Shown here one piece after another: positions 1 through 64,000 of a DNA stretch of 64,000 nucleotides. Under the pieces are notes generated by a model. The model did no database searches and had not been told where the DNA came from. It saw nothing but the letters and a program-made list of their open reading frames with translations. The stretch lies in the IMG/VR virus record IMGVR_UViG_3300033141_004289, positions 1 through 64,000 of that record; one strand, given 5' to 3'. The position numbers and the translations under genes are program-made. Origin of the DNA: a virus. Each line of letters begins with the position of its first letter. The stretch's first letter is position 1.

Positions 1-2
1 CA

Positions 3-395
3 ATGAATGTATCGGCCAATTGTATTACTAGTGCTAATATTTTTATTGATAATACAAAGAGAACTCTAAGAAAAGTTAGTACAGAAGATTTAGAACAAGT
101 TATTCAAGATTGGATAGACATTAAAAATAATCAAAATGGATATCTTACAGGCCTTACACCGAATTGGAATGCAAGAACATTAGCAGAGATTAAAACCGAT
201 CTATATATACACGCTGATAAAGAAGCTACAAAATATAGAAATATTGTAGGTAACTTAGATCATGAGAATCATTTATTGCAGTTTCAAAAAGATAATATAG
301 AAATTAATGATGACCTAGCAATAACTCTAATTACAGATGTTCAAATAATGCTAGTATTTAAAGAGTGGCGTAAAAGAATAATAAAAGGAGACTAA
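3..395 (+). CDS. Hypothetical protein, possibly truncated at the window edge
   Basis: 130 residues from the first ATG, which lies two bases inside the window, so its ribosome binding site cannot be seen and the protein may begin further upstream. Charged, mostly helical-looking sequence with no motif I recognise. Its stop is followed immediately by the ATG of the next gene, whose AAAGGAG site lies inside this gene, so the two are translationally coupled. Confidence 0.6.
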   Translation: MNVSANCITSANIFIDNTKRTLRKVSTEDLEQVIQDWIDIKNNQNGYLTGLTPNWNARTLAEIKTDLYIHADKEATKYRNIVGNLDHENHLLQFQKDNIEINDDLAITLITDVQIMLVFKEWRKRIIKGD

Positions 396-698
396 ATGAA
401 TTGTAATATAACAGATAAGGAAAGAGAAAACGGAAAAAGGTGTAGAAGTTTTGAATGCACAGGCTGTAGGGAATTTGCTCGTAAAAATATATCTCAGAAA
501 CAACAAGAAACAATAGATCAATTAGAATCTGCTTTAAAAAAAGCTGAGGTAGCAATTAACTTCACTAAAAATATAGCTGATATGACTGTAGCAAGTAACG
601 ATCAATTACAAATGTCTAATCGAGAAGCAATGTATCGTTTTAGTTCTATATCAAGGTTATTATCAGAAGCACTTGAACAAATCAAAGAGAGGTCTTAA
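396..698 (+). CDS. Small Cys-containing coiled-coil protein
   Basis: 100 residues; ATG preceded by AAAGGAG at 384-390. A C-x4-C-x2-C cluster (CRSFECTGC, about residues 15-23) suggests a small metal-binding N-terminus, followed by a long charged helix likely to form a coiled coil. Ends in a TAATG overlap with the next gene. No family recognised. Confidence 0.7.
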   Translation: MNCNITDKERENGKRCRSFECTGCREFARKNISQKQQETIDQLESALKKAEVAINFTKNIADMTVASNDQLQMSNREAMYRFSSISRLLSEALEQIKERS

Positions 699-916
699 TG
701 AGTATGTATGATTGCGCTGCTTGCGGAGAAATTAGATGTGAACATGTTATAGCTGACAGTGAAAAGCAACAAGAAAGAATTAAGAATCTTGAATCAGAAC
801 TATTAACTTGGAAGTCATCAGCTGTAGGATGGAAGTTTATGTATGACGAACTTTATTATGCATCAGATGCTAACAATAAAGATTATGGATTACCTATGAG
901 TGAGTGGAGAAAATAA
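698..916 (+). CDS. Small zinc-knuckle-like protein
   Basis: 72 residues. The N-terminus has CAAC followed by C-E-H (residues 6-16), a CxxC...CxH pattern that would bind zinc, then a helical segment. Start and stop overlap both neighbours by the TAATG pattern. Function unknown. Confidence 0.7.
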   Translation: MSMYDCAACGEIRCEHVIADSEKQQERIKNLESELLTWKSSAVGWKFMYDELYYASDANNKDYGLPMSEWRK

Positions 917-1482
917 TGCGTATATTAAAATTTAAAGAAGTTAATGAACATAAAAAAAGATGTGATCTTCAAATAGCTAATTTAATAGAAAAAGGAATAA
1001 AAGGAAAATGGGGTGATGAGCCTCACTTTTCTGAATCTGTAGTTGAAGATGAATATGGTGATTCAGTATTTTGTACAGTTCTTAGAAATCCAAATACCCT
1101 ATCCTTATGTGGATATGTTGGGGTATCTAAATCTCACCCAGCATATGGAAAACACTATGATGATATATATTCTATGGGCCAAACAATTGGTTGCCATGGT
1201 GGATTAACTTATTCTGATAGTAATATTTTAGTAAGTGCAGTAGCTAAAAGCGGTTTATGGTGGTTTGGATTTGATTGTGCCCATGCTAATGATTTAATTC
1301 CATCAATGCTAGTTCATAATCTACCTACACTTAATAAAGGTATATATAGGGAATTTGATGATGTTGTGAAAAATACTAAAGAATTAGCAGAACAAATTAT
1401 AAGGATTAGAGATGAAGGATTCAAAGGTTATTTGTCCAGATTGTGGAGAAGATTTCGATATTCAATGCCATGGTGGGGATAA
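916..1482 (+). CDS. Conserved phage hypothetical protein
   Basis: 188 residues from ATG 916 (GGAGA at 907-911; a GTG at 904 in the same frame is less likely). The central part, with CGYVGVSKSHPAYG, GGLTYSD and WWFGFDCAHAND, resembles a family of uncharacterised proteins common in phages and in host-associated genomes; I know no function for it. The aromatic-rich FGFDCAHA region is the most family-like part. The 3' end overlaps the next gene by 71 bases in another frame. Confidence 0.8.
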   Translation: MRILKFKEVNEHKKRCDLQIANLIEKGIKGKWGDEPHFSESVVEDEYGDSVFCTVLRNPNTLSLCGYVGVSKSHPAYGKHYDDIYSMGQTIGCHGGLTYSDSNILVSAVAKSGLWWFGFDCAHANDLIPSMLVHNLPTLNKGIYREFDDVVKNTKELAEQIIRIRDEGFKGYLSRLWRRFRYSMPWWG

Positions 1483-1627
1483 AATGATTTGTAATAAATG
1501 CGATACTATTTGGGAATCCATTATGGAATATTGTAATTATTGCAGAGACTATACTAGATCAATAAAAAGAGCTGGTGGTGATTGTGAAACTTGTGGGTTT
1601 TCAAAGGTAACTCCAATAGATAGATAA
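1412..1627 (+). CDS. Small multi-zinc-ribbon protein
   Basis: 71 residues with four CxxC pairs (CPDC, CNKC, CNYC, CETC), enough for two zinc ribbons. AAGGA lies upstream of the ATG. It starts inside the preceding gene, an unusually long 71-base overlap, but the dense cysteine pattern argues that it is real. Likely a nucleic-acid or protein-binding adaptor; role unknown. Confidence 0.7.
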   Translation: MKDSKVICPDCGEDFDIQCHGGDKMICNKCDTIWESIMEYCNYCRDYTRSIKRAGGDCETCGFSKVTPIDR

Positions 1628-1628
1628 G

Positions 1629-1844
1629 ATGCTAACTTTAAAAGAAAACGAAATTCAACATATTATAAAAGCATTAATTCATTGTGATGGCGATTTATTA
1701 AAAACAAGTAAATTACTTGATATTAATGTAAGAACTTTATATAACCGTAGAAGAAAATTTCCAGAATTAGAAAAATATGTTGCTACTAAAGCTGAAAACG
1801 ATAAAGAATTAAAGGATTACAAGTTAGATCAGTTTACAGGTTAG
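1629..1844 (+). CDS. Fis-type helix-turn-helix protein
   Basis: 71 residues. Residues about 9-45 (IIKALIHCDGDLLKTSKLL then VRTLYNRRRKF) match the Fis/NtrC C-terminal HTH pattern: a helix, a turn after an acidic DGDL, and a recognition helix ending in RRR. Probably a small DNA-binding regulator. Starts one base after the previous stop. Confidence 0.7.
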   Translation: MLTLKENEIQHIIKALIHCDGDLLKTSKLLDINVRTLYNRRRKFPELEKYVATKAENDKELKDYKLDQFTG

Positions 1845-1849
1845 AGGTT

Positions 1850-2464
1850 ATGGATACGGCAATGATTAAGATATTATTACTATTTTTATTATCGTTTAAT
1901 TTATACGCTTATAAATGTGTAAGGTTATCTAATCAATTTATAAAGTCAGGAAAAGAAATAGAATTACTTCACTTTCCTGAAACCAGATTAAACCATGCTT
2001 CAATCCAAGCAGAATATCGAAGCATTGATGTGGGTCATCTAAACTACACTATAGAAGATAAGAATTGGTACTATATTGATCTAGTTAAAACAAAATATAA
2101 TTTTTTAAGAGAAGGTATTCAGTCTACTTTAATTAAAACCTTTATAGAATTAAATAAGCCAGATAAAATTACTCTCCATTTTGGTGAAACAAATAAGAAG
2201 ATATTTCTAGAATCTGCCTTTGATGAGCTATTTAATCACCTCGCAGAACCATTCTATAAGGCCCAATTGGCCGAGGCACATCTAATTGATAACCAATGGT
2301 TAGGGCCATCAGATAAAATAAGTAGAGCGGCATTTAATACACCCACAGGCAAGGCACTATATAGGAATGGTTTTAATAAGGTGGTTGTTTCATTAAGCAC
2401 TTACCCAATTGCAGGTCACAGAAATATAAGAATTTTTTTAATATTTACTAAGGAGAAAAAATGA
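1850..2464 (+). CDS. Secreted protein of unknown function
   Basis: 204 residues. A clear signal peptide (MIKILLLFLLSFNLYA, then YKC) predicts export to the periplasm. The rest has no catalytic motif I recognise. GAGG sits 4 bases before ATG 1850; a second in-frame ATG at 1862 would still keep the signal. An exported protein within a run of cytoplasmic small genes suggests an envelope role such as superinfection exclusion, but this is inference. Confidence 0.75.
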   Translation: MDTAMIKILLLFLLSFNLYAYKCVRLSNQFIKSGKEIELLHFPETRLNHASIQAEYRSIDVGHLNYTIEDKNWYYIDLVKTKYNFLREGIQSTLIKTFIELNKPDKITLHFGETNKKIFLESAFDELFNHLAEPFYKAQLAEAHLIDNQWLGPSDKISRAAFNTPTGKALYRNGFNKVVVSLSTYPIAGHRNIRIFLIFTKEKK

Positions 2465-2760
2465 CACATTCAATTCCAAGAATTCAAGGAAAAATAGGTA
2501 CTATAGAGAGTGATGATGAGGATAATGGTAAATATGTTGCCACCATTTATGCGACTGTAATGGGTGGTGGAAAAGGTGAGGAAATGGGAACCATAGGCCC
2601 ATTTGAAACAGAAGAGATAGCAAAAAAAGAATTGTCAAAAGTATGTGAAAACATATGTAAGGATATTGAAATAGAAATGACTGGAAAGAGTTCTGGAATG
2701 TATGTTGATATGAAAGATAATAAAACAAAGAAGTGGGGAGAAGATGAATCAAGAGATTAG
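2461..2760 (+). CDS. Hypothetical protein
   Basis: 99 residues; AAGGAG lies before the ATG, which overlaps the previous stop (ATGA). The first half has alternating strand-like segments around a GGGKGEEMG loop; the second half is charged and helical. No family recognised. Confidence 0.7.
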   Translation: MTHSIPRIQGKIGTIESDDEDNGKYVATIYATVMGGGKGEEMGTIGPFETEEIAKKELSKVCENICKDIEIEMTGKSSGMYVDMKDNKTKKWGEDESRD

Positions 2761-3130
2761 AGTATCTGAAACAGAGTTATATTTATTAGCTGCAGAAGAG
2801 GTCATGGAAAATTTACCTTTGACCAATAAAGAATTTTATCCAAAAACCAAAGATGAGTGTATTGATAAATTAATGGAGATAGTAGCAAATAAAGGTTTAA
2901 CTATTGATTGGATTAAAGCAGTAGCCGAAGCAAATATATCAAATAAATATACTGCAATTGATTGTAGTAATGAATGGCAGTGGTCTTTCCTAGGTGGGAT
3001 GAATAAAGCAAAACACACCAGAGAAGAGTTCGTTGAAAAGATAGCAAGTATTCAAAAAGGTTTAAAGGAAAAGAAAATAATAGTGAGTGATAAATATGGA
3101 AAAAGGTATTTTACGGATGGGGAAAAGTAA
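2744..3130 (+). CDS. Hypothetical protein
   Basis: 128 residues; starts 17 bases before the previous stop, with a GGGGAG site. Acidic helical N-terminus, then a WQWSFLGGMNKAK stretch. No recognised domain. Its stop overlaps the next start (TAATG). Confidence 0.7.
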   Translation: MNQEIRVSETELYLLAAEEVMENLPLTNKEFYPKTKDECIDKLMEIVANKGLTIDWIKAVAEANISNKYTAIDCSNEWQWSFLGGMNKAKHTREEFVEKIASIQKGLKEKKIIVSDKYGKRYFTDGEK

Positions 3131-3588
3131 TGGATAAAGAAGATACTAATAATTTTAATCAATTAGAACAAGAGGCAACAAAATTATTAGCTTATTTGGT
3201 TATGGGGGAATCATCAAACCCAAACCACCCTATTGACAAAACAATTGAAAAAGAAATGCCGATACAGATAATTCAAAAAAGAATTAATGTACTTGGTTTA
3301 CCTATTAAATTAAATAGTTATGCATTAATTAGTTCATTAATATTCTCTACTAATGCTGGTAGAGCAGTTGTTTTTTTAATAGATATACTAAGGAGTTTAC
3401 CAAATTCAGGTGAACTACACTCCAAATGGTGTGATAAAAAACTAACTGAAGATGATATAAAGAGTATTGACTTGAATTATATTTGTGAAAACGTATATCC
3501 ATTTGGAGTATATAAAGAAGAGGTTTTTGGAGATTATATAGATAACTATTTGAAACCAAGAAAAGTTAATTGGAGTGAAATATATTAA
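3130..3588 (+). CDS. Hypothetical protein
   Basis: 152 residues, largely helical, with a hydrophobic patch around residues 60-85 that is too broken by polar residues to be a confident membrane segment. Coupled to both neighbours by TAATG overlaps. No family recognised. Confidence 0.7.
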   Translation: MDKEDTNNFNQLEQEATKLLAYLVMGESSNPNHPIDKTIEKEMPIQIIQKRINVLGLPIKLNSYALISSLIFSTNAGRAVVFLIDILRSLPNSGELHSKWCDKKLTEDDIKSIDLNYICENVYPFGVYKEEVFGDYIDNYLKPRKVNWSEIY

Positions 3589-3917
3589 TGGACTATGTAA
3601 AATTAGTTGAAGACACAAAGAGATCACCTGATTGTTATATTGGAAAAGTAATTAATATAGATTTAGATGATAAAAATGGAGTATGGGATTGTATCGCCAT
3701 TGTTACAAATATTGATGAATCTAAGAGTATCTTTATTGAACACTTTAGTAGTACAGACTATTTAATATCAGATGTAGATAAAACTGTAGTAGAATCAGCA
3801 TTTAGACAAACTATTTCAATGTTAAAAATAAAGGCAAATGAAGCCGAATATGAAATGCATAAGTGTATAAATAAACTAAACCGTTGTAATCACTACATAG
3901 AAGATGCTTTAAAATAA
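3588..3917 (+). CDS. Hypothetical protein
   Basis: 109 residues. The first 65 look like a small beta-rich domain (YIGKVINIDLDDK, then WDCIAIVTNI); the C-terminus is helical with two cysteines. Coupled to the upstream gene. Function unknown. Confidence 0.7.
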   Translation: MDYVKLVEDTKRSPDCYIGKVINIDLDDKNGVWDCIAIVTNIDESKSIFIEHFSSTDYLISDVDKTVVESAFRQTISMLKIKANEAEYEMHKCINKLNRCNHYIEDALK

Positions 3918-3971
3918 ACTTGTATTTATCCTTTTTGGAATATAAATTTAATGCAAAATAGGGGTGTGGAT

Positions 3972-4151
3972 ATGAAATTTTTAAAACATTGGCTTATAGG
4001 ATTTTATCTAATATTAAAATTAATAATAGGTTGTATTATTGTTCTGTTATTGTTTATCCCTATGGCCCCATACATGTTTTATTGCGACCATAAAGAGATT
4101 GATAATAAATATGCTAAGTGGTGGTTTAAATTTACATTTGGATTTGAATAA
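3972..4151 (+). CDS. Small membrane protein
   Basis: 59 residues from ATG 3972, which has the better GGGGTGTGGAT leader; an upstream in-frame ATG at 3951 lacks a site. Residues 7-37 form one long or two short hydrophobic segments, then a basic and aromatic tail. Probably inner membrane. Stop overlaps the next ATG. Confidence 0.65.
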   Translation: MKFLKHWLIGFYLILKLIIGCIIVLLLFIPMAPYMFYCDHKEIDNKYAKWWFKFTFGFE

Positions 4152-4327
4152 TGGGTAAGTATAAAATAAATAATATTTATTACACAGTTGGTTCTAGAAA
4201 ATTTAATTCCTGTAGAGAGATGGCAACTCATTTTAATGTAGCTGTTGAGACTATTCATGTATGGGTTAAAAAAGGTGTAACAACTGATGGCGATATTATA
4301 AGGGTAAGAAAAGTACCGATAAAGTAG
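4151..4327 (+). CDS. Small helix-turn-helix-like protein (58 residues)
   Basis: Short ORF between two confident genes, starting in a TAATG overlap and ending 8 bases before the next gene. Residues 20-40 (CREMATHFNVAVETIHVWVK) fit a HTH of the excisionase/CENP-B type: polar helix, turn at NVAV, recognition helix ETIHVWV. Likely a small DNA-binding protein. Confidence 0.65.
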   Translation: MGKYKINNIYYTVGSRKFNSCREMATHFNVAVETIHVWVKKGVTTDGDIIRVRKVPIK

Positions 4328-4335
4328 GAGCAAAT

Positions 4336-4641
4336 ATGGATATTGGAAAATTTAATCAAAAAATAGGCAAACTAAAAAGACCAATTGAATTTACAGAATT
4401 TTGTAATAGTTGGTTACAGAACGAAAAAAGAATAGGCATGAACTATGGAGATAAAACATTACAAATCTTAGAACAAGTAATGTTTATAGGTTATTCATTA
4501 AAAGAAGAACTCAATGGTCCAACTATTATTGATGAACCAGATACCTTATCTAACGAATTAGATAAGGCCTTTGAAAAATTAGATAATCAAGTAATTGAAA
4601 AACCTAAGAAGAGAAGAAGACGGAGAAAAAAGAATGTATGA
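4336..4641 (+). CDS. Hypothetical protein with poly-basic tail
   Basis: 101 residues, GGAG before the ATG. Mixed charged helical body with a C-terminus of almost uninterrupted Lys/Arg (KKRRRRRKKNV), suggesting nucleic-acid or membrane-surface binding. Overlaps the next gene by 8 bases. Confidence 0.7.
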   Translation: MDIGKFNQKIGKLKRPIEFTEFCNSWLQNEKRIGMNYGDKTLQILEQVMFIGYSLKEELNGPTIIDEPDTLSNELDKAFEKLDNQVIEKPKKRRRRRKKNV

Positions 4642-4855
4642 TAATTGGATTAGCGGAATATATAACATCACCGATGGGATGTTCAAGTATTGGGAATCCC
4701 AAGATGAGACAGTATGGCTTAGAAAAATTATAAGGGAAAATCTGGGAGAAGATTATTTATATGACGAGAATGAAATAAGTAAGTTTGTACCTAAAGATGA
4801 ATATGAGGGAATAAAGAGAAGCCAAACTACCGAGGGTAAAAAGGGAATAAAATGA
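4634..4855 (+). CDS. Hypothetical protein
   Basis: 73 residues from ATG 4634, chosen because GGAG lies 8 bases upstream; longer in-frame starts lie inside the previous gene. Tryptophan-rich acidic sequence; no family recognised. Confidence 0.6.
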   Translation: MYDNWISGIYNITDGMFKYWESQDETVWLRKIIRENLGEDYLYDENEISKFVPKDEYEGIKRSQTTEGKKGIK

Positions 4856-5082
4856 ATAAGATATTTATTTGGGATAGAGCAGAGAACACCACAGAATGTT
4901 ATCATAATGAGGCAGCAGTTGTTATAATTGCTTTAACCGTTGGTCAGGCAAGGGCCTTATTAAGAAATAATATAGGGAATAATTTAAAAGAGTCTAGTGA
5001 AGTGTTTACAAAATCACCCGACCATATAGTTGAGATTACAGATCATAAATATTTTGTATTCCCAGATGCGGGATGTTGTTAA
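4852..5082 (+). CDS. Hypothetical protein
   Basis: 76 residues; ATGA overlap with the upstream stop. Alternating strand and helix pattern with a C-terminal FPDAGCC. The sequence (WDRAENTTECYHNEAAVVIIALTVGQAR split over residues 7-34) looks globular. Function unknown. Confidence 0.65.
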   Translation: MNKIFIWDRAENTTECYHNEAAVVIIALTVGQARALLRNNIGNNLKESSEVFTKSPDHIVEITDHKYFVFPDAGCC

Positions 5083-5102
5083 TTTAAAATAAGGATTTGG
5101 AT

Positions 5103-5510
5103 ATGTTAAGTAGTACAAGAGTCAATGAAATTTTAATAGATTGTTTATTTAGGCCCAATGAGATTGGAGCCGATGACATACCTCTTTTACCAGATGTTAA
5201 AGTTGAAGGTATAACAATGACATTCTATTTTCATAAAGGAAGATTAGAGAATCATAGAATAGAAATTCAAAGTTTATTATTAGAATTACCAAATGAATTC
5301 ATGGAAACAGGTGGCGGTGGTTATTCTTTTCTAAAGGCCTGTTATGATAGAAAAGGAAGACAGTGGGGTGAACATAGAAATATGGAGGCATTATTTTGTC
5401 TAGGTATAGGTATTAATAAAGTTGCTTACTGTATGCCTAGAGATGTATGGGAGGCATTACCGGGATCAGTGCCTTATTTGATAGTAAAAGATAAGAGCTG
5501 GTTATGCTAG
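5103..5510 (+). CDS. Conserved phage hypothetical protein
   Basis: 135 residues from ATG 5103 (AAGGAT six bases upstream). Contains a family-like segment: GRLENHRIEIQSLLLELP, then a glycine-rich GGGGYSFLKAC and a NMEALFCLGIGI core. This resembles uncharacterised phage proteins seen next to small early genes. No catalytic motif recognised. Confidence 0.75.
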   Translation: MLSSTRVNEILIDCLFRPNEIGADDIPLLPDVKVEGITMTFYFHKGRLENHRIEIQSLLLELPNEFMETGGGGYSFLKACYDRKGRQWGEHRNMEALFCLGIGINKVAYCMPRDVWEALPGSVPYLIVKDKSWLC

Positions 5511-5743
5511 TTTTAGAATCTAAAGCAGTTATTGGGATGATATTTATACTAGTTAGGTATTCTAAAAATTATAATCAAGAACAGATGTGTAAAATATTAT
5601 TAACTACTCAAGGTAATTTATCTAAAATTGAATCAGGTGCTAAATTACCTAGTGGCGAAATAGTCCTTAGAATGATTGAATTATTTAATATAAATGCTAA
5701 AGAATTTTTTAGGGAGGCAACAACAGATGAGCTTAAATATTAA
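5504..5743 (+). CDS. XRE-family HTH protein
   Basis: 79 residues. Residues about 24-67 (NQEQMCKILLTTQGNLSKIE, then a GAKLPSGEIVLRMIELF segment) are a standard XRE/Cro HTH: Q-x3-C/L helix, turn, recognition helix QGNLSKIE. Likely a transcription regulator of this phage or its host. Overlaps the upstream gene by 7 bases. Confidence 0.8.
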   Translation: MLVLESKAVIGMIFILVRYSKNYNQEQMCKILLTTQGNLSKIESGAKLPSGEIVLRMIELFNINAKEFFREATTDELKY

Positions 5744-5906
5744 AACAGTTTGGGCATTATGTGATGATTGCGGTAAAATGGCCCATTGTGCTTTATGGAG
5801 AGATACACATTTTCTAATCTGTCCAGATTGTGGCTTATCAAAATTTAGAATTGATGACTTTATATTAAAAGAAATTGAGGAGGATATGGAAAATGGGAGC
5901 ACCTGA
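5727..5906 (+). CDS. Zinc-ribbon protein
   Basis: 59 residues from ATG 5727, preceded by a strong AGGGAGG at 5711-5717. CDDC and CPDC, about 20 residues apart, form a four-cysteine ribbon, followed by an acidic helix. Overlaps the HTH gene's 3' end, so the pair is probably co-expressed. Confidence 0.65.
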   Translation: MSLNIKTVWALCDDCGKMAHCALWRDTHFLICPDCGLSKFRIDDFILKEIEEDMENGST

Positions 5907-6045
5907 AAGATTTCAAATTAACTTTCAAAAATATATTGGAATAGGTATTGGTATAGATACTTTTCCTTATGCTTTGTTTATTACCATAGATATATTATTT
6001 ATTAGTATAGCGATAGGAATTGGTAAACCATATACTGAAAAGTAA
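5893..6045 (+). CDS. Small membrane protein (50 residues)
   Basis: Short ORF filling the gap between two genes, overlapping the upstream stop. Residues 15-43 form a hydrophobic stretch with repeated GIGIGI and ILFISIAIGIG, so one membrane span is likely. The leader has GAGGA about 10 bases before the ATG. No family recognised. Confidence 0.55.
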   Translation: MGAPERFQINFQKYIGIGIGIDTFPYALFITIDILFISIAIGIGKPYTEK

Positions 6046-6053
6046 AGGAAGAA

Positions 6054-6239
6054 ATGAAAGAAGAATTAATAGGTACAATTATGGGGATAGTTTTTGCATA
6101 TATAGTTTTCGGTATGTTTCAACTACTTGTAGCAACAGTAGAGAGTGATAAGAAAATGTGTAACCACCCACCTAGAAGGATTGAATATATTCTTCCGGGT
6201 TATAGGCTAGGATGTTGGTTAAACGAAAGAGTAGACTAA
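6054..6239 (+). CDS. Small membrane protein
   Basis: 61 residues; AAAGGAAGAA leader. An N-terminal hydrophobic segment (IGTIMGIVFAYIVFGMFQLL) predicts one membrane span, followed by a short Cys-containing soluble tail. Role unknown. Confidence 0.65.
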   Translation: MKEELIGTIMGIVFAYIVFGMFQLLVATVESDKKMCNHPPRRIEYILPGYRLGCWLNERVD

Positions 6240-6249
6240 AGGTATAGAA

Positions 6250-6447
6250 ATGATCGAGATAGCATTGTATTTTGAAAATAAGTCCCATAGTGTCTTTGTT
6301 ATAGTATCTGGAACCTTAGATAATAAAGAGTGGCTTATTGAATCTGAAAATGGAGAGCATGGAACATTTGATATTGAAGGAAATCATATTGATTATTTCA
6401 AAAAACAACTATTAAAAAATGATTACCATCTTATAGGTATTTTATAA
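6250..6447 (+). CDS. Hypothetical protein
   Basis: 65 residues, beta-strand-rich with a Gly-Glu-His loop (ENGEHGTFDIEGNHIDYF). No recognised family. Three bases separate it from the next gene. Confidence 0.65.
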   Translation: MIEIALYFENKSHSVFVIVSGTLDNKEWLIESENGEHGTFDIEGNHIDYFKKQLLKNDYHLIGIL

Positions 6448-6449
6448 TA

Positions 6450-6698
6450 ATGAATAACAATGAGCTAAGAGAAGAGAACATTAAGTTAAAGAGATTATTA
6501 AGAGGTCATAATTCAGCATTACAATTATTAAACAAATGTGATGAACTAGAAAAAGAGAATAATATCTGGGTGCATAGATACAGAGATTCATTATCCCAAC
6601 TAGAGGCCCTTAGAGTTGATTTACTAGATGATAGAGTAGGGAATAAAAGGAAATTAGAAAAGGTTTTTAAAATAATAAGAATAATAAGAGGTGAATAA
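6450..6698 (+). CDS. Coiled-coil protein
   Basis: 82 residues of high-charge heptad-like sequence (ELREENIKLKRLLRG, then LLNKCDELEKENNIW), predicted to be a coiled coil. Ends in a TAATG overlap. Confidence 0.65.
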   Translation: MNNNELREENIKLKRLLRGHNSALQLLNKCDELEKENNIWVHRYRDSLSQLEALRVDLLDDRVGNKRKLEKVFKIIRIIRGE

Positions 6699-6868
6699 TG
6701 ACCAGTTTTAGTTTTAATAAGTTTTTAATACCGATCTGTTACGCTGGGGTTGTTATTTCCACTGTAGGTGAGATTTTCTTTGATATTAATATGGGTAACT
6801 CATCATGGTTTTTTCTTATCATGGCAGGGATGTATGAGATTCAGGAGAAACTTAATGATAAAAATTAA
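6698..6868 (+). CDS. Small membrane protein (56 residues)
   Basis: Short ORF starting in the upstream stop (TAATG). Two hydrophobic segments (LIPICYAGVVISTVG and WFFLIMAGMY) flank a short polar loop, suggesting a two-pass or hairpin membrane protein. Overlaps the next gene by 14 bases. Confidence 0.55.
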   Translation: MTSFSFNKFLIPICYAGVVISTVGEIFFDINMGNSSWFFLIMAGMYEIQEKLNDKN

Positions 6869-7067
6869 CATGCCTGATAACGAACAACTCATTCGAGAAC
6901 TGGAAAGTGAAGTTGCTCGGTTGAAGGAAGAGAATAAAGAGTTGATAAAAGCAGTTGAATTTTATAGCAACTCTGATGACCTTGGAGTATGGGGATTGCA
7001 AGCTAATGACTTTGGCGACTTTGCAAGAGAGTGTCTAAAGAAAATACAAGAGTTGATGGAGGAATGA
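6855..7067 (+). CDS. Coiled-coil protein
   Basis: 70 residues from ATG 6855, chosen because AGGAGAAA lies 7 bases upstream; a second in-frame ATG at 6870 is possible. A leucine/glutamate heptad segment (LIRELESEVARLKEENKELI) is followed by a short globular tail. Unknown function. Confidence 0.6.
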   Translation: MIKINMPDNEQLIRELESEVARLKEENKELIKAVEFYSNSDDLGVWGLQANDFGDFARECLKKIQELMEE

Positions 7068-7270
7068 TGGATGCTCAAAGAGAAATGACTTTAGACGAGT
7101 GGGTTAGGAAATTACCGAGATATCACTTAGCCAGCATAGAATATAAGACGTTAAAGGATAAACTAGACACAGCAATTTCTGCCCTTAAAAAGCTCCGTAC
7201 CATGGATACTTGGCAGAGCGTAAAACAGATTAACGATTTTTTAGATGAGACTTTAGAGGGGGTTGAATAG
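7064..7270 (+). CDS. Hypothetical protein
   Basis: 68 residues; starts in an ATGA overlap with the previous gene next to a GGAGGA site (7064 or 7067 are both possible starts). Helical, with a tryptophan-containing N-terminus. No family recognised. Confidence 0.6.
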   Translation: MMDAQREMTLDEWVRKLPRYHLASIEYKTLKDKLDTAISALKKLRTMDTWQSVKQINDFLDETLEGVE

Positions 7271-7271
7271 A

Positions 7272-7469
7272 ATGGGAAAATGTAAGCATTGTTCTATACC
7301 GAACATAGAAGAAGAGATTGAGAAAAAATACAATATTTCTATATATGAAATTAAGTTCATTGCCCATGGTTGTGGTACATCGGTTTGGAGAAAACTCGTT
7401 GAGAAAATACCTTTTAAAAAATGGGCAAAAAGAGAGCTAACCAAAAACACTGCAAATTATACCCTGTAA
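7272..7469 (+). CDS. Small Cys-containing basic protein
   Basis: 65 residues from ATG 7272, with a GAGGGGG leader ending about 10 bases upstream. An N-terminal CKHC and a later GCG give few metal ligands; the C-terminus is basic. Unknown function. Confidence 0.6.
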   Translation: MGKCKHCSIPNIEEEIEKKYNISIYEIKFIAHGCGTSVWRKLVEKIPFKKWAKRELTKNTANYTL

Positions 7470-7517
7470 AGTATAAATTGAGTTAATACTCTAAGGAGTA
7501 TAACGCTGGAGAGAGTA

Positions 7518-7697
7518 ATGTACTGGGTAGCTGATTTAGAACACGATATAATGTGCTATTGTTTAAAAGAAAAAGGTAAGTGGTGGGCCAATCATTTTTT
7601 TAGAAATAAAGAGGTTAATGATTTGTATTTAAAGATTAGAAAACTTCCAGTTGATAATGTTTATAAATATATATTAGGAGAAGATAATGAATGGTAA
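7518..7697 (+). CDS. Hypothetical protein (59 residues)
   Basis: Short ORF with GGAGAG just upstream, spanning what would otherwise be a gap, and overlapping the next start by 11 bases. Aromatic-rich (MYWVADLEHD, KWWANHFF) with a basic C-terminus. No family recognised. Confidence 0.6.
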   Translation: MYWVADLEHDIMCYCLKEKGKWWANHFFRNKEVNDLYLKIRKLPVDNVYKYILGEDNEW

Positions 7698-8037
7698 AGA
7701 GTTTGTAGAGTTTCACAAAAAGACAGTTACTAAAATGAATGAAATCTGTAAGGCCAAGAATGATGATTATTCAGGTGGTGGAGACGTATATGCCTTTAAT
7801 AATTTCACAATGGTTGAAAGAAAAGGTGTTTGTTCTACCGAAGCTGGCTTTTTAGTTAGAATGGAAGATAAGATGATGAGAATAAATAACTTAATTAAAA
7901 AAGGTAGTGCATCCGTTAAGGATGAATCAATAGCAGATACTTTAATGGATTTAGCCAATTATTCTATCCTAATGATGGGTTATTTAGAATCTAAAAAAAT
8001 AGCCATTGGGGATAAATATAAAAGTATAGGAAATTAA
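7687..8037 (+). CDS. Nucleotide-modification-associated (Nmad1/DUF1599-like) protein
   Basis: 116 residues; TTAGGAG leader. KNDDYSGGGDVYAFNNF near residue 25, FLVRMEDKMMRINNLIKKG near 60 and an acidic ESIADTLMDLANY near 85 match the DUF1599/Nmad1 family, an all-alpha fold related to MazG-type NTP pyrophosphohydrolases. The acidic E-x3-D-x3-D pattern could bind Mg2+. The family is associated with modified-base phages, which fits the preQ0 pathway encoded later in this window. Assignment is from motif recall; activity is inferred. Confidence 0.7.
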   Translation: MNGKEFVEFHKKTVTKMNEICKAKNDDYSGGGDVYAFNNFTMVERKGVCSTEAGFLVRMEDKMMRINNLIKKGSASVKDESIADTLMDLANYSILMMGYLESKKIAIGDKYKSIGN

Positions 8038-8038
8038 A

Positions 8039-8260
8039 GTGAGTAGTCACAGTGTTAAACTACATCAGCGATTAAAAGATTTTAAGGCCATACAGAAGTC
8101 ACTTAGTTATAGCGTTAAAAATGAGTACAATATGGGTGTTTATAATGGTTTAGAAATGGCATGGTCATTACTAAATAATAAGAAACCTGTTTATATGGTA
8201 AAAGAAAATGGAAAGAGAACATATGCATTAGAGCAAATAAAAAGAGAGGATGATGAATAA
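8039..8260 (+). CDS. Conserved phage hypothetical protein
   Basis: 73 residues, GTG start one base after the previous stop. The segment YNMGVYNGLEMAWSLLNNKKPVY resembles a short family common in phages (a 'NGLE-A-ALLE-REPVY' pattern) of unknown function. Overlaps the next gene by 11 bases. Confidence 0.7.
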   Translation: MSSHSVKLHQRLKDFKAIQKSLSYSVKNEYNMGVYNGLEMAWSLLNNKKPVYMVKENGKRTYALEQIKREDDE

Positions 8261-8507
8261 CAATATAGATAAATTTAAAAACGAGTTAACTCATTTAATT
8301 AATAAATACAGTATAGAAAATGAATGGGATATGCCCGACTTCTTAATTTCTGAGATGATTACAAGATTCATTATAACCTGTGGTCCAACAATGAGAAAGA
8401 ATCTTGATTGGCATGGAGTAGATTCTGTTTGTCATCCAAGGTTAGTAAAGAAGCACCCATTAGTTGGTCAATTACCTAAAGATGATCTTGGCCCAAGTGT
8501 TACATGA
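8250..8507 (+). CDS. Conserved phage hypothetical protein
   Basis: 85 residues; AGAGAGG leader, with two adjacent ATGs (8250, 8253). The opening helix and central IENEWDMPDFLISEMITRFI resemble a small phage family of unknown function. Last gene of the left small-gene run; an AT-rich leader of about 140 bases follows. Confidence 0.7.
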   Translation: MMNNNIDKFKNELTHLINKYSIENEWDMPDFLISEMITRFIITCGPTMRKNLDWHGVDSVCHPRLVKKHPLVGQLPKDDLGPSVT

Positions 8508-8646
8508 TCCAGAGTGTCAAAAAGTAATTCAAAAATATCCAGTACTTAGATATAACCGTTAATCCAGTAATTTCAATATTTGTCTTTTTATAATTTAGTG
8601 ATAGGCTATTAACTATACTATTAAGGTTAAAAACAAGGAGTAATTA
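8508..8646 (+). promoter_or_regulatory. AT-rich leader, candidate promoter region
   Basis: Non-coding stretch between the left gene run and the separately terminated gene at 8647. It holds a TATAAT at about 8590 followed by a TATTAACTATACTATTAAGG segment and an AAGGAG site, but no convincing -35, so the promoter is inferred mainly from the terminator that closes the following gene. Confidence 0.35.
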
Positions 8647-9132
8647 ATGAAAGTTTACAACCATGACGTATCGAATTTAGTACGAAGAATGCGAAGATTC
8701 AAGGAAGAGATGGTAAAATCAGTATCTTCTGGTGTTTCTGAATTAGTCTCTCACGATTATGTTAGACTAAATTCCTATTTGGCAGCAATTAAGTTTTTCA
8801 AGGCATGGATGGTTTCTCAACCAGTTCTTGACCTTCCAGAATCAAGTCCAGAAGAAATTGAATTAGGTGAAATGCCAGAAGCTCAAATGGTTGATAATGA
8901 TGACCTCGCCCTTATTATTAAATTATTTGAACTAGTAGAATACGAATTAGTTAATTCTCAGAGTGCAAGAAGAAGTACAGGCCTTGTCTCTCATGACGCA
9001 TTAAGATTTGACTCTTATGTTGAAAAAATTGAAAGATTCTTAGCTGATTTCGTAGATAATACTAATCCTCTTGATTTACCAGAATCCGCACCAGCAGTTG
9101 AAATGACTGGATCAGGTAGATTAGGCGTTTAA
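8647..9132 (+). CDS. Internally duplicated protein, probably highly expressed
   Basis: 161 residues; perfect AAGGAG leader. Two tandem copies of a unit of about 65 residues: each has a helical segment, an LVSHD-x-x-R-x-[ND]-SY core (residues about 34-44 and 115-125), and ends in LDLPES-[SA]-P (about 60 and 142). It is the only gene in its surroundings with its own leader and a strong intrinsic terminator, and it mixes CTT/GTT codons with TTA as the capsid genes do. This suggests an abundant product such as a structural or decoration protein. Function unknown. Confidence 0.8.
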   Translation: MKVYNHDVSNLVRRMRRFKEEMVKSVSSGVSELVSHDYVRLNSYLAAIKFFKAWMVSQPVLDLPESSPEEIELGEMPEAQMVDNDDLALIIKLFELVEYELVNSQSARRSTGLVSHDALRFDSYVEKIERFLADFVDNTNPLDLPESAPAVEMTGSGRLGV

Positions 9133-9159
9133 TTTTTAAAGTCTATTTTTGAATTATAG

Positions 9160-9184
9160 AAGGGGGAATATTCCCCCTTTTTTA
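9160..9184 (+). terminator. Intrinsic terminator
   Basis: Perfect stem AAGGGGG/CCCCCTT around AATATT, followed by a run of seven T. Closes the transcript of the duplicated protein gene. Confidence 0.9.
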
Positions 9185-9202
9185 TTACCACAGGATGTAG
9201 GT

Positions 9203-9535
9203 ATGTATAAATTGACAAGCATTGTTAGGAATAGACAATATGCAATTCATAAATATGACACCACTATTGGATTCTTTCATATCTTTTTAAACGGCAATAC
9301 TGGAACAATTTATGGATTAGAAGGTAGAGGAATTTTTAAAGGATTGGCCAATAATTTAGATTTAGTATATGACGAGTGTAAAATAGATATTATAAATGCA
9401 GTAATGGAACCTCATGTAGTACAAAAAATAGAGAAATTTCTAAACTGTGGATATGAATTAGAAGTTGGAAAAGAATTGAAATACGATGGCAAACGAATGT
9501 TTGAAATTTCAATTACTAAAAAAGTTGGCTTTTAA
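9203..9535 (+). CDS. Hypothetical protein
   Basis: 110 residues from ATG 9203, with AGGA about 8 bases upstream. The reading frame opens further left (9149), but that extension would run through the terminator, so the internal ATG is preferred. Beta-rich first half (TTIGFFHIFLNGNTGTIYGL), helical second half. Function unknown. Confidence 0.7.
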   Translation: MYKLTSIVRNRQYAIHKYDTTIGFFHIFLNGNTGTIYGLEGRGIFKGLANNLDLVYDECKIDIINAVMEPHVVQKIEKFLNCGYELEVGKELKYDGKRMFEISITKKVGF

Positions 9536-9559
9536 AAATTTGGAGAATAAGATAACTTT

Positions 9560-9880
9560 AATAGAGTTTTAATGACTACTGAGGGTAAATACACCGGTCA
9601 GCGTAATTTAGTACGAACCTCAATCAACTATTTAAATAAGGCCGGTTCATTAAGACAATACAATAATATCACCCTAACCGTATTAGCCATGCTGTGAGAA
9701 GCAACTATGAGGGAAGGGGATTATGGTCAAAGGTAGAACCAATCTCACAGAGGTTTTACGGGGTAGGAAAGCTTTTAACGTTCTGTCAGGTATAACGTAA
9801 ATGTTGTATTATTGATAAGGAACTATGCTAGACCGAAGCTAATGGAAAATCTTAAATAGAAGTCGCCTACCCTTTTTTAT
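9560..9880 (+). ncRNA. Candidate structured non-coding RNA with terminal hairpin
   Basis: No ORF of any length fills 9536-9917. Three stems can be drawn by eye: AGGGT/ACCCT (9582-9586 with 9671-9675) enclosing ACCGG/CCGGT (9593-9597 with 9642-9646); an 8-bp perfect stem CTGTGAGA/TCTCACAG (9692-9699 with 9743-9750); and GGGTAGG/CCTACCC (9761-9767 with 9866-9872) enclosing AGCTTT/GAAGCT and a bulged TTTAACGTT/AACGTAAA stem. The last stem runs into TTTTTT, so the 3' end should be about 9878. It lies just upstream of tRNA-Asp. I could not match it to RNase P, tmRNA, 6S, SRP or group I intron cores. Large phage RNAs such as GOLLD or ROOL also sit beside tRNAs but are longer. The 5' end is a guess. 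Confidence 0.5.
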
Positions 9881-9917
9881 TTCTTTAATTCAGTTTTTCA
9901 TATATCATTTAATTAAT

Positions 9918-9996
9918 GGGGTATTGGTCTAGTCTGGTCTAGGATATCTGCCTGTCACGCAGAAGGTCACCAGTTCAAATCTGGTATATCCCGCCA
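9918..9996 (+). tRNA. tRNA-Asp (GTC anticodon)
   Basis: Acceptor stem GGGGTAT/ATATCCC, anticodon stem TCTGC/GCAGA around loop CTGTCAC (anticodon GTC), T stem ACCAG/CTGGT around TTCAAAT, discriminator G and an encoded CCA. The D arm is long. The only tRNA seen in the window. Confidence 0.93.
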
Positions 9997-10015
9997 TTTT
10001 TTTTAAGGATATGGA

Positions 10016-10312
10016 ATGACTAAATTATTTAAGCACCACCATAATAGTCACATAATTGTAGCATTTGATGTCGATGATACTTTAATCACTGTTACAAATA
10101 CCCCTAAATATGAAAATATCCAATTATTCAACCTATTTAAAAAACTAGGTTGTCATATGATTATCTGGTCTGGTTGTGGAATAGACTATGCTACCAGATG
10201 GTCTGAGAAATTAGGATTAGAAGCGCAGATATTAGAAAAGGGTAGTATATCACCCCATATTGTTTTTGATGATATGGAAACAGCTATGGGGATAGTAGCA
10301 ATTCAAGTTTAA
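10016..10312 (+). CDS. Small HAD-superfamily phosphatase-like protein
   Basis: 98 residues; AAGGAT leader. HAD motif I FDVDDTLI (residues about 17-24), motif II IIWSG near 50 and an acidic motif IV FDDME near 88 are all present. There is no cap domain, so it is a minimal HAD of the type phages use as nucleotide or polynucleotide phosphatases. Substrate unknown. Starts 20 bases after the tRNA. Confidence 0.75.
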   Translation: MTKLFKHHHNSHIIVAFDVDDTLITVTNTPKYENIQLFNLFKKLGCHMIIWSGCGIDYATRWSEKLGLEAQILEKGSISPHIVFDDMETAMGIVAIQV

Positions 10313-10323
10313 TGGAGTAAATT

Positions 10324-10887
10324 ATGGAACCAGATTTTAGTGACGGAGGTAATGGAATACTATGGCAAGCAGAGTATGAGATCATAGATGGTAGGCCCTC
10401 AAATAATATGTATCATCGACAGTTACATTTTTTATCAGAATATCATAGAACCAAAGGTGATGAATCTAAAACAGATCAGAATTTTTCATTAGATAATATG
10501 ACAGGTGTTATTTGTTGGTTAAAAAAATTTGATAATCCAAATAAAGATGTTCCATTATTAGGGCATCACTCGTTACATCCTAAAGACTTCTTCTTTTTTC
10601 TATATGCTAAATATCCAATCATAGGATTCTGGTTCTTATGGATTCCTATGATTGCAATGATTCACAGCTGCTGGAAAACATATAAGGTCAGAAACGGTAA
10701 TAAAATGATTGCAACTGACGGAAAAATACTAGCTTTTACTAGAATTAAAGCATTTGATTTAAAAATCACTGGGATTCTGTGTGATTATATTATATTAAAA
10801 CATAGTAAATTCAAGAATTGGAAAGAAGTATTTGACCTTTATCATGGTGACAGGTTTGGAGATAGAGTTTTAAACTACACTCTATAA
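10324..10887 (+). CDS. Probable membrane-associated phage protein
   Basis: 187 residues. Hydrophilic N-terminus, a LDNMTGVICWL segment near residue 60, and one strong hydrophobic segment (YPIIGFWFLWIPMIAMI, about residues 98-114), then a polar C-terminal region. A similar layout occurs in uncharacterised phage proteins with an 'S-x-DN-x2-G' motif. No enzymatic motif recognised. Confidence 0.65.
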   Translation: MEPDFSDGGNGILWQAEYEIIDGRPSNNMYHRQLHFLSEYHRTKGDESKTDQNFSLDNMTGVICWLKKFDNPNKDVPLLGHHSLHPKDFFFFLYAKYPIIGFWFLWIPMIAMIHSCWKTYKVRNGNKMIATDGKILAFTRIKAFDLKITGILCDYIILKHSKFKNWKEVFDLYHGDRFGDRVLNYTL

Positions 10888-10913
10888 AATATGGATTTGG
10901 TTAGGGGCATAAG

Positions 10914-11219
10914 ATGATTGATTGGAAAACGGTATTTATTCGTGCCACAACAAAATATGAAAATAGTAGAATGGGCTACAACGAGTGCATTGTAGAAGAG
11001 GCCCAAAAATATGTATTAAGAAGTATTGAAAGACAAGGTGTTCAAATTCAAGAACTTAATCATCAATATTTACATAACGTGAAAGTATTCGAAGACGAGA
11101 TAAGTAGATTAAAAAGATATCTAAAATGTTCTGGCCCGCATAACCCAACCTTTTTAACTAATGGCTCTTGTCCTAAATGCGGTTGGTTAGAATTTGAGTT
11201 TCATGGAGTAAAAAAATGA
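10914..11219 (+). CDS. Hypothetical protein with C-terminal zinc pair
   Basis: 101 residues, GGGG leader. Long N-terminal helix, then C-x(14)-C-x2-C near the C-terminus (residues about 72-91), suggesting a small metal site. Overlaps the next gene by ATGA. Confidence 0.65.
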   Translation: MIDWKTVFIRATTKYENSRMGYNECIVEEAQKYVLRSIERQGVQIQELNHQYLHNVKVFEDEISRLKRYLKCSGPHNPTFLTNGSCPKCGWLEFEFHGVKK

Positions 11220-11410
11220 CACAGATAACAATTAATGTAGAAACTTGGTTTTCAGTACTTATGTCCATAATGTTCTGTTTTATAACGGTCTTAGAATTTA
11301 TAAATATTTCTTATAATTACCGACTATTTAAACTTAAAAAAGAGAGTAATAAATGGAAACAAGAAATTGCGAAATCTGCGGCGGTAATGTCACAGTCCTT
11401 GGAGAAGTAA
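11216..11410 (+). CDS. Small membrane protein
   Basis: 64 residues. A hydrophobic span at residues 11-32 (WFSVLMSIMFCFITVLEFI) and a basic cytoplasmic-type tail. Spanin- or antiholin-like roles are possible, but nothing in the sequence decides it. Its 3' end overlaps the next gene by 58 bases. Confidence 0.6.
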   Translation: MTQITINVETWFSVLMSIMFCFITVLEFINISYNYRLFKLKKESNKWKQEIAKSAAVMSQSLEK

Positions 11411-11586
11411 CTAAGTATTACAAAAATTTAGATTTAGGTGAAATAACTAATTTAAAAAATGACAATCAATTCTTAAAAGACATATTAAAGATTATTGCTG
11501 GACTAGGTGATATGGAAACTAAAGAACAAATTATAGATCGTGCCAATAGCGCACTAAATTACTTGGAGGAAACAAATGGGAAGTGA
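11353..11586 (+). CDS. Small protein with N-terminal Cys pair
   Basis: 77 residues; a CEICGG motif at the N-terminus, then a helical region. Starts inside the previous gene in another frame. No family recognised. Confidence 0.55.
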   Translation: METRNCEICGGNVTVLGEVTKYYKNLDLGEITNLKNDNQFLKDILKIIAGLGDMETKEQIIDRANSALNYLEETNGK

Positions 11587-11731
11587 AGATAAAAGGGATT
11601 TTAATGCTGTAATAGAGAATATGATTAAATCAACTGTAGCTATAGAAGCAGAACAGGCATCATTGGTCTTATTAGATTCTGGTTATAGATTAACTATCCA
11701 ATTAGATAAAGAAGATAAGGAAGAGGAATGA
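11576..11731 (+). CDS. Hypothetical protein (51 residues)
   Basis: Short acidic ORF with GGAGG just upstream; starts inside the end of the previous gene and ends in an ATGA overlap with the next. Filling the gap with overlaps at both ends supports it as a gene. Function unknown. Confidence 0.6.
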   Translation: MGSEDKRDFNAVIENMIKSTVAIEAEQASLVLLDSGYRLTIQLDKEDKEEE

Positions 11732-11910
11732 CCGTAACATTAGACCTTATTCAAATATTTGTAATTATATATGCTTGCTCTGTTAATTTCATAATGATTG
11801 TATTCTCAGATTGGCAGTCTAAATATGGTTGGGATTTATTTTGGACGGTTGCTATATTTATTACAACAAATGTAATGATATTCTTAGCTTATAACCACGA
11901 TCTTATTTAA
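11728..11910 (+). CDS. Small membrane protein
   Basis: 60 residues with two hydrophobic spans (residues about 6-24 and 37-56) joined by a short polar loop with DWQSKYGW. A strong GGAAGAGG leader. Two-span topology with short ends would suit a holin, and an amidase gene follows within 1.5 kb, but this is only suggestive. Confidence 0.65.
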   Translation: MTVTLDLIQIFVIIYACSVNFIMIVFSDWQSKYGWDLFWTVAIFITTNVMIFLAYNHDLI

Positions 11911-11945
11911 TTGCACCTTTAATTCTTTTAATTTAAACTTTCATT

Positions 11946-12401
11946 ATGAAACTACCAAGTATCCCAACTGGGAAAACAGTTTACCTAATGTGTCATAGTT
12001 GTCTTCAATTTCAGCCAACAGATGAAAGTAATTTAAAAAGTAGTAAAAGTTTAGGTAAAGACTTTATTGAATATATATGTCCAGACTGCAATATACTTAA
12101 TATTGTATTAAAATCTCAAATCGCTTATTCAGAAGAAGCAGCCTATATTTCGGCCATTATCTTTTACCAAAAATTAGATGAATTAAATCAATCTAAATTT
12201 AATGATCTAATGGACCAATATTCCTCAACTGTCAAAAAGATAGGTTTAGCAAATTCTCTCATATATACTATGGAGAAATACTTCTATGATATAATTGAAC
12301 TACTAGAGGCAAAGGATTATTCTGGGGTTCACAATGAAGCAATGGATGGCCTAAATTTTATAGAATCTCAAAAAGGTGATATAAGTGAAAAGCGAAAATA
12401 G
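11946..12401 (+). CDS. Hypothetical protein with zinc-ribbon-like N-terminus
   Basis: 151 residues. CHSC (about 16-19) and CPDC (about 44-47) form a four-Cys zinc site; the rest is helical. Weak leader. The C-terminal part could dimerise through its helices. No function recognised. Confidence 0.65.
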   Translation: MKLPSIPTGKTVYLMCHSCLQFQPTDESNLKSSKSLGKDFIEYICPDCNILNIVLKSQIAYSEEAAYISAIIFYQKLDELNQSKFNDLMDQYSSTVKKIGLANSLIYTMEKYFYDIIELLEAKDYSGVHNEAMDGLNFIESQKGDISEKRK

Positions 12402-12537
12402 ATATACAATTGGTAAGGTGATTTGTTTTATAACATTCTACGATGAAACAGGTAATTGCGATGTAAGAATTGAGAACCAATTATTTAAATATATTCCTAT
12501 AGAATTAATAGAATTAATTGCTGAACCAGCACCGTAA
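12385..12537 (+). CDS. Hypothetical protein (50 residues, GTG start)
   Basis: Short ORF overlapping the previous gene by 17 bases, with GGTGAT upstream of GTG 12385. Beta-rich (IGKVICFITFYDETGN). It fills the gap before queD; moderate support only. Confidence 0.5.
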   Translation: MKSENRYTIGKVICFITFYDETGNCDVRIENQLFKYIPIELIELIAEPAP

Positions 12538-12559
12538 AATAAATAAAGGAAGGTAAAGA

Positions 12560-12997
12560 ATGGAAGATAATATTAGTGCAGTTAGAAAAATACATTTTTG
12601 TTACGGGCACAGAGTGATGAATCATGAGTCAAAATGTGCTACTGCACATGGACATAATGGTGTGCTGTGGATATATGCAAGGCCTAAAAAGAATTTAGAT
12701 TCATTAGGTAGGGTAGTTGATTTTTCTGTATTAAAGGAAGAGGTCGGTGGTTGGGTAGATGAATATTGGGACCACAATTTCTTAGTAAACAATAAAGATA
12801 TTGAAGTAGTTAAGGGCTTGGCGGCAATGCCTAGAAGAAAAGAACCGTTTCTTTGCGATTTTAATCCTACAGCAGAAAATATGGCTAATTACTTATTAAA
12901 GAAAATTTGTCCTGATCTTATGCAAGATTATGATATCGAAGTACATAAGATTATAATGTATGAAACTGAGAATTGTTATGTAGAGGTGACATTATGA
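12560..12997 (+). CDS. queD: QueD, 6-carboxy-tetrahydropterin synthase
   Basis: 145 residues, AAGGAAGG leader. Converts dihydroneopterin triphosphate to 6-carboxytetrahydropterin, second step to preQ0. Zinc ligands and catalytic residues of the PTPS/QueD fold are visible: H in CYGHRV (about 17), C-x3-H-x-H in CATAHGH (about 28-33), DFSVLK, DHNFLV, PTAENMA and an E-T-E-N-C-Y-V C-terminus. Works with FolE (31323), QueE (29592) and QueC (25759) encoded in the same window but in separate places. Overlaps the next gene by ATGA. In a phage this points to a modified DNA base or to host tRNA queuosine; the DpdA-like genes favour DNA. Confidence 0.93.
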   Translation: MEDNISAVRKIHFCYGHRVMNHESKCATAHGHNGVLWIYARPKKNLDSLGRVVDFSVLKEEVGGWVDEYWDHNFLVNNKDIEVVKGLAAMPRRKEPFLCDFNPTAENMANYLLKKICPDLMQDYDIEVHKIIMYETENCYVEVTL

Positions 12998-13359
12998 AAT
13001 TAGCTGAAAAAATTTTGAGATTATGTGAGGTCAATGAATTAGAGAAGTTATTAAAAAAGCATAAAGGGGCCAAAAACCCTATTATTATGTTTAAATCCAA
13101 ATTTAAAAGTCCTCAAAATAAAGAATCTCTACTAAAGGCACTACCTAAGGATTTTGTAATACTTAATTCTAAGGCCGGAGAAGAGTTTAAAGAGTTTTAT
13201 GTGGACTACCAAGCTGGAAGATCAGGTGAGGCAGCTATACATTTAGGGGTAGAGGGTGAGACAGATGCATTTGTACATTTGGAAAGCGATTTAATGCCAA
13301 TGGATAAACAGTATTTAAGTGAATACGGAAAGGGATTAGATATATTAAAGAAACTCTAG
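12994..13359 (+). CDS. Putative internal head protein with capsid-targeting N-terminus (MKLAEKIL class)
   Basis: 121 residues from ATG 12994 (AGAGGTG leader; the frame is open further left inside queD). Begins MKLAEKILRLCE, the peptide shared by several other proteins in this window, with a candidate protease site L-C-E at 10-12. The mature part is a small alpha/beta domain with no recognised family. By analogy with T4 internal proteins I infer packing in the prohead and delivery to the host; this is not shown by the sequence. Confidence 0.7.
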   Translation: MKLAEKILRLCEVNELEKLLKKHKGAKNPIIMFKSKFKSPQNKESLLKALPKDFVILNSKAGEEFKEFYVDYQAGRSGEAAIHLGVEGETDAFVHLESDLMPMDKQYLSEYGKGLDILKKL

Positions 13360-13367
13360 GAGAGAGA

Positions 13368-14183
13368 ATGTGGGCAAAAATTAAAAGATGGTTTAGAAAT
13401 CTAAATAGAGATCATCAAGATGATATTGATAGAACAGTTAATGATGACTTAATTCCTGAAAGGCATCCAACCTCATATAAAGTGTGGATTCCAAATGCTG
13501 AGAATATCCATAAAACAGAAAATATTAAAATGAGAACCAGAGGGGAATATGATAAAGGATTTCCCAAAGGTTTAGTGGTTCACTGGACCAGTGGATGGAT
13601 GCTACCAAAAAAAATATTTCCTGATCCATTTCCTAGATTAAATCAAGGTACTTCTAAGTTAAAAAAGATGGCAAGAAAGTACGCATTACGCACGGCTAAA
13701 GGTGGAACTAAGAATGGGTATAATTTTTTAATCATGGATGTATTGGGTAATATCTATCAATCACGTCCACTAACTAAATGGGGATTTCATGCTGGAAAAT
13801 CTTATTGGTCTTCAGTTGGGCATAGTGTTTCAAATGATTTTGCAGGAATAGAAATATTAAATCCGGGTAAATTAGATAGAATAGACGGAAAATTTTATAC
13901 TTGGTTTAAGCAAGAGATTCCAAAGGAATTAGTTAGAGTTGCTCAAGAGGGTGATGGATATGTGCATAATGGTTTTTACTGTATGTATACTAGAGAACAG
14001 GAAATGGCATTAAAAACCCTTTGTCGACAATTATTAGAGATGAGTCCTCATAATATATTTAAAATAGATAATATTGTAGGTCATGATGAGGTAGCTCCTA
14101 ATAGAAAATCTGATCCCGGAGGATCATTAAGCATGAATATGAAAGAATTTAGGAAGTCGATAAGATTACCAATTAATAGTTAG
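13368..14183 (+). CDS. N-acetylmuramoyl-L-alanine amidase (endolysin)
   Basis: 271 residues. Amidase_2/PGRP-type domain over residues about 60-250: zinc ligand H in GLVVHWTSG (about 67), NGYNFLIMDVLGNIYQ and GFHAGKSYW core, DFAGIEILNP, and the C-terminal ligand motif GHDEVAPNRKSDPG. Cuts the amide bond between muramic acid and L-alanine in peptidoglycan. An N-terminal extension of about 60 basic residues has no signal peptide, so release would need a holin or tail delivery. A GGAGAGAG leader; 9 bases to the next gene. Confidence 0.9.
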   Translation: MWAKIKRWFRNLNRDHQDDIDRTVNDDLIPERHPTSYKVWIPNAENIHKTENIKMRTRGEYDKGFPKGLVVHWTSGWMLPKKIFPDPFPRLNQGTSKLKKMARKYALRTAKGGTKNGYNFLIMDVLGNIYQSRPLTKWGFHAGKSYWSSVGHSVSNDFAGIEILNPGKLDRIDGKFYTWFKQEIPKELVRVAQEGDGYVHNGFYCMYTREQEMALKTLCRQLLEMSPHNIFKIDNIVGHDEVAPNRKSDPGGSLSMNMKEFRKSIRLPINS

Positions 14184-14192
14184 GAGTTAGTA

Positions 14193-14804
14193 ATGATTAA
14201 AACAGTAATTCAATGGACAGATGTACATGTTGGAGCACCCCATCAATTAGAACATAATATTCAAAAAATTCTAGAGGATTTTGAAACTCATCAACATGAC
14301 CCAGAAGTTATTGTTATCGGCACAGGTGACATAATTGATAATAAAAATGTTAAAAGATCAAAAATGCCATTCTACGCTAGAATGCGAAATGAACTTAAAA
14401 GAATAATGGGTAAGTTCTATAAATTTGGAAACCACGAATGTGAAGTTGACCCAGATGGGTATATATCAATTGAAGAAGATATTATGTGGATGCATTATCA
14501 TGTAAAAAATTGGTGTAATTCATTTATTAATGCTTGTAAGAAAGTAATTAGATGGGAGAATAAAAAAGAAGGTTTAAAGTGGTGGAAATATCTTGGCTAT
14601 AGATTTAAACATAGAGTTGTTTATCGTGGTAAAGAGTGGCATCCATCTGAACAAGAAATAACTGATTTAGTAGCATTTGCTAAAAAGAACAATTGTAAGT
14701 TCGTATTCCTTGGACATATCCATAAGTTCTATGATCAAATTCATGATGGGATAAGGATATGTAATGGTGGTAGAGGCCGAAAGGTTTATCACTTGGAAAG
14801 GTAG
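14193..14804 (+). CDS. Calcineurin-like metallophosphoesterase
   Basis: 203 residues. Metal-binding motifs of the superfamily in order: D-V-H (WTDVHVG, about residue 9), GTGD (about 46), GNHE (about 82) and GHIH near 178. Probably a nuclease or phosphatase on nucleic acid or nucleotides. Followed closely by a second phosphoesterase of the PPP branch. GGAG leader. Confidence 0.85.
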   Translation: MIKTVIQWTDVHVGAPHQLEHNIQKILEDFETHQHDPEVIVIGTGDIIDNKNVKRSKMPFYARMRNELKRIMGKFYKFGNHECEVDPDGYISIEEDIMWMHYHVKNWCNSFINACKKVIRWENKKEGLKWWKYLGYRFKHRVVYRGKEWHPSEQEITDLVAFAKKNNCKFVFLGHIHKFYDQIHDGIRICNGGRGRKVYHLER

Positions 14805-14808
14805 GGAT

Positions 14809-15573
14809 ATGGATTTAAATATAATTGGTGATGTTCATGGTAGATATGACGAACTTATTTTACTACTAGATAAAATGCCCACTGCTGTACCTGTTTCTGT
14901 AGGTGATATGATTGATAGGGGTAAAGGGTCATATAAAGTTTTAAATCATTTTCTAACCCATGGTATGGCCGTATTAGGCAACCATGAACACCTGTTCCTA
15001 GACTATTATTATAATAGAAATTATTACGATAGGTGTATGTGGTTTCTAAATGGTGGACTACAAACACTCGGTTCTTTTTTAGAATTATCTGATGAGAAAT
15101 ACGCCTGTCCTCCATTATTAAAATTAGTCTCATTAGTTGATAATTATGCTCATGGTATTTATGTTGATATAGCTGAGTTAAATAAGGCCTCTAATGAGGT
15201 AATAGATTTTGTTAAATCCGTAATTCCAGAATCTTATGCTATCTGGATAAATGAATTACCGCTAACTTTAGAATGGGATGACTTAATTATTACTCATGCT
15301 GCGATTAACCCAGCTATTCTGTTTAGTGAAACTAAAATAGTTGGGCCAAATGCTTCTTCTCCAAGATGTGATTCTTCTATTTTATGGAATCTTGGTTCAA
15401 CTAGAAGAAGAGAGGAATTTCAAGTTCACGGTCATTATGCTTATAGAAAAGCTCAAGAACTTAAAGACAGAAATGGTCTTTATGGAATGAATGTAGATAC
15501 TTCCAGAGGTAAAAAATTAACAGGTATCCATTGGCCGTCAAAGGTTATTTATGAACAAAATTTTTTAGATTAG
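14809..15573 (+). CDS. PPP-family serine/threonine protein phosphatase-like protein
   Basis: 254 residues from ATG 14809 (AAAGGTAGGG leader). Signature motifs GDVHGR (residues about 6-11), GDMIDRG (about 35-41), GNHEH (about 62) and a later HAAI and HGHYA match lambda-type PPP phosphatases, which act on phosphoproteins or on bis-nucleoside tetraphosphates (ApaH). It is close in length to lambda phosphatase (about 221). Substrate unknown; it may reset host kinase signalling. Confidence 0.87.
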   Translation: MDLNIIGDVHGRYDELILLLDKMPTAVPVSVGDMIDRGKGSYKVLNHFLTHGMAVLGNHEHLFLDYYYNRNYYDRCMWFLNGGLQTLGSFLELSDEKYACPPLLKLVSLVDNYAHGIYVDIAELNKASNEVIDFVKSVIPESYAIWINELPLTLEWDDLIITHAAINPAILFSETKIVGPNASSPRCDSSILWNLGSTRRREEFQVHGHYAYRKAQELKDRNGLYGMNVDTSRGKKLTGIHWPSKVIYEQNFLD

Positions 15574-15581
15574 GGGTAATT

Positions 15582-15977
15582 ATGGAAATAGCACTAATAG
15601 CAATCTTATTACCGATATTTCAATTAAAACATTTTTTAGCAGACTATCCTTTACAAACTGACTATATGTTAGGGAAGTTCAAAACAGGAACTGAGTGGAT
15701 ATTACCTTTAACAGCTCATGCATTGATTCACGCTTTTTTTACGCTAATTATAGTTTGGCTATTTGCAAATAATGATTGGGTAATAGCTATTAAATTAGCA
15801 ATTATGGATTTTGCTATTCATTTTGTTATTGATAAAGGAAAGGTATTAGCAAACAGAGTCTTTGGAAATGATATCCAAAAACCAGTATTCTGGTGGATTC
15901 TAGGTGCAGATCAGGCACTGCATCATTTGACCCATTATTATATTATCTGTAGAATATTTTTATATCATATCAAGTAA
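15582..15977 (+). CDS. DUF3307 membrane protein
   Basis: 131 residues with three or four hydrophobic segments. The motifs QLKHFLADYPLQTDYM (residues 14-29), an H-x3-H in the second segment, FAIHFVIDKGK and DQALHHLTH near the C-terminus match DUF3307, a family of small inner-membrane proteins often found in phages, of unknown activity. GGGG leader. Confidence 0.85.
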   Translation: MEIALIAILLPIFQLKHFLADYPLQTDYMLGKFKTGTEWILPLTAHALIHAFFTLIIVWLFANNDWVIAIKLAIMDFAIHFVIDKGKVLANRVFGNDIQKPVFWWILGADQALHHLTHYYIICRIFLYHIK

Positions 15978-15992
15978 AGCAAAGGACAAGTC

Positions 15993-16322
15993 ATGAAATT
16001 AAACGAAGTAGGATTTGATGAATCCGTAGTAGCGAATCTTCTACAAAAACCATTATTAAGAGATAATATTAAAAGCATCGAAGCCGATTATGTAAAAATC
16101 TATAAAGAGATATTTAATGTAGATATGGATTTTGAAGTAGATGATCTTGTAAAAATTAAATCTGACCTATTTGCAGCTTTTTGTCACGGTGTTCAATCAG
16201 CAACTAGATTAGATTCTAATTTTAGAATGAACTTCCGTATGCCTAAAGAATTTGATTCTAAGAAACAGATTATTACTCCAAATAGTAATTTAGTTACAAA
16301 CCCAAGTAAAATTATCGTATAA
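15993..16322 (+). CDS. Hypothetical protein
   Basis: 109 residues; AAAGGA leader. Helical, with a conserved-looking centre (LFAAFCHGVQSATRLDSNFR). It begins MKLNEVGFDE, which only faintly resembles the shared N-terminal peptide, so I do not count it in that set. Precedes the terminase genes after a 49-base AT-rich gap. Confidence 0.65.
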   Translation: MKLNEVGFDESVVANLLQKPLLRDNIKSIEADYVKIYKEIFNVDMDFEVDDLVKIKSDLFAAFCHGVQSATRLDSNFRMNFRMPKEFDSKKQIITPNSNLVTNPSKIIV

Positions 16323-16371
16323 TTTTGTTTCTTTGACTTAGTTTGTTATAATAATTCAAGTAGGTGAAAAT

Positions 16372-16929
16372 ATGGAAGATGTAAAAAAAAAGAAGAGAAG
16401 ACGTAAAAAAACAGTTGTAAAACAACCAGAAAAAATTCCAACTATGGAAGAAAGAGAGAAATCTGCAGATGCTATTAAATCAGTTAAACCTCCAATTTAT
16501 AGTAAAACCGGTACACAAAGATTGAATGATATCCCCGACTATACTTTAAATCTGAATCCAAATACTATCTCAAAAACTATTGCAGCATGTCAGCAAATGA
16601 CTATCACAGAACTAAATGTCTCATTAGCTGACCCTAATAATACTGTTATGGAATCAAATATAATTGCACTAACTATTAGGTCAATTAAGGAAAGTGGAAG
16701 TGCATTATCTATTACTAAATATCTCCACGATAGAATGGAAGGTAAAGTAAAAGAGAGAATAGAGTATTCTGGGCCTAATGGTGGACCGATTGAAACAGTC
16801 GAAACTAAAGCACCAAAATTTGATGTGAAGAGTATGGACAAGGCAACAAGAGATAAGTTCAAGAAGGCCTTATTGGAATTACAGAAAATGCCAATGAAGG
16901 AAGATGATGAACCAAGCACAGATTCTTGA
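16372..16929 (+). CDS. Probable terminase small subunit
   Basis: 185 residues. Very basic N-terminus (KKKKRRRKK) for DNA binding, then a helical region (NTISKTIAACQQMTITEL..., residues 64-110) and the ERIEYSGPNGGPIETVE segment typical of small terminases or terminase-adjacent proteins. Overlaps the large subunit by 23 bases. The assignment rests mainly on position and the S/G-P-N-G-G-P-I motif. Confidence 0.65.
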   Translation: MEDVKKKKRRRKKTVVKQPEKIPTMEEREKSADAIKSVKPPIYSKTGTQRLNDIPDYTLNLNPNTISKTIAACQQMTITELNVSLADPNNTVMESNIIALTIRSIKESGSALSITKYLHDRMEGKVKERIEYSGPNGGPIETVETKAPKFDVKSMDKATRDKFKKALLELQKMPMKEDDEPSTDS

Positions 16930-18499
16930 GGCAGTATTATCTGATGATAAACTGTCTATCCCAGTATATCTTGAAGAGGTTAAAAAACAAGAAGCCCGAG
17001 AATCACTATTAGATTTTATTCTATATACTAAAAAAGATTATGAAGTTAATTGGCACCATCAATTAATCTGTGAAGAATTAGATGGGTTTTTAGCTGACCC
17101 AAATAGAAACAGACTAATGGTTTTCGTTCAACCACGATCAGGTAAATCAGAAATTATTTCTAGAAGACTTCCAGCATACTATTTAGGGAAAAATCCTAAA
17201 GGCCAAGTTATCGCTACTTCTTATGGTGCAGAATTAGCTCAAGCAATGAATAGAGATGTTCAAAGGGTAATTGATGACCCTAAATACACAGAGCTATTTC
17301 CCGAAACACGATTAAATTCTGTAAATGTTAGAACTACAGCTAAAAAGAATTATATTAGAACTACAGATAAATTTGAAATTGTGGAGCATGGAGGTATTTA
17401 TAAATGTGCCGGCATCTGTGGGGCATTAACAGGTTTTGGGGCCACCCTTGCCATTATTGATGACCCAATTAAAGATATGCAAGAGGCAATGAGTCCTAAA
17501 AGAAAAGAAATGGTTCACGAATGGTATCAGGCGGTACTATCAACTCGTCTAGTAGGTGAAGAAAAAGTAATTATTATTCTAACCAGATGGGCAGAAGATG
17601 ATTTAGCTGGAAGACTATTAAAAGAAGCAGAAGTTAATCCTGATGCCGATCAATGGGAAATAATTTCTCTACCCACAGCTTTTACAGCTGATAATCCATA
17701 TATTCATCCAAGTGACCCTAGAATCGAAGAAGGCGAAATTCTTTGGAAATCAAGAATGACACCTGAGAAGGCCAAGAGTGTAAAAGCTTCTGTTGGGTCA
17801 AAGGTTTGGGAATCATTATATCAACAAAATCCAACACCTTCTGGGGGTATAATTTTTCAACCTCATTGGATTCAACATTATAAAGACTTACCAACCTTAG
17901 AATATAAAATAGCTTCATGGGATTTTACATTTAAAGATTCTAGTGCATCTGACTATGTTGCCGGAGGTGTTTGGGGAATAGCAGGGCCGAATAGATATCT
18001 ATTATATCTTATTAGAGAGAGATTAAATTTTGTTGATTCTATTAAAGCAATGTTAAGAGTTAATCACTTATTTCCTGATCTAAGATTTAATGTAATAGAA
18101 GATAAGGCAAATGGACCAGCTATTATCTCAACTCTAAAAGATAAGATACCATCCTTATTAGCTTACTGTCCTAAAGAAGGTAAAGAAGCTCGAGCAAATG
18201 CTGTAGCACCTCAATTTGAAGCAGGGAATATTTGGGTACCCGATATGTACTATGGACCTAATAGAACGGCCCATCCTTGGATGATGCAATATTTAGAGAT
18301 ATTTTTAAATGAGTTTAAAACATTCCCCTTTGGCCCACATGACGATATGGTTGATATGACAACTCAGGCACTGTTGAAATTAGGTAGTACACCTAATTGG
18401 TTAAATCAGTTAGTAAGTGAAGCAATGAATGAAAAGCCGTCACAGCAAGATGCTTATACTAATAAAATAGCTGATCTAATGAATTGGGATTTGGGGTAG
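16907..18499 (+). CDS. terL: Terminase large subunit
   Basis: 530 residues from the second of two adjacent ATGs (AAGGAAG fits 16907 better than 16904). ATPase: Walker A QPRSGKS near residue 75, Walker B LAIIDDP near 183. Nuclease (RNase H-like): D in ASWDFTF near 339, E-D in NVIEDKANG near 399, and the last acidic pair in PHDDMVDM near 480. Pumps DNA into the prohead and cuts the concatemer. It is encoded about 20 kb from the portal, with the DNA-modification region in between. Confidence 0.95.
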   Translation: MNQAQILEAVLSDDKLSIPVYLEEVKKQEARESLLDFILYTKKDYEVNWHHQLICEELDGFLADPNRNRLMVFVQPRSGKSEIISRRLPAYYLGKNPKGQVIATSYGAELAQAMNRDVQRVIDDPKYTELFPETRLNSVNVRTTAKKNYIRTTDKFEIVEHGGIYKCAGICGALTGFGATLAIIDDPIKDMQEAMSPKRKEMVHEWYQAVLSTRLVGEEKVIIILTRWAEDDLAGRLLKEAEVNPDADQWEIISLPTAFTADNPYIHPSDPRIEEGEILWKSRMTPEKAKSVKASVGSKVWESLYQQNPTPSGGIIFQPHWIQHYKDLPTLEYKIASWDFTFKDSSASDYVAGGVWGIAGPNRYLLYLIRERLNFVDSIKAMLRVNHLFPDLRFNVIEDKANGPAIISTLKDKIPSLLAYCPKEGKEARANAVAPQFEAGNIWVPDMYYGPNRTAHPWMMQYLEIFLNEFKTFPFGPHDDMVDMTTQALLKLGSTPNWLNQLVSEAMNEKPSQQDAYTNKIADLMNWDLG

Positions 18500-18501
18500 T
18501 T

Positions 18502-18849
18502 ATGGATACAAAAATAGAGACCACTATTGGCATAAAATATTTAGATGGGAGTGCAGCAATAATTAAAATAGCTGTAGATGTAAATGCTCAAGGAATCCCA
18601 GCTTGGTCTGACTTTATTTCTTTTAATGGTAAAATTTTTAAATTTGATTTTAATAGGGTTAGAAAAAGGATGGTCTATGAAGAGGTTGAACCTGACACAC
18701 CTGAAGAGAGGACAGTTGAAGAACAATTAAAGGATGCTAAGGCCATTATAGTTAGGCAACTACAGATAACAGATATTTTTCGTGAAAAAGAGAGAGAATA
18801 TATTAAAATCATTGAAGATTTAAGAAAAAAATTAGATGATGTAAAATAA
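18502..18849 (+). CDS. Hypothetical protein
   Basis: 115 residues from ATG 18502, which directly follows the terminase stop. Beta-rich first half, then a charged helical C-terminus from about residue 65 that probably forms a coiled coil. No family recognised. Confidence 0.65.
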   Translation: MDTKIETTIGIKYLDGSAAIIKIAVDVNAQGIPAWSDFISFNGKIFKFDFNRVRKRMVYEEVEPDTPEERTVEEQLKDAKAIIVRQLQITDIFREKEREYIKIIEDLRKKLDDVK

Positions 18850-18987
18850 TTCTTGATTTAACACATAACAGTATATAACCTTCGAGTACGATTTACCCAT
18901 TGATTTGGATTTCACTATTGATTTAATCAAAAATCGCATTGAGTTGCACATGTATTTAAAAACGAAATTAAAATTTAGGAGAATAAG
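18850..18987 (+). promoter_or_regulatory. Non-coding control region with TTGATTT repeats
   Basis: The heptamer TTGATTT occurs at about 18853, 18900 and 18918; the last lies in the palindrome TTGATTTAATCAA (18918-18930). A GTATATAAC motif lies near 18870. The block precedes a gene closed by its own terminator, so a promoter with operator sites is likely, but no consensus -35/-10 pair is clear. Confidence 0.4.
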
Positions 18988-19371
18988 ATGAAAGAAGTCA
19001 GCGGCTACGTAGTCGATAGGTTACTGCAATTAGGTAATATTATTGAGGATAGAAATACCAAGATGATAGAAAAGTTGGACTGGTTCACAGTAGATATTAA
19101 ATATGCTGAGGCCCAGTTAAAGGGGATGGAGGCGGAAGAATTTTCTTATGGTTGGGATGAGGAAATATTAGGAGAATATGGCGAAGTTGTAGGCCATGTT
19201 GGGGGTCAACTTAGATGGACAGGTGATAAAATTCTATATCACTTTAGTGAAGATGAACCTTCCGATGAGGGTACTTTACTAGGCCAGAGTGCACAAATTA
19301 GATATATGTGTGCACATTATTTTGACGATTTTCTAAAACGTGGAATAGCAGCTCACGAGTTTGAAAGATAG
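18988..19371 (+). CDS. Hypothetical protein in its own transcription unit
   Basis: 127 acidic residues; TAGGAG leader. It has a private upstream region and a strong terminator 12 bases after its stop. Contains a GWDEEILGEYGEVVGHVGGQLRWTG segment split over residues 51-75 and a cysteine-histidine CAHYFDDF. No family recognised. Confidence 0.7.
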   Translation: MKEVSGYVVDRLLQLGNIIEDRNTKMIEKLDWFTVDIKYAEAQLKGMEAEEFSYGWDEEILGEYGEVVGHVGGQLRWTGDKILYHFSEDEPSDEGTLLGQSAQIRYMCAHYFDDFLKRGIAAHEFER

Positions 19372-19382
19372 TTTAATTAACC

Positions 19383-19410
19383 AGTGGGGAGAAATCCCCA
19401 CTTTATTTTA
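19383..19410 (+). terminator. Intrinsic terminator
   Basis: Perfect 8-bp stem AGTGGGGA/TCCCCACT with a GAAA tetraloop followed by TTATTTTA. The AAGGAG of the next gene begins immediately after it. Confidence 0.85.
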
Positions 19411-19423
19411 TAAGGAGTAAGTC

Positions 19424-19810
19424 ATGACAAAGAAAAAAATTACTAAAAAACTAAAGCACACATTTGAAATTGAATCAGGATTCAGTAAAGGCGATATTTT
19501 TGCCTATGCTCACCATGAGGGTTTTGTTGATTTTGAGAGGGTAGAAGAGATATCAAAAAATATTAAAGGTGTTTTTACTATTTGGGGTGAAGGTGGAACA
19601 GGCTGGGACAGCAACAATAAGGATTTAGTCAGAGTAGGTCATTTATCAGATAACGATTTTGAAGTTCTATTAAATGAAGCTGAAGGTATGGCCAGTAAGT
19701 TAGATATTATTCTAAATGATGATGAAGATGATGGTGATATGTCAGAGTTTGATGACTGTGATTGTAATGATAACGAAATATGTGAATACTGTGATCCGGA
19801 GGAGAACTAA
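19424..19810 (+). CDS. Hypothetical acidic protein with Cys-rich tail
   Basis: 128 residues; basic first 12 residues, a globular middle with FTIWGEGGTGWDSNN, and a strongly acidic C-terminus (DDEDDGD) with four cysteines (CDCNDNEICEYC). TAATG overlap with the next gene. Function unknown. Confidence 0.65.
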   Translation: MTKKKITKKLKHTFEIESGFSKGDIFAYAHHEGFVDFERVEEISKNIKGVFTIWGEGGTGWDSNNKDLVRVGHLSDNDFEVLLNEAEGMASKLDIILNDDEDDGDMSEFDDCDCNDNEICEYCDPEEN

Positions 19811-20049
19811 TGACTGACTTACAATATTTTTTAATTACGATAACGACAAAAACAGTTAATAGTGACAGTGAATATCAGAGCTACTTTCATTTATACTATA
19901 GCTGTGTTGATTTCATATTAGATGAGTTTATTACAGAAGCCGATGATATTATTGATAAAGCAATTGGAAGTGGTATTTCAACCAGTGCTGTTATTGTAAA
20001 TAGAGTTACAGTTACGGAAAAAGAATTTCTAGCAAATGGAGGTATGTAA
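19810..20049 (+). CDS. Hypothetical protein
   Basis: 79 residues; GGAGGAG leader inside the previous gene and TAATG overlaps on both sides. Beta-alpha-beta-like pattern (LQYFLITITTKTV, then helical VDFILDEFI, then AVIVNRVTV). No family recognised. Confidence 0.65.
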   Translation: MTDLQYFLITITTKTVNSDSEYQSYFHLYYSCVDFILDEFITEADDIIDKAIGSGISTSAVIVNRVTVTEKEFLANGGM

Positions 20050-20225
20050 TGGATGAAAGATATGTTTGCCCAATATGTAATTCAGACGATTATGAACAAA
20101 CACCAGCATTAGTTATAGAGTGTAAGAGTTGCGGAAATTTCATTGAAGAAAAAGATATGAAACTCATAGAAAACCTTAATGAAATAATGCCTAGTGGTAA
20201 AAAAGGTTCAAAGATTAATAGTTAG
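20049..20225 (+). CDS. Small zinc-ribbon protein (58 residues)
   Basis: Short ORF overlapping the upstream stop (TAATG). CPIC (residues 7-10) and CKSC (25-28) form a canonical zinc ribbon. It fills an otherwise empty interval of 177 bases. Confidence 0.65.
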   Translation: MDERYVCPICNSDDYEQTPALVIECKSCGNFIEEKDMKLIENLNEIMPSGKKGSKINS

Positions 20226-20260
20226 TTGAAATAAACATATTTAATCTATAAAATTATCAT

Positions 20261-20611
20261 ATGGAAAATCTATCTTACACTAGGATTAGGCGTAAGAAAA
20301 AGGATCATGCCAAATTAAGAATATTTGAACGATTTGCTATTATCCTATCCGAACAAGAGTATAAGGATGTTTCTCGCCAAATAGAATCCTATGAAAACCG
20401 ACCTGTTTTCATTAATCCAGAGAACGGTAAAACCTTCAACCACTTTAAATTACAAGGGGCTGATATGGTTTTACTGTACGATTGGGAATATCATTGTGTT
20501 CTAACTGCCTATAGAGTTCGGTGGTTCACAAAGATTGATAAGTATAATTGGATTCAAAAAATCAGATACAAATCTAAGATGATAAGAAGAAGAAATAAAG
20601 AAGTTTGTTAA
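20261..20611 (+). CDS. Basic hypothetical protein
   Basis: 116 residues, rich in Arg/Lys at both ends. The opening DHAKLRIFERFAIILSEQEY resembles the 'HA-x2-R-x2-ER' start of several small uncharacterised phage proteins. No catalytic motif is evident. Confidence 0.6.
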   Translation: MENLSYTRIRRKKKDHAKLRIFERFAIILSEQEYKDVSRQIESYENRPVFINPENGKTFNHFKLQGADMVLLYDWEYHCVLTAYRVRWFTKIDKYNWIQKIRYKSKMIRRRNKEVC

Positions 20612-20651
20612 TTGTCTATTAGCCTGTTATTCTATTACTACAGGAGTCATT

Positions 20652-21326
20652 ATGGACATTAAGAAAATAAAAACAGCACCTTATAATCCAAGGATTATGG
20701 GCAAAGATGCTAAAAAGGCATTAAAAAAATCAATTGAAGAGTTCAGTGATATCTCAGGTATAGTAGTAAATAGCCAAACAGGTAATGTCTTGGCCGGTAA
20801 TCATAGATGGAATCAATTAGTAGATAAATATGGAATAAATAAGTTACAATTATTTGATCTACAAGATAATGAGCATTTCTTACTTATGGATAGTAAAGGT
20901 GATTCTACAGGCTTTATTATTCGAGTAGTTGATTGGCCTATTGAAAAAGAAAAAGCAGCAAATATTACAGCTAATTCAAACTTAATTTCAGGTCAATTTA
21001 CATCAGGATTACAAGATGTGTTAGATGATCTAGCAAGTAGTTTGGATAACCCAACCTTTGAAGGATTAAGGTTAGATGAACTACAAATAGATTTAGATGG
21101 ACTAGATGATCTAACCTTTGATGAACCACATGCAGATATTGAAAAAGCCTCTCGAGAGAGTAATGGAGAATTATCTGAATCTGATAATCCAGAAGCAGAT
21201 AGTGTAAAAGAAGTTAGAGGAATTATAAAGGTTTCTGTACCATCCGATTTAAAAGATGAAGTTAGAGAAGATGTATTAGAATTTCTAGCAACTAAAGAAT
21301 ATTATGGATTAATTAATATTGTCTAA
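20652..21326 (+). CDS. ParB/Srx-fold protein 1, possible DpdB-like partner
   Basis: 224 residues; CAGGAG leader. N-terminal ParB/sulfiredoxin-like domain: YNPRIMG (about 11), GNVLAGNHRWNQL (about 46-58) and EKEKAANITANSN (about 100-112), the pattern of ParB-N proteins linked to DNA modification. The C-terminal third is acidic and linker-like. Closely related to the gene at 21826 and 1.2 kb upstream of two DpdA-like genes. As I recall, DpdB, the partner of bacterial DpdA, belongs to this superfamily, hence the guess. Alternative: a methyltransferase-associated ParB with another role. Confidence 0.75.
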   Translation: MDIKKIKTAPYNPRIMGKDAKKALKKSIEEFSDISGIVVNSQTGNVLAGNHRWNQLVDKYGINKLQLFDLQDNEHFLLMDSKGDSTGFIIRVVDWPIEKEKAANITANSNLISGQFTSGLQDVLDDLASSLDNPTFEGLRLDELQIDLDGLDDLTFDEPHADIEKASRESNGELSESDNPEADSVKEVRGIIKVSVPSDLKDEVREDVLEFLATKEYYGLINIV

Positions 21327-21334
21327 GGATAAAT

Positions 21335-21802
21335 GTGGATTCTAAATATATGAAGGCCTGCTTATGTGCCTATTTCAGATTTAGTAGAGGTGTTGGTCAA
21401 ATAGCCACTGAGGTTGGAGAATTTAACTCTGACTTCTTAGCTATTAGAAAAGGCAATATGTTCGAAATAGAAATTAAAACTTCTAAAGCAGACTTAAATG
21501 CTGACTTTAAAAAAAGAAAACATACTATCTATGAACAAGATAAATCAGTGTGGACTCCTAATTATTTTTATTTTGCTGTACCAAATAATCTAGTAGAATA
21601 TGCCTTTGCTAAGTGCGTTGATAATAATTATGGTGTTTTAGAGATACTAGAATCCGGCCCTTGGAAGGAAAGAGTAAGGGTTGTTAAAAGAGCTAAGAAG
21701 TTACATAATAGATTTGCACCTGAAAAAGTTAAGTACTATTTAATCAATCGTTTGTCCTCTGAAATGGCAAATTTAAGGATAAATGAGCAACTTAATAAGT
21801 AG
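21335..21802 (+). CDS. PD-(D/E)XK nuclease-like protein
   Basis: 155 residues, GTG start with AAGGA 5 bases upstream. The segment SDFLAIRKGNMFEIEIKTSK (residues 34-53) has the D-x(n)-E-x-K core of PD-(D/E)XK enzymes, followed by a basic DFKKRKH helix. Similar to the MmcB-like group of DNA repair nucleases. It lies between the two ParB-like genes, suggesting one functional locus. Catalysis is inferred. Confidence 0.7.
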   Translation: MDSKYMKACLCAYFRFSRGVGQIATEVGEFNSDFLAIRKGNMFEIEIKTSKADLNADFKKRKHTIYEQDKSVWTPNYFYFAVPNNLVEYAFAKCVDNNYGVLEILESGPWKERVRVVKRAKKLHNRFAPEKVKYYLINRLSSEMANLRINEQLNK

Positions 21803-21825
21803 TTAAAGAAAGAAAGGAATGACCG

Positions 21826-22509
21826 ATGGTAAAAACAAGAAGGCGAAAATCTGCCAAGAAAAAGACTATTAAAAAAAGTGTTACCCCTCAAGATTTAATC
21901 CCTGCAGATTATAATCCAAGATCAATGGACGATGATTCCAAGAAGGCCCTAAAAAAGTCTATGGATGAGTTCAATGATATTTCGGGGATAACTTGGAATA
22001 AGGTTACTGGAAATATTGTAACAGGTCATCACAGGTGGAATCATCTATGCGATATCTACGGCCTTGATAACCTAGTATTTAAGCATCTAACAGGCGATAA
22101 GCACTTAATCCTAGCTCAAGAAGGGGAAGATACAGGTTATATTCTAAGAGTAGTTGAGTGGGATAAGTCTAAAGAAAAAGCAGCGAATATCACTGCCAAT
22201 TCTCCTAAAGTTGAAGGTATCTTTACTGTCGATTTACAAGATGTTTTGGATGATTTGAAATTAGATATTAATAGCGATCTTTTTAGTGAACTTAGATTAG
22301 ATGAATTAACAGATTCTTTAAACTCACCAGATGACGAAGGTTCGTGGGAAACAGATATTGAAGCAGTAGAGAATGTTGACTCTAATTTAGACGGAATTAT
22401 TACTACTATTAAAGTAGAATGTGCTCAAGAAATGAGATCAGATGTTTTTAAGATATTAGATGAAGCTGTTACTGATGCCGGATTATCGGGTAAAGTAATG
22501 GTTAAATAA
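21826..22509 (+). CDS. ParB/Srx-fold protein 2, paralogue of the 20652 gene
   Basis: 227 residues. Basic N-terminus (RRRKSAKKKTIKK), then the same domain as its paralogue: YNPRSMD, GNIVTGHHRWNHL, EKAANITANSP and LQDVLDDL. The paralogues differ at the presumed active region (GNHRW versus GHHRW). TAATG overlap with the first DpdA-like gene means tight coupling, supporting a shared function in base insertion. Confidence 0.77.
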   Translation: MVKTRRRKSAKKKTIKKSVTPQDLIPADYNPRSMDDDSKKALKKSMDEFNDISGITWNKVTGNIVTGHHRWNHLCDIYGLDNLVFKHLTGDKHLILAQEGEDTGYILRVVEWDKSKEKAANITANSPKVEGIFTVDLQDVLDDLKLDINSDLFSELRLDELTDSLNSPDDEGSWETDIEAVENVDSNLDGIITTIKVECAQEMRSDVFKILDEAVTDAGLSGKVMVK

Positions 22510-23324
22510 TGGATTATAAACTAAATATCCTAATTGCTTATCCTTATATAAATGAATCTATTCTAAAAAAATTAGTTAAATATAGAAAAAGATTAAATTT
22601 TGTATTGGATTCAGGGGCCTTTACTGCTTGGAAATCCGGTAACCCAATTAAGTTAGATGATTATTGTAAATTTATTGAGTCATTACCCTTTGAGCCATGG
22701 CGGTATTTTACACTAGATAAAATTGGTGACCCCGAAGGTTCCTTTAAGAACTATGAGATAATGTTACAGAGAGGATTTAAACCTATTCCAATTTTTACTC
22801 GAGGTGAAAGTATTTCTATGATCGATGAGTATTATAAAACATCTGATGTTTTAGGACTCGGTGGGTTAGTAGGAACCAAAGGTAATAAAGGTTTTGTAAA
22901 AGGCGTAATGGATGTAGTAGGCAAACGTAAAGTTCACTGGTTAGGATTTACTAACAAAGATTTCGTTTCATATTACAAACCTTATATGTGTGATTGCTCA
23001 TCATGGTCCTATGTATCTCGATATGGAAATATGTTTATTTATGACTTTAAAGGTGGGTTTCATTCTATCTATAGAAAAGACTTCAATAAAAGACCACCAA
23101 AACATATTACTAATGCAATTATAAAAATAGGTTTTGACCCTAATGAGTTTGCATTAGAAGAATCTTGGAGGGGAGAATTTAATAAATCTATGACGCTGAC
23201 AGCTAAGAGTTATCTTCTAAAATCTATGGATGCACATAATATTTTTAAAACTAATATGTTTCTAGCATGCGGAGCTCATAATGATATTGAAATATTCATT
23301 AAGCTCTTAGACGAGATGAAATGA
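22509..23324 (+). CDS. dpdA: DpdA-like 7-deazaguanine DNA transglycosylase, copy 1
   Basis: 271 residues. TGT-like TIM barrel: DSGAFTAWKSG (Asp34, corresponding to the general acid/base DSGG motif of TGT), LGGLVGTKG near 118 (cf. GGLAVGE), VHWLGFTN near 142, and CDCSS with Asp162 at the position expected for the catalytic nucleophile. It lacks the TGT zinc motif CxCxxC. DpdA enzymes exchange guanine in DNA for preQ0. The presence of folE, queD, queE and queC supports this rather than a tRNA role. The next gene is a close paralogue, overlapping by 4 bases. Confidence 0.83.
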   Translation: MDYKLNILIAYPYINESILKKLVKYRKRLNFVLDSGAFTAWKSGNPIKLDDYCKFIESLPFEPWRYFTLDKIGDPEGSFKNYEIMLQRGFKPIPIFTRGESISMIDEYYKTSDVLGLGGLVGTKGNKGFVKGVMDVVGKRKVHWLGFTNKDFVSYYKPYMCDCSSWSYVSRYGNMFIYDFKGGFHSIYRKDFNKRPPKHITNAIIKIGFDPNEFALEESWRGEFNKSMTLTAKSYLLKSMDAHNIFKTNMFLACGAHNDIEIFIKLLDEMK

Positions 23325-24157
23325 AAAAGTTAAATCTATTAGTAGCTTATCCCTATATGGAAGTTCCAGAAGTTATCGATTATTTAGTTGCAAATCAAGA
23401 TAGTATTAGATTTCTATTAGACTCAGGTGCTTTTACAGCTTGGAAATCAGGCAATTCAATTAAAGTAGATGACTATTGTAAATTTATAGAAAATCTACCC
23501 TTTGAACCTTGGAGATATTTTACATTAGACGAAATAGGCGATCCAGAAGGTTCTTTTAAAAATTATGAGATAATGCTTAAAAGAGGATTTAACCCTATCC
23601 CTATTTTTACAAGAGGCGAAGATATTTCGATGGTAGAAGAATATTATAAGACTTCTGAGGTCTTAGGAATTGGTGGACTAGTTGGGACCAAAGGCAATAA
23701 AGGTTTTGTAAAAGGGATTATGGAAGTAGTAAAGGGCCGTAAAGTGCATTGGTTAGGGTTCACTAACAAGGAATTTATTAAATATTATAGGCCCTATTCT
23801 TGTGACAGTTCAGCTATGAAAACAGCAGAACGATTTGCTACCTTAGAAATTTTTGATGAAAAAACAGGCCTTTGGTATAAGATGAGTAAGTCAGATTTTG
23901 CTAAAAGACCTTCTAAGAAGATACTCGATTTAATCAATACTTATAATATGAATCCAAGGGATTTCGCATTAGAAGAGAAATGGAAAGGTGGTTATTCTGT
24001 TAGCTCCTATTTATCTTATAAAAGTCATATTCGTGCTTCGCTGCGGTATCACGAGAAACTAAATACTAAGTATTTCTTGGCCGCCATAGCTCATGCCCCA
24101 GTTGTTAGTATAGAAAAATTAATATCCACATATGAAGAAGAGTTAAATCGGTTATAA
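23321..24157 (+). CDS. dpdA: DpdA-like 7-deazaguanine DNA transglycosylase, copy 2
   Basis: 278 residues. Aligns without gaps to copy 1 over at least the first 160 residues, with the same DSGAFTAWKSG (Asp34), GGLVGTKGNKGFVKG and CDSS (Asp162) motifs. The two diverge after the nucleophile (SSWSYVSRYG versus SSAMKTAERF), which is where substrate or DNA contacts could differ. Tandem duplication is clear; whether both are active, or have split motif specificity, is open. Confidence 0.83.
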   Translation: MKKLNLLVAYPYMEVPEVIDYLVANQDSIRFLLDSGAFTAWKSGNSIKVDDYCKFIENLPFEPWRYFTLDEIGDPEGSFKNYEIMLKRGFNPIPIFTRGEDISMVEEYYKTSEVLGIGGLVGTKGNKGFVKGIMEVVKGRKVHWLGFTNKEFIKYYRPYSCDSSAMKTAERFATLEIFDEKTGLWYKMSKSDFAKRPSKKILDLINTYNMNPRDFALEEKWKGGYSVSSYLSYKSHIRASLRYHEKLNTKYFLAAIAHAPVVSIEKLISTYEEELNRL

Positions 24158-24223
24158 TTGCTTTATAATATGTTCTAACTTAAACTATACTCATTCGAAT
24201 AAATTCACCTTTAAGGATAAATT

Positions 24224-24895
24224 ATGAAATTAGCTGAAAAGATATTATCTTGTACTAAGAAAACAGAAGCATTAGAGAAGCCTCGACTTGATATAAAAAC
24301 TACAGGTAGTAAGTTAATATTCAGTGATGCTACAGATCAAAAACTTGCGAAGGCCATATTAATCAAAAAAGGCATGAAAGGGATTGATAAGCAAAAAGGT
24401 AAAGAACTAGAATTTGCTGATGAAGAAACTATGGAGCAAGCATTAGAATTAGTTGAAGCAGATAATGTTAAGGTACAAAAACGAGCAATGGATAATATTC
24501 AGTCTATTATAAACAATTTAGAAGCTGCACTAGGTAGAACCGCTAAATTATTTAGTGATAAGTTTGATATAAAAGCAATTAAGAACGCTACCTCACTTTT
24601 AGCTGATATAGAAGATAGTCTTATGGATATTCATATGGGGTTTGAAGAGGCGAAAATTAGTGAGGCAGAAGATACAGCGAAGTTAGATAAAATGCTAAAA
24701 TCCTTAGATGCCAAACTAATATCTAGTAATAAGAAGCATGTATTATTAGAGTTCCCTAGTGACTCTAAATGGATGATCTATACTAATGAGATCGCAAAAA
24801 ATAAAAATATTCCCGGACGACCTTTACTAGATATATCTTTATCAGACGCAAAATCAAGTGAAGTAGAGCCTATGATTAAAGGGATGGTAAAATGA
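24224..24895 (+). CDS. Putative internal head protein (MKLAEKIL class)
   Basis: 223 residues; AAGGAT leader. Begins MKLAEKILSCTKKTEALE; no strict [LI]xE site in the first 20 residues, though ALE at 16-18 could be cut. The rest is helical and charged, with a beta-rich C-terminal domain (HVLLEFPSDSKWMIY). First of three consecutive genes with the shared N-terminus, joined by ATGA overlaps. No enzymatic family recognised. Confidence 0.7.
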   Translation: MKLAEKILSCTKKTEALEKPRLDIKTTGSKLIFSDATDQKLAKAILIKKGMKGIDKQKGKELEFADEETMEQALELVEADNVKVQKRAMDNIQSIINNLEAALGRTAKLFSDKFDIKAIKNATSLLADIEDSLMDIHMGFEEAKISEAEDTAKLDKMLKSLDAKLISSNKKHVLLEFPSDSKWMIYTNEIAKNKNIPGRPLLDISLSDAKSSEVEPMIKGMVK

Positions 24896-25392
24896 AAATT
24901 ATACAGGAACTGAATAACCTACTTAATGAGAAAGAGTTAGTAGAAAATAAAGATGTAGAAAAACAGCTCCAAATGACCTTTCCTAATTGGGTTCGTTATG
25001 CTGTTGGTAAAAAGCCCAAAGATGATTTAGACGACAAATTTGATCAAAAAAAAGCGGCCAAGGCGTTTGTGAAAACATTTGTACCACATCTCCGTAAAAA
25101 ACTTAATTCACTACAACGTGAATTTGGTGCAGGTGTAAAAACACGATCTTGTAAAGAAGCAGAGATTTTTAGATACGTTATTGGTAAAAAGTCTGAACTA
25201 TCGTTTTTTGCATGTATGCAAGCGTTTGGTAGTAAGTATTATGGGTTTTCTATTTTTGGTTCTATAAAAGGGGTAGAGTACAGCTCTCCTAAACTTGAAA
25301 AAACCAAAATGTCTAAACTTGTAAAGGACCTTGAAAAAGAAGTTGCCTCTTATGAGAAAAAAGTCAGACAACAAAATAAGGCAATAAAATGA
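24892..25392 (+). CDS. Putative internal head protein (NEIN class)
   Basis: 166 residues. Starts MKIIQELNNLLNE, with a candidate cleavage site LNE at 11-13. The body is basic (K/R-rich) with a cysteine-containing centre (TRSCKEAEIFRYVIG). ATGA overlaps on both sides place it in one operon with two other members of the set. Basic charge would suit packing with DNA. Confidence 0.7.
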   Translation: MKIIQELNNLLNEKELVENKDVEKQLQMTFPNWVRYAVGKKPKDDLDDKFDQKKAAKAFVKTFVPHLRKKLNSLQREFGAGVKTRSCKEAEIFRYVIGKKSELSFFACMQAFGSKYYGFSIFGSIKGVEYSSPKLEKTKMSKLVKDLEKEVASYEKKVRQQNKAIK

Positions 25393-25688
25393 AAATTATA
25401 AATGAAATAAATACTTTACTTGGTGAAGGCAAATTCACTGTAAAATGGGATAATATAAAGCCTGTAAAGAAGATTACTTCTGCTAAAGGTTTAAAAGATG
25501 GTGATAAGATTCGAGTAGCTTTACCCGCTGACGATATGGCACCGGGAACTGAGCTAGGATACTATGAATTTAAGGATGGTAAATTTAAATTTGTAGGTGC
25601 AAACTTTTCACCATCTGATTTTGGGGATTATTCTGAAAAAGAATTCTTTATTGAATTTGCTGATAGTGATATTTTTTTATTAAAGTAA
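25389..25688 (+). CDS. Putative internal head protein (NEIN class)
   Basis: 99 residues. Starts MKIINEINTLLGEG, with LGE at 11-13 as the candidate processing site. The mature part is a small beta-rich domain (DKIRVALPADDMAPGTELGY), perhaps SH3-like. Last of the three-gene cluster. Cellular target unknown. Confidence 0.7.
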   Translation: MKIINEINTLLGEGKFTVKWDNIKPVKKITSAKGLKDGDKIRVALPADDMAPGTELGYYEFKDGKFKFVGANFSPSDFGDYSEKEFFIEFADSDIFLLK

Positions 25689-25758
25689 ATAAAGTCAGGG
25701 ATTGAAATACTCATAACGAGTCAACCGTTAGGCCCTTCTATATTCTGTAGGAGGAATT

Positions 25759-26496
25759 ATGAAAAATGGAAAAGCTGTTATTATTTTATCTGGGGGTATG
25801 GATTCCACTGTAGCCCTTTATTTAGCTGTAAGAGATTTTGGTGCTGAAAACATTAAGGCAGTCACCTTTGATTATCAGTCAAAACATAATGAGCAAGAGT
25901 ATTTAAGAGCAAAGAAATCTTGTGAAAAGTTAGGTGTAGAACATTGTCTAATTGACCTCTCTTCTATGGCAAGTCACTTTAACTCAAATCTCTTAAAATC
26001 AGGCGGTGAGATACCCGAAGGGCATTATGCTGAGTCAACTATGAAACAAACCGTTGTACCCTTTAGAAATGGCATTATGCTCTCCATAGCCTGTGGTATT
26101 GCTGAGTCTATGAATGCTAAAAGTGTTATTATTGGAAACCATGCGGGTGACCACCAGATTTACCCAGATTGTAGGGCCACCTTTATTTCAGCTATGAATG
26201 AGGCTATGGCATATGGGACTTATATTAATGTAAATATCCTCTCCCCTTTTTGTTCAAAAACTAAAACAGATATTGCTATTTTGGGTGAGGATTTAGGTGT
26301 CGATTGGGCAAATACTTATAGCTGTTATAAAGGCGGTGAAGAAGAGTGTGGCCTCTGCTCGACTTGCTATGAGGCAAAATTAAGTCTTTATGAAGCGGGT
26401 GTTAGTGAAATTCTATATATGGGTAAATATAAAGATAAGACACCGATTTTGGAGTTAAAGACAAAATATGAGGAAAGATTAGTAGATGAATCATAA
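25759..26496 (+). CDS. queC: QueC, 7-cyano-7-deazaguanine (preQ0) synthase
   Basis: 245 residues; TAGGAGGAAT leader. ATP-pyrophosphatase P-loop LSGGMDSTVALYL (residues 10-22), the PFRNGIMLSIA motif near 96, and the C-terminal zinc site SCYKGGEEECGLCSTC. Converts 7-carboxy-7-deazaguanine to preQ0 with ATP and ammonia. It is not fused to a GAT (glutamine amidotransferase) domain as in some phage QueC proteins. An 11-bp inverted repeat follows its stop. Confidence 0.95.
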   Translation: MKNGKAVIILSGGMDSTVALYLAVRDFGAENIKAVTFDYQSKHNEQEYLRAKKSCEKLGVEHCLIDLSSMASHFNSNLLKSGGEIPEGHYAESTMKQTVVPFRNGIMLSIACGIAESMNAKSVIIGNHAGDHQIYPDCRATFISAMNEAMAYGTYINVNILSPFCSKTKTDIAILGEDLGVDWANTYSCYKGGEEECGLCSTCYEAKLSLYEAGVSEILYMGKYKDKTPILELKTKYEERLVDES

Positions 26497-26500
26497 GTAC

Positions 26501-26525
26501 ATTTATTGACAATTTGTCAATAAAT
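26501..26525 (+). promoter_or_regulatory. Perfect inverted repeat overlapping a TTGACA motif
   Basis: Arms ATTTATTGACA and TGTCAATAAAT (11 bp, perfect) separated by three bases. TTGACA within the left arm could be a -35 element, but no good -10 is seen at 16-18 bp. There is no T-run after it, so an operator is more likely than a terminator. Lies between queC and the hairpin-controlled gene at 26609. Confidence 0.55.
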
Positions 26526-26540
26526 AATTCTAGAAATTTG

Positions 26541-26608
26541 GGCTGTTTCCCTTGAAAAATCAGCGGGTTGTTAGTTAAATATATTCTAACTTTTCAAGGA
26601 GAACAGCT
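26541..26608 (+). promoter_or_regulatory. Long hairpin sequestering a ribosome binding site
   Basis: Left arm 26541-26558 (GGCTGTTTCCCTTGAAAA) pairs with 26591-26608 (TTTTCAAGGAGAACAGCT), about 17 of 18 positions including two G-U pairs and one mismatch. The right arm contains the AAGGAG of the next gene and reaches its ATG. The 32-base loop holds a second small stem GTTAG/CTAAC. Folding would hide the start site, so translation is probably controlled by a ligand, protein, temperature or the passage of ribosomes. Confidence 0.6.
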
Positions 26609-26899
26609 ATGACAGATATTATTCTAAATGAGAAAAGCCCTACTTATCGTAGTGGATTTGCCCTTTATCAACAATGGTGTAAGGCCAAGAAAAAGAAGGT
26701 TTGGGCAAAAAATCCTAAAACTATAGAACTATTCTTATCTGATCTTAAAGAAGGATTCCCTAGTGATAAGCCTAAAGCTGTAGGTACATTAAAGGTCAAA
26801 TTAAGTGCTGTAAGGAATCATTTTGAATTAAATGAACAAATAGGTAAGCTTGATTTTAAGGCATTACAGAAATTTGCTATTGACCTCTATTCTAAATAG
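26609..26899 (+). CDS. Integrase core-binding-like domain protein
   Basis: 96 residues. The segment SPTYRSGFALYQQWCKAKKK, then NPKTIELFLSDLKE and GTLKVKLSAVRNHFE, follows the SAM-like core-binding domain of tyrosine recombinases, but there is no catalytic domain here or nearby. It may be a stand-alone DNA-binding protein derived from a recombinase. Its ribosome binding site is buried in a long hairpin. Not a member of the shared-N-terminus set. Confidence 0.6.
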   Translation: MTDIILNEKSPTYRSGFALYQQWCKAKKKKVWAKNPKTIELFLSDLKEGFPSDKPKAVGTLKVKLSAVRNHFELNEQIGKLDFKALQKFAIDLYSK

Positions 26900-26962
26900 C
26901 CCACTATAAATATTTTCATTTAAATTCTTTTTCCCTTATAATATAGGGGAAGGAGAATACAT

Positions 26963-27181
26963 ATGAAGATTGCAAATGAGATAGATAGAATACTCGCTGA
27001 ACAATTCTTACCTAAAAATATTGAAATTGGAAAAAAATACGAAAGTGTTTTTGTTGATGATAAAACATTTAAAGACCTTATTTTAAAAAATATAAATACA
27101 GATACTTCAGAACTATTTTTTGTCGGGAAATCAGGCAAGCATAAGTTCAATTATATTGAACAAGAAATAGAGATTAATTAA
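26963..27181 (+). CDS. Putative internal head protein (NEIN class), short
   Basis: 72 residues; GGGGAAGGAG leader. Starts MKIANEIDRILAEQ, with LAE at 11-13. The mature part would be about 59 residues, mixed charge, no family recognised. It lies alone between the core-binding-like gene and the phosphoesterase. Confidence 0.68.
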   Translation: MKIANEIDRILAEQFLPKNIEIGKKYESVFVDDKTFKDLILKNINTDTSELFFVGKSGKHKFNYIEQEIEIN

Positions 27182-27225
27182 AATTAAATAAGTTCTTATT
27201 ACTAATATTTGCCAAGGATGTGCGA

Positions 27226-28647
27226 ATGAGTAAAAGCGAGAAGCTGTTAGGCCGCAAACCAAAAAACAGCTCCCCTACAAGAAAACAGTTAATTAAATCA
27301 TACATTGATCTTAAAAGAAAAGAAAAAGATCAAACCATTTCTATCTTCCGTGACGATTTTGTGCGGTGTTCCCCATTTAGCAAACGACTAATTGTAAAAC
27401 TATTTGGGTCATGGGGCAGCTTTAGAAATGAGGCTGAAGAAGAGTGCTACAAAAAATTGCCTAAAAAAGCTAGGGCCCTCTTATCTGAAAGGTCAAAAAA
27501 GTTCGATGAGAATGCTACTAAAGATAGTTGTATTGATAATCTAAGATTAGTTCAAGAAGAGAATCCCACCTCAGATATATCTAGAAATTTTTATAGAGAA
27601 ATAGGTAAATATTCCGACAGTACTTGGAGTAGGTTTTTTGGAACCTTCCAAGAATTTAGAAGACAAGCTGGAATTGAATTAACCAGACACCAACATAAAT
27701 TGGAAAGGGAGGTTGCAAAACATGCGTCATATGATAACTTGCGAGAATTTTTCAGAACTGAGGTGCTTCCTTTTCATAACAAATTTGATAAATTTAATAG
27801 TAATAATAATCGCTATAAAACAATTTTAGTTGGGTCAGACTTTCATGATGTTGACTGTGACGAGTTTGTGCTATCTGTTTTTATTGATACGGCAAGGAGA
27901 TTACAACCTGACGTAATTGTTTTAAACGGTGATTTATTCGATCTTTACGACTGTTCTAAATATTCTAAGGACTTGCGACAATTAAAAATAGTTGAAAGGT
28001 TTGATTTTGTTAAACGGAATATTTTTAAACCATTAAGGGAGTTATGCCCCAATACACAGATTGATTTTATACTTGGTAACCATGAATGGCGTTTATTAAA
28101 TTTACTTTCGGATAAAACACCAAATTTAAAAGTAATCTTAGCAGATGTGATGGGCCTATCTTTAGCAGATGTGTTCGGTTTAGACGAGTTTCAAATAAAT
28201 ATGGTATGTAAATTAGACCTGACTGCCTTTACAAAAACAGACATGAAGAATGAATTGCGCCAAAACTATCGTGTTTATTACGACTGTTTTGTAGCTGGCC
28301 ATTTTAAAGATTTAGGTTATGGGATGTCAGGAACCAGTGGTCACTGTCATAGGCCCGCAACTATTACATTTACAAATTTAATTATGGGTAAGTGTTCATG
28401 GGTTGAAACGGGCTGTATGTGTATAACAGATGCCGAGTATGTCCCCCATCGCAGTAAATGGACAAATTCATTTTTAATTGCACATATTGATGCGGCTTGT
28501 AAAAGTGTCTCTCCTGAACATATAATAGTTCCATACGATAACGTAGTTATTCATGGGGTTAGGTATGAAAGAGAAGGCGATAGCGCACAATTCGAAAGAT
28601 ATAACGGGAAAAAGGTTTGGTTACCTGACGGTATTAAAAAGAGCTGA
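27226..28647 (+). CDS. Calcineurin-like phosphoesterase with N-terminal homing-endonuclease-type repeats
   Basis: 473 residues from ATG 27226 (AAGGA 8 bases upstream; an in-frame GTG at 27220 is less likely). Residues about 15-150 contain two or three repeats of the kind found beside HNH homing endonucleases (a helix, then F-G-S/T-[WF]-x2-F-R: FGSWGSFRNEA and FGTFQEFRRQAG), thought to bind DNA. Residues about 200-420 form a metallophosphoesterase: GSDFHD, LNGDLFD, GNHEW, and a final G-H-C-H. The combination suggests a DNA-targeted nuclease or a phosphatase brought to DNA. Its 3' end is overlapped by an HNH endonuclease gene. Confidence 0.78.
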   Translation: MSKSEKLLGRKPKNSSPTRKQLIKSYIDLKRKEKDQTISIFRDDFVRCSPFSKRLIVKLFGSWGSFRNEAEEECYKKLPKKARALLSERSKKFDENATKDSCIDNLRLVQEENPTSDISRNFYREIGKYSDSTWSRFFGTFQEFRRQAGIELTRHQHKLEREVAKHASYDNLREFFRTEVLPFHNKFDKFNSNNNRYKTILVGSDFHDVDCDEFVLSVFIDTARRLQPDVIVLNGDLFDLYDCSKYSKDLRQLKIVERFDFVKRNIFKPLRELCPNTQIDFILGNHEWRLLNLLSDKTPNLKVILADVMGLSLADVFGLDEFQINMVCKLDLTAFTKTDMKNELRQNYRVYYDCFVAGHFKDLGYGMSGTSGHCHRPATITFTNLIMGKCSWVETGCMCITDAEYVPHRSKWTNSFLIAHIDAACKSVSPEHIIVPYDNVVIHGVRYEREGDSAQFERYNGKKVWLPDGIKKS

Positions 28648-29254
28648 GAGTTATGAATATTACACACCAAGTGGAAAACGTAGTTATAAGTCACAGTGGC
28701 TATGTGAGTGTGAGTGTGGGAAACAGTTTGTACGACAATACGGGGCAATAACTAGTAAGTCTGTAAAAATAAAATCGTGTGGCTGTAAGAAGGCTGAAAG
28801 ACTTAAACAAATTAATGAAACAAAAAGAAAAAACGCAGGAGATTCGGCATTTAATAGTTTGATGAAGAGATACAAAAACGATGCTGAAAGGCGTGGGTAT
28901 AGCTGGGAACTAACTGTGGCAGAGTTTAGATCACTAACCAAGGGTATGTGCCATTACTGTGGCGTTGAACCTTTTCAGTTACAGAAAGGCCATTGGAGTG
29001 ATTATTCATATAATGGGATTGACCGGATTAATTCGGACGGTGGTTACACGGAAGCAAATACTCTTTCCTGTTGTGGTAGTTGTAATCATATGAAATTAGA
29101 TTTGTCCTATTGTGACTTCATATCTATTTGTAAGCGAGTTGCTTTGAAGAGTATTGGTGATGAAGGTTACAAAAAATATGAGGACAACAGAAAAACAGCT
29201 TATGAGAGAAGATACGGGAAACCAAGGATGGTTGAGGATGAGCGAAAAGATTAG
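28565..29254 (+). CDS. HNH homing endonuclease
   Basis: 229 residues from ATG 28565 (an ATG at 28553 is the alternative), overlapping the phosphoesterase by 83 bases in another frame. N-terminal zinc-type region CECECGK...CGCKK, then the HNH domain: CHYCG, GIDRINSDGGYTEAN, and CCGSCNHMK near residue 170. Such genes are selfish and spread by cutting phage DNA lacking them. It is intact, and probably inserted just at the end of the upstream gene. Confidence 0.87.
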   Translation: MKEKAIAHNSKDITGKRFGYLTVLKRAESYEYYTPSGKRSYKSQWLCECECGKQFVRQYGAITSKSVKIKSCGCKKAERLKQINETKRKNAGDSAFNSLMKRYKNDAERRGYSWELTVAEFRSLTKGMCHYCGVEPFQLQKGHWSDYSYNGIDRINSDGGYTEANTLSCCGSCNHMKLDLSYCDFISICKRVALKSIGDEGYKKYEDNRKTAYERRYGKPRMVEDERKD

Positions 29255-29558
29255 ATTTAGACTACCCGAGTCAATAAAAATAAAGGGCAAAAAATATAAG
29301 TTAAAGCATGTTAAAAATTTAAAGGATGATGATGGCAAACCTTGTATGGGCCTACACGATCACGAAAATAAAGTTATCTCAATTGATAAGTTAGTAATTG
29401 GTTCTGAGAAGAGACAAACACTATTACATGAATTTTTTCACGCTTATTTATATGAGTGTAATATTAGAGAAGGATTGGATTCTCAATTAGAAGAAGTAAT
29501 AGTTGAAGCACTATCTCAAGGTATAGAAGAACATTTTGATATTAAGTGGAAAAAATGA
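29238..29558 (+). CDS. Zincin-like metalloprotease-fold protein
   Basis: 106 residues from ATG 29238 (AAGGA about 9 bases upstream). HEFFHAYLYE near residue 65 is an HExxH zinc motif within a helix, followed by an acidic ELLxE-type helix, matching small phage zincins related to ImmA/IrrE or SprT. The N-terminus is strand-rich (FRLPESIKIKGKKYKLK). Protein-cleavage activity is inferred only from the motif. Overlaps the HNH gene by 17 bases. Confidence 0.75.
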   Translation: MSEKIRFRLPESIKIKGKKYKLKHVKNLKDDDGKPCMGLHDHENKVISIDKLVIGSEKRQTLLHEFFHAYLYECNIREGLDSQLEEVIVEALSQGIEEHFDIKWKK

Positions 29559-29591
29559 TCTAATAAGTTAAATCATTTAAAGGAAAGTCAT

Positions 29592-30320
29592 ATGTTAATT
29601 TTAGCACCTAGTGAGCCAACCTTTTACACCCTACAAGGAGAAGGTAAATATATTGGATACCCATCTGTATTTATTCGATTATCCAGATGTAATTTAAGGT
29701 GTATGTGGCAAAATGCTAATGGTACATTTACTAAATGCGATACACCGCACACATCATTTGAACCTGAAATTGATGAAGTGAAGATAAGTAAATTAGTTGA
29801 AACGATTTGTAATTATGACACTGAGCATATTGTTATAAGTGGTGGGGAACCATTCTTTCAAAAAAAGGTAACAATATTAATCCACGAATTAGTTAAGTAT
29901 GGGAAGTTTGTAACAGTTGAAACTAATGGTACAATCTATCACGAGAATGAGGCCCAATTTATTAGTCTATCACCTAAACTCTCGACCAGTTCAGGCCATC
30001 CAACTTATGGAAAAATGCACGATCTACATAGAATAAATTATAGCGCATTATCTAATTTTATTACTAAATCAAAGGATTTCCAGTTCAAATTTGTAGTCAA
30101 TACCGAAGATGATATTAAAGAAATTCTAGAAATTAAAAGAGTTCTATTTGAAAGAACAACTATTGATATAAATGATTATATTTGGCTTATGCCTCAAGGA
30201 ATTGCAGAATACCAATTTGATGGTAGACTTAAATGGTTGGCCGAAATTTGTAAACAATATAAGTGGAAATTAACTGACCGCTTTCATATTAGATTATTTG
30301 GAAGTGGAGTTGGAGTATAA
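29592..30320 (+). CDS. queE: QueE, 7-carboxy-7-deazaguanine synthase
   Basis: 242 residues; AAAGGAAAG leader. Radical SAM enzyme: FYTLQGEGKYIGYPSVFIRLS precursor motif, cluster cysteines in RCNLRCMWQNANGTFTKCDT, ISGGEPFFQ (about residue 96), TNGT and a C-terminal FHIRLFG. The second and third cysteines are separated by an insertion (C-x3-C-x10-C), a spacing unlike CxxxCxxC. Ring contraction of 6-carboxytetrahydropterin to 7-carboxy-7-deazaguanine; third step of preQ0 synthesis. Confidence 0.93.
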   Translation: MLILAPSEPTFYTLQGEGKYIGYPSVFIRLSRCNLRCMWQNANGTFTKCDTPHTSFEPEIDEVKISKLVETICNYDTEHIVISGGEPFFQKKVTILIHELVKYGKFVTVETNGTIYHENEAQFISLSPKLSTSSGHPTYGKMHDLHRINYSALSNFITKSKDFQFKFVVNTEDDIKEILEIKRVLFERTTIDINDYIWLMPQGIAEYQFDGRLKWLAEICKQYKWKLTDRFHIRLFGSGVGV

Positions 30321-31070
30321 ATGAATAAAGAAGAGTTATCCATATTAAAAAGTATAGTTAAAAAACCTAAATTGGATAAATTAGGTATGTCAGTAAAAAG
30401 ACAGAGAGTTATTGATAATCTTGAGAAGCAGGGATTTATTGACTATAAGGCTTCCGTAGGTGGAATCACTGCTTATAGGGTTACAAAAAAAGGTCAAGAA
30501 ATGCTTAATAAAAATGAAGGTAGAATGAAATTAGTAAATGAAATAAACGATCTATTAAGTATTGATGAATCAAATAATGTTATGTTTTTTGATAATACAG
30601 TAGGTGGCTTACAAAAATCAGAATTTGACCCGATGGTTAAAGATATATTTAAGGGTAGTGGTTTAAGTCCTGATGTAAATGAAGGCCCATATTATGGTAC
30701 GGATAAGAGTAAAAATGCCCATTATAATGGAGTAGGACTTTTTGCTAGTGATGGGGCCAAAATAGAAGATGATTCTATATATGCAAGTGGTTCTCTTCGT
30801 AGATATTTAGTGCCTGTAAAAAATAGTGATTCCGAAATAGCCAAAGAGTTTTGGGAACTAAGATTAGAATTTGATTATAGCTTAGAAGATGATCTTATGG
30901 ATTATTCTGAAATGTCAAAACCAGTTGAAATGTTAGCAACAGCTAATGGGGATTTTGATGCTAAGAAGTTATCTAAAGACATTAAGAAGCTTATTAAAAA
31001 AGTTAAAGTGGACCAAAAAGTAGCTACAAAAAAAGCTATAGAACAAAAAAAACAGGATAACTCATTATGA
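30321..31070 (+). CDS. Winged-helix domain fused to a NEIN-class head protein
   Basis: 249 residues. Residues 1-66 form a winged-helix (KRQRVIDNLEKQGFIDYK then a GGITAYRVTKKGQEML wing). At residue 69 begins MKLVNEINDLLSIDES, exactly the shared N-terminal peptide seen at the start of other proteins, with a candidate site IDE. Residues 85-249 are a globular alpha/beta domain. An AAGG lies just before the internal ATG (30525), so the ORF may give both a full-length and a short product. ATGA overlap with the next set member. Confidence 0.72.
   Translation: MNKEELSILKSIVKKPKLDKLGMSVKRQRVIDNLEKQGFIDYKASVGGITAYRVTKKGQEMLNKNEGRMKLVNEINDLLSIDESNNVMFFDNTVGGLQKSEFDPMVKDIFKGSGLSPDVNEGPYYGTDKSKNAHYNGVGLFASDGAKIEDDSIYASGSLRRYLVPVKNSDSEIAKEFWELRLEFDYSLEDDLMDYSEMSKPVEMLATANGDFDAKKLSKDIKKLIKKVKVDQKVATKKAIEQKKQDNSL
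30525..31070 (+). CDS. Possible internal translation product (NEIN-class head protein)
   Basis: In-frame start inside the 30321 gene with GAAGG four bases upstream. The 181-residue product would begin with the same peptide as sixteen other proteins here, where that peptide is always N-terminal. I therefore think it is translated separately, or that a winged-helix gene has recently fused to it. Confidence 0.5.
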   Translation: MKLVNEINDLLSIDESNNVMFFDNTVGGLQKSEFDPMVKDIFKGSGLSPDVNEGPYYGTDKSKNAHYNGVGLFASDGAKIEDDSIYASGSLRRYLVPVKNSDSEIAKEFWELRLEFDYSLEDDLMDYSEMSKPVEMLATANGDFDAKKLSKDIKKLIKKVKVDQKVATKKAIEQKKQDNSL

Positions 31071-31312
31071 AAATAGTAAATGAGATAAATAATTTGTTAG
31101 AAGGCCTTTTTAAAGTTGGTGATAAAGTTGAGCTTTCAAGAGACCAACAATTCTCTAATGTGGATATGAAAACGCATAAGTCAAAAATGTTTATTATAAA
31201 AAAAGGTACTAAAGGTATTGTGAAAAGTGTGGCCAGTGATGGGATACCCTCTGTGTTATGGGATAATCAAACTGAACCAAAACTAACTCCACCAGTGGCC
31301 TTAAAGAAATAA
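31067..31312 (+). CDS. Putative internal head protein (NEIN class)
   Basis: 81 residues. Starts MKIVNEINNLLEG, with LLE at 10-12. The mature part is a small beta barrel-like domain (FKVGDKVELSRDQQ..., then KKGTKGIVKSVASDGIPSVLW), resembling an SH3/KOW module. Overlaps the previous stop (ATGA) and is 10 bases from folE. Confidence 0.7.
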   Translation: MKIVNEINNLLEGLFKVGDKVELSRDQQFSNVDMKTHKSKMFIIKKGTKGIVKSVASDGIPSVLWDNQTEPKLTPPVALKK

Positions 31313-31322
31313 GGATAAAGTA

Positions 31323-31949
31323 ATGTCAAATTTTCCAGAAACACCAATAAAAAAGAACGGTCTATCAAGGCTTGAAAAGAAGTGTTTAATTGAGCAACAC
31401 TTTAAAGCAATAATGGAAACATTAGAACTTGATCTATCTGATGACTCACTGAAAGATACCCCAAAGAGGGTAGCTAAAATGTATGTAGATGAAATATACA
31501 AAGGGTTATTAGAAGAGAATTTTCCTAAGATAACCTGTGTAGATAATAAGTTTGGTAGTCAAATGGTGACTATGGGCGACATAACTTTAAATTCCAGTTG
31601 TGAGCATCATTTTGTAACCATTTGTGGGTACGCCCATATTAGCTATATTCCAAATGAAAAAGTAATTGGATTATCAAAATTAAATAGATTGGTTGATTAT
31701 TATGGTAGTCGTCCACAGGTTCAAGAACGATTAACAGAACAAATACAGAAAAAGATATGTGAATTATTGGATACTGAAGATGTTGCTGTTACAATTGATG
31801 GAGTACATTTTTGTGTTAGAGCAAGAGGAATTAGAGATAGTAGTTCTGTAACTAGAACAAGCTCACTAGGTGGAACATTTATGAGTGTTGAAACTTGTAG
31901 GGCAGAATACTTTAATAATATACCCAAATTAGCAGATTTTAAATTATAA
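31323..31949 (+). CDS. folE: FolE, GTP cyclohydrolase I
   Basis: 208 residues; AAGGAT leader. Makes dihydroneopterin triphosphate from GTP, first step to preQ0. Conserved core: DTPKRVAKMY (about residue 42), SSCEHHFVTICGYAHISYIP with Zn ligands Cys and His, GLSKLNRLVDYYGSRPQVQERL, and C-terminal VHFCVRARGI then SSSVTRTSSLGG. Typical length for the bacterial enzyme. Next to queE and two set members. Confidence 0.95.
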   Translation: MSNFPETPIKKNGLSRLEKKCLIEQHFKAIMETLELDLSDDSLKDTPKRVAKMYVDEIYKGLLEENFPKITCVDNKFGSQMVTMGDITLNSSCEHHFVTICGYAHISYIPNEKVIGLSKLNRLVDYYGSRPQVQERLTEQIQKKICELLDTEDVAVTIDGVHFCVRARGIRDSSSVTRTSSLGGTFMSVETCRAEYFNNIPKLADFKL

Positions 31950-31958
31950 GGATTAATT

Positions 31959-32387
31959 ATGAAATTAGCAGAAAAGATTTTAAACATAGGCGAGGCAGTA
32001 TCTAATATCCCAGACGGGTTTTATGAAGTTAAGAAATTTTTTAGAGTTGGGTTCGGTGCTTGGAGCATGACTTTTAGGCCGGGACAAATACTTTCTTATA
32101 AAAAAAGAAAATTAGAGCAGTGGGACGCACTCTCAAAAACATTTAAGACCAGAAAACCACCTATACAAGGTAGAGAGACATTTGATCTGACAGCTTATGA
32201 CGATAATTACGAGCAGAAGATTCAAATCAAAAAATTCTTGGATAATGTTGAGTCACTAAAAGAGAAAGAATTTAATAAACGAATAATGGCGTCACTCCCT
32301 GAAATTACAGGTACAGTTAAAGATGTAATGAAAAAGATGAAGGATTTACCACCTAAAACTAAAGTGAAGTTAATTGTAGAAAAGTAA
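31959..32387 (+). CDS. Putative internal head protein (MKLAEKIL class)
   Basis: 142 residues; AAGGAT leader. Starts MKLAEKILNIGEA, with IGE|A at 10-12, the closest match to a T4-type processing site (I-x-E then Ala). The body has a compact basic N-terminal domain (GFYEVKKFFRVGFGAWSMTF) and a helical C-terminus. Function unknown. Confidence 0.72.
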   Translation: MKLAEKILNIGEAVSNIPDGFYEVKKFFRVGFGAWSMTFRPGQILSYKKRKLEQWDALSKTFKTRKPPIQGRETFDLTAYDDNYEQKIQIKKFLDNVESLKEKEFNKRIMASLPEITGTVKDVMKKMKDLPPKTKVKLIVEK

Positions 32388-32408
32388 TGGATTTTTAAAG
32401 GATTAAGA

Positions 32409-32612
32409 ATGCATAAAATCTTTGTAGACATGGATGTTCTACGGTCTTTAATAACTAATGGATTTCAAGCATCCAAAATAGCCAATCATTTCAAAATATC
32501 AGCACCAACAGTAAAACGAATCTGTAAAGAAAATAAACTATTTCATCAATTAAAAGCCAATGGAATTAAGGCCAATCAAGAGCATTGTAAAGTTGTTAGA
32601 TTTAAATATTGA
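32409..32612 (+). CDS. Small helix-turn-helix protein
   Basis: 67 residues; AAAGGA leader. LRSLITNGFQASKIANHFKI then APTVKRICKENKL is a HTH of the homeodomain/resolvase type. Probably a regulator. Overlaps the next open frame by 4 bases. Confidence 0.7.
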   Translation: MHKIFVDMDVLRSLITNGFQASKIANHFKISAPTVKRICKENKLFHQLKANGIKANQEHCKVVRFKY

Positions 32613-32620
32613 GGTTTATC

Positions 32621-33043
32621 ATGAAGATTTTCTTATTATGTTTATTGGTTGTGCCATTAAATTTATTCGCTATTAATTTATTTCCAGATATTAAATTTAC
32701 TTCTGGTTCTTTTTGTACTGCTAAACATTCAGATTTTAAAGAGTATAGATATAAGGCCAATATTCCTATCTGTAAAAGAAGAGTAACAAGTGGTGTAAAA
32801 ACAAAGGTTTATAACAGCTATAATGTACCTAAATCAGAAAGAAAAAATTATACTGTTGACCACTATATTCCATTATTTATGGGTGGGGATAACAGCATAG
32901 AAAACTTATGGCCTCAACATAGGATGCTTAGTACAGCAAAAATAGAACAAAGGCTTTATTTTTTACTATCAGGTGGTAGACTATCACATAACGAAAGTTT
33001 GTGGTTTATGCTGGAGATTAAAAACAAAAAACCAAGGAAGTAG
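32621..33043 (+). CDS. Exported HNH nuclease
   Basis: 140 residues from ATG 32621 (GAGG leader). A signal peptide (MKIFLLCLLVVPLNLFA) is followed by a domain with two cysteines and the HNH-type motif YTVDHYIPLFMGGDNSIENL (residues about 80-99), which resembles the Asp-His...Asn core of secreted nucleases. Predicted periplasmic. It could destroy incoming DNA of competing phages or host DNA released during infection; inference. Confidence 0.78.
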   Translation: MKIFLLCLLVVPLNLFAINLFPDIKFTSGSFCTAKHSDFKEYRYKANIPICKRRVTSGVKTKVYNSYNVPKSERKNYTVDHYIPLFMGGDNSIENLWPQHRMLSTAKIEQRLYFLLSGGRLSHNESLWFMLEIKNKKPRK

Positions 33044-33044
33044 T

Positions 33045-33245
33045 ATGTTTATTTCATGGGAACAGGCCAAGAGTATCTTACAGCAGAGGATTATTGAGCT
33101 GTCCAAATTTGATGCTATGGATATTGATAGGATATCTTCCGAAAGAGAAAGGGCCATAGCAAGGATTAGCCAGCAGACTTTAAAGCTCAATAAGCGCCTA
33201 TTAATGGAGAGTAAAGGCCATAAAAGCAATGGCCGATATCACTAA
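33045..33245 (+). CDS. Small helical protein
   Basis: 66 residues from ATG 33045 (AAGGAAG leader; the open frame extends left into the nuclease gene). Arg/Lys- and Glu-rich helix, likely coiled coil (DRISSERERAIARISQQTL). Last + strand gene before the convergent minus-strand operon, only 4 bases away. Confidence 0.6.
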   Translation: MFISWEQAKSILQQRIIELSKFDAMDIDRISSERERAIARISQQTLKLNKRLLMESKGHKSNGRYH

Positions 33246-33249
33246 CCTT

Positions 33250-33555
33250 CTATTTAGCCTCCTTTTTAAAATAGATTGCTTCAAATGATCTTTTAGATAA
33301 ATATTTATGATCTAATTCTGGGTTTTCTTCCCTGCAGGTTTTAGCATCAAAATAATCCCTTTCAACTTTAGCATGGACAACAATACATTTTTCAAACTTA
33401 TAATTTTCATCTAATAATAACCTGTTTTTAACAAATACTTCGACCACCTTAATCTTCTCTTCAATTTCAGTTTTTTGTTGTCTAAGCATTTTCAATTCTT
33501 TAACATATTTTTCTTGGTCTTCACTTAGTTCTTTTATTTCATTTAGATTTTCCAT
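33250..33555 (-). CDS. Coiled-coil protein (end of minus-strand operon)
   Basis: 101 residues. Heptad-rich N-terminal half (EKYVKELKMLRQQKTEIEEK), then a small globular tail with C-IVVH and CREENP. GGAG leader within the upstream gene. Last gene of the minus-strand operon, convergent with the + strand gene ending at 33245. Confidence 0.65.
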   Translation of the reverse strand: MENLNEIKELSEDQEKYVKELKMLRQQKTEIEEKIKVVEVFVKNRLLLDENYKFEKCIVVHAKVERDYFDAKTCREENPELDHKYLSKRSFEAIYFKKEAK

Positions 33556-34003
33556 GACTTCTCCTTTTACTGTGACCTCTCATTAATTCTTTAACAATCC
33601 AATTACCGAATGAGTGTAATTCACTTATATCCATATTTTCAGATAGTTCTAATAGCTTTTTAAATTCACCATGTTTAAAAAGATTCGCATTAGAAATATC
33701 TCTCCTTTGTTTTAGTTTTCTACTTTCACTCATAGCGAGTTCATGCTCAATTGCCCACGTTTCGGCCTTCTTATGCCTTTTCATCCAGTCTATTAAGTCT
33801 GGTGAGCTTAATATCGTTGTGCCGTTTTTCTTAGTGTGCTTGGCTATATACCAAAATCCAATACTAGTTTGCTTCACTGCACAATTCCATATTTTTTCCA
33901 TACCTTTTTCATCTAGAAATACACTCCTTAATTTTCCATTTATAAATCGTCTACCCTTATAAGCGAGGGCAATTTCACCTCTTTTTAGTTTTTCTTTTTT
34001 CAT
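33539..34003 (-). CDS. Hypothetical basic protein
   Basis: 154 residues from the ATG at 34003, preceded by GGGAGATAAGG; a start at 34030 in the same frame would overlap the upstream gene further. Basic and helical, with a C-terminal HSKRRSHGKSK. No family recognised. Confidence 0.65.
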   Translation of the reverse strand: MKKEKLKRGEIALAYKGRRFINGKLRSVFLDEKGMEKIWNCAVKQTSIGFWYIAKHTKKNGTTILSSPDLIDWMKRHKKAETWAIEHELAMSESRKLKQRRDISNANLFKHGEFKKLLELSENMDISELHSFGNWIVKELMRGHSKRRSHGKSK

Positions 34004-34005
34004 CC

Positions 34006-34200
34006 TTATCTCCCTTCTATAATTACCCATTTTTCAGCCACATCTAGCAAATGGTTGTAGTTACCGGATTTCATATCTTCCATTTCTCTTTCCACTGCTT
34101 CCTCAGATGCGTTTTGTTGTAGCATCGCTTTTTTAACTATTCCCATAATGGCAAAGGCGTTTCCCATCGGACCATTAATGTCGATAAAATAAGTTTTCAT
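34006..34200 (-). CDS. Conserved small phage/plasmid protein
   Basis: 64 residues. The pattern DINGPMGNAFAIMG near the N-terminus, then EMKSGNYNHLLDVAEKW (with an acidic M-x-S-x-[ND]-Y motif), resembles a small family spread over phages and plasmids and of unknown function. Overlaps the ArdC-like gene by 4 bases. Confidence 0.75.
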   Translation of the reverse strand: MKTYFIDINGPMGNAFAIMGIVKKAMLQQNASEEAVEREMEDMKSGNYNHLLDVAEKWVIIEGR

Positions 34201-35060
34201 TCTTCCTCCTGTTTTTTATTTAATATATAATCTGCGGCTTTTTGGGCCTGAGCAGCACCTAGTATTAATAATTTTGGGTCATCTTTTAATCGTTTAATCC
34301 AACCACTAATGTATGCAACTGAGTTATCCATTATCTCTTCACTATTTATATTTGTTTCAGCACATAAAAATGAACTAGTTATTTCAGCGACAATTTCTTC
34401 TTTGCTATATTTATGATCTCCAAATTTTCCTATATTAGTTACCCCTTCTCTATCTAACCTTTTTACATGGCCTGTAGAGTGACCTAATTCGTGGAATAAG
34501 GTTGCATAATAGTGTTCTGGATTATCGAATGTTTCCTTTTTAGGCATTGCTATAGAGTCTGACTCTGGATTATAACAGGCCCTAGAACCTCTTATTCCAA
34601 TTCTAGGCGGTTCCTGCATACCTGATATAACCGATTCACATTTATAGATCGGATTAAATTCGTTTAACTCAATTTCAGGTTTATCGTATTCAATCCCTTC
34701 TGTTTGCTCTAAATTAAATACTCGATAGTATCTTAATGTAAAAAATGTTTCATCTTTTTCAACACCTTCTTTAACTACTTTTTTGGTGTAGGTTTTCCAA
34801 AATACAATTGGAAAACTTTTTTCACCTTTTATAACCTTGCCTTTTTTTTCACTTATCTGCTTATAAGTTAGCCAATAAGGTGACTCATATCCGGCCATCA
34901 ATAAGAGGAATACATTTATCCCTCTATATTTAGAATCTGATTTAAAATTTTTAGGCCATTGCTCAGAAGATTTCCAAGGTTTATGCCAAGGGATTATACC
35001 CTCTTCTAATTTTTTAATAATTTGATCTGTAATAATCTGATAAACATCTAATTTAGCCAT
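34197..35060 (-). CDS. ArdC-like antirestriction protein
   Basis: 287 residues from the ATG at 35060 (AAGGAT fits this better than 35066). N-terminal DUF1738 ssDNA-binding domain: DVYQIITDQIIKKLEEGIIP, PWHKPW and YRGINVFLLL; C-terminal zinc metallopeptidase-like domain with HELGH (about residue 188) and a second acidic region GNKFGDHKYSKEEIVAE. ArdC proteins bind single-stranded DNA and protect incoming DNA from type I and some type II restriction. Expression from a strong sigma70 promoter early in infection would suit that role. Confidence 0.88.
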   Translation of the reverse strand: MAKLDVYQIITDQIIKKLEEGIIPWHKPWKSSEQWPKNFKSDSKYRGINVFLLLMAGYESPYWLTYKQISEKKGKVIKGEKSFPIVFWKTYTKKVVKEGVEKDETFFTLRYYRVFNLEQTEGIEYDKPEIELNEFNPIYKCESVISGMQEPPRIGIRGSRACYNPESDSIAMPKKETFDNPEHYYATLFHELGHSTGHVKRLDREGVTNIGKFGDHKYSKEEIVAEITSSFLCAETNINSEEIMDNSVAYISGWIKRLKDDPKLLILGAAQAQKAADYILNKKQEEE

Positions 35061-35083
35061 ATCCATATCCTTGTTTTTTATAG

Positions 35084-35302
35084 TTACACTTCTCCTAAAT
35101 AAAAGAGTGTTGATAAATATTGGTTGTTTGTTGGGTCATTTTCACGATCATGTTCATTAATATACTTTATTGAATTGTTAGACTGGTGAATCTCATAATG
35201 GTATAAAAAATTGTTAGGATTTAATCCCCATATTTTGATATCGTATCTAACAATAACAATCTTACCGAAAATATCTAAATATACACCGTTTGGTAGTTGC
35301 AT
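35084..35302 (-). CDS. Hypothetical protein
   Basis: 72 residues with AGAGG four bases upstream. Beta-rich N-terminus (GVYLDIFGKIVIVRYD) with aromatic residues; acidic middle. No family recognised. Confidence 0.65.
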   Translation of the reverse strand: MQLPNGVYLDIFGKIVIVRYDIKIWGLNPNNFLYHYEIHQSNNSIKYINEHDRENDPTNNQYLSTLFYLGEV

Positions 35303-35310
35303 TTTAACCT

Positions 35311-35574
35311 CTATATGTTTTTCATTTTATTAAAATAATACTTACACTGCTTATGAATTTCTTTATCCGTATTTCTTGCTATGATGCCATGTAGTAGGGT
35401 AGTTAGAATATCCACTTCACTATTAATATTATCTATACATTCTTCATGGTTTTGTTCCCATGTTGCCCTTGAAACACTCTGGTCTTTAAAATATTGCTCG
35501 TGAAGTTCACTCCAATATTTAATGTTTTTTAGATGTAAATTAATTTGATCTCTTGTTTCTTTTAATAGCTGCAT
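35311..35574 (-). CDS. Hypothetical helical protein
   Basis: 87 residues; very strong GGGAGGGG leader. Largely helical with conserved-looking WEQNHEECIDNI. Cysteines are few and not paired. No function recognised. Confidence 0.65.
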   Translation of the reverse strand: MQLLKETRDQINLHLKNIKYWSELHEQYFKDQSVSRATWEQNHEECIDNINSEVDILTTLLHGIIARNTDKEIHKQCKYYFNKMKNI

Positions 35575-35575
35575 T

Positions 35576-36247
35576 TTACCCCTCCCTTTTCATTTTGTTC
35601 ATAAATGCCATTTCTTCTTGCTTCATTTCGTACTCGGCAAATGCTGTTTTGTCTTTTCTATGCTCGAGCGCATCTTTTCTATCATCATATTCCTGTGATT
35701 CAATCTCACCATCGTTGTAAAGGTTTTTTAATCCTTCCAATTCATCTTTAACTTGATCGTCAATTTTCGTTCTCTTTTTCTTTTCCACTAACGGCTTACC
35801 AAATATCATTTGGAAACAAATAGGACCAAATCCACTTAGGATAGATTCAGGAACTGTTAAGGTTCTCGCACATTTAGCACAATGACCTTTATGATAGAAA
35901 TTTACATGATCGGGTATTTTGTGATCATTTAAGCAGATTACAAACCAGATAATTGATTTAACTGATTGAGCATCCCTTCCAATTCTGGATTTATGAGAAT
36001 GATTGTAATAAGTCTTATCGCCTTTAACTCGGAGTGAGCCTATAAAGGTGTAATCAGAATCGTTGTCTGAGCCAGTTAAAACATTTACGAACCAAATATC
36101 AGGTGCATCTGGACTCTGCTTTTTGTCATCTTTTAATTTTTTGATCTTATAGGTTAGTCGATTACCTGTCTTTGTATTCTCCATTGTAAAGGTGCAATTA
36201 CCTGCTAAAACGAACTCTTTAATGTTATGCTTAATAATGTTGTCCAT
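35576..36247 (-). CDS. DUF6011-like zinc-binding protein
   Basis: 223 residues; GGGAG leader. The segment GHCAKCARTLTVPESILSGF then GPICFQ (residues about 120-147) is the C-x2-C-R-x-L-T-x2-S-x4-G-x-G-P-x-C signature of the small zinc domain DUF6011 common in phage proteins. Upstream is a beta-rich domain with GNRLTYKIKKLKDD; downstream a charged helical tail. Function unknown. Confidence 0.75.
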   Translation of the reverse strand: MDNIIKHNIKEFVLAGNCTFTMENTKTGNRLTYKIKKLKDDKKQSPDAPDIWFVNVLTGSDNDSDYTFIGSLRVKGDKTYYNHSHKSRIGRDAQSVKSIIWFVICLNDHKIPDHVNFYHKGHCAKCARTLTVPESILSGFGPICFQMIFGKPLVEKKKRTKIDDQVKDELEGLKNLYNDGEIESQEYDDRKDALEHRKDKTAFAEYEMKQEEMAFMNKMKREG

Positions 36248-36274
36248 AATATCTCCCTATTTTAAAGTGTTTTA

Positions 36275-37066
36275 TTACCAACGATATCTGTTACTATTTA
36301 GTCTTCGAGTTGAAAGGTCATCTCGTCTTTGATTTGCTTCTACAGCACCTTTTTCTAAAAGTGGCATAAGAACCTTTAATAGCTTTTTGTAGTTTTTAGA
36401 ATTTAACTGGATTTTAAAAGTTCCTGTAACATGTGGCCCATGGCCGATTCTTACGAGGCCGTTATCTTTTAATCTGATGGCGTAATATCTGTTTGAGGTA
36501 GTCGATCCTCGAGACGCATTTTTGATTAATAAGGTAGGTAAGCACCAACCAAAACCTTCAACATACCATAATTTAATCTCACTATAGAAGCCCAGTTTTT
36601 GCAATTTTTCTATCTCGGCACACCCATATTTCATACCTTTAATTTCTGGATTATTTAACAAATCTGCTGGTGTAAGGCCGCAAGGTAATGCTTCGCCTAA
36701 AATCTTAATTGCTGCTGTAGCTGTTTTAAGAGCATCTTTATATCTTTTTATTTCGCTCTTTTTGAAAGACTCGTCTTCCTTTTTATCCGCAGCTTTTTGT
36801 TTTTTAACATAGGCCGGATATTTTTTTAAGGCAGCTTTTTTGAATATCTTGATTTTAGTGTCGTCACTAAATTTTGGTGGCTTTCGAGAATCGTATAGTT
36901 CACGTGAGGCTGAAACCATACCGCCATATGTATCTATTATAGAGTAGTCACTTTTACTATCACCTATCTTTATTAAAGCATCAAAGGTGTTTTCATTAAC
37001 TAGGTATTTTTTTCTTTCAAATGTGAATTTATAAGCAAACTCTCTGAATTTTTTTAAAATAGCCAT
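36275..37066 (-). CDS. Hypothetical protein, first gene of minus-strand operon
   Basis: 263 residues from the ATG at 37066, which has AAGGAG five to seven bases upstream. An earlier ATG at 37102 would add MGYTHYFKQGET, which resembles the start of a phage protein family; however it overlaps the -10 element (TATAAT at 37106-37101), so a transcript starting near 37094 could not contain it. Largely basic; a helical middle (KKYPAYVKKQKAADKKEDES) and a C-terminal half with tyrosine- and tryptophan-rich segments. No catalytic motif recognised. Confidence 0.7.
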   Translation of the reverse strand: MAILKKFREFAYKFTFERKKYLVNENTFDALIKIGDSKSDYSIIDTYGGMVSASRELYDSRKPPKFSDDTKIKIFKKAALKKYPAYVKKQKAADKKEDESFKKSEIKRYKDALKTATAAIKILGEALPCGLTPADLLNNPEIKGMKYGCAEIEKLQKLGFYSEIKLWYVEGFGWCLPTLLIKNASRGSTTSNRYYAIRLKDNGLVRIGHGPHVTGTFKIQLNSKNYKKLLKVLMPLLEKGAVEANQRRDDLSTRRLNSNRYRW

Positions 37067-37084
37067 TGTCTCTCCTTGTTTAAA

Positions 37085-37105
37085 ATAATGGGTATAACCC
37101 ATTAT
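37085..37105. promoter_or_regulatory. Operator palindrome over -10 and start point
   Basis: Arms ATAATGGGT and ACCCATTAT (9 bp, perfect) with three bases between. It spans the -10 box and the predicted start point of the minus-strand promoter, an ideal repressor site. Confidence 0.6.
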
Positions 37106-37129
37106 AGCTCACTGCACTAATATAGTCAA
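37101..37129 (-). promoter_or_regulatory. Sigma70-like promoter for the minus-strand operon
   Basis: Reading the minus strand: TTGACT (37129-37124), 17-bp spacer, TATAAT (37106-37101). The best host-type promoter in the window. Predicted start near 37094, followed by the AAGGAG of the first gene. Suggests early, host-polymerase expression of the ArdC operon. Confidence 0.78.
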
Positions 37130-37147
37130 GTGTTTAACTTGACTATA
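37121..37147. promoter_or_regulatory. Operator palindrome over -35
   Basis: Arms TATAGTCAAG and CTTGACTATA (10 bp, perfect) with a 7-base spacer, covering the -35 of the minus promoter. Its right arm carries a second TTGACT facing the rightward genes, but I see no matching -10. Together with the 37085-37105 palindrome this makes a two-operator switch between divergent units. Confidence 0.6.
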
Positions 37148-37268
37148 CCTATGATATTACAGGGTTAGCTTTTTTGCAGATTTCGAGTAAAATAGGTGGG
37201 AAAGGCAGCTAAATTTAGTGGATATAACCGCTTAATAGTAGGTGTTTAACTAATAACAAAGGATTGTT

Positions 37269-37997
37269 ATGCATTTTATAACTAAGGTATTTTGGGCGTT
37301 TAGGCCCATTGTTAAGTTTATTGATAAAGCCTTTACTGCCCCTTTTTCTGTTAAAAAAATCACAGGCGATCACTATTATCTATGGAGGGACCAAATTCAG
37401 TCTGGCATGGTCTTTTTAACTAATATCCGAGGTTCAGGTTCTAACCTTATAAACCCTTCCGATTTTAACCATTCTGCTATCTATTTCGGCAAGGGCCTAA
37501 AGTCTGCGATAATTGAAGTTTTAAATGATCTAGTTTATGAATATGACCAAACTAAAGATGTAAATCTAATACCTGTTATTGATAGGCTAAATCTCTTTTT
37601 ATTAAATCATGATATAAGTGACCATATCTGCTATGTTATTGAGGCATTAGGAAAGGGTGTAGTTATTAGCAATTTAGTCACCTTTATAACTACTAAAGAT
37701 AGGGTGATGATATTTAGTCCTAAATTTGCTTCTCTTGAAAGAATAAAAGACACACCGAAGCAAACACTTCGCCATTTAGGGCTACCTTATGATTATGGGT
37801 TTGCTCATGATAATAATGCTAAATATTGTTTTGAACTAGTTGTTGATGCTTATCAGGATGACTTTAAGGATTTAAAGCTTCATCAAAAAGTGTATAGCAT
37901 TTTTGGAAAAGAATTGTATCGTGCTTATTTATCCGATACCTTTACTGATAAGGATAATTGGATGTGCGTTATAGACTCAAAGGACTACATAGTTTAA
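37269..37997 (+). CDS. Permuted NlpC/P60-like (YiiX/YebB-type) hydrolase
   Basis: 242 residues; AAAGGA leader. IQSGMVFLTNIRGSG followed by DFNHSAIYFGKG (His near 69) and, about 115 residues later, NNAKYCFELVVDAY with the presumed catalytic Cys: the H-before-C order typical of permuted NlpC/P60 papain-like enzymes. Such enzymes cut peptides in peptidoglycan or act on lipids. First rightward gene after the divergent promoter region; possibly a head- or tail-associated wall hydrolase. Confidence 0.7.
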   Translation: MHFITKVFWAFRPIVKFIDKAFTAPFSVKKITGDHYYLWRDQIQSGMVFLTNIRGSGSNLINPSDFNHSAIYFGKGLKSAIIEVLNDLVYEYDQTKDVNLIPVIDRLNLFLLNHDISDHICYVIEALGKGVVISNLVTFITTKDRVMIFSPKFASLERIKDTPKQTLRHLGLPYDYGFAHDNNAKYCFELVVDAYQDDFKDLKLHQKVYSIFGKELYRAYLSDTFTDKDNWMCVIDSKDYIV

Positions 37998-38013
37998 TCT
38001 TATTTGTAAAAAT

Positions 38014-38032
38014 ATAGTATATGAAATACTAT
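38014..38032. promoter_or_regulatory. Inverted repeat upstream of the RRM gene
   Basis: Arms ATAGTAT and ATACTAT (7 bp, perfect), spacer ATGAA, in the 66-base gap before the RRM/portal block. No T-run, so an operator or mRNA feature rather than a terminator. Confidence 0.35.
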
Positions 38033-38072
38033 TAGATGTACGTTAAATTTTCACCGAAAAGGGTTGTTGTTT

Positions 38073-38324
38073 ATGAAGAACAAGTTATTCATCGGTGGCT
38101 TAAATTATAAAACTAAAGAAAAGTCACTTAAAGAAGAATTATCAAAATATGGCTCAGTTCTATCACTTAGAATAGTGGTAGATGTTGAATCTGGAAAATC
38201 AAGAGGTTTTGCGTTTGCAACTCTTGATTCTGAACAAGCAGCCAAAAAGGTCATAGAAGAATTAGATAATACCATTTTTGATGACCGAAGAATTGGTGTC
38301 AAAGAATCAATAGATAGGAAGTAG
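38073..38324 (+). CDS. RRM-type RNA-binding protein
   Basis: 83 residues from ATG 38073 (a TTG at 38064 is the alternative). One complete RNA recognition motif: RNP2 LFIGGL at residues 4-9 and RNP1 KSRGFAFATL at about 44-53, both with the aromatic residues needed for stacking on RNA bases. Similar to single-RRM bacterial proteins of cyanobacteria and some Proteobacteria. Rare in phages. It sits 2 bases before the portal gene, so it may regulate late mRNAs; inference. Confidence 0.87.
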   Translation: MKNKLFIGGLNYKTKEKSLKEELSKYGSVLSLRIVVDVESGKSRGFAFATLDSEQAAKKVIEELDNTIFDDRRIGVKESIDRK

Positions 38325-38326
38325 TA

Positions 38327-40033
38327 ATGTCAAAAATACAAATTAATCCGAATGTGAATTTAAACTATACTCCAAAGAGTAATGTTATTTCGGTAACTAA
38401 CAAACTACCAAATAACGAAGATTATTCTAAAGCATTAAAAGAATTTTTCCAAGCTGCTGAAATAAATAAACTAAGTGGGTTAGAAAATCATTATGCTTTA
38501 ACTGCCTATGCTGCAATTTATACGAAGGTAGCAAGTCAATTACAGGCCGTAATTAGATCAGTAGATAATATGAGATCATTTTATCTGGTTGATGTTATTT
38601 TAAGCCAGATAGCAGAAGATTCACTAGCACCTAGAGTTGGTAGTGAACAGTTGCTAAGATATTCCCACCCTAATGAAAGTATTCAAAAAGAATTAGATGA
38701 CCTACATAAAAACATTGGGTTAGATCAATTAATTGAAAACATAGCACCTGATATTTTAGCTTATGGGGAATACACATTAGCCACTAGAATAGGTGAACCA
38801 CCCCAAGTTAAAGAAGATGAATTAGGTAAAAAGAAAAAGAAATTTAAAGCTAAAAAAAGTGGAAAGGGTATTATTGATGTAACCGATATTGTAGATCAGG
38901 GAACTGTTATATCTTTAACGCAAGATGGGAAAACGGAGGGATACCTAGTTGTTAATGAACAATCAGGAAAAGTTGAAGTTAAGGAAACTGCAGACTACAT
39001 TAAGTTTTCTTTAGGTGGACAAAGGGTAAGAGTAGATATTAAAAAATCTATACCTGATGGAGCATGGAGAAACAATTCTTTAAAAGAAGTGTTAGATAAT
39101 ATTCCAAGATTTATTAGAGTTGGAAAATCTGTCTTATATCCAGTTTTATCTAAATTAAAAGAATTAGAATTATTAGAAAAACTAATACCAGCAACCAAAA
39201 TTAATAAGTTGTCGCAGGGTAACTTAGTTGGAATGAACCTACCTGAAAATTTTGATTTAGAAACTGCTCAAGTAGCTGTTAAGAAAATTGAAGGAATGAT
39301 AAATAAACGAGTTAATGTTGACCCTTCAACTCAAGAGATAACTGTAGAATCTATTTTATCAACTGCTGGAAAAACAAAAATTATTCCTTTATTTGGTGAC
39401 AAAGGCTCATTATCTAATATGGATTATAAGTCTGATGAACCAGATAGTTTGATGGGTGATACTAAAGAAATTAGAGAACTAATTCTGGATTCAGTTGGTG
39501 TTCCATCTGAATTAGTATTTAAATCCGATGGAGAATCTAAATCAGAAATTCTAAAGAGATATGCTAAATATATTAGAAAATTAAAAAGGCTTCAAAAAGC
39601 CATTGCTACAGGCTGTAGACAAATAGCCTTTATCCATTTAGCTAATAGAAATATTAAATATAAAGAAGAAGAAGTTGAAGTCATCTTTAATAACACATTA
39701 GTTGAAATTGATAATTTAGATACATTAGAACATGCTGATGTAACTCTTGGATTATTGGCCAATGTAAGGGATTTCTTTAATGATATGGCAGATGAAGATA
39801 GTCCATATGCAGATAACATTAACTTAAATAAAGTAACTGAATATTTAGAATTTAATTTGAAAACTATTGGATTATCTGATGCTATGATCTTACCTAAAGA
39901 AGGTGGTGGTGATGTTGATGCTAAAGCAGATGAAATTGGTGATGTTTCACCCAATGTTAAAGCAGAACCTAAAGTTGAGGAACCAGTTGATAACGAAGAT
40001 GACGGGGAAGAATTAGTAAAAGAAGAGGAATAA
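38327..40033 (+). CDS. Portal protein (T4 gp20-like)
   Basis: 568 residues, similar in length to T4 gp20 (524). Order of features fits: N-terminal helical region, IRSVDNMRSFYLVDVILSQI, a beta-rich wing (residues about 160-260), the long stem region with ETAQVAVKKIEGMINKRVNV, then LILDSVGVPSELVF and an acidic C-terminus. Twelve copies would form the DNA gate at one vertex. Followed by core proteins and protease, as in T4 (20-67-68-21-22-23). Confidence 0.85.
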   Translation: MSKIQINPNVNLNYTPKSNVISVTNKLPNNEDYSKALKEFFQAAEINKLSGLENHYALTAYAAIYTKVASQLQAVIRSVDNMRSFYLVDVILSQIAEDSLAPRVGSEQLLRYSHPNESIQKELDDLHKNIGLDQLIENIAPDILAYGEYTLATRIGEPPQVKEDELGKKKKKFKAKKSGKGIIDVTDIVDQGTVISLTQDGKTEGYLVVNEQSGKVEVKETADYIKFSLGGQRVRVDIKKSIPDGAWRNNSLKEVLDNIPRFIRVGKSVLYPVLSKLKELELLEKLIPATKINKLSQGNLVGMNLPENFDLETAQVAVKKIEGMINKRVNVDPSTQEITVESILSTAGKTKIIPLFGDKGSLSNMDYKSDEPDSLMGDTKEIRELILDSVGVPSELVFKSDGESKSEILKRYAKYIRKLKRLQKAIATGCRQIAFIHLANRNIKYKEEEVEVIFNNTLVEIDNLDTLEHADVTLGLLANVRDFFNDMADEDSPYADNINLNKVTEYLEFNLKTIGLSDAMILPKEGGGDVDAKADEIGDVSPNVKAEPKVEEPVDNEDDGEELVKEEE

Positions 40034-40036
40034 TAT

Positions 40037-40546
40037 ATGAAAATTACAAATGAAATCATGGAGATGATGGGTACAAAAAAGATTATTAAATCTGTGGCTA
40101 TAAATATAAAAGATGGCGGAGATGGGTATAATAAGGCCGTTGATAAATTAGACAAGTCAGGTGGCTCGATTACAGATAAACAAGATAAAGAAGGACTAAT
40201 ATCTAATCTTATTGCTAAAAAATTAGATATCTCTAAGGATACTAATTTCTCGTTTGATTTCGCTAAATCAAAGGGGGATAAAATTGTTGTCTCAGGAGTA
40301 ATTATTGATGAGGCCCAACATTATAATACTAAAATACGCCAATTAGAAGGTGCAGGTAGTAGAAAAATAAGACTTGGTGTTAAGCAATGCGTCGAAATGT
40401 CTGAACGGATGTTGAATCCTAATAATAATTATCCAAATCCAGCAGATGAATTAGGTAGAATTGCTTTGTTAGAAGGTATTCAAATGATGAATATGACTAT
40501 GAAAAAGTTAAAATCTGTTAAAGATAAAAAGGGTAAAAAACAATGA
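40037..40546 (+). CDS. Putative prohead core or internal protein (NEIN class)
   Basis: 169 residues. Starts MKITNEIMEMMG, with IME at 7-9. Basic N-terminal half, helical C-terminal half with repeated Lys. In T4 the small core proteins gp67/gp68 lie at this position between portal and protease, so it could be a core protein as well as a packaged one. ATGA overlap with the next gene. Confidence 0.65.
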   Translation: MKITNEIMEMMGTKKIIKSVAINIKDGGDGYNKAVDKLDKSGGSITDKQDKEGLISNLIAKKLDISKDTNFSFDFAKSKGDKIVVSGVIIDEAQHYNTKIRQLEGAGSRKIRLGVKQCVEMSERMLNPNNNYPNPADELGRIALLEGIQMMNMTMKKLKSVKDKKGKKQ

Positions 40547-41214
40547 AATTAATACAACAATTATTTGAAGAAATGCTTCCCCAATCATCTGATCTAATTA
40601 GATTAGCTTTAAATCAAAGAATTTTTGATTTAGGTATCGAGGGTGTTTTTGTAGAGGAAGTAGATATTGAATTTGATGGGGATGTTATAGTTGAGTTTGT
40701 GGATAATGAACAAAACGAAATGAGTGTACTATTTCAATATGACCCAGTTGATGGTGCTGAAGCAATAGTTATAGATGATGAAGGTGGGGATTTTGAGGAT
40801 GAAGAGAATGGTGAATTTGAAATTGATATGATTGATATTGACCCATTAGTTCCAACTATTATCAACTTAGGTAATGGAACTCACTCAATTGATTTAGTTA
40901 ATAATAAATGGATGAATAGATCATTTTTTGATGCTTTATTTTCATTAGCAGATCATATGGAAAGTATGCCAAGTGATATTGATGAAAGAGCTGCATTTGT
41001 TATTAAAGGTGGTAAAAAGGTAAAGGTAGCACTAGTTAGAAGAAAAAGAAAAAAGAGACTAACTTCTAAACAAAAAGCTGGTTTTAAAAAGGGTGCTAGA
41101 AAAAGGAAAGCAAAGAAGGGCCAAATAAATAGAAAAAGGGCCAAATCTTTAAAGGTTCGTAAAAGACTTAAACTAAAGAAAAATACTAATAAGAAATTAA
41201 AGGTAATGCGATAA
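40543..41214 (+). CDS. Core or internal protein with acidic centre and histone-like basic tail
   Basis: 223 residues. Starts MKLIQQLFEEML (LFE at 7-9). Residues about 30-110 are strongly acidic; residues 166-223 are almost half Lys/Arg (for example RKRKKRLTSKQKAGFKKG), resembling a histone tail. It would bind DNA or interact with acidic scaffold. Could be the gp68-like core protein or a packaged DNA-binding protein. TAATG overlap with the next gene. Confidence 0.65.
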   Translation: MKLIQQLFEEMLPQSSDLIRLALNQRIFDLGIEGVFVEEVDIEFDGDVIVEFVDNEQNEMSVLFQYDPVDGAEAIVIDDEGGDFEDEENGEFEIDMIDIDPLVPTIINLGNGTHSIDLVNNKWMNRSFFDALFSLADHMESMPSDIDERAAFVIKGGKKVKVALVRRKRKKRLTSKQKAGFKKGARKRKAKKGQINRKRAKSLKVRKRLKLKKNTNKKLKVMR

Positions 41215-41732
41215 TGAAAGTCATCAATGAAATAAATAATTTTTTATGGGCAAGCATTTTTGAATCTATTGATCTGAATGAAAACATTAACATGCGGTTT
41301 GTTTCTGAAAAAGAATGTGACGAATATATTGAAAGAACAGAAATTTGGAGAATTGAAGGGGATGAATCTGACCCTGAGGGGACAGAGGTGCTTTCAGCTT
41401 ATTCTAAAGTTGACGGGTCATATATAGGTCAAATTAAAGAAGCTGACATAATGGTGAAAAAATGGGGATTATCCCAAATTCAAAAAGCCGAAAATGGTCA
41501 CAGCGTTGCATCAATCGGATTTAATGAAAAGAAACAAGAATGGTGTGGGTGGAGTCATAGAGCAATGTGTGGTTTTGGAATTGGTGATAAAGTATTTGAT
41601 GAAAGTTTTGGCGGCACAATGGATATAGGCCAATTGGAAAAAATGCCCTTTAGAAAAAGGGGTAGTATAGTTATCGCTAAATTAGAACAAGCAAAAAAAG
41701 CAGCAAGTAATTTTGCTAAATATGTGAGCTAA
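41214..41732 (+). CDS. Putative internal head protein (NEIN class)
   Basis: 172 residues. Starts MKVINEINNFLWASIFES, with IFE at 15-17. Mature part has a conserved-looking GFNEKKQEWCGWSHRAMCGF core with two cysteines. No family recognised. Located among head-assembly genes, supporting a head location. Confidence 0.68.
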   Translation: MKVINEINNFLWASIFESIDLNENINMRFVSEKECDEYIERTEIWRIEGDESDPEGTEVLSAYSKVDGSYIGQIKEADIMVKKWGLSQIQKAENGHSVASIGFNEKKQEWCGWSHRAMCGFGIGDKVFDESFGGTMDIGQLEKMPFRKRGSIVIAKLEQAKKAASNFAKYVS

Positions 41733-41733
41733 A

Positions 41734-41949
41734 ATGGCAAAGGAAAAAGAAGAATTAGTTGGTAAGGCCTTAATGACAGAGCTTTCAAGATATGCTCTTA
41801 GAATTGGTAGAAAAGCCGAATCCAGTGCAGTTAAAGACAAAACTAATTTAATTTTGGCCATTGGTTTAATAAATCATGCCCAAGGATTAGTGGAAGTTGA
41901 TGCCACTAAAGCAAGGCGTTTAATGGGCCAAGTTAAGAAACTGATATAA
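41734..41949 (+). CDS. Hypothetical protein of head module
   Basis: 71 residues, helical and basic, starts one base after the previous stop. Lacks the shared N-terminal peptide. May be a small core component; no direct evidence. Confidence 0.6.
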   Translation: MAKEKEELVGKALMTELSRYALRIGRKAESSAVKDKTNLILAIGLINHAQGLVEVDATKARRLMGQVKKLI

Positions 41950-41959
41950 GGGGTTTTGC

Positions 41960-42211
41960 ATGGATGCTAAAGGAATTGGTGTTGGTACTATATTAAGTGG
42001 AATAATTCTTGGCTTAATTGCTTGGTCAGGTGTTCAGATTGTTTCAAATGCAAAGGCAGTTACTAGATTGGAAGAACGAGAAATGGCCACTAGGGATATT
42101 ATCATTAGAATGAGAACTGATTTTGATAAAAGATTGGATAGTATAGATTCTAATGTAGATTGGATAAGACGAAATTTATATTATAAGGGAACCCCTATTA
42201 GGGGTAAATAG
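41960..42211 (+). CDS. Membrane-anchored coiled-coil protein
   Basis: 83 residues; GGGG leader. One membrane span (GTILSGIILGLIAWSGVQIV, residues 8-27) then a charged helix likely to be a coiled coil. The layout resembles an inner-membrane spanin or a holin partner, but the neighbours are head genes, so a role in anchoring prohead assembly to the membrane is an alternative. Confidence 0.6.
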   Translation: MDAKGIGVGTILSGIILGLIAWSGVQIVSNAKAVTRLEEREMATRDIIIRMRTDFDKRLDSIDSNVDWIRRNLYYKGTPIRGK

Positions 42212-42223
42212 TAAGGACAAGTC

Positions 42224-42943
42224 ATGAAATTTAATACAACTTTAGATGCACAAACATTTTTAACTGAGGTTAGAGAGTTCTCTAAGATTAAAGATGCTGA
42301 TGAGAAGTATGAGCCAACTAATGAGGAAGTTCAATCATTTTTAAAGGCCCGCACACCGTTAGTTAAAAAATTAAAAAATAATAGAAAATCATCTGCTCAA
42401 AAAGCAAATTGGCGACAAAATAGATATAAGATGATGAAAGGTATTAAGGCCTTCCATAAGTCTGTTAAAGGGAAGAGATTTCATAGAAAATTAGGTACTT
42501 TTTTAGCCACTAGATTATTTCGTGCTAAAACAAGTGAAAGTGGCTTTTCAATGTTATTATCAAAGCAGGGTTATTTGAAAGGACTTAATTCAGCAAAACA
42601 GCATTTATTGGTTGAACTCGAGTATTTTCATCAATTACAAGAACAGGTAGAATTAGAAGAGTTTATTACTGATTATGCCTATCCTTATTTTAGATCGATA
42701 GAAGAAAAAGTTATAATAGACGAAGATTTGACAGATGATGAATTAGTGTTCTTGTTTGATTTAGTTGAGGCCAATGCTTTGATAACTTCATTTTCTGATA
42801 AAACAGGGTTAACATTTGCACAAATCGAGAAAATGTGGAATGCTATAAGGAATGATTTAAATAAAGAAGGGATTACAGATGATGATGAAAAATTTTATCC
42901 CTTTTTGGTTACTCGTTTAAAAAAACAGATAGGAATTAAATAG
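42224..42943 (+). CDS. Putative prohead core protein
   Basis: 239 residues; AAGGAC leader. N-terminus acidic, a very basic segment at residues about 55-105 (RKSSAQKANWRQNRYKMMKG), and an acidic helical C-terminus. Position just upstream of the protease suggests a scaffold-associated head protein. Its last base overlaps the GTG start of the protease. Confidence 0.6.
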   Translation: MKFNTTLDAQTFLTEVREFSKIKDADEKYEPTNEEVQSFLKARTPLVKKLKNNRKSSAQKANWRQNRYKMMKGIKAFHKSVKGKRFHRKLGTFLATRLFRAKTSESGFSMLLSKQGYLKGLNSAKQHLLVELEYFHQLQEQVELEEFITDYAYPYFRSIEEKVIIDEDLTDDELVFLFDLVEANALITSFSDKTGLTFAQIEKMWNAIRNDLNKEGITDDDEKFYPFLVTRLKKQIGIK

Positions 42944-44319
42944 TGAAACTTGAAAAAATTTCATGCGTAATTGACCCCGAAGTTAAATTTTCTCTAGTTG
43001 AGGAATCTAATGAAGTTGATGGGGAACATATTTTAGCAAAGATCAAAGGTCAGTTCTTTGTTCCTAACGGTAAATCCAGAAATGGTAGATTTTATCCTTC
43101 TGCTTTATGGGAAAGAGTAATTAATGACCCAACAGTTAAGAATAGATTAAATAAAAGAGTAATGTTTGGTACAGTGGGTCATGACGCCGAATTAAATGAT
43201 AAAGCTGTTCGAGAAGGTCTAATTTCCCATTTTATGACAAATATTGGAATTGATGATAATGGTAGAGGTATGGGTGAAGCCTTAATTTTAAATACTCCGA
43301 CTGGGCGTATTTTAAATACAGTTCTAAGAGCTGGTTCCCAATTATTTGTTTCCTCAAGGGCCAATGGCACCTTTAAAGGAAAGCATGACGGTTTGCCAGT
43401 TGTAGATGAGGACACTTATGATATTGATGGTTGGGATTTTGTAATTGACCCCGGTTTTTTAGAGGCCAACCCATCAGTTTCTGAAAGTCTAAAGAAAATA
43501 GGAGAAAAAAATATGAACATTAATAACAAGGAAGTCAGCATGAACGAAAAACTGATTGAGCACATTTCTAATGAGAACCATGAACTTAAAACTAAAGTTG
43601 GAAATCTAACTGATGAAATTAAAGCATTAGAAGAAGATACAACTACTATTAAAGAAGAGAACACACATCTTAAATCTGAAATGGATAAGTGGGAAGCTGA
43701 TAAAAAGGTTATCGAATCTTATACAAATATCGGTACAGTTGAAGAACTTACTGAAAAACTTGCTAAAGCAGATGAAGATGGAAAGGTTCTAACGGCCTAC
43801 AATGAGCTTTCTGATTCCCCAGAAATTGCTAAAGAAACTCTTGAAAGTGCTAGAGACTTTATCAAAACTGTAACAGAAGAGTTTGGAACAATTGCTCAAA
43901 TTAAAAAGGCCCTTGAATCAGCTATTTCTTTTAGAGAGTCTATTGAAGAAATGGGAACAACTGATCAAATTAAAGAAGCCCTTACTGCTTATTTAACAAT
44001 TCTTGAAGCCGAAGAAGCTAAAAAAGAAGATATTAAAGTTAAAGCTCTTGCAGAAGAACTTGGAATTGAAGAAGGAAAAATGAAAGACCTTCTACTTAAA
44101 TATTCTGAAGAAGATATTAAGGCCCTTCTTGGAAATAAGAAAGAAGAGAAGCCAGTTGAAGAAAACAAAGAAGATACTACTACTGATGAAGATGCTTATA
44201 AAAAGAAGAACTTCACAGAAGAAAAAAAGGAAGAAGATACGAATACTGACGTTTCTGAAAGTAATATTTTAGGAAAATCAAGAGCTGATCGTATCGCTGA
44301 AAGATATAACAGAGTTTAA
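42943..44319 (+). CDS. Prohead protease fused to scaffold protein (gp21-gp22-like)
   Basis: 458 residues, GTG start. Residues 1-185 are a T4 gp21/S21-type serine protease: GTVGHDAEL (His80) and LFVSSRANG (Ser137/138) at the usual spacing, plus NGRFYP near 48. Residues about 195-458 are acidic and helical, resembling gp22 scaffold. In T4 the two are separate genes. An internal ATG at 43513 with perfect SD would make the scaffold part alone, so a small amount of fusion could bring the protease into the core. The scaffold part uses CTT for Leu, the protease part TTA. Confidence 0.85.
   Translation: MKLEKISCVIDPEVKFSLVEESNEVDGEHILAKIKGQFFVPNGKSRNGRFYPSALWERVINDPTVKNRLNKRVMFGTVGHDAELNDKAVREGLISHFMTNIGIDDNGRGMGEALILNTPTGRILNTVLRAGSQLFVSSRANGTFKGKHDGLPVVDEDTYDIDGWDFVIDPGFLEANPSVSESLKKIGEKNMNINNKEVSMNEKLIEHISNENHELKTKVGNLTDEIKALEEDTTTIKEENTHLKSEMDKWEADKKVIESYTNIGTVEELTEKLAKADEDGKVLTAYNELSDSPEIAKETLESARDFIKTVTEEFGTIAQIKKALESAISFRESIEEMGTTDQIKEALTAYLTILEAEEAKKEDIKVKALAEELGIEEGKMKDLLLKYSEEDIKALLGNKKEEKPVEENKEDTTTDEDAYKKKNFTEEKKEEDTNTDVSESNILGKSRADRIAERYNRV
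43513..44319 (+). CDS. Scaffold protein from internal start (predicted)
   Basis: 268 residues, starting at Met191 of the protease gene. AGGAG (43500-43504) lies eight bases before ATG 43513 and is the best internal SD in the gene; a second ATG follows at 43540. The product is a charged coiled-coil rod (ELKTKVGNLTDEIKALEEDT) with many [LI]xE sites for the protease to cut. Comparable to lambda C/Nu3, where scaffold is the C-terminal part of the protease gene. Confidence 0.7.
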   Translation: MNINNKEVSMNEKLIEHISNENHELKTKVGNLTDEIKALEEDTTTIKEENTHLKSEMDKWEADKKVIESYTNIGTVEELTEKLAKADEDGKVLTAYNELSDSPEIAKETLESARDFIKTVTEEFGTIAQIKKALESAISFRESIEEMGTTDQIKEALTAYLTILEAEEAKKEDIKVKALAEELGIEEGKMKDLLLKYSEEDIKALLGNKKEEKPVEENKEDTTTDEDAYKKKNFTEEKKEEDTNTDVSESNILGKSRADRIAERYNRV

Positions 44320-44398
44320 TTTCTCTCCTATTGAACTGCACTTCAGTCGATAGAAGGATTTAAGTCAATATTATTAACTTATTTGATAGGAGAGTATC

Positions 44399-45814
44399 AT
44401 GGATACTAACAAAATCGAAGAAAAGGCCGTTGAAAGAATGGCTGAGGGATACTTCGCTAAATACAAATCCCAAATGCAAACACTCGAAAAATCTCTAGTT
44501 TCTAAAGCTATGGATTTGACTGAGCATCACCTAGTTCAACTTGGAAAGCAACTTGACCAATGGGAAGTTTATCGTTCCATGTGTGAAGCTAATGGTTCTT
44601 TGAACACTCTTGGTGAGCTACCTAAAGTTGCTCTTGATGTTATTACAGCTACTATGAGTAATAGTATTCTTCCTGTAATTGCTTCTACGCAAACTATTGA
44701 GTCTCAAAAATCAATTATCTGGTTCAAGAATGTAAAAGCTCTTGATTCTAAAGGTAATATTACTGCTGGTGATAAATTGATTGACCCACGAGTTGGAAGT
44801 AAGACACCTTCTGGATATGCTTCTTCTGAAGTTATCGGTGAAGAAGCTGTTAACCCAACTATTGCAACTCAGGTTGCTTACGCTTTTAGTGTAAATGGTA
44901 GTGAGTCAATTCGCAGTCAATTTATTAAAGTTTATCTAGAGTCTGATCCTTCCATCTATGCGAAAGATTTTGAAGGAAAAGGTATTCTTCTTGGTAACGG
45001 AATGAGTGGTACAGTTAATTATACAACTGGTGCTATCACTATTGATCTTGCAGCTGATCCAGGAGGAGCTGATAAGATTCTTGTTGATTATCAACAAAAC
45101 CTTGAAGAGATGAGCGATGTTCGAAGAATTAGCTCTGAACTTGAATCAACTGACATCGAAGCAAAACCATATGCACTTAAAGGTGTTATGGGAATGTTCC
45201 AGATGTTCGCTCTTAAAAAAGCATTTGGTGATTCTGCTCTTGATGACCTAACTATGGACCTTACTCGTGAAATCAATGCTGAAATCGGTGGCGATTTTAT
45301 TCGTAAGTATTCTAGTGAAGCCGTTGGTACAACTAGTTTTACTGATTATAACCCTCTTGTTCAAACTGGTTATTCTGAGAAGCAATACAGAGAGTCTTAT
45401 GCTTTCCGTATGGCAGATGCAGAAACAGTTATGATGGGTAATGTTGGTCGTGGTGCTATTAAAGTTATGATCGTTGGTCGTGAGCATGCTGCCCTCGTAA
45501 GAGGACTTGATGGATTCAACCTTCTTTCTGATGGTGGAAGTCTTGGTGCACACGTTTTTGGAACTTATAAGGGTATTACTTATATTCGTGTTCCAGAAGA
45601 AGCACTTCTTAGTGCTAAATTAGGTATTGGACTTTACACTGGTGCTTCTCCACTTGAGAGTGCTGGGGTTTATGCTCCTTTTATGCCTCTAACTGTTCAA
45701 GCTGCACCTTTAGGGCCTAACCCACTAACTGACCAAAAAGTTGCTGCCACTATGGCTGGAACTAAGGTTGTTGTTCCCGGTTATGCTACTAAATTTAATG
45801 TAGTTGCTCCTTAA
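44399..45814 (+). CDS. Major capsid protein (T4 gp23-like)
   Basis: 471 residues; TAGGAG leader. N-terminal helical propeptide with a likely cut at LGE|L (residues 71-73), like the roughly 65-residue propeptide of gp23. Then the HK97-fold region (residues about 74-471) with STQTIESQKSIIWFKNVKAL, ADAETVMMGNVGRGAIKVM and a C-terminal APLGPNPLTDQKVAATMAGT. Strong CTT/GTT codon bias indicates high expression. Closed by a G/C-rich terminator. Confidence 0.93.
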   Translation: MDTNKIEEKAVERMAEGYFAKYKSQMQTLEKSLVSKAMDLTEHHLVQLGKQLDQWEVYRSMCEANGSLNTLGELPKVALDVITATMSNSILPVIASTQTIESQKSIIWFKNVKALDSKGNITAGDKLIDPRVGSKTPSGYASSEVIGEEAVNPTIATQVAYAFSVNGSESIRSQFIKVYLESDPSIYAKDFEGKGILLGNGMSGTVNYTTGAITIDLAADPGGADKILVDYQQNLEEMSDVRRISSELESTDIEAKPYALKGVMGMFQMFALKKAFGDSALDDLTMDLTREINAEIGGDFIRKYSSEAVGTTSFTDYNPLVQTGYSEKQYRESYAFRMADAETVMMGNVGRGAIKVMIVGREHAALVRGLDGFNLLSDGGSLGAHVFGTYKGITYIRVPEEALLSAKLGIGLYTGASPLESAGVYAPFMPLTVQAAPLGPNPLTDQKVAATMAGTKVVVPGYATKFNVVAP

Positions 45815-45845
45815 TCTTCGGATTAAAGAACTAAAAGAAAATTTA

Positions 45846-45882
45846 GGGGAGGGGATGAGAAATCACTCCCTCCCTTTTTTTT
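45846..45882 (+). terminator. Intrinsic terminator after the capsid gene
   Basis: Stem GGGAGGG/CCCTCCC (45847-45853 with 45868-45874) followed by eight T. Limits read-through from the capsid gene into the connector genes. Confidence 0.85.
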
Positions 45883-45900
45883 AAATAAGGAAAGAAAAAA

Positions 45901-46203
45901 ATGAAAGTCAAAGTAACAAATTTACTAAAGAGCGTTCTGGTTATTGCATCAACTCAAGGAAAGCAATTAGCACTTGGAAGTGAAAGAGGCCATATTTTTG
46001 AGAAACACGAGTATGCTTTTTTCAGTAAGTCCTGTGAAAATTTTAAAAAGACAGGTTGGTTAAAAATTGAACAGGTTAGTGAAGAAGCTGTTGTAGGAAA
46101 AGCAAATGCAGAGCCAGTTGATAAAGCAATTGAAATTGCAGGCAAAGAAAAGCCAGTTGTGAAAAAGAAAAGAGGCAGAAAACCTAAAAAGAAGACTGCT
46201 TAG
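45901..46203 (+). CDS. Small protein with basic AT-hook-like tail
   Basis: 100 residues; AAGGAAAG leader directly after the terminator. Beta-rich N-terminus (LLKSVLVIASTQGKQLAL), then a linker and KKKRGRKPKKK, an AT-hook-like GRKP core. A head-completion or decoration role is possible from location; unproven. Confidence 0.65.
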   Translation: MKVKVTNLLKSVLVIASTQGKQLALGSERGHIFEKHEYAFFSKSCENFKKTGWLKIEQVSEEAVVGKANAEPVDKAIEIAGKEKPVVKKKRGRKPKKKTA

Positions 46204-46232
46204 TAAATTAATTTATAAACTAGGGGATTGTT

Positions 46233-46904
46233 TTGAGAATCGAGGACATTTTTGATCGTATCCTCTTACGGTCCGGTCAATTTATTTTAAGAAAAAGCCG
46301 TATCGATATAGATATTGATAGTTTCAGAATATTAGTAGAGGATGCTCTATCTGAATATTCTGGTTTTGTTCCATATGAAAAACCATATACAATGGATTTT
46401 AATAGTCAGAGAAATTTTACATTTCCTGATGGTTGGGATACTGATTTAAATAGATCACCTGATTGGATTGCAGAGGCCACTCCTATTAATTCCTTTGGTT
46501 CAATAAATACTATTTTAAATTATTCTGGTAGCCCACAAAATGCTTTGATTGACCCTATTCAAGCACCTTGGGATTACAATAAAGTTAATAAAACATTAAC
46601 TGTTCCATATAGTGCTTTTTATAAAGTAGTTGCTTGTTATGAGCATGAAATAGTTAGTGAAGTAATTGATGGTGTAACAGTTTATTCTGTTCCAACAATA
46701 GATAGAAAAGACCAACCATTCTTCGACTTATTGAAAGGAATGTTTTTACAGGGTATTGGTAGAAGCCGTAGGGCCTTTACATTAAATGATTTACCTATAT
46801 TAATGGATGCAGAAACACTAGCATCTGAGGGTGATGAGATAATGGAAAGAGCTCTTGAAGGACTACAAGCAGATCAAAAATTTTACTTAGCATTTGGGGG
46901 ATAA
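46233..46904 (+). CDS. Probable head-completion/neck protein
   Basis: 223 residues, TTG start with GGGGATTG upstream. Helical N-terminus (FDRILLRSGQFILRK), middle with YEKPYTMDFNSQRNFTFPD, and a beta-rich region. Its place between capsid and sheath suits a connector protein such as gp13/gp14 analogues. Moderate confidence by location. Confidence 0.6.
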   Translation: MRIEDIFDRILLRSGQFILRKSRIDIDIDSFRILVEDALSEYSGFVPYEKPYTMDFNSQRNFTFPDGWDTDLNRSPDWIAEATPINSFGSINTILNYSGSPQNALIDPIQAPWDYNKVNKTLTVPYSAFYKVVACYEHEIVSEVIDGVTVYSVPTIDRKDQPFFDLLKGMFLQGIGRSRRAFTLNDLPILMDAETLASEGDEIMERALEGLQADQKFYLAFGG

Positions 46905-46905
46905 T

Positions 46906-47172
46906 ATGAGTATAGCAAAAAAGATTTTAGATAAGTTACCTAAGAAAGAAGAGACGAAAGTGGATGAAAAAGTTGCTCCTTCTTTTTTTGATGCCGCAAA
47001 TGCTTTGGCTTCTTTAATTAAAAGATGGAAAAGCGGTGATAAGAATTTCGCTGGTGTTCAAAAACTATTTGTAGAAATTCTTGATAGTTTAGACGAAGTT
47101 GATGAACAACAAGCATTAGCTAAAATGGATGCATTAGCTAAATTTATTAGAAGCAAGGATATTGAAGGATAA
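46906..47172 (+). CDS. Putative internal head protein (divergent MKLAEKIL class)
   Basis: 88 residues from ATG 46906 (GGGG leader). Starts MSIAKKILDKLPKKEE, like MKLAEKIL but with Ser at 2 and Lys for Glu; no [LI]xE site near the start. A weaker member of the shared-N-terminus set. The rest is helical. Confidence 0.55.
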   Translation: MSIAKKILDKLPKKEETKVDEKVAPSFFDAANALASLIKRWKSGDKNFAGVQKLFVEILDSLDEVDEQQALAKMDALAKFIRSKDIEG

Positions 47173-47175
47173 ATA

Positions 47176-47751
47176 ATGCCTGTCTTTTTAAAAGATATTA
47201 AAAGGGAATTAGAATCCGATATTGGAAAGGTAGGACAAGCTGCTGATGGTAGCTATAAGTTTGAACCACCCAATATTGTAGGTAGGAAAATATCAAAATA
47301 TACTAAATTAAAAGTTACTAAGGTATCTTCTACACCAACTTTCGGTACAAATTCTATATCATATAATGGATTAGCTGCTTCTGAATCAGATAAGGGTATT
47401 AAATATAAAGTAACTATTAGATTTCACGATATGCAGTTTAAGGATATTGCTTCTAAACAATTCTCTACAGAAGCAAAAATGGGTAAAGTTACTAAGTATC
47501 ACAGGATACCTACAGTTCAAAGAAATCCAGTAATGCTAAAATGTAGCTGTCAGGATTTTAGGCATAGATTTGAAACTCAATTATCAAATGCTAGTGGATT
47601 AGTTGGTGGTCCTAGAAAATATACTAGAAAAACCCCCCCATGGCCTATTGGTTATCCATTTGCCAACTCAACAAATAAGTTAGGTATTTGTAAGCATGTA
47701 AACTCTCTATTATTTATTTTAAAAGATAAGGGTTTAATTAAGGAGCGATAA
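47176..47751 (+). CDS. SWIM-type zinc-finger protein of connector module
   Basis: 191 residues. Beta-rich N-terminus, then a CxC-x(n)-C-x-H pattern: KCSCQDFRHRF near residue 116 and GICKHVNSLLF near 172, the SWIM zinc-finger signature. Such proteins occur in the head-tail module of some large myoviruses; a role in DNA or protein binding during head closure is a guess. TAATG overlap with the next gene. Confidence 0.7.
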   Translation: MPVFLKDIKRELESDIGKVGQAADGSYKFEPPNIVGRKISKYTKLKVTKVSSTPTFGTNSISYNGLAASESDKGIKYKVTIRFHDMQFKDIASKQFSTEAKMGKVTKYHRIPTVQRNPVMLKCSCQDFRHRFETQLSNASGLVGGPRKYTRKTPPWPIGYPFANSTNKLGICKHVNSLLFILKDKGLIKER

Positions 47752-48035
47752 TGAAATTAGCAGAAAAGGTATTACTATTTAGTGAGGCTTTCGATACTGA
47801 GCAAGCAATGAAGAACGTACCGATTCAGACAGGCAAGGTTAGATTCTTTAATGCCAGTGATTTAAAAGGTTCGATAACAGGTGATGATGGCGGTTCTTAT
47901 GACATCTTCCTTAATCAACATAATAAAAAAGACGTTAAAACGGCCAAGAAAATAAAAGATGGTATGAAAATTAAGTTTAAAGACCTCGATGTAGAACCAC
48001 CAATGGCCTATATTGGTGATTTTAGTTTTAAGTAA
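47751..48035 (+). CDS. Putative internal head protein (MKLAEKIL class)
   Basis: 94 residues; AAGGAG leader. Starts MKLAEKVLLFSEAF, with FSE|A at 10-12, a near match to the [LI]xE|A site. The rest resembles a cold-shock or S1-like small beta barrel (GKVRFFNASDLKGSITGDDG near residue 25), so it could bind single-stranded nucleic acid. Function in host takeover is speculative. Confidence 0.7.
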   Translation: MKLAEKVLLFSEAFDTEQAMKNVPIQTGKVRFFNASDLKGSITGDDGGSYDIFLNQHNKKDVKTAKKIKDGMKIKFKDLDVEPPMAYIGDFSFK

Positions 48036-48046
48036 TAGGAGACTAA

Positions 48047-48451
48047 ATGTCATTTTATAGTGAAATGGAAAAAATCATTGATAAGCATGGAGAGGATGGT
48101 TTAATTCATTTAGAGCATTATTATGGCATTGATTTAGAACTTTACAGACAGGTTAAAAACAGTGCCTATAGTACGGTTCATGGTAGAGATGCAGGACAAC
48201 CAGCAAGTCATTTAAAAAACTTTATTGGTATATTACAGAGTGACGATTTCTTCCCAGCAAATAGTACCCAAGCACCGGCCTTTGAAGCTGGTTTTTTACA
48301 TACTAGAGAACTAGAAATACTAGTTGGTGATGTAATTAAGATAGTTTCAAACGATGATAGAAATAGAAGATATAGAATAATTGAGATTGATTCAATTGGT
48401 TTAACTCAACAAGTTTATAAACGATATAAATTAAGTGCATTAGGTGATTAA
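48047..48451 (+). CDS. Connector/neck-module hypothetical protein
   Basis: 134 residues; TAGGAG leader. Residues about 45-75 (HGRDAGQPASHLKNFIGILQ) and a C-terminal half with EILVGDVIKIVSNDDRNRRYRIIEI read as a small beta barrel, as in head-tail connector or stopper proteins. No direct sequence match recognised. Confidence 0.6.
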   Translation: MSFYSEMEKIIDKHGEDGLIHLEHYYGIDLELYRQVKNSAYSTVHGRDAGQPASHLKNFIGILQSDDFFPANSTQAPAFEAGFLHTRELEILVGDVIKIVSNDDRNRRYRIIEIDSIGLTQQVYKRYKLSALGD

Positions 48452-48452
48452 G

Positions 48453-48722
48453 ATGAATATTATTATAGAAATAAAAAAATTATTAGAAGATGCCCAAGAA
48501 GATTTTTTAAGTAAGCATAGTAAGACATATGATCTTGATAAATATGCTGAGTATATGGATACTAATTTTCTAAGCGGTAGGGACAATTCAAGAAGGCGAT
48601 ATGATAAGGCAATTGATTCATATATAAATGCTAATTTTGGAAATATAAAAGATAAGAAGGTATTAAAGGAAATCAAAGATAAGTTAGTTAATCAATATGA
48701 ATATGAAGATGGGGTTAATTAG
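48453..48722 (+). CDS. Putative internal head protein (NEIN-like class)
   Basis: 89 residues from ATG 48453 (an in-frame ATG at 48444 adds three residues). Starts MNIIIEIKKLLEDA, with LLE at 10-12. Charged helical body. A weaker member of the set, keeping the E-I-x-x-L-L-E spacing. Confidence 0.6.
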   Translation: MNIIIEIKKLLEDAQEDFLSKHSKTYDLDKYAEYMDTNFLSGRDNSRRRYDKAIDSYINANFGNIKDKKVLKEIKDKLVNQYEYEDGVN

Positions 48723-48728
48723 TAAAAT

Positions 48729-48902
48729 ATGAAACTACTTTACTTCATTCACGCTATTTTTTGGAGTATTTTTACAGGCATTTTTGCTATCTGTGAAACC
48801 ATTTATTATCATGCTGAGATAGCATCAGAGCAAAATTGCTTTATAGACGAAATTGAACCACTATATTTAGAGAAACTAATAAATGAAAAATTTGGAGAAT
48901 AA
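48729..48902 (+). CDS. Small membrane protein (57 residues)
   Basis: Short ORF between two confident genes, ending two bases before the next start. Hydrophobic N-terminus (LLYFIHAIFWSIFTGIFAI, residues 3-21), then an acidic tail. One membrane anchor or an uncleaved signal. No clear SD (AAAAT), so moderate confidence. Confidence 0.5.
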   Translation: MKLLYFIHAIFWSIFTGIFAICETIYYHAEIASEQNCFIDEIEPLYLEKLINEKFGE

Positions 48903-48903
48903 T

Positions 48904-49173
48904 ATGAAATTAGCTGAAAAATGTTTAGAACTAGGTAAAGAAGAAATCGTTGTAGAGGCCAAAAAAGTTAATGGAGAGAAGATGATTGCTGATATGGAAA
49001 AAGCAATTGAATCAAATGATGAGAAAAGTCTTTTAAAATTTATGGCAATGGATAAAAAGAACTTCTTTAGTAAGAATAATTTAGACATGCTTGCCGATGA
49101 AGGACAAATTACAAAGGAACAAGCAAGTCAGTTAGGTAAATTATCAATTCAAGTTGCTCAAGCATTGAGATAG
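48904..49173 (+). CDS. Putative internal head protein (MKLAEKIL class)
   Basis: 89 residues from ATG 48904 (GGAG six bases upstream; the open frame extends to 48883). Starts MKLAEKCLELGKEE; no strict [LI]xE within 12 residues. The rest is an acidic/basic helical protein. Sits within the connector genes. Confidence 0.65.
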   Translation: MKLAEKCLELGKEEIVVEAKKVNGEKMIADMEKAIESNDEKSLLKFMAMDKKNFFSKNNLDMLADEGQITKEQASQLGKLSIQVAQALR

Positions 49174-49180
49174 GTTAATA

Positions 49181-49867
49181 ATGGCAAGTAAATCTGAAAA
49201 TTTAGATAATAGTCAAAATGATGTTATTACAACAATGACGCATGTGCTTTATCGTTTTCAGGAAATGGTATCTAAAGAAATGCCATCTATTCCTGTTGTT
49301 TATACAGAAGATTTATCTTATGAAAGTGCTTTAAAACAGATAATTGCTAATGCTAGTTATGGCGGCCATGCTCAAGATAGTATTCCCTTTTTTGCTTATA
49401 ATAGAACAGTATTAAATGAGATTGAAGATAGGGCATTAAGTAGAAGGGCAAAAAACTGTATTGGTTGTCAAAAAGTAGGTGACCAACAAATTACTTATGG
49501 CTGTGCATATGGAGAGTTTGATATCCAATTTCTCTATGTATCTAATAATATTGAATTAACAGAAAAATTCGAAGTAGTTTATAACTCAGATGAAGGCATT
49601 AGTGGAACTAAAGAATTAATCGTTGATATGGAAGAATTAGGACAATTTAAATACTTCCTAGATTATCAGGATTTAGTAGAACAACAAATTAGTCATGAGG
49701 ATGTTTACTATAAGGGAATAATTGGTAGTATTAAAGTAAGAGGATTTTATTTTACCTTTAGAGGTGCTAGTGGATTAATTGAAGAAATTAATCAGCGCAT
49801 TATCACTTCAAGGGATATCCCAAATAGGGAAGAGAACGAAATTCTTAGTGATATACAAATCGTCTAA
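49181..49867 (+). CDS. Neck or tail-completion protein
   Basis: 228 residues. N-terminal helix (MTHVLYRFQEMVSKE), then a domain with IPVVYTEDLSYESALKQI and FFAYNRTVLNEI, and a C-terminal half rich in strands. Located directly before the sheath, where T4-like phages have gp14/gp15/gp3-type proteins. Exact equivalent not resolved. Confidence 0.6.
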   Translation: MASKSENLDNSQNDVITTMTHVLYRFQEMVSKEMPSIPVVYTEDLSYESALKQIIANASYGGHAQDSIPFFAYNRTVLNEIEDRALSRRAKNCIGCQKVGDQQITYGCAYGEFDIQFLYVSNNIELTEKFEVVYNSDEGISGTKELIVDMEELGQFKYFLDYQDLVEQQISHEDVYYKGIIGSIKVRGFYFTFRGASGLIEEINQRIITSRDIPNREENEILSDIQIV

Positions 49868-49878
49868 GGAGTTAAAGG

Positions 49879-50178
49879 ATGGTCAAGCAAAAAAATGACA
49901 TTGATGTTAAGCTAATTCAGGGTAACTTAATTAGCAATCCTACCAAACCTGATGTAGAATTATATAAAGAATTGGTAGAGAAGGGTAAAATAGTTGAAGA
50001 AGTTGTTCACCCCGCTTTAGTAATTTCTAGATTAGATTACCCAGTTGTTTTGAATTATGGGGAATCTAAGATAAGATTGTCACCAAGAAGTATTTTAAAA
50101 GTTGGTGATGTTGATAAACTTGGTGAGCTTGAAAAGGGTGTGTTCCTAAAGAAGATTACCTCCGTTAAAGTAAAGTAA
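49879..50178 (+). CDS. Hypothetical protein upstream of sheath
   Basis: 99 residues; AAGGAGTTAAAGG leader. Beta-rich (VVLNYGESKIRLSPRSILKV), reminiscent of a small capping or stabiliser domain. No family recognised. Confidence 0.6.
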   Translation: MVKQKNDIDVKLIQGNLISNPTKPDVELYKELVEKGKIVEEVVHPALVISRLDYPVVLNYGESKIRLSPRSILKVGDVDKLGELEKGVFLKKITSVKVK

Positions 50179-50227
50179 AGTCATTATAAAATTAATTATG
50201 TAATAAACTTAGATATGGAGGTTTAAA

Positions 50228-51817
50228 ATGGGTGGAGCTGCTTCTGTAAGAATTAAGGAAGTTGACCTATCGACAAGAGTTGCCTCGTTTGAGGGTGTTT
50301 ACGGTGCAATCGTAATTCCCGCAACCAAAGGACAATCCGATAGGCCCTTTTTTGTTTCAAGCGATACACAGTTATTGAATACTGCAACCCCAGATGGAAC
50401 AGTGGCCGTTGGTTATGATCTATCTTATTTTTCTGCTCTGGCATACTTAGAGCGAGCTAATAAATTGTGGGTTCAGAGAGTTATTAACGGGGCATTTTAT
50501 GCCGGTCTACTGGTTAAGGAAACTGCTAGTCTTGATCCAAATATTGGAATCACTGCTGGTTCTGATGTTTCTGACCCTACCGCATTTGTACTTGGTGCAG
50601 AAGATGCGCTTTTCATTTATTCTGCAAATGAAGGGACATGGGGAAATGATATTGGAATTAAGATTACAACAATTGATGATGATGAGGACTTAATTGAGCC
50701 AAATTCATTTTTAATTGAAGTTTTTAAATTTGCTAATCAAGTAACTCCTGTTGAATCCTTTTTAGTTTCACGAGTTCTTGGTCAAAAAGATGGCCGTGGT
50801 CTTAACATGTATGTCGAAGATGTTTTAGAAGGTTCTGAATATATCAGAGCTATTTCTAATCCAACTATTGCTGAAACTGTTTTACCAAAAACTCAAGCTG
50901 CTTATTTAGCAATGACAGATGGTGATGATGGTCTAGCAATAACTGATACAAACATGATTGCAGCTGCAAATAATTTTGCTAATAAAGCAGAAGTTTCAGT
51001 TACTATCTTAATGGACGGTGGTTATGCTGTTCCAGCATATCAGATTGCACTTGATACAATTGCTCAGAGTCGTCAAGATTGTGTTGCCATTCTTTCAGTT
51101 CCTTATGCTGATGAAGCTGGCTCAACATACATGGTCGACATTGTAGATTATAGAAAAACAGATTTGAATTTAAATAGTTCATACTCTGCTCTTTATACTC
51201 CTCACCTTCAAATCCAAGATCGTTTTAATGATAGATCAATTTGGATTGCACCAGATGGCCATGTAGCTGGAAGTATTTCATTTGCTTCTAATACATTTGA
51301 AATTTGGTTTCCAGCTGCTGGATTTAAGCGTGGTGTGTTAAATGTTCTTGATACAAAAAGAAGATTCTCAGATGGTGAGTTGGATGAACTTTATAATAAA
51401 GGGATAAACCCAATTCGATTCATTCCCGGAAAAGGGATTGTAGTTTGGGGCCAAAAAACATTATTGGCCAGAGCATCTGCTCTTGACCGATTAAATGTTA
51501 GACTTCTTCTAATTGTTATTGAACCAGCAATTAAAGAGCTTCTTGAAAACTTCTTGTTTGACCTTAATGATGCAAGTGTTAGATCAATTATTGAAACAAA
51601 GATTGAATCTTACCTTCAAACCATTCAGGCCAGAAAAGGTATTCAAGATTTTGATGTAGTCGCTGATGATACCAATAACTCGGATGCAGATATTGATGCC
51701 AATCGACTAAACGTAGATATTTTTATTAAGCCAACCAGATCAATTGAAGAAATACCAGTTAGAGTTGTAATAACTCCTTCAAATATTTCTTTTAGTGATG
51801 CTGCAGGCGCTATTTAA
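50228..51817 (+). CDS. Tail sheath protein (gp18-like)
   Basis: 529 residues; TGGAGG leader. The C-terminal sheath domain is clear: NPIRFIPGKGIVVWGQKTL (about residues 395-413), then NVRLLLIVIEPAIKELLENF and a final DIFIKPTRSIEEIPVRV strand pair. N-terminal part forms the strand-exchange arm with VRIKEVDLSTRV. Contracts during injection. CTT-rich codons suggest high expression. Confidence 0.92.
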   Translation: MGGAASVRIKEVDLSTRVASFEGVYGAIVIPATKGQSDRPFFVSSDTQLLNTATPDGTVAVGYDLSYFSALAYLERANKLWVQRVINGAFYAGLLVKETASLDPNIGITAGSDVSDPTAFVLGAEDALFIYSANEGTWGNDIGIKITTIDDDEDLIEPNSFLIEVFKFANQVTPVESFLVSRVLGQKDGRGLNMYVEDVLEGSEYIRAISNPTIAETVLPKTQAAYLAMTDGDDGLAITDTNMIAAANNFANKAEVSVTILMDGGYAVPAYQIALDTIAQSRQDCVAILSVPYADEAGSTYMVDIVDYRKTDLNLNSSYSALYTPHLQIQDRFNDRSIWIAPDGHVAGSISFASNTFEIWFPAAGFKRGVLNVLDTKRRFSDGELDELYNKGINPIRFIPGKGIVVWGQKTLLARASALDRLNVRLLLIVIEPAIKELLENFLFDLNDASVRSIIETKIESYLQTIQARKGIQDFDVVADDTNNSDADIDANRLNVDIFIKPTRSIEEIPVRVVITPSNISFSDAAGAI

Positions 51818-51831
51818 GGAGGGAGTGAGTC

Positions 51832-52365
51832 ATGGCAAATTTCTCGATTGACCAATTAAGAGCTTTACCCGACTACGCACAGGTTACAAAATGGGATGTC
51901 ACCTTTGTAACTCTCCCTGCTGTCGGTGCATTGGGTTTTCCAGTAGCAGAAGATATTAATCTTCGTTGTGAATCCGTTGAACTTCCTAAAGGTGCAAACC
52001 AGAAATATGAAGTAATGACTAGAGGTCATAAAACACTTCATAGTGGAATCATGGATTATGGAAACACTATTACATTAACTTTTACAGAAACAGTTGATAA
52101 TTTCTTGTTTAATTTTGTAAAAGCATGGAGAGAACTGGTTTGGAGTAGCCGTCAAGGACAGGCTTTTTCTAAAGCAGATATTGAGGCAACTCTATTGATT
52201 ACCTTGCTTGATAACCAAGATAATCCAAGGGCCAAATATACTGTTTATGGTTGTTTTTATGAAAGTGATGATTTTGGAACATTAGATGGTTCAACCTCTG
52301 ATGCTATGAAACCATCATTGACATTAAGTTTTGACCATTTTGTAGATGCACCTCTAAGCGTTTAA
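51832..52365 (+). CDS. Tail tube protein (gp19-like)
   Basis: 177 residues, AAGGAGG leader. Typical tube layout: RCESVELPKGANQKYEV, a MDYGNTITLTFTETVDN strand region, and a C-terminal LTLSFDHFVD. Forms the inner tube under the sheath. A terminator follows. Confidence 0.87.
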   Translation: MANFSIDQLRALPDYAQVTKWDVTFVTLPAVGALGFPVAEDINLRCESVELPKGANQKYEVMTRGHKTLHSGIMDYGNTITLTFTETVDNFLFNFVKAWRELVWSSRQGQAFSKADIEATLLITLLDNQDNPRAKYTVYGCFYESDDFGTLDGSTSDAMKPSLTLSFDHFVDAPLSV

Positions 52366-52376
52366 TTTGATTTATA

Positions 52377-52408
52377 GGGGGTAATAACTATATGTTACTA
52401 CCCCTTTT
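52377..52408 (+). terminator. Intrinsic terminator after the tube gene
   Basis: Stem GGGGTAATAAC/GTTACTACCCC (one A-C mismatch) closed by TATAT, followed by TTTT. Separates the sheath-tube unit from the downstream baseplate unit. Confidence 0.75.
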
Positions 52409-52452
52409 CATCTTCCAAATCAGTTCATATAATATTCCAGAGAGGTTTAACT

Positions 52453-53136
52453 ATGGCACTTGTTCCTAGTTTTATTCCGGGTGGCGATAAAATCAATAAT
52501 GCTGTAAATAGTTTTCTTGATGGTGGAGCTGTAGGAATAGAAACAATTCGTTCTATTAATTATGGAACAACTTATTTATGGACTGTCGATTTTATTGATA
52601 CTAATGGAATTAAACCACCAGCTCCATTTGATGCATTTTTTCCAGCATCCGAAGTTACCTTTAATTTGGGTATCATTAATTCACATACTGTAGAGATGGG
52701 GCAATCAAGCATTACATTTCCAAGAAATACTACTTTTAAGACAGTAGATGTAACCTTTTTTGATGACGAAAATAGAAGTTTACAAAGATGGATGAGTGAT
52801 TGGATGAATGTGGATTTACTAAATTATGGCGAATTTATGTCTGGGATAAATGATAGTCATCAAGTAGTTGCAGCCGATTCATTTGGAAATAGTAGTAGAA
52901 GTGTTCAACCAATGAGACATATTAGAATTGCACTATTAGATAAATATAAATCAGAAACTGTAGTATATAATTATAATGTTGTACCTGATGGTAATATTGA
53001 TTTTGGTGGGACTCAAGCAAGTGAAGCATCTCAGTTTAGTATGAAGTTTAATATCGTAGAGGAATTAGGAAGACCGAAAGCCGGTGATAGTAGTTCCTTT
53101 AATTTTGTAAGAAATATATTAGGTAGGTTTATATGA
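52453..53136 (+). CDS. Second tube-fold protein (tube initiator/cap-like)
   Basis: 227 residues; AGAGG leader. Similar general order to tube proteins: TTYLWTVDFIDTNG, an EVTFNLGIINSHTVEMG segment, and a C-terminal FSMKFNIVEEL. Longer than gp19 by 50 residues. T4 uses tube-fold proteins gp48 and gp54 to start the tube on the baseplate; this is probably an equivalent. ATGA overlap with the next gene. Confidence 0.65.
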   Translation: MALVPSFIPGGDKINNAVNSFLDGGAVGIETIRSINYGTTYLWTVDFIDTNGIKPPAPFDAFFPASEVTFNLGIINSHTVEMGQSSITFPRNTTFKTVDVTFFDDENRSLQRWMSDWMNVDLLNYGEFMSGINDSHQVVAADSFGNSSRSVQPMRHIRIALLDKYKSETVVYNYNVVPDGNIDFGGTQASEASQFSMKFNIVEELGRPKAGDSSSFNFVRNILGRFI

Positions 53137-53444
53137 AATTAGTAAATGAAATTAATTCAATGTTGGAAGAGGTTGATGCTAAAACAGATATGAAAGTTGA
53201 TGATTTTGTTAGTAAATTTTTAATGAAAACCTATAAATTAGATTCCTATCCAGATGGTAGTGGAGTTGAAGGTAAATCAATTAGAAAGACTTTCCCTGTT
53301 AGGGATATAAAAGATGTTGATGCTAAAAAAATAGAAGATGCTATAAATGGTAAATTTAAAGATATTTTAAAATCTGTGTCTGTTAAAAAGAAAAGTCCTA
53401 GGAATCAAGTCGCCCAGTATTGGGTGGATATAAAATTTAAATAA
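53133..53444 (+). CDS. Putative internal head protein (NEIN class)
   Basis: 103 residues. Starts MKLVNEINSMLEEVD (candidate LEE at 11-13). Mature part helical and basic with DGSGVEGKSIRKTFPVRDIK. It lies within tail genes, ATGA-coupled to a tube-fold gene, an odd place unless it is packaged. Neighbour 53457 has a near-identical first ten residues. Confidence 0.68.
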   Translation: MKLVNEINSMLEEVDAKTDMKVDDFVSKFLMKTYKLDSYPDGSGVEGKSIRKTFPVRDIKDVDAKKIEDAINGKFKDILKSVSVKKKSPRNQVAQYWVDIKFK

Positions 53445-53456
53445 AGGTAAGTTTAT

Positions 53457-53705
53457 ATGAAATTAGTAAATGAAATTAAAAATTTAATTGAAGCAGTAGA
53501 TGGAAAAGAACTAAAAGCAGAATTATTAAAGAATAAAAACATTCAAGCAGTAGATACAGAAAAAGGAAAACTTATTGCTATTGTTTCACCAGAAATGAAG
53601 CATAAATTTTTGGCAGATATAAAGAAGAGTAAACTAATGAATCAATCTGCAAATTGGGTAGATTCAGCAGGTAAAACAATAAAGTTTTACTTCGATGTAA
53701 AGTAA
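53457..53705 (+). CDS. Putative internal head protein (NEIN class)
   Basis: 82 residues; AAAGGTAAG leader. Starts MKLVNEIKNLIEAVDG, with LIE|A at 10-12, an ideal site. The remainder is a small alpha/beta domain (GKLIAIVSPEMKHKF). Shares its first residues with 53133 at the DNA level too, suggesting recent duplication of the leader. Confidence 0.7.
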   Translation: MKLVNEIKNLIEAVDGKELKAELLKNKNIQAVDTEKGKLIAIVSPEMKHKFLADIKKSKLMNQSANWVDSAGKTIKFYFDVK

Positions 53706-53715
53706 AGGAAAAGTC

Positions 53716-54519
53716 ATGACAGAAAGTAAATTCATTCCAGAAATCGAACTGGATGTAACTAAACTACCTTCTAGGGGTTTAAGTTATCCAACAGGTACAA
53801 AAATTAAGTATCGAACTTATACATTTGGAGAAGTTAGAAAAATCAGCACCTCCAATATGAGTATCGAGTCCTCATTAAAAATGGCAATTGAAGGTATTGA
53901 AACAGATTTTGGTGCAAAAAATTTAACCTTAATGGATGCTCTTTATATTGGGATATTAAGAAAAATATCCTCATTAACGGAAATGAAATTTGAAGTTCCT
54001 TATATGTGTACTAAATGTAAAAAGGCGGCCAAAGGTGTTTTCAATCATAATGACATTACTTTTCGAGATATCGACAAAGACGTTAGCTCTCTTCCTATAT
54101 ACATTGACTTGGGAGGGAAGGAACTTGCTTTTAGTCCTATGACGGTATCTGATTATTTTGAATTAACTTCTGGTAAGCATGATGATGTTTTTAAAGATAG
54201 TAAAATTGATAGAGTAGCAGTTCAGGCAATTAGTATTAAAAATATGAGCTTTAAAGCTGCCTATGAAATGCTTTATAAAGTTAATACACCAGAAGATATT
54301 GAATTAATCACAGAAGTTGATAGACTGTTACTACACGATATAGAAAATTTAAAGACAACGTGTAGAAATAATGTTGAAGGAAAGACTTGCGGGGGTGAAA
54401 ACTCGATTAAATTAGAGGGTCGGGAGGCCCTCATTAGCCCGTTTCGTAGCTCCGAAGGAACTGTTAGAAATAGAATTCGTTTTAGCTCTACACCAAAGCC
54501 TCAGTCCATATCAGATTGA
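53716..54519 (+). CDS. Baseplate hub/tail assembly protein (gp26-like)
   Basis: 267 residues; AAAGGAAAAG leader. N-terminal DVTKLPSRGLSYPTGTKIKY, typical of T4 gp26-like proteins, then a helical domain and a zinc site built from CTKCKK (about residue 99) and a C-terminal CRNNVEGKTCGG. By position, just before the tape measure, it may act as a tail assembly chaperone. A +1-frame open region overlapping its end suggests a frameshifted longer form. Confidence 0.72.
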   Translation: MTESKFIPEIELDVTKLPSRGLSYPTGTKIKYRTYTFGEVRKISTSNMSIESSLKMAIEGIETDFGAKNLTLMDALYIGILRKISSLTEMKFEVPYMCTKCKKAAKGVFNHNDITFRDIDKDVSSLPIYIDLGGKELAFSPMTVSDYFELTSGKHDDVFKDSKIDRVAVQAISIKNMSFKAAYEMLYKVNTPEDIELITEVDRLLLHDIENLKTTCRNNVEGKTCGGENSIKLEGREALISPFRSSEGTVRNRIRFSSTPKPQSISD

Positions 54520-54589
54520 TTATCTGGAATTTACTAGGGTTTTAGAATTGGAAAGTAGGCTAAGAAAGTATCTGAAGAAGGATAAATAA
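54443..54589 (+). other. Predicted frameshift extension of the tail assembly gene
   Basis: In the +1 frame, 54416-54589 is open and ends in TAA that overlaps the next ATG (TAATG), the junction used throughout this phage. No ATG, GTG or TTG opens this frame, so it would need a shift from the upstream gene. TTT-C at 54442-54445 lets tRNA-Phe move from UUU to UUC. The extension reads VAPKELLEIEFVLALHQ and ends in a helical ELESRLRKYLKKDK. This resembles the G/GT chaperone scheme of other tailed phages. Confidence 0.55.
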
Positions 54590-56262
54590 TGTCGGAAGTA
54601 GAAAACCTTATTCAAGAACAGGCGACAACAAATTTAAATTTGGCTTTATTGCTAGATACTAAGGCCACATTTGACGATATTTTATTAGAGAATATGATAT
54701 CTAATGAATTATTAGATACTAATTCAAATGCTATTGTCTCATTAGATAAAACATTAAAATCTGAAATTACAAATCTTAGTTCTACTATTGCTAGTTTTAA
54801 ATTAGATGAACCAGAAGAATTTAAAAGTCTTCCACTTCCAATAGAAACAAATTTTCCGCTATTACCCGCACCAGAAGGCACAGTTTTTGACCAGAGTGAA
54901 GTTGTAAATGCTTTAACAGAATTACAACCAATTGAACCTGAATTAAGAACTGTTATTAATGAAGCCGAAGATGATACTCAGATTTTATCGGATATATCTG
55001 AAACAGGTGACGATTCTGTATCTCATTTATCAGATATAAATGACGGTATTCAGGAAATTATATCCAGAGATGAAACAGAAGAGTTTGAATCTCAAAAAGG
55101 TGTAGCAGTAGATAGGCAAAAAGATAGTGAGGCCTCAGAAGGTTTATTTGAAGGAATGGGCGGAAAAGCTGCTGCATTAGCTGGTAAGGCCGGTGTTATT
55201 GGAGCAGTCGCACTTGCCACAGGTGCAATTGTAAAATCAGTTTTTGATGGATTAACAGATGATAAGGTGATTCAAGATATTACAGGTAAGGCGAGAAAAG
55301 ACCTTACTGCAAGTGAAGAATCCTTTGCAATATTATCAAATGTGGTTGAGACACTTTCATTTGGTTTATTTAGTGCTAAAGAAACATTTGAGGCAGTACA
55401 ACCTTTAGCAGAAGGATTTCAGAAGGCCACAGATGCTTTATTTGACCCAGATGAAGGGGTATTTGGGTTCTTTACTAGTTCTGTTATAAAGCTATTTGAA
55501 GGTGATATAATGGGGGCCTTAGAGGATACTGTAATTGGTATTGCTAAGTTACCTTTAAAAATATTTGAATTAGGTCAAAAAATTGGAACAGCTTTATTTG
55601 ATTTGCTGCCTACAGATATTCAAAATCAAGTATCTGATTTTATAACTCCAATTACTGACCCACTATTTAAATTCTTTTTTGAAGATATCCCAAATACATA
55701 TCAGGCAATTGCTGACACTATTAAAAGCGGTTTTGATTTTATAATGGATATTCCTAATAAAATTGAAACTATGGTAACTAATTTTACCGATTCAGTAATT
55801 GAGGGATTAACTAGTGCATTTGATTTTGTAGGTGATATCGCTTCAAAAATAGCTGATAGTGTATCAAATTTTGCTTCTGATATAATTAATGGGATTAAAG
55901 GTAAGGCAGTTGAACTAGCAAGTGACCTTCCATTTGGGATAGGTGACAAGATAGTGTCACTTTTTGACACTATTGAAGCTCCTGAGAAAAAAGAACCAGT
56001 TCAAAATAAAGGAATATTTAAACCCATTCTTTCTAAAGAAGCAGGAGAGAATATTCCAATTTCAAAATCACCATCAGTTGTTGATGCCGAACCTACAGCA
56101 AAACTATCTAAAGAGAGATTTGACCAACAACAAGTAATTGTTCAATCAACACCACCTCAACCAATTATTATTGAAAAAGAGAAGAGAGAAGAAAAGAAAA
56201 TAAGCAGAAGAACAGAGTCAAATGACATGACTTTATCAATGCTTGGAATGGGGAATTTCTAA
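54589..56262 (+). CDS. Tail tape measure / hub protein (gp29-like)
   Basis: 557 residues (T4 gp29 is 590). Acidic helical N-terminal third, a Gly/Ala-rich hydrophobic segment at about 198-217 (AAALAGKAGVIGAVALATGA) followed by more amphipathic helices (VTNFTDSVIEGL...). It sits between the putative chaperone and tube/hub genes, which fits a tape measure. TAATG overlap on both sides. Confidence 0.72.
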   Translation: MSEVENLIQEQATTNLNLALLLDTKATFDDILLENMISNELLDTNSNAIVSLDKTLKSEITNLSSTIASFKLDEPEEFKSLPLPIETNFPLLPAPEGTVFDQSEVVNALTELQPIEPELRTVINEAEDDTQILSDISETGDDSVSHLSDINDGIQEIISRDETEEFESQKGVAVDRQKDSEASEGLFEGMGGKAAALAGKAGVIGAVALATGAIVKSVFDGLTDDKVIQDITGKARKDLTASEESFAILSNVVETLSFGLFSAKETFEAVQPLAEGFQKATDALFDPDEGVFGFFTSSVIKLFEGDIMGALEDTVIGIAKLPLKIFELGQKIGTALFDLLPTDIQNQVSDFITPITDPLFKFFFEDIPNTYQAIADTIKSGFDFIMDIPNKIETMVTNFTDSVIEGLTSAFDFVGDIASKIADSVSNFASDIINGIKGKAVELASDLPFGIGDKIVSLFDTIEAPEKKEPVQNKGIFKPILSKEAGENIPISKSPSVVDAEPTAKLSKERFDQQQVIVQSTPPQPIIIEKEKREEKKISRRTESNDMTLSMLGMGNF

Positions 56263-56894
56263 TGTCTGATTATAGAGACTTTTTAAGTAATAAAAAATAT
56301 CAAGTTGTAATTGCCGGATTATCTGGTGGGCCAGTAGTGGCAGTTATGCAAAACGATTTATCTATAGCTGGTGGAAATGATTTCACAACTGCTGGAGAAG
56401 TGTTAAGAGATGTTCCAATTGCTGGTGCCGCTTTAACTGTAAAGGATAAGGCAGCGAGTTTAGTAAAAATTGCTGGACGATCTGTTACCTCTCAATTTGA
56501 AACTCGATTGGCTTGGAGTAATAGTTTAAAACCAAATTTTACTATTGAGATGACCTTTTACCAAGATGATGCAAATGCTAATGATTCCATACTATCTCAA
56601 TATAAAAGAATAAAAAGTGCTGTACTCCCAACAGCTCAAGGTAAATTTTATAAAGCACCACTAGGTTACAAAATTGGTAACTTAAAGGGTCAATCTTTGA
56701 GGCCAAGTGGAACACTTAGTATTCAAATTGGTGAATGGTTTAGAGCAACAAATGTAGTTATGGTTTCAGAAAATTTTACCTTCTCTAAAGAAGTAAATAT
56801 TAATGGTCAACCTTTATTTGCTACTGGTTCAATTACTTTAGAACCATTTAAAGCAGTAACCTACAAAGAATACCAAGATTATTTTATTGATTAG
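56262..56894 (+). CDS. Tube-fold baseplate protein (gp48/gp54-like)
   Basis: 210 residues. Strand-rich throughout: YQVVIAGLSGGPVVAV, NFTIEMTFYQDD, TLSIQIGEWFRATNVV, TGSITLEPFKAV. Consistent with the tube/TTP fold used in baseplate cap proteins. Overlaps the upstream stop. Which T4 gene it matches is unresolved. Confidence 0.6.
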   Translation: MSDYRDFLSNKKYQVVIAGLSGGPVVAVMQNDLSIAGGNDFTTAGEVLRDVPIAGAALTVKDKAASLVKIAGRSVTSQFETRLAWSNSLKPNFTIEMTFYQDDANANDSILSQYKRIKSAVLPTAQGKFYKAPLGYKIGNLKGQSLRPSGTLSIQIGEWFRATNVVMVSENFTFSKEVNINGQPLFATGSITLEPFKAVTYKEYQDYFID

Positions 56895-56902
56895 GATTTT
56901 AT

Positions 56903-57280
56903 ATGACCAAAGAAGCAGAAGCTAAAGCATTTTTTATAAATTTAGACCTTGAATCACCTGAGAGATTCGATATGTCTCGTTTTATGCTTTATGACGAAGA
57001 TGTTTTTGAACCAATCACTTCTCATGTTCTTGAAACAATTAAGGGATTAGAGGCCGGTGGCCAATATGTTGTAACAGGAGAAGATTATAGACCTGATTCT
57101 GTTAGTGATAAAATCTATGGAACAACAGAATATTGGTGGATTTTATTAATATATAATGAAAAACTTTCATTTAATGATTTACAGCATGGGGATGAAATCC
57201 GATTCCCTTCAATTCAGGCATTAGAAGATTTATATTTTAGTTTAAAAGTACAGCAAAATAATGTTGATAGGGAAGATTAA
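56903..57280 (+). CDS. Baseplate wedge protein (gp53-like, LysM-like)
   Basis: 125 residues. Central YRPDSVSDKIYGTTEYWWIL then FNDLQHGDEIRFPS is a LysM-like module as in T4 gp53. Two hydrophobic strands and a C-terminal helix. Wedge subunit that joins neighbouring wedges. Overlaps the hub gene by 1 base. Confidence 0.77.
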   Translation: MTKEAEAKAFFINLDLESPERFDMSRFMLYDEDVFEPITSHVLETIKGLEAGGQYVVTGEDYRPDSVSDKIYGTTEYWWILLIYNEKLSFNDLQHGDEIRFPSIQALEDLYFSLKVQQNNVDRED

Positions 57281-58410
57281 TGAGTTTCGGAGTTGATGGA
57301 CAATACATTTTATCAATTAGTTTAAATGGAAATTCTGACTTTATTGAACCAGAGGATTTGGAAGAACTAACTATTTACGAATATGCTGGAAATATATTAC
57401 CTACATTTGAATTAAATTTTAGATCAAATGACGAAACATTATTAAAATCTTTAAATGAGGGTAACTCTATTAATGTTCAAACTGGTAAATCAACCAGTGA
57501 GTCAATTGATATATCTCTTTATCCAAATACTTTAAAGACCGTTAAAGATGGCCCTGATATGCGATATTATGAGGTGAAAGGTTTTGCTGCTTCAATTAGT
57601 TATATCACAAACCATAATTTACAAATAACAGATGAAAAATCTGGTATTGAAGTAGCTATAGAATTAGGAAATGACAATTTTTCTAAAGTGGAATCTAATG
57701 TTTTTAAATCAAGTGATAAGCAAAAATGGATTCAGCCAAATATTACAGATAAACAATTTATGAACCAAGTTATTTTACATAGTGACCTTGGCACATCATT
57801 TCCAGTTTATGGGATTACCTCAGATGGAATATTTATTGTAAAAGATTTATTAAAAGCTCTTAGCTCAGGGTTTGATTGGAGATTAACTAAAAATCCGTTA
57901 AAGCCAAATGATATATCATATGATTCAGATGTAACTATTGACTCTAAATCTGGATTTATAAATAGTTGGATTGGCTACGGTAAAGAATTAAAAGTTATTA
58001 ATTCAATAGATGGAAAGGTTGAAAGCGTTTTTGAAGACCCAGAAGTAATTATGTCAATGTCTAAAGAATTGGATAAATCAAGTGACATAGAAAGAAGATT
58101 TGGTGGGACTAGAAATATTAATGATAATGTTCATGCTAAATTTTGGGAAAGCCATAACCATAATTTACAATCTTTGGCAAATTTATCAAAAATTGATAAC
58201 ACCCTCAGTTTTACAGATCAATTTCATTATGTGAAGCCATTAGATGTTGTAATGTTTACGGAAGAATCAAATTCTAATACAATTCAAGCAGGCGAAGAAC
58301 AATCTGGATTATACATTGTTTCAGGTGTTGTTAGAACATTTCAAATGAAAAGAACTAGTACAGTATTAATATTAAATAGAGAAGCATTTAATCAGGTGAA
58401 AAATACATAA
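57280..58410 (+). CDS. Baseplate hub protein (gp27/VgrG-N-like)
   Basis: 376 residues. Beta-rich N-terminus (ILPTFELNFRSNDETLL), KWIQPNITDKQFMNQVILHS near 146, and a C-terminal VVMFTEESNSNTIQAG. This is the gpD/gp27 architecture that makes the trimeric hub holding the spike. Followed by the spike gene with a 1-base overlap. Confidence 0.78.
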   Translation: MSFGVDGQYILSISLNGNSDFIEPEDLEELTIYEYAGNILPTFELNFRSNDETLLKSLNEGNSINVQTGKSTSESIDISLYPNTLKTVKDGPDMRYYEVKGFAASISYITNHNLQITDEKSGIEVAIELGNDNFSKVESNVFKSSDKQKWIQPNITDKQFMNQVILHSDLGTSFPVYGITSDGIFIVKDLLKALSSGFDWRLTKNPLKPNDISYDSDVTIDSKSGFINSWIGYGKELKVINSIDGKVESVFEDPEVIMSMSKELDKSSDIERRFGGTRNINDNVHAKFWESHNHNLQSLANLSKIDNTLSFTDQFHYVKPLDVVMFTEESNSNTIQAGEEQSGLYIVSGVVRTFQMKRTSTVLILNREAFNQVKNT

Positions 58411-59180
58411 TGTTAATTAGATTATCAGAACATATGGTGCCAGTTAAGGGTTTAAGCAAACCGCTTAAAGGTATTGTAGTAGATAATGAAGACCCAAAAA
58501 AATTAGGTAGAGTTAAATGTACTATTGCTGGAATCATGGAAGCAGATAAAGAAAAACTTCCTTGGATCACATCTCCATATAGTCCATCTAAATTTGATGT
58601 ACCCGAAATAAACGAAGAATTAATAATTGAATTTCCGTATGGTAATGTCTATAATCCGTTTTTCACAGGATATTGGCACAATGAAGCAAACCACGATACA
58701 CTTTTTGACACTGATTACCCTAATAGTTTTGGCATTTCTAAGCAAGGCTTCATCCTAAAATATAATAAAACATTAAAAAAAGGTGAGTTTATTCATCCAT
58801 CTGGAACCACAGCTACTTTATTAGAAGACGGCACTCTCCAAATAAATATTGCTAAAGACCTTGCTCTAGTAATATCGGGAAAAGTTACCCAGTCTGTTAC
58901 AGGAGATATTGAATTTTCATCAGACGGTAATTTAAAATTAATTGGTAAAGGTGGTGTTGAAGTCACTAGTGATGGAAGTGCTAAGTTTGCTGGAAAAGGT
59001 AGCACAGAAGTTGGTGATGGTGGAAGTAGTACAGAAGTTAAAGGAACCAGTATTTTATTAGCTGGTGGTGGACTTGGTGTAGCACTACTTACATCGCAAA
59101 CAATAGCTGTCGGGAATCTCGGTGCTCCTGTAGTGGGGAACATAATAGAAGGAAGCAGTAAGGTGTTTGCACCTAAATAA
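58410..59180 (+). CDS. Baseplate spike protein (gp5-like without lysozyme)
   Basis: 256 residues. N-terminal OB fold (KGIVVDNEDPKKLGRVKCTI, residues 19-38; LPWITSPYSPSKFDVPEINEE split around 55-75) followed by a triple-stranded beta-helix with Gly-rich repeats from about 165 (GDIEFSSDGNLKLIGKGGVE). T4 gp5 has a lysozyme domain between these; here it is absent, so wall digestion must come from another protein. Overlaps the hub gene. Confidence 0.85.
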   Translation: MLIRLSEHMVPVKGLSKPLKGIVVDNEDPKKLGRVKCTIAGIMEADKEKLPWITSPYSPSKFDVPEINEELIIEFPYGNVYNPFFTGYWHNEANHDTLFDTDYPNSFGISKQGFILKYNKTLKKGEFIHPSGTTATLLEDGTLQINIAKDLALVISGKVTQSVTGDIEFSSDGNLKLIGKGGVEVTSDGSAKFAGKGSTEVGDGGSSTEVKGTSILLAGGGLGVALLTSQTIAVGNLGAPVVGNIIEGSSKVFAPK

Positions 59181-59190
59181 AGGATATTTT

Positions 59191-59421
59191 ATGCAGCATT
59201 ATCAGTGTAAATGTGGAAAAACGAAAGCAAGTGGTTCTATGCCACCTTATAAATGTGACTGGTGTGAAGATTGTAATTCTAGTATTGCATTAGGGCCTAA
59301 AGCACATAGAGATAGAATCCCTCATAAATACATTGAAACTAAAGTTAAAATAGATGGCGGGTATGGCGTACTTACTAAGTGCGAATATTGTTTAATAACT
59401 AAGGATAAATTAGAAGGATAG
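59191..59421 (+). CDS. Small zinc-binding protein
   Basis: 76 residues from ATG 59191 (AAAGGAT leader; a TTG at 59167 is disfavoured). CKCG, CDWCEDC and CEYC give six or seven cysteines for two metal sites. Located between spike and a wedge/fibre gene; perhaps the spike tip or a structural zinc protein. Confidence 0.65.
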   Translation: MQHYQCKCGKTKASGSMPPYKCDWCEDCNSSIALGPKAHRDRIPHKYIETKVKIDGGYGVLTKCEYCLITKDKLEG

Positions 59422-59423
59422 TA

Positions 59424-60929
59424 ATGGCCTTAATTTTTACTGACAACCAGATTAAATCATTAACAAAGGACACACTAGACCTTCCTTTAATTATTGATAA
59501 TCCAAGTGAGGGAACTGGTTTAATCCAACAACAAGCAGCTATTCAAGTAGCTAAAGATGAAATTTATATTGTTGACCAACAGAATAAGGTTTTTAGCAAT
59601 CATTGGATTGATGTTATATCCAAATACCATACCGAACTTGAAAGGCTAAATAAGACAGTTAAATCACTTTATAGCGAGGTTATTTTAGACGATGGGGCAA
59701 GAGGCTTACCAGATCATTATACCCCTACATGGCCTAATCTTGTTCCAATAGTTGTTGATCAAAATAATGGATCACCAACTTCTGTTAGTGGAGTACAATC
59801 TGAAACTGAAAGAATTGCTACACTTGAGTCCTCAATTGACAAGTTAATCAATGGATTTACAGGAACTGGTTCAGTTGATGATGTATTAGATGACCCATAC
59901 ACCATTGGTGACGGTTTTTTATCTACATCAGCTACTTTAACTTCTGGTGATTTAGTTATTGTAGATAGTGGTGGCTCATCAATGTTGGTATTAATTGGAG
60001 CAGCTGGTGGTTTTTGTACTCCAACTGCTACCCCCGATACAGAGGCCCAATGTACTATTGAAGGTGGTGCATGGACTAGTACAACTTCTATTATTATACT
60101 CTCAACGGATAAAAATTTTGGTGCTGGTGCTAGAATTAGAAACTTTCATAGTGGATTTACAAATAGTGAGAGAGGTCATCAAGGTGCGCCCAATTATGCC
60201 TTTGATGTTATGGTTTATTTTGAGGGTGAAATCACCACTAATACTACTGGTTGGAAGATTAATTTAAACGATCAAAAAACAAGTTTAGAAAATAATGACG
60301 ATATTGCGCCAAGAAATGCTTCAAATATACTCGAGTTAGCTGAACTAAATGTAGTAATCCCAGATATTACAATTTGGGAAGGGATTGTAATTGTTGACCC
60401 AAATGGAAAATTCACTGATGCATCTTTAGTTTTATATATTTCAGATAATGTTGTAACTAGGAATTTTACTGTTCCATTAAGAATTGGTGAAATAAATATT
60501 AATTTAGGAAGTGTTGTTCAAGCTGGTGACGGTAGTGTAGTTGAGTCTGGTGTTTATGGGGATTTATGGAAATTTGTTTTAATTAGAATTTCTAAATCAG
60601 GTGGTTCATTAACTGGTTATTATGGAATGGATTTAGGGATAATTCATTTTGATACAAAAATTGCTAATGCAAATAGTCAATTAGAGCAATATGAGAATAC
60701 TTTTGCAATCACACTAATTATAGAAGATACTATAGTTGGTCAAATATCTTTCGAGGTAGAATCAGTAGTTGATTTTTCAATAGGTCAAACTGTTAAAGTT
60801 ATGGATAACGAATCAGTGGTTTATACTCGTATTATTAATAACATTCTCGGTTCTGATATAATTTTAGATAGTGGCATACCCTCAATATTAACTACTGGAA
60901 ACCAAGCTAGAATTGTGAGGCAGAAATAA
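59424..60929 (+). CDS. Baseplate/fibre-associated structural protein
   Basis: 501 residues. Helical N-terminus (residues 1-90), then beta-rich domains. Contains GFCTPTATPDTEAQC followed by GGAW (residues about 195-216), a C-x10-C-x(n)-GG-x-W motif that recurs in phage fibre-type structural proteins. Located between spike and gp25; likely a baseplate component or short fibre connector. Confidence 0.65.
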   Translation: MALIFTDNQIKSLTKDTLDLPLIIDNPSEGTGLIQQQAAIQVAKDEIYIVDQQNKVFSNHWIDVISKYHTELERLNKTVKSLYSEVILDDGARGLPDHYTPTWPNLVPIVVDQNNGSPTSVSGVQSETERIATLESSIDKLINGFTGTGSVDDVLDDPYTIGDGFLSTSATLTSGDLVIVDSGGSSMLVLIGAAGGFCTPTATPDTEAQCTIEGGAWTSTTSIIILSTDKNFGAGARIRNFHSGFTNSERGHQGAPNYAFDVMVYFEGEITTNTTGWKINLNDQKTSLENNDDIAPRNASNILELAELNVVIPDITIWEGIVIVDPNGKFTDASLVLYISDNVVTRNFTVPLRIGEININLGSVVQAGDGSVVESGVYGDLWKFVLIRISKSGGSLTGYYGMDLGIIHFDTKIANANSQLEQYENTFAITLIIEDTIVGQISFEVESVVDFSIGQTVKVMDNESVVYTRIINNILGSDIILDSGIPSILTTGNQARIVRQK

Positions 60930-61297
60930 TGTTCTATAAAGATGTAAATTCAATTACCTCTACAAACAGACCAGATGTAACAGATGTTGATGCTATCACT
61001 CAGGCCCTATTGAATTTAATTAGAACAAGAAAAGGTGAAAGACCATTTAATAATGATTTTGGATTAGATATTGAAGATAGATTATTTGATTTAATGGATG
61101 ATGGTACAAAATTAGAAATACTAACTGAAATTTTTGATGCAGTTAGTAGATATGAGCCAAGAGTTGAATTAAGTAGATCAAGAAGTGATATAGAATTTGA
61201 TGAAGAAAATAATAAAATTGAGATTACATTAGTTTTCTCAATACTTGGTTTTGAAGATGATAAATTATTCGAAGTAACTACTAGCCTTGAGAGATAA
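60929..61297 (+). CDS. Baseplate wedge protein (gp25-like)
   Basis: 122 residues. NLIRTRKGERPFNNDFGLDI (residues 30-49) and a YEPRVELSRS segment near 84 are the classic gp25/GPW signature. Initiates sheath polymerisation on the wedge. TAATG overlap upstream; two bases to gp6. Confidence 0.93.
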   Translation: MFYKDVNSITSTNRPDVTDVDAITQALLNLIRTRKGERPFNNDFGLDIEDRLFDLMDDGTKLEILTEIFDAVSRYEPRVELSRSRSDIEFDEENNKIEITLVFSILGFEDDKLFEVTTSLER

Positions 61298-61299
61298 TA

Positions 61300-63528
61300 A
61301 TGGGTGAATTCATAATTGACGTAAATTCAGTAAATAATGTAGCAATTAGAAGTGATCTTGAAGCCTTTATTGCTTCCAGACCAGATGCCGATAAATGGAG
61401 TCAATTTTTCCAATCTTCAAGTGGTCAAATAACAGTTGATTTAATTGCAGCATTTACAGCTTTTTTAAAATATGACAGCATCTCGTCACGAAGAGAAAAC
61501 TATCTTCCTTATGCTCAAACTCGTGGAGGTATAGTAGCTGGTGCACAGCAATTAGGTTATTCCGTAAATCGAGGTAGAAATGCAATTATTGAAATCACTT
61601 TTACTCCTCTTAATTCTGGTGTGTATCCTCAGTGGTATGTATTAGGTTCAGTAAATGGATATGGACTTGTATTATTAGATGAAACTGTTTATAACGCTGG
61701 TGTTTCTGTAACTGTTTCGTGTGTAGTAGGGGATATTTTAGACCAGACTATTCAAGCAACAACAGATAGTAGTGCAACTTTTAGATTTACAGAAAAAAGA
61801 GTTTCAGAAGATGTTCGTATTTATATTGGCGCCACACTAGTTAGTCACTCCTCAGATATACTTGATCTACTAATTGATAAATTTTTTATTCAAAGCAATG
61901 CTGTTGGTTCAGTTGATGCTAAATTTTTAAATCAGTCATCAGCTTCTTTAAGATATAATAATGGCGATAATATTAAACTTGAATGGATTGAATTAAAGGA
62001 TATTTCATTTACTGAAAGCTCTGTTTTATTAGATGAAACAGAAGGAACTTTAACTGCAATTACCATAACAGATTTATTTCAATCCTTTGAAACAAATGAA
62101 AGTGTTAAAGTTAATGCCCCATTACAAAATGAAACAAAATTTACTATTCGTGGTAGAAATGATTATAGCAAAATATTGCTTTTAGCTGACCCTGACTTTA
62201 TTGCTGCTGGTGGAAGAGATACTGCAATTGCTGCTATAGTCGAAATTTTTGCAATTAGAAATGATTTATCTATTTTAACAGCAGTTGAAAAACAAGCATT
62301 GCTAGATTCTATTTTTGCTAATAGGCCATTTGGTGTTCAGCCACCAATTATTATTGACCCCATTATGAATTTTTTAGAAGTTGCGGTTAATTTATATTTA
62401 GAATCTGGTGTTGTTGGTGACCCAAATGCAGAAGTTAGAGCAATTTTAGAAACTTATGAAAAGAAGTTATCTACACCAGAAGAAATTCAAACAATAGATT
62501 TTATAGAAATTGAAAAATTAATGACTGCTTCTGATCTAATTAGAATATCTAGAATTGTTGTTAAATATAGTACATGGATTGGAAGTAGTGTTTATAGAAG
62601 AGGCCTCCATGTTGAACCAACTGTACCAAATACCTTTATTTATGAAGCACTTGGATTTGTAAGATATTCTGGTTCTGTAGAACCAATATGGCCTGATCCA
62701 ATTCCATTAGTTTTACCTTTAGTTGGTTTTGAATACGGCCAACAGGTTACAGATAATGAATTAATTTGGGAATCCATTCAAGAAGCTCCTACACTTGACC
62801 CATGGGAAGCTGATAAAGTTTATCGTGTCGGTGATGAAGTTAGACATACTGGATTTGTTGGTAATGACCCAGAAGCATCTTTTAGACTAGTACGGGTTTT
62901 ACATAGGTCTGGTGAATCAACAATAGCTCTAGGTGCTTCAAAAATAGATCAAACTGTAACTTATACAGCAGATGTTCTTGGAGCAATTGGAAATGGAATC
63001 TCATTAGTTTTTGATGGGATTGATGATTTAGATACCGTAACAGGTGCTTGGAATTTATCCAACCCCGCAAATACAGTATCCTTTGCTGGTCAATTAGGAA
63101 CCTTTGTTCCAACAATTATTACAGTGACTTTAGAAGGTGGGTTAGATGCCTATGATGCCGAACCAGTATGGCCTATCCCTGCAAGTCTTTTAGGGCCAGA
63201 TGAGAGATCATTTGTTGATGATAATCAAATATTATGGTTAATGATTGAAAAGAGTGGAACACCTTCTGCTTGGAGTAGTAATACACTTTATGAAAATGGT
63301 GATACAGTTATTCCAACTATTGTAGATTCAGGCCAAGTTAATATTATGTTTCAGATGGTTGCTTTTATCGGAAAATCGGGCAACAGTGGGCCAATTTTTC
63401 CAATATCATTCGGTGAGACAGTAATTGATGGTCATGTTGAATGGGTTACAAGGACAAAAACCGATAGTCCTGAAAGTCCTTTATCGAATGAATATTATTT
63501 AATTAGTGAAGACATAACAGTAAGTTAG
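61300..63528 (+). CDS. Baseplate wedge protein (gp6/baseplate J-like) with C-terminal repeats
   Basis: 742 residues. Residues about 1-470 follow gp6/baseplate J: DLEAFIASRPDADKWSQFFQ near the start, an RENYLPYAQTRGGIVAGAQQ block near 65 and an IEKLMTASDLIRISRIVVKY region near 400. From about 475, three copies of a G-x3-P-x-[WF]-P...G...D-x4-W motif alternate with two W-x4-Y-x2-GD-x-V modules, features of fibre and carbohydrate-binding proteins. The extension is longer than a plain gp6. Confidence 0.85.
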   Translation: MGEFIIDVNSVNNVAIRSDLEAFIASRPDADKWSQFFQSSSGQITVDLIAAFTAFLKYDSISSRRENYLPYAQTRGGIVAGAQQLGYSVNRGRNAIIEITFTPLNSGVYPQWYVLGSVNGYGLVLLDETVYNAGVSVTVSCVVGDILDQTIQATTDSSATFRFTEKRVSEDVRIYIGATLVSHSSDILDLLIDKFFIQSNAVGSVDAKFLNQSSASLRYNNGDNIKLEWIELKDISFTESSVLLDETEGTLTAITITDLFQSFETNESVKVNAPLQNETKFTIRGRNDYSKILLLADPDFIAAGGRDTAIAAIVEIFAIRNDLSILTAVEKQALLDSIFANRPFGVQPPIIIDPIMNFLEVAVNLYLESGVVGDPNAEVRAILETYEKKLSTPEEIQTIDFIEIEKLMTASDLIRISRIVVKYSTWIGSSVYRRGLHVEPTVPNTFIYEALGFVRYSGSVEPIWPDPIPLVLPLVGFEYGQQVTDNELIWESIQEAPTLDPWEADKVYRVGDEVRHTGFVGNDPEASFRLVRVLHRSGESTIALGASKIDQTVTYTADVLGAIGNGISLVFDGIDDLDTVTGAWNLSNPANTVSFAGQLGTFVPTIITVTLEGGLDAYDAEPVWPIPASLLGPDERSFVDDNQILWLMIEKSGTPSAWSSNTLYENGDTVIPTIVDSGQVNIMFQMVAFIGKSGNSGPIFPISFGETVIDGHVEWVTRTKTDSPESPLSNEYYLISEDITVS

Positions 63529-63536
63529 GAAATTTA

Positions 63537-64000
63537 ATGAGTACATTAGATAGTTCAATTCAGTTAATTGCAGAAAAGCTTAGAAGTGATGAGTTTTTCA
63601 TTAAATTTGCTGAATTATTAGATAATGAAAAAGCTAATTATGATGTTGATTTTAGTGATGTAAAGTATAAATTACTTGACCCTACTCAATTAAGAGAAGA
63701 TGCAATTAAAGAAATAATTGATGAATTAGGCTTTAATTATATTAGAAACTTAATGGATACCCTTACAAATATCGAATTTAATGTTTTGATAGATTTCATT
63801 TCTCTGTTAAACTTATTGAAAGGGTCAAGAGAAGGTTTAGAAGTTGTTTTAAAGTTACTTGGTTTTGACTCTGTAATCACTGAATGGTGGGAAGCGTCAC
63901 CCCAGAAAGAACCATTAACCTTTGATATTACAATTATCATGAACACTTCTTTAGTACCTGATTTTTTACTAACATTAGAAAAAGTAAAAATATTTATTCA
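63537..64000 (+). CDS. Tail protein I-like wedge protein, cut by the window edge
   Basis: First 154 residues visible. Helical: LIAEKLRSDEFFIKFAELLD, then DPTQLREDAIKEIIDELGFN, then a SLLNLLKGSREGLEVVLKLLGFDS segment that is typical of P2 gpI-type tail proteins (residues about 82-105). In T4-type baseplates a gp7 equivalent would follow gp6. Continues beyond the right end. Confidence 0.7.
   Translation, partial: MSTLDSSIQLIAEKLRSDEFFIKFAELLDNEKANYDVDFSDVKYKLLDPTQLREDAIKEIIDELGFNYIRNLMDTLTNIEFNVLIDFISLLNLLKGSREGLEVVLKLLGFDSVITEWWEASPQKEPLTFDITIIMNTSLVPDFLLTLEKVKIFI

Follow-up and report, generated by a model that had tools for sequence, protein, structure and literature searches.

Bacterial Dpd systems (DpdA-DpdB-DpdC) combine a TGT-like DpdA with a ParB-superfamily protein, DpdB, which is a ParB-like ATPase (PMC12839542); DpdB carries a DndB domain, and additional dpdB copies are common in the bacterial islands (PMC11888242). 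Several 7-deazaguanines occur in phages, and one phage enzyme family, DpdA2, is missing a conserved His and goes undetected when 9g DpdA is used as the query (PMC6884629). ORF1 of phage CRB2 has already been proposed to be a DpdB homologue (PMC6392294). In phage CAjan the same modification is reported at two distinct motifs, judging from the title under which PMC8306585 cites Kot 2020, so such systems do select particular motifs. The locus described here comes from a tailed phage and was analysed in a window of 64,000 nt, the whole stretch of DNA under study, which corresponds to positions 1 to 64,000 of the 104,850-base IMG/VR record IMGVR_UViG_3300033141_004289. One operon holds two ParB-fold genes with a small gene between them, followed by two genes for DNA-guanine transglycosylases of the DpdA type. 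The locus is interpreted as serving phage DNA hypermodification, with two DpdAs that share a common catalytic part but carry different exchangeable modules, so that guanine would be modified in two contexts (probability about 0.62). The features are as follows.

20652..21326, plus strand: ParB-1, ParB/Srx-fold protein, 224 aa (phrog_498/620, E 1e-15 to 1e-17; weak ParB_N match, E=0.009)
21335..21802, plus strand: 155-aa protein between the ParBs, GTG start (phrog_2776, unknown function, E=4.8e-21)
21826..22509, plus strand: ParB-2, ParB/Srx-fold protein, 227 aa, immediately before dpdA-a, which it overlaps (AF2 model, family profile)
22509..23324, plus strand: DpdA-a, predicted DNA-guanine transglycosylase, 271 aa (phrog_887, E=4.6e-29; D34, D70, GG118-119, H143, D162)
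22995..23321, plus strand: variable second-half module of DpdA-a, residues ~163-271 (block identities, half comparisons, AF2 model)
23321..24157, plus strand: DpdA-b, second predicted DNA-guanine transglycosylase, 278 aa (phrog_887, E=1.2e-29; catalytic residues as in DpdA-a)
23807..24154, plus strand: variable second-half module of DpdA-b (second-half tree; 35% identical to the DpdA-a module)
12560..12997, plus strand: QueD, preQ0 pathway (PF01242, E=1.3e-26, over cut-off; TIGR03367, E=1e-17)
25759..26496, plus strand: QueC, preQ0 synthase, without an N-terminal Gat domain (PF06508, E=4.6e-57; TIGR00364 above cut-off)
29592..30320, plus strand: QueE, 7-carboxy-7-deazaguanine synthase (phrog_2076, E=1.6e-46)
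31323..31949, plus strand: FolE, GTP cyclohydrolase I (PF01227, E=1.4e-55; NCBIfam FolE above cut-off)

The gene order is ParB-(155 aa)-ParB-DpdA-DpdA, and the two ParB-like and two TGT/DpdA-like ORFs lie where an earlier note, made from the sequence alone, had placed them. That note described the four genes as almost contiguous, which holds for ParB-2, DpdA-a and DpdA-b, whose junctions are stop/start overlaps (TAATG and ATGA), but the two ParB genes are separated by the 155-aa ORF, which had gone unmentioned. This ORF has a match to phrog_5429, 'DNA repair protein' (E=0.0015), and none in Pfam; its product is possibly PD-(D/E)XK/MmcB-like, the nuclease reading being suggested by an EIEIK motif. 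Elsewhere in the 104,850-base record there are no additional DpdA or ParB genes of these kinds. All four enzymes of the preQ0 pathway are encoded within the window, and FolE, QueD, QueE and QueC would together supply preQ0, for which the two DpdAs would exchange guanine in phage DNA. QueC aligns to phrog_1550 only from position 144 on.

The two DpdAs are 59% identical (E=7e-117), in agreement with their earlier description as paralogues, and both match phrog_887, 'queuine tRNA-ribosyltransferase' (E about 1e-29); Pfam and NCBIfam contain no model covering them. Asp34, Asp70, His143 and Asp162 are invariant across 55 relatives and present in both copies, and all residues invariant in comparison with the DpdAs of phages 9g and CAjan, including D34, H143 and D162, are kept in both. 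The conserved Asp34 and Asp162 noticed earlier are thus family-wide; by analogy with TGT, Asp162 would act as the nucleophile and Asp34 as the acid/base of base exchange. An AF2 model of DpdA-a has a pLDDT of 94.4, and its sole Foldseek match below E=0.001 is archaeosine TGT (1j2b, E=3.7e-5), although with a TM-score of only 0.44. The fold prediction called for earlier therefore gives a TGT as the closest structure, and the identification as DpdA stands on this model, the 9g match (E=2e-18 for DpdA-b), the retained invariant residues and the full preQ0 gene set. Few relatives, 12 loci, are in bacterial genomes. It is very improbable that the two DpdAs differ in the base or substrate they use (for example, preQ0 and a derivative, or DNA and tRNA): the variety of 7-deazaguanines in phages would allow it, but the presumed base-binding D70 and GG118-119 are common to both copies and sit in their near-identical half, and no QueF above cut-off, PF03883 (DpdC) or Gat domain on QueC was found in the record that would point to the making of a derivative.

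Tandem dpdA is not unique to this phage and recurs, as newly found here, in three other phage contigs (L050, L169 and L177, the L-numbers being labels of relative loci). Active-site residues are kept in the tandem copies of L050 and L169, and the catalytic Asp and His in those of L177. A single DpdA is present in 43/44 relative records, suggesting that one copy is normally enough. TGTs are dimers, and the eukaryotic enzyme is a heterodimer with a non-catalytic partner, so the two DpdAs might form one heterodimeric enzyme of single specificity, perhaps with one ParB per subunit. The overlap of the dpdA genes, which are likely co-translated, and the single-domain nature and close sequences of the two copies fit such an arrangement, but it is unlikely given that both carry all catalytic residues, unlike the eukaryotic partner, and that nearly all relative records manage with one DpdA. 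A pair of one catalytic enzyme and one pseudo-enzyme was ruled out on the same residues. Gene order also varies in this clade, with ParB-DpdA-DpdA in L050 and ParB-ParB-DpdA in L167. From the earlier proposal of two DpdA/DpdB pairs, the identity of DpdA and a ParB partner are retained; the pairing is not, as ParB and DpdA copy numbers change independently of one another and these ParBs are of the ParB_N type, not the DndB type.

The first halves of the window DpdAs are 77% identical and the second halves 35%. By blocks, identity is 80-93% over residues 31-150 and 33-40% thereafter, which bears out the statement that the copies differ most after the nucleophile; in the model, the variable part comprises the insert between beta-7 and beta-8, beta-8 and the last helix. 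Unrelated pairs have a median second-half identity of 0.28 and a 95th percentile of 0.38, so the window pair, at 0.35, is near the unrelated level. In the second-half tree, DpdA-b groups with L015/L038/L046 (SH-aLRT 95). In AU tests, however, neither sisterhood of the window copies (second-half data, p=0.50) nor the grouping of DpdA-b with L015/L038/L046 (first-half data, p=0.13) is rejected, so the window pair may simply have diverged after duplication. The duplication was not recent, since the first halves are no closer to each other (0.77) than to that of L002 (0.80). A duplicated dpdA that raises dosage or drifts, with one target motif, would accord with these AU results and with the tandem copies of L050 (0.69 and 0.45), which have a less divergent second half, but is an unlikely explanation for an old pair that has kept every catalytic residue while its second halves approach the unrelated level.

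Among relatives, DpdA appears modular from sequence comparison: the histories of residues 1-150 and of the part beginning near residue 160 are almost uncoupled, which is new here. Spearman correlations are 0.35-0.66 within the first half and 0.11-0.23 between halves, and only 14/55 sequences have the same nearest neighbour for both. Halves that stayed together diverge together (0.86/0.83 and 0.70/0.72), whereas in 24 of the 41 pairs with first-half identity of at least 0.75 the second halves are no more alike than those of unrelated pairs; in these 24 mosaic pairs, the break point falls at residues 151-165. The near-identical operons of L008 and L023 differ, also a new observation, mainly by replacement of the DpdA second half (identity 0.49, against 0.94 for ParB, 0.95 for QueC and 0.91 for FolE), the DpdA first half being somewhat diverged as well (0.77). 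At the DNA level, these operons are 85-97% identical in ParB, 44-57% over dpdA codons ~178-277 and 91% again at the dpdA stop, and the pattern recurs between L011 and L023. The first-half clade of L017 is rejected by second-half data (AU test, p=0.00015); the tests for L017+L069, the L013/L021/L039 group and the window copies were not significant, and in three groups a better tree existed than the free search had found. The quick trees are therefore weak, and reliance is placed on the DNA breakpoints and pair distributions. The second half is probably the target-reading part, swapped between phages like a cartridge, although it could bind a partner instead of reading DNA.

The ParB-like genes, described earlier as paralogous, are 45% identical (E=3e-50) and match the ParB-like phrog_498/620 (1e-15 to 1e-19). 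An AF2 model of ParB-2 (pLDDT 83.8) has the ParB N-domain fold, matching ParB-CDP (6sdk, E=3.3e-5) and also Noc in Foldseek, and the family profile matches Noc/Spo0J (E~1e-13). The canonical GERR nucleotide box is replaced by GNHR in ParB-1, GHHR in ParB-2 and mostly GHGR in relatives. PF02195 is found in 40/52 ParB relatives, and the DndB family is absent from the Pfam matches of the window ParBs and all 52, suggesting that the ParBs, which resemble ParB-CTPase structures, are at most DpdB-like in role. A ParB gene lies immediately upstream of dpdA in 66/66 clade relatives with upstream DNA, a constant linkage that is new here, rare in 9g-type phages and in keeping with the partnership proposed earlier. 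This linkage makes it quite unlikely that the ParB genes serve partition, packaging or as a nuclease and are placed here by chance, as do the ParB-like nature of bacterial DpdB and the ParBs of like kind elsewhere that are fused to or beside an N6/N4 methylase, a Tet/JBP oxygenase or a radical SAM protein. Such genes are nevertheless widespread in phages, a search from the ParB side gave a DpdA neighbour in 0/33 ParB relatives, and 9g-type DpdA loci do without ParB. Identity between ParBs follows that of the DpdA second half only to a modest degree (second half, partial r 0.23 with Mantel p 0.003; first half, partial r 0.12, p 0.14); strict co-inheritance, promising in L017/L069, was rejected, the overall trend being weak with counter-examples. 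L012 has a single ParB-DpdA fusion ORF, which may be a frameshift and was given no weight. A terminase search for close whole-phage relatives returned only 5 distant matches, none with DpdA.

Most likely, each window DpdA inserts preQ0 in a DNA context of its own, ParB serving as a cofactor. The first ~150 residues would be the conserved catalytic part of DpdA in this clade and the C-terminal remainder, starting near residue 160, an exchangeable target-recognition module, with the ParB-fold proteins of the operon acting as DNA-bound, probably nucleotide-dependent cofactors. A common catalytic part with different modules would lead DpdA-a and DpdA-b to modify guanine in two sequence contexts, giving wider protection against restriction. 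The different motif specificities suggested earlier are kept as the leading idea, the second half being divergent and swappable. That the ParB-linked clade as a whole has a dedicated module for target recognition that is exchanged horizontally, and that this phage marks guanine in two contexts with two enzymes, is put at even odds. Two DpdAs that occur together in nature with a common catalytic half and unlike second halves, along with operons that differ mainly in the second half, offer a direct test of how DpdA chooses its target guanines. Through its constant linkage, the clade also provides one clean case to which the ParB-fold proteins found next to many phage enzymes of DNA modification can be connected. 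If the proposal is true, modules could be recombined so that laboratory DNA is marked with 7-deazaguanines at motifs of choice.

Compared with known systems, the window DpdAs are like those of 9g and CAjan (Queuovirinae) in their invariant DSGA, D70, H143 and D162 and in the full preQ0 gene set, with 32% identity to 9g DpdA over residues 5-199 (E=2e-18), but the 9g/CAjan C-terminal parts align poorly, the examined stretches of 9g-type loci hold a single DpdA and no ParB where the window has two of each, and JenP1/9g-type QueC is longer (Gat-QueC) where the window QueC is plain. DpdA2 of phage nt-1 is likewise a phage preQ0 insertion enzyme, as is predicted here, but membership of DpdA2 was ruled out since His143 is invariant and 9g DpdA is matched directly. 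Cellulophaga phage phi3:1 and mycobacteriophages Bipper/CRB2 also encode DpdA in the neighbourhood of Que genes and a gene with a ParB domain, but with one DpdA, only 25-27% identical to DpdA-a, and one ParB, which in phi3:1 is downstream, unlike in the window clade. Bacterial Dpd shares the ParB-superfamily protein adjoining a TGT-like DpdA, but the window ParBs lack the DndB domain and the record lacks DpdC (PF03883); no restriction genes were identified here. Second-half exchange of this kind is not, to our knowledge, known for DpdA or TGT. It is analogous to that of restriction-modification specificity subunits, which have a conserved core, a replaced specificity half, sharp boundaries and unchanged flanking genes; here there is no methyltransferase and the exchange lies inside a TIM-barrel transglycosylase, which, if the proposal is true, would make this locus the base-exchange counterpart of specificity-subunit switching.

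The two tandem dpdA genes of the window, DpdA-a (22509-23324) and DpdA-b (23321-24157), are best read as encoding two enzymes with different target modules that have a preQ0 supply and ParB cofactors in common. The window belongs to a 104,850-base virus record; the phage has a contractile tail, with its tail sheath encoded at 50228 and a head maturation protease at 42943. The relevant genes are as follows:

20652-24157, plus strand: open reading frames (ORFs) for ParB-1, a 155-aa protein, ParB-2, DpdA-a and DpdA-b, in that order
12560 (start): QueD, preQ0 pathway
25759 (start): QueC, preQ0 pathway
29592 (start): QueE, preQ0 pathway
31323 (start): FolE, preQ0 pathway

Stop and start codons overlap at ParB-2/DpdA-a and at DpdA-a/DpdA-b, and QueD, QueC, QueE and FolE make the preQ0 pathway complete within the window. 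QueC lacks the Gat part, its alignment to phrog_1550 beginning only at position 144, QueF gave nothing above the cut-off (the weak match being to FolE), and the 104,850-base record has no PF03883, suggesting that preQ0 itself is likely to be the inserted base. Both DpdAs would then draw on one preQ0 supply and on common ParB cofactors; a rival explanation is that they use different substrates. Metallophosphoesterase-like genes lie near the Que genes at 14764-15573 (PF00149) and 27220-28647 (phrog_20266). The 155-aa protein between the ParB genes (21335-21802; phrog_2776) has an EIEIK motif that hints at a PD-(D/E)XK nuclease.

DpdA-a and DpdA-b each match phrog_887 (E about 1e-29), and D34, G36-F38, D70, G118-G119, H143, G146 and D162 are invariant in 55 relatives. 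The invariance of D34, D70, H143 and D162 extends to phages 9g, CAjan, phi3:1 and Bipper and a Vibrio phage, which upholds the conservation of Asp34 and Asp162 claimed in the earlier note; given the DSGxF and nucleophile motifs, we assign D34 the role of the TGT general acid/base and D162 that of the nucleophile. DpdA-a carries Cys next to the nucleophile, at position 163 (window 22995-22997), a site occupied by Ser in >90% of relatives. The proposed TGT fold is likewise recovered for DpdA-a, whose predicted structure (pLDDT 94.4) has archaeosine TGT as its only Foldseek match below E=0.001 (3.7e-5, but TM 0.44). Its predicted elements place D34, D70, H143 and D162 at or just past barrel strands, with a long insert, residues 164-248, separating strand seven from strand eight.

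As the earlier note observed, the DpdA copies differ most after the nucleophile: blocks over residues 31-150 are 80-93% identical, whereas later blocks are 33-40% identical. Across the DpdA family, identities of the first half (residues 1-150) and the second half (from about residue 160, a putative target-recognition module) are nearly uncoupled, with Spearman coefficients of 0.11-0.23 between halves, 0.35-0.66 inside the first and 0.34 inside the second. The second half is not merely a fast-evolving tail, because pairs that retain it have much the same identity in either half (first/second 0.95/0.93, 0.86/0.83 and 0.70/0.72), while in 24 of the 41 pairs with first halves at >=0.75 the second halves drop to an unrelated level (<=0.38), with a change point at residues 151-165. 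Module replacement is clearest between contigs L008 and L023, where DNA identity is 85-97% in ParB and 60-89% in the first half of dpdA, falls to 44-57% between about codon 178 and the dpdA stop, and stands at 84-97% in QueC; protein identity is 0.94 for ParB, 0.95 for QueC and 0.91 for FolE, and 0.77 and 0.49 for the first and second halves of DpdA. The L011/L023 DNA profile has the same shape. In AU tests on the DpdA halves, second-half data rejected the first-half clade of L017 (p=0.00015), the remaining tests being not significant. Since the module that diverges in the window pair is one that relatives demonstrably exchange, we infer that DpdA-a and DpdA-b have different target motifs; the rival raised earlier is that they form a heteromer.

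Each of 173 isolate phage records has a single DpdA place. Doubling of dpdA is recurrent among phage contigs, given the tandem copies on metagenomic contigs L050 (ParB-DpdA-DpdA-QueC-QueD-QueE-FolE), L169 and L177. The first half is more alike than the second in every tandem pair (0.69/0.45, 0.46/0.34 and 0.43/0.35, respectively), and all copies retain Asp and His at the catalytic positions. For the window pair, a rival to different target modules is that the two DpdAs are redundant. ParB and DpdA copy numbers vary independently, as in L050 and in L167 (two ParBs, one DpdA), which argues against the fixed DpdA/DpdB pairs of the earlier note.

With a profile built from the window ParBs, the gene immediately preceding dpdA was identified as ParB-fold in 66/68 relatives (L002-L069), the exceptions, L022 and L063, beginning at a contig end. 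In a second, partly overlapping set, counted by hand by bit score, all DpdAs >200 bits have a ParB immediately upstream except L150 (contig end), compared with 3 of about 36 at <140 bits. Among structures, the ParB family comes out closest to ParB/Noc/Spo0J (E~1e-13), followed by sulfiredoxin and free serine kinase, and the ParB-2 model matches ParB-CDP. Searching from the ParB side gave a DpdA neighbour in 0/33, and some of these relatives are fused to or adjoin an N6/N4 methylase, Tet/JBP oxygenase or radical SAM protein. Stand-alone ParB-fold genes adjoin a radical SAM protein (L089 5980-8412, two ParBs) and a Tet/JBP oxygenase (L109 1049-2549), so that phage enzymes which modify DNA seem to have ParB as a companion in general. 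For ParB as a cofactor of the two DpdAs, the rival is that it is a bystander. In L012 5443-6825, ParB and DpdA read as one 461-aa polypeptide, a natural fusion or a frameshift. Phage CmoX enzymes have a ParB domain nearby, of unknown function there (PMC12783734), and the pairing itself is not new, since the ParB beside DpdA in mycobacteriophage CRB2 was already proposed as DpdB (PMC6392294).

At least 14 otherwise differing ORFs, three of them between dpdA-b and queC, open with a common tag of ~12-20 aa (MK[IL]xNEIxxLLxE or MKLAEKIL), some after a short upstream ORF extension:

12973, 24224, 24892, 25389, 26963, 31067, 31959 (starts): tagged ORFs
40037, 40543, 41214, 47751, 48444, 53133, 53457 (starts): tagged ORFs, continued

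The same phage encodes the head maturation protease (42943). By analogy, the tagged proteins may be packaged in the head and injected, the N-terminal tag resembling the capsid-targeting sequences of T4 (PMC9026906).
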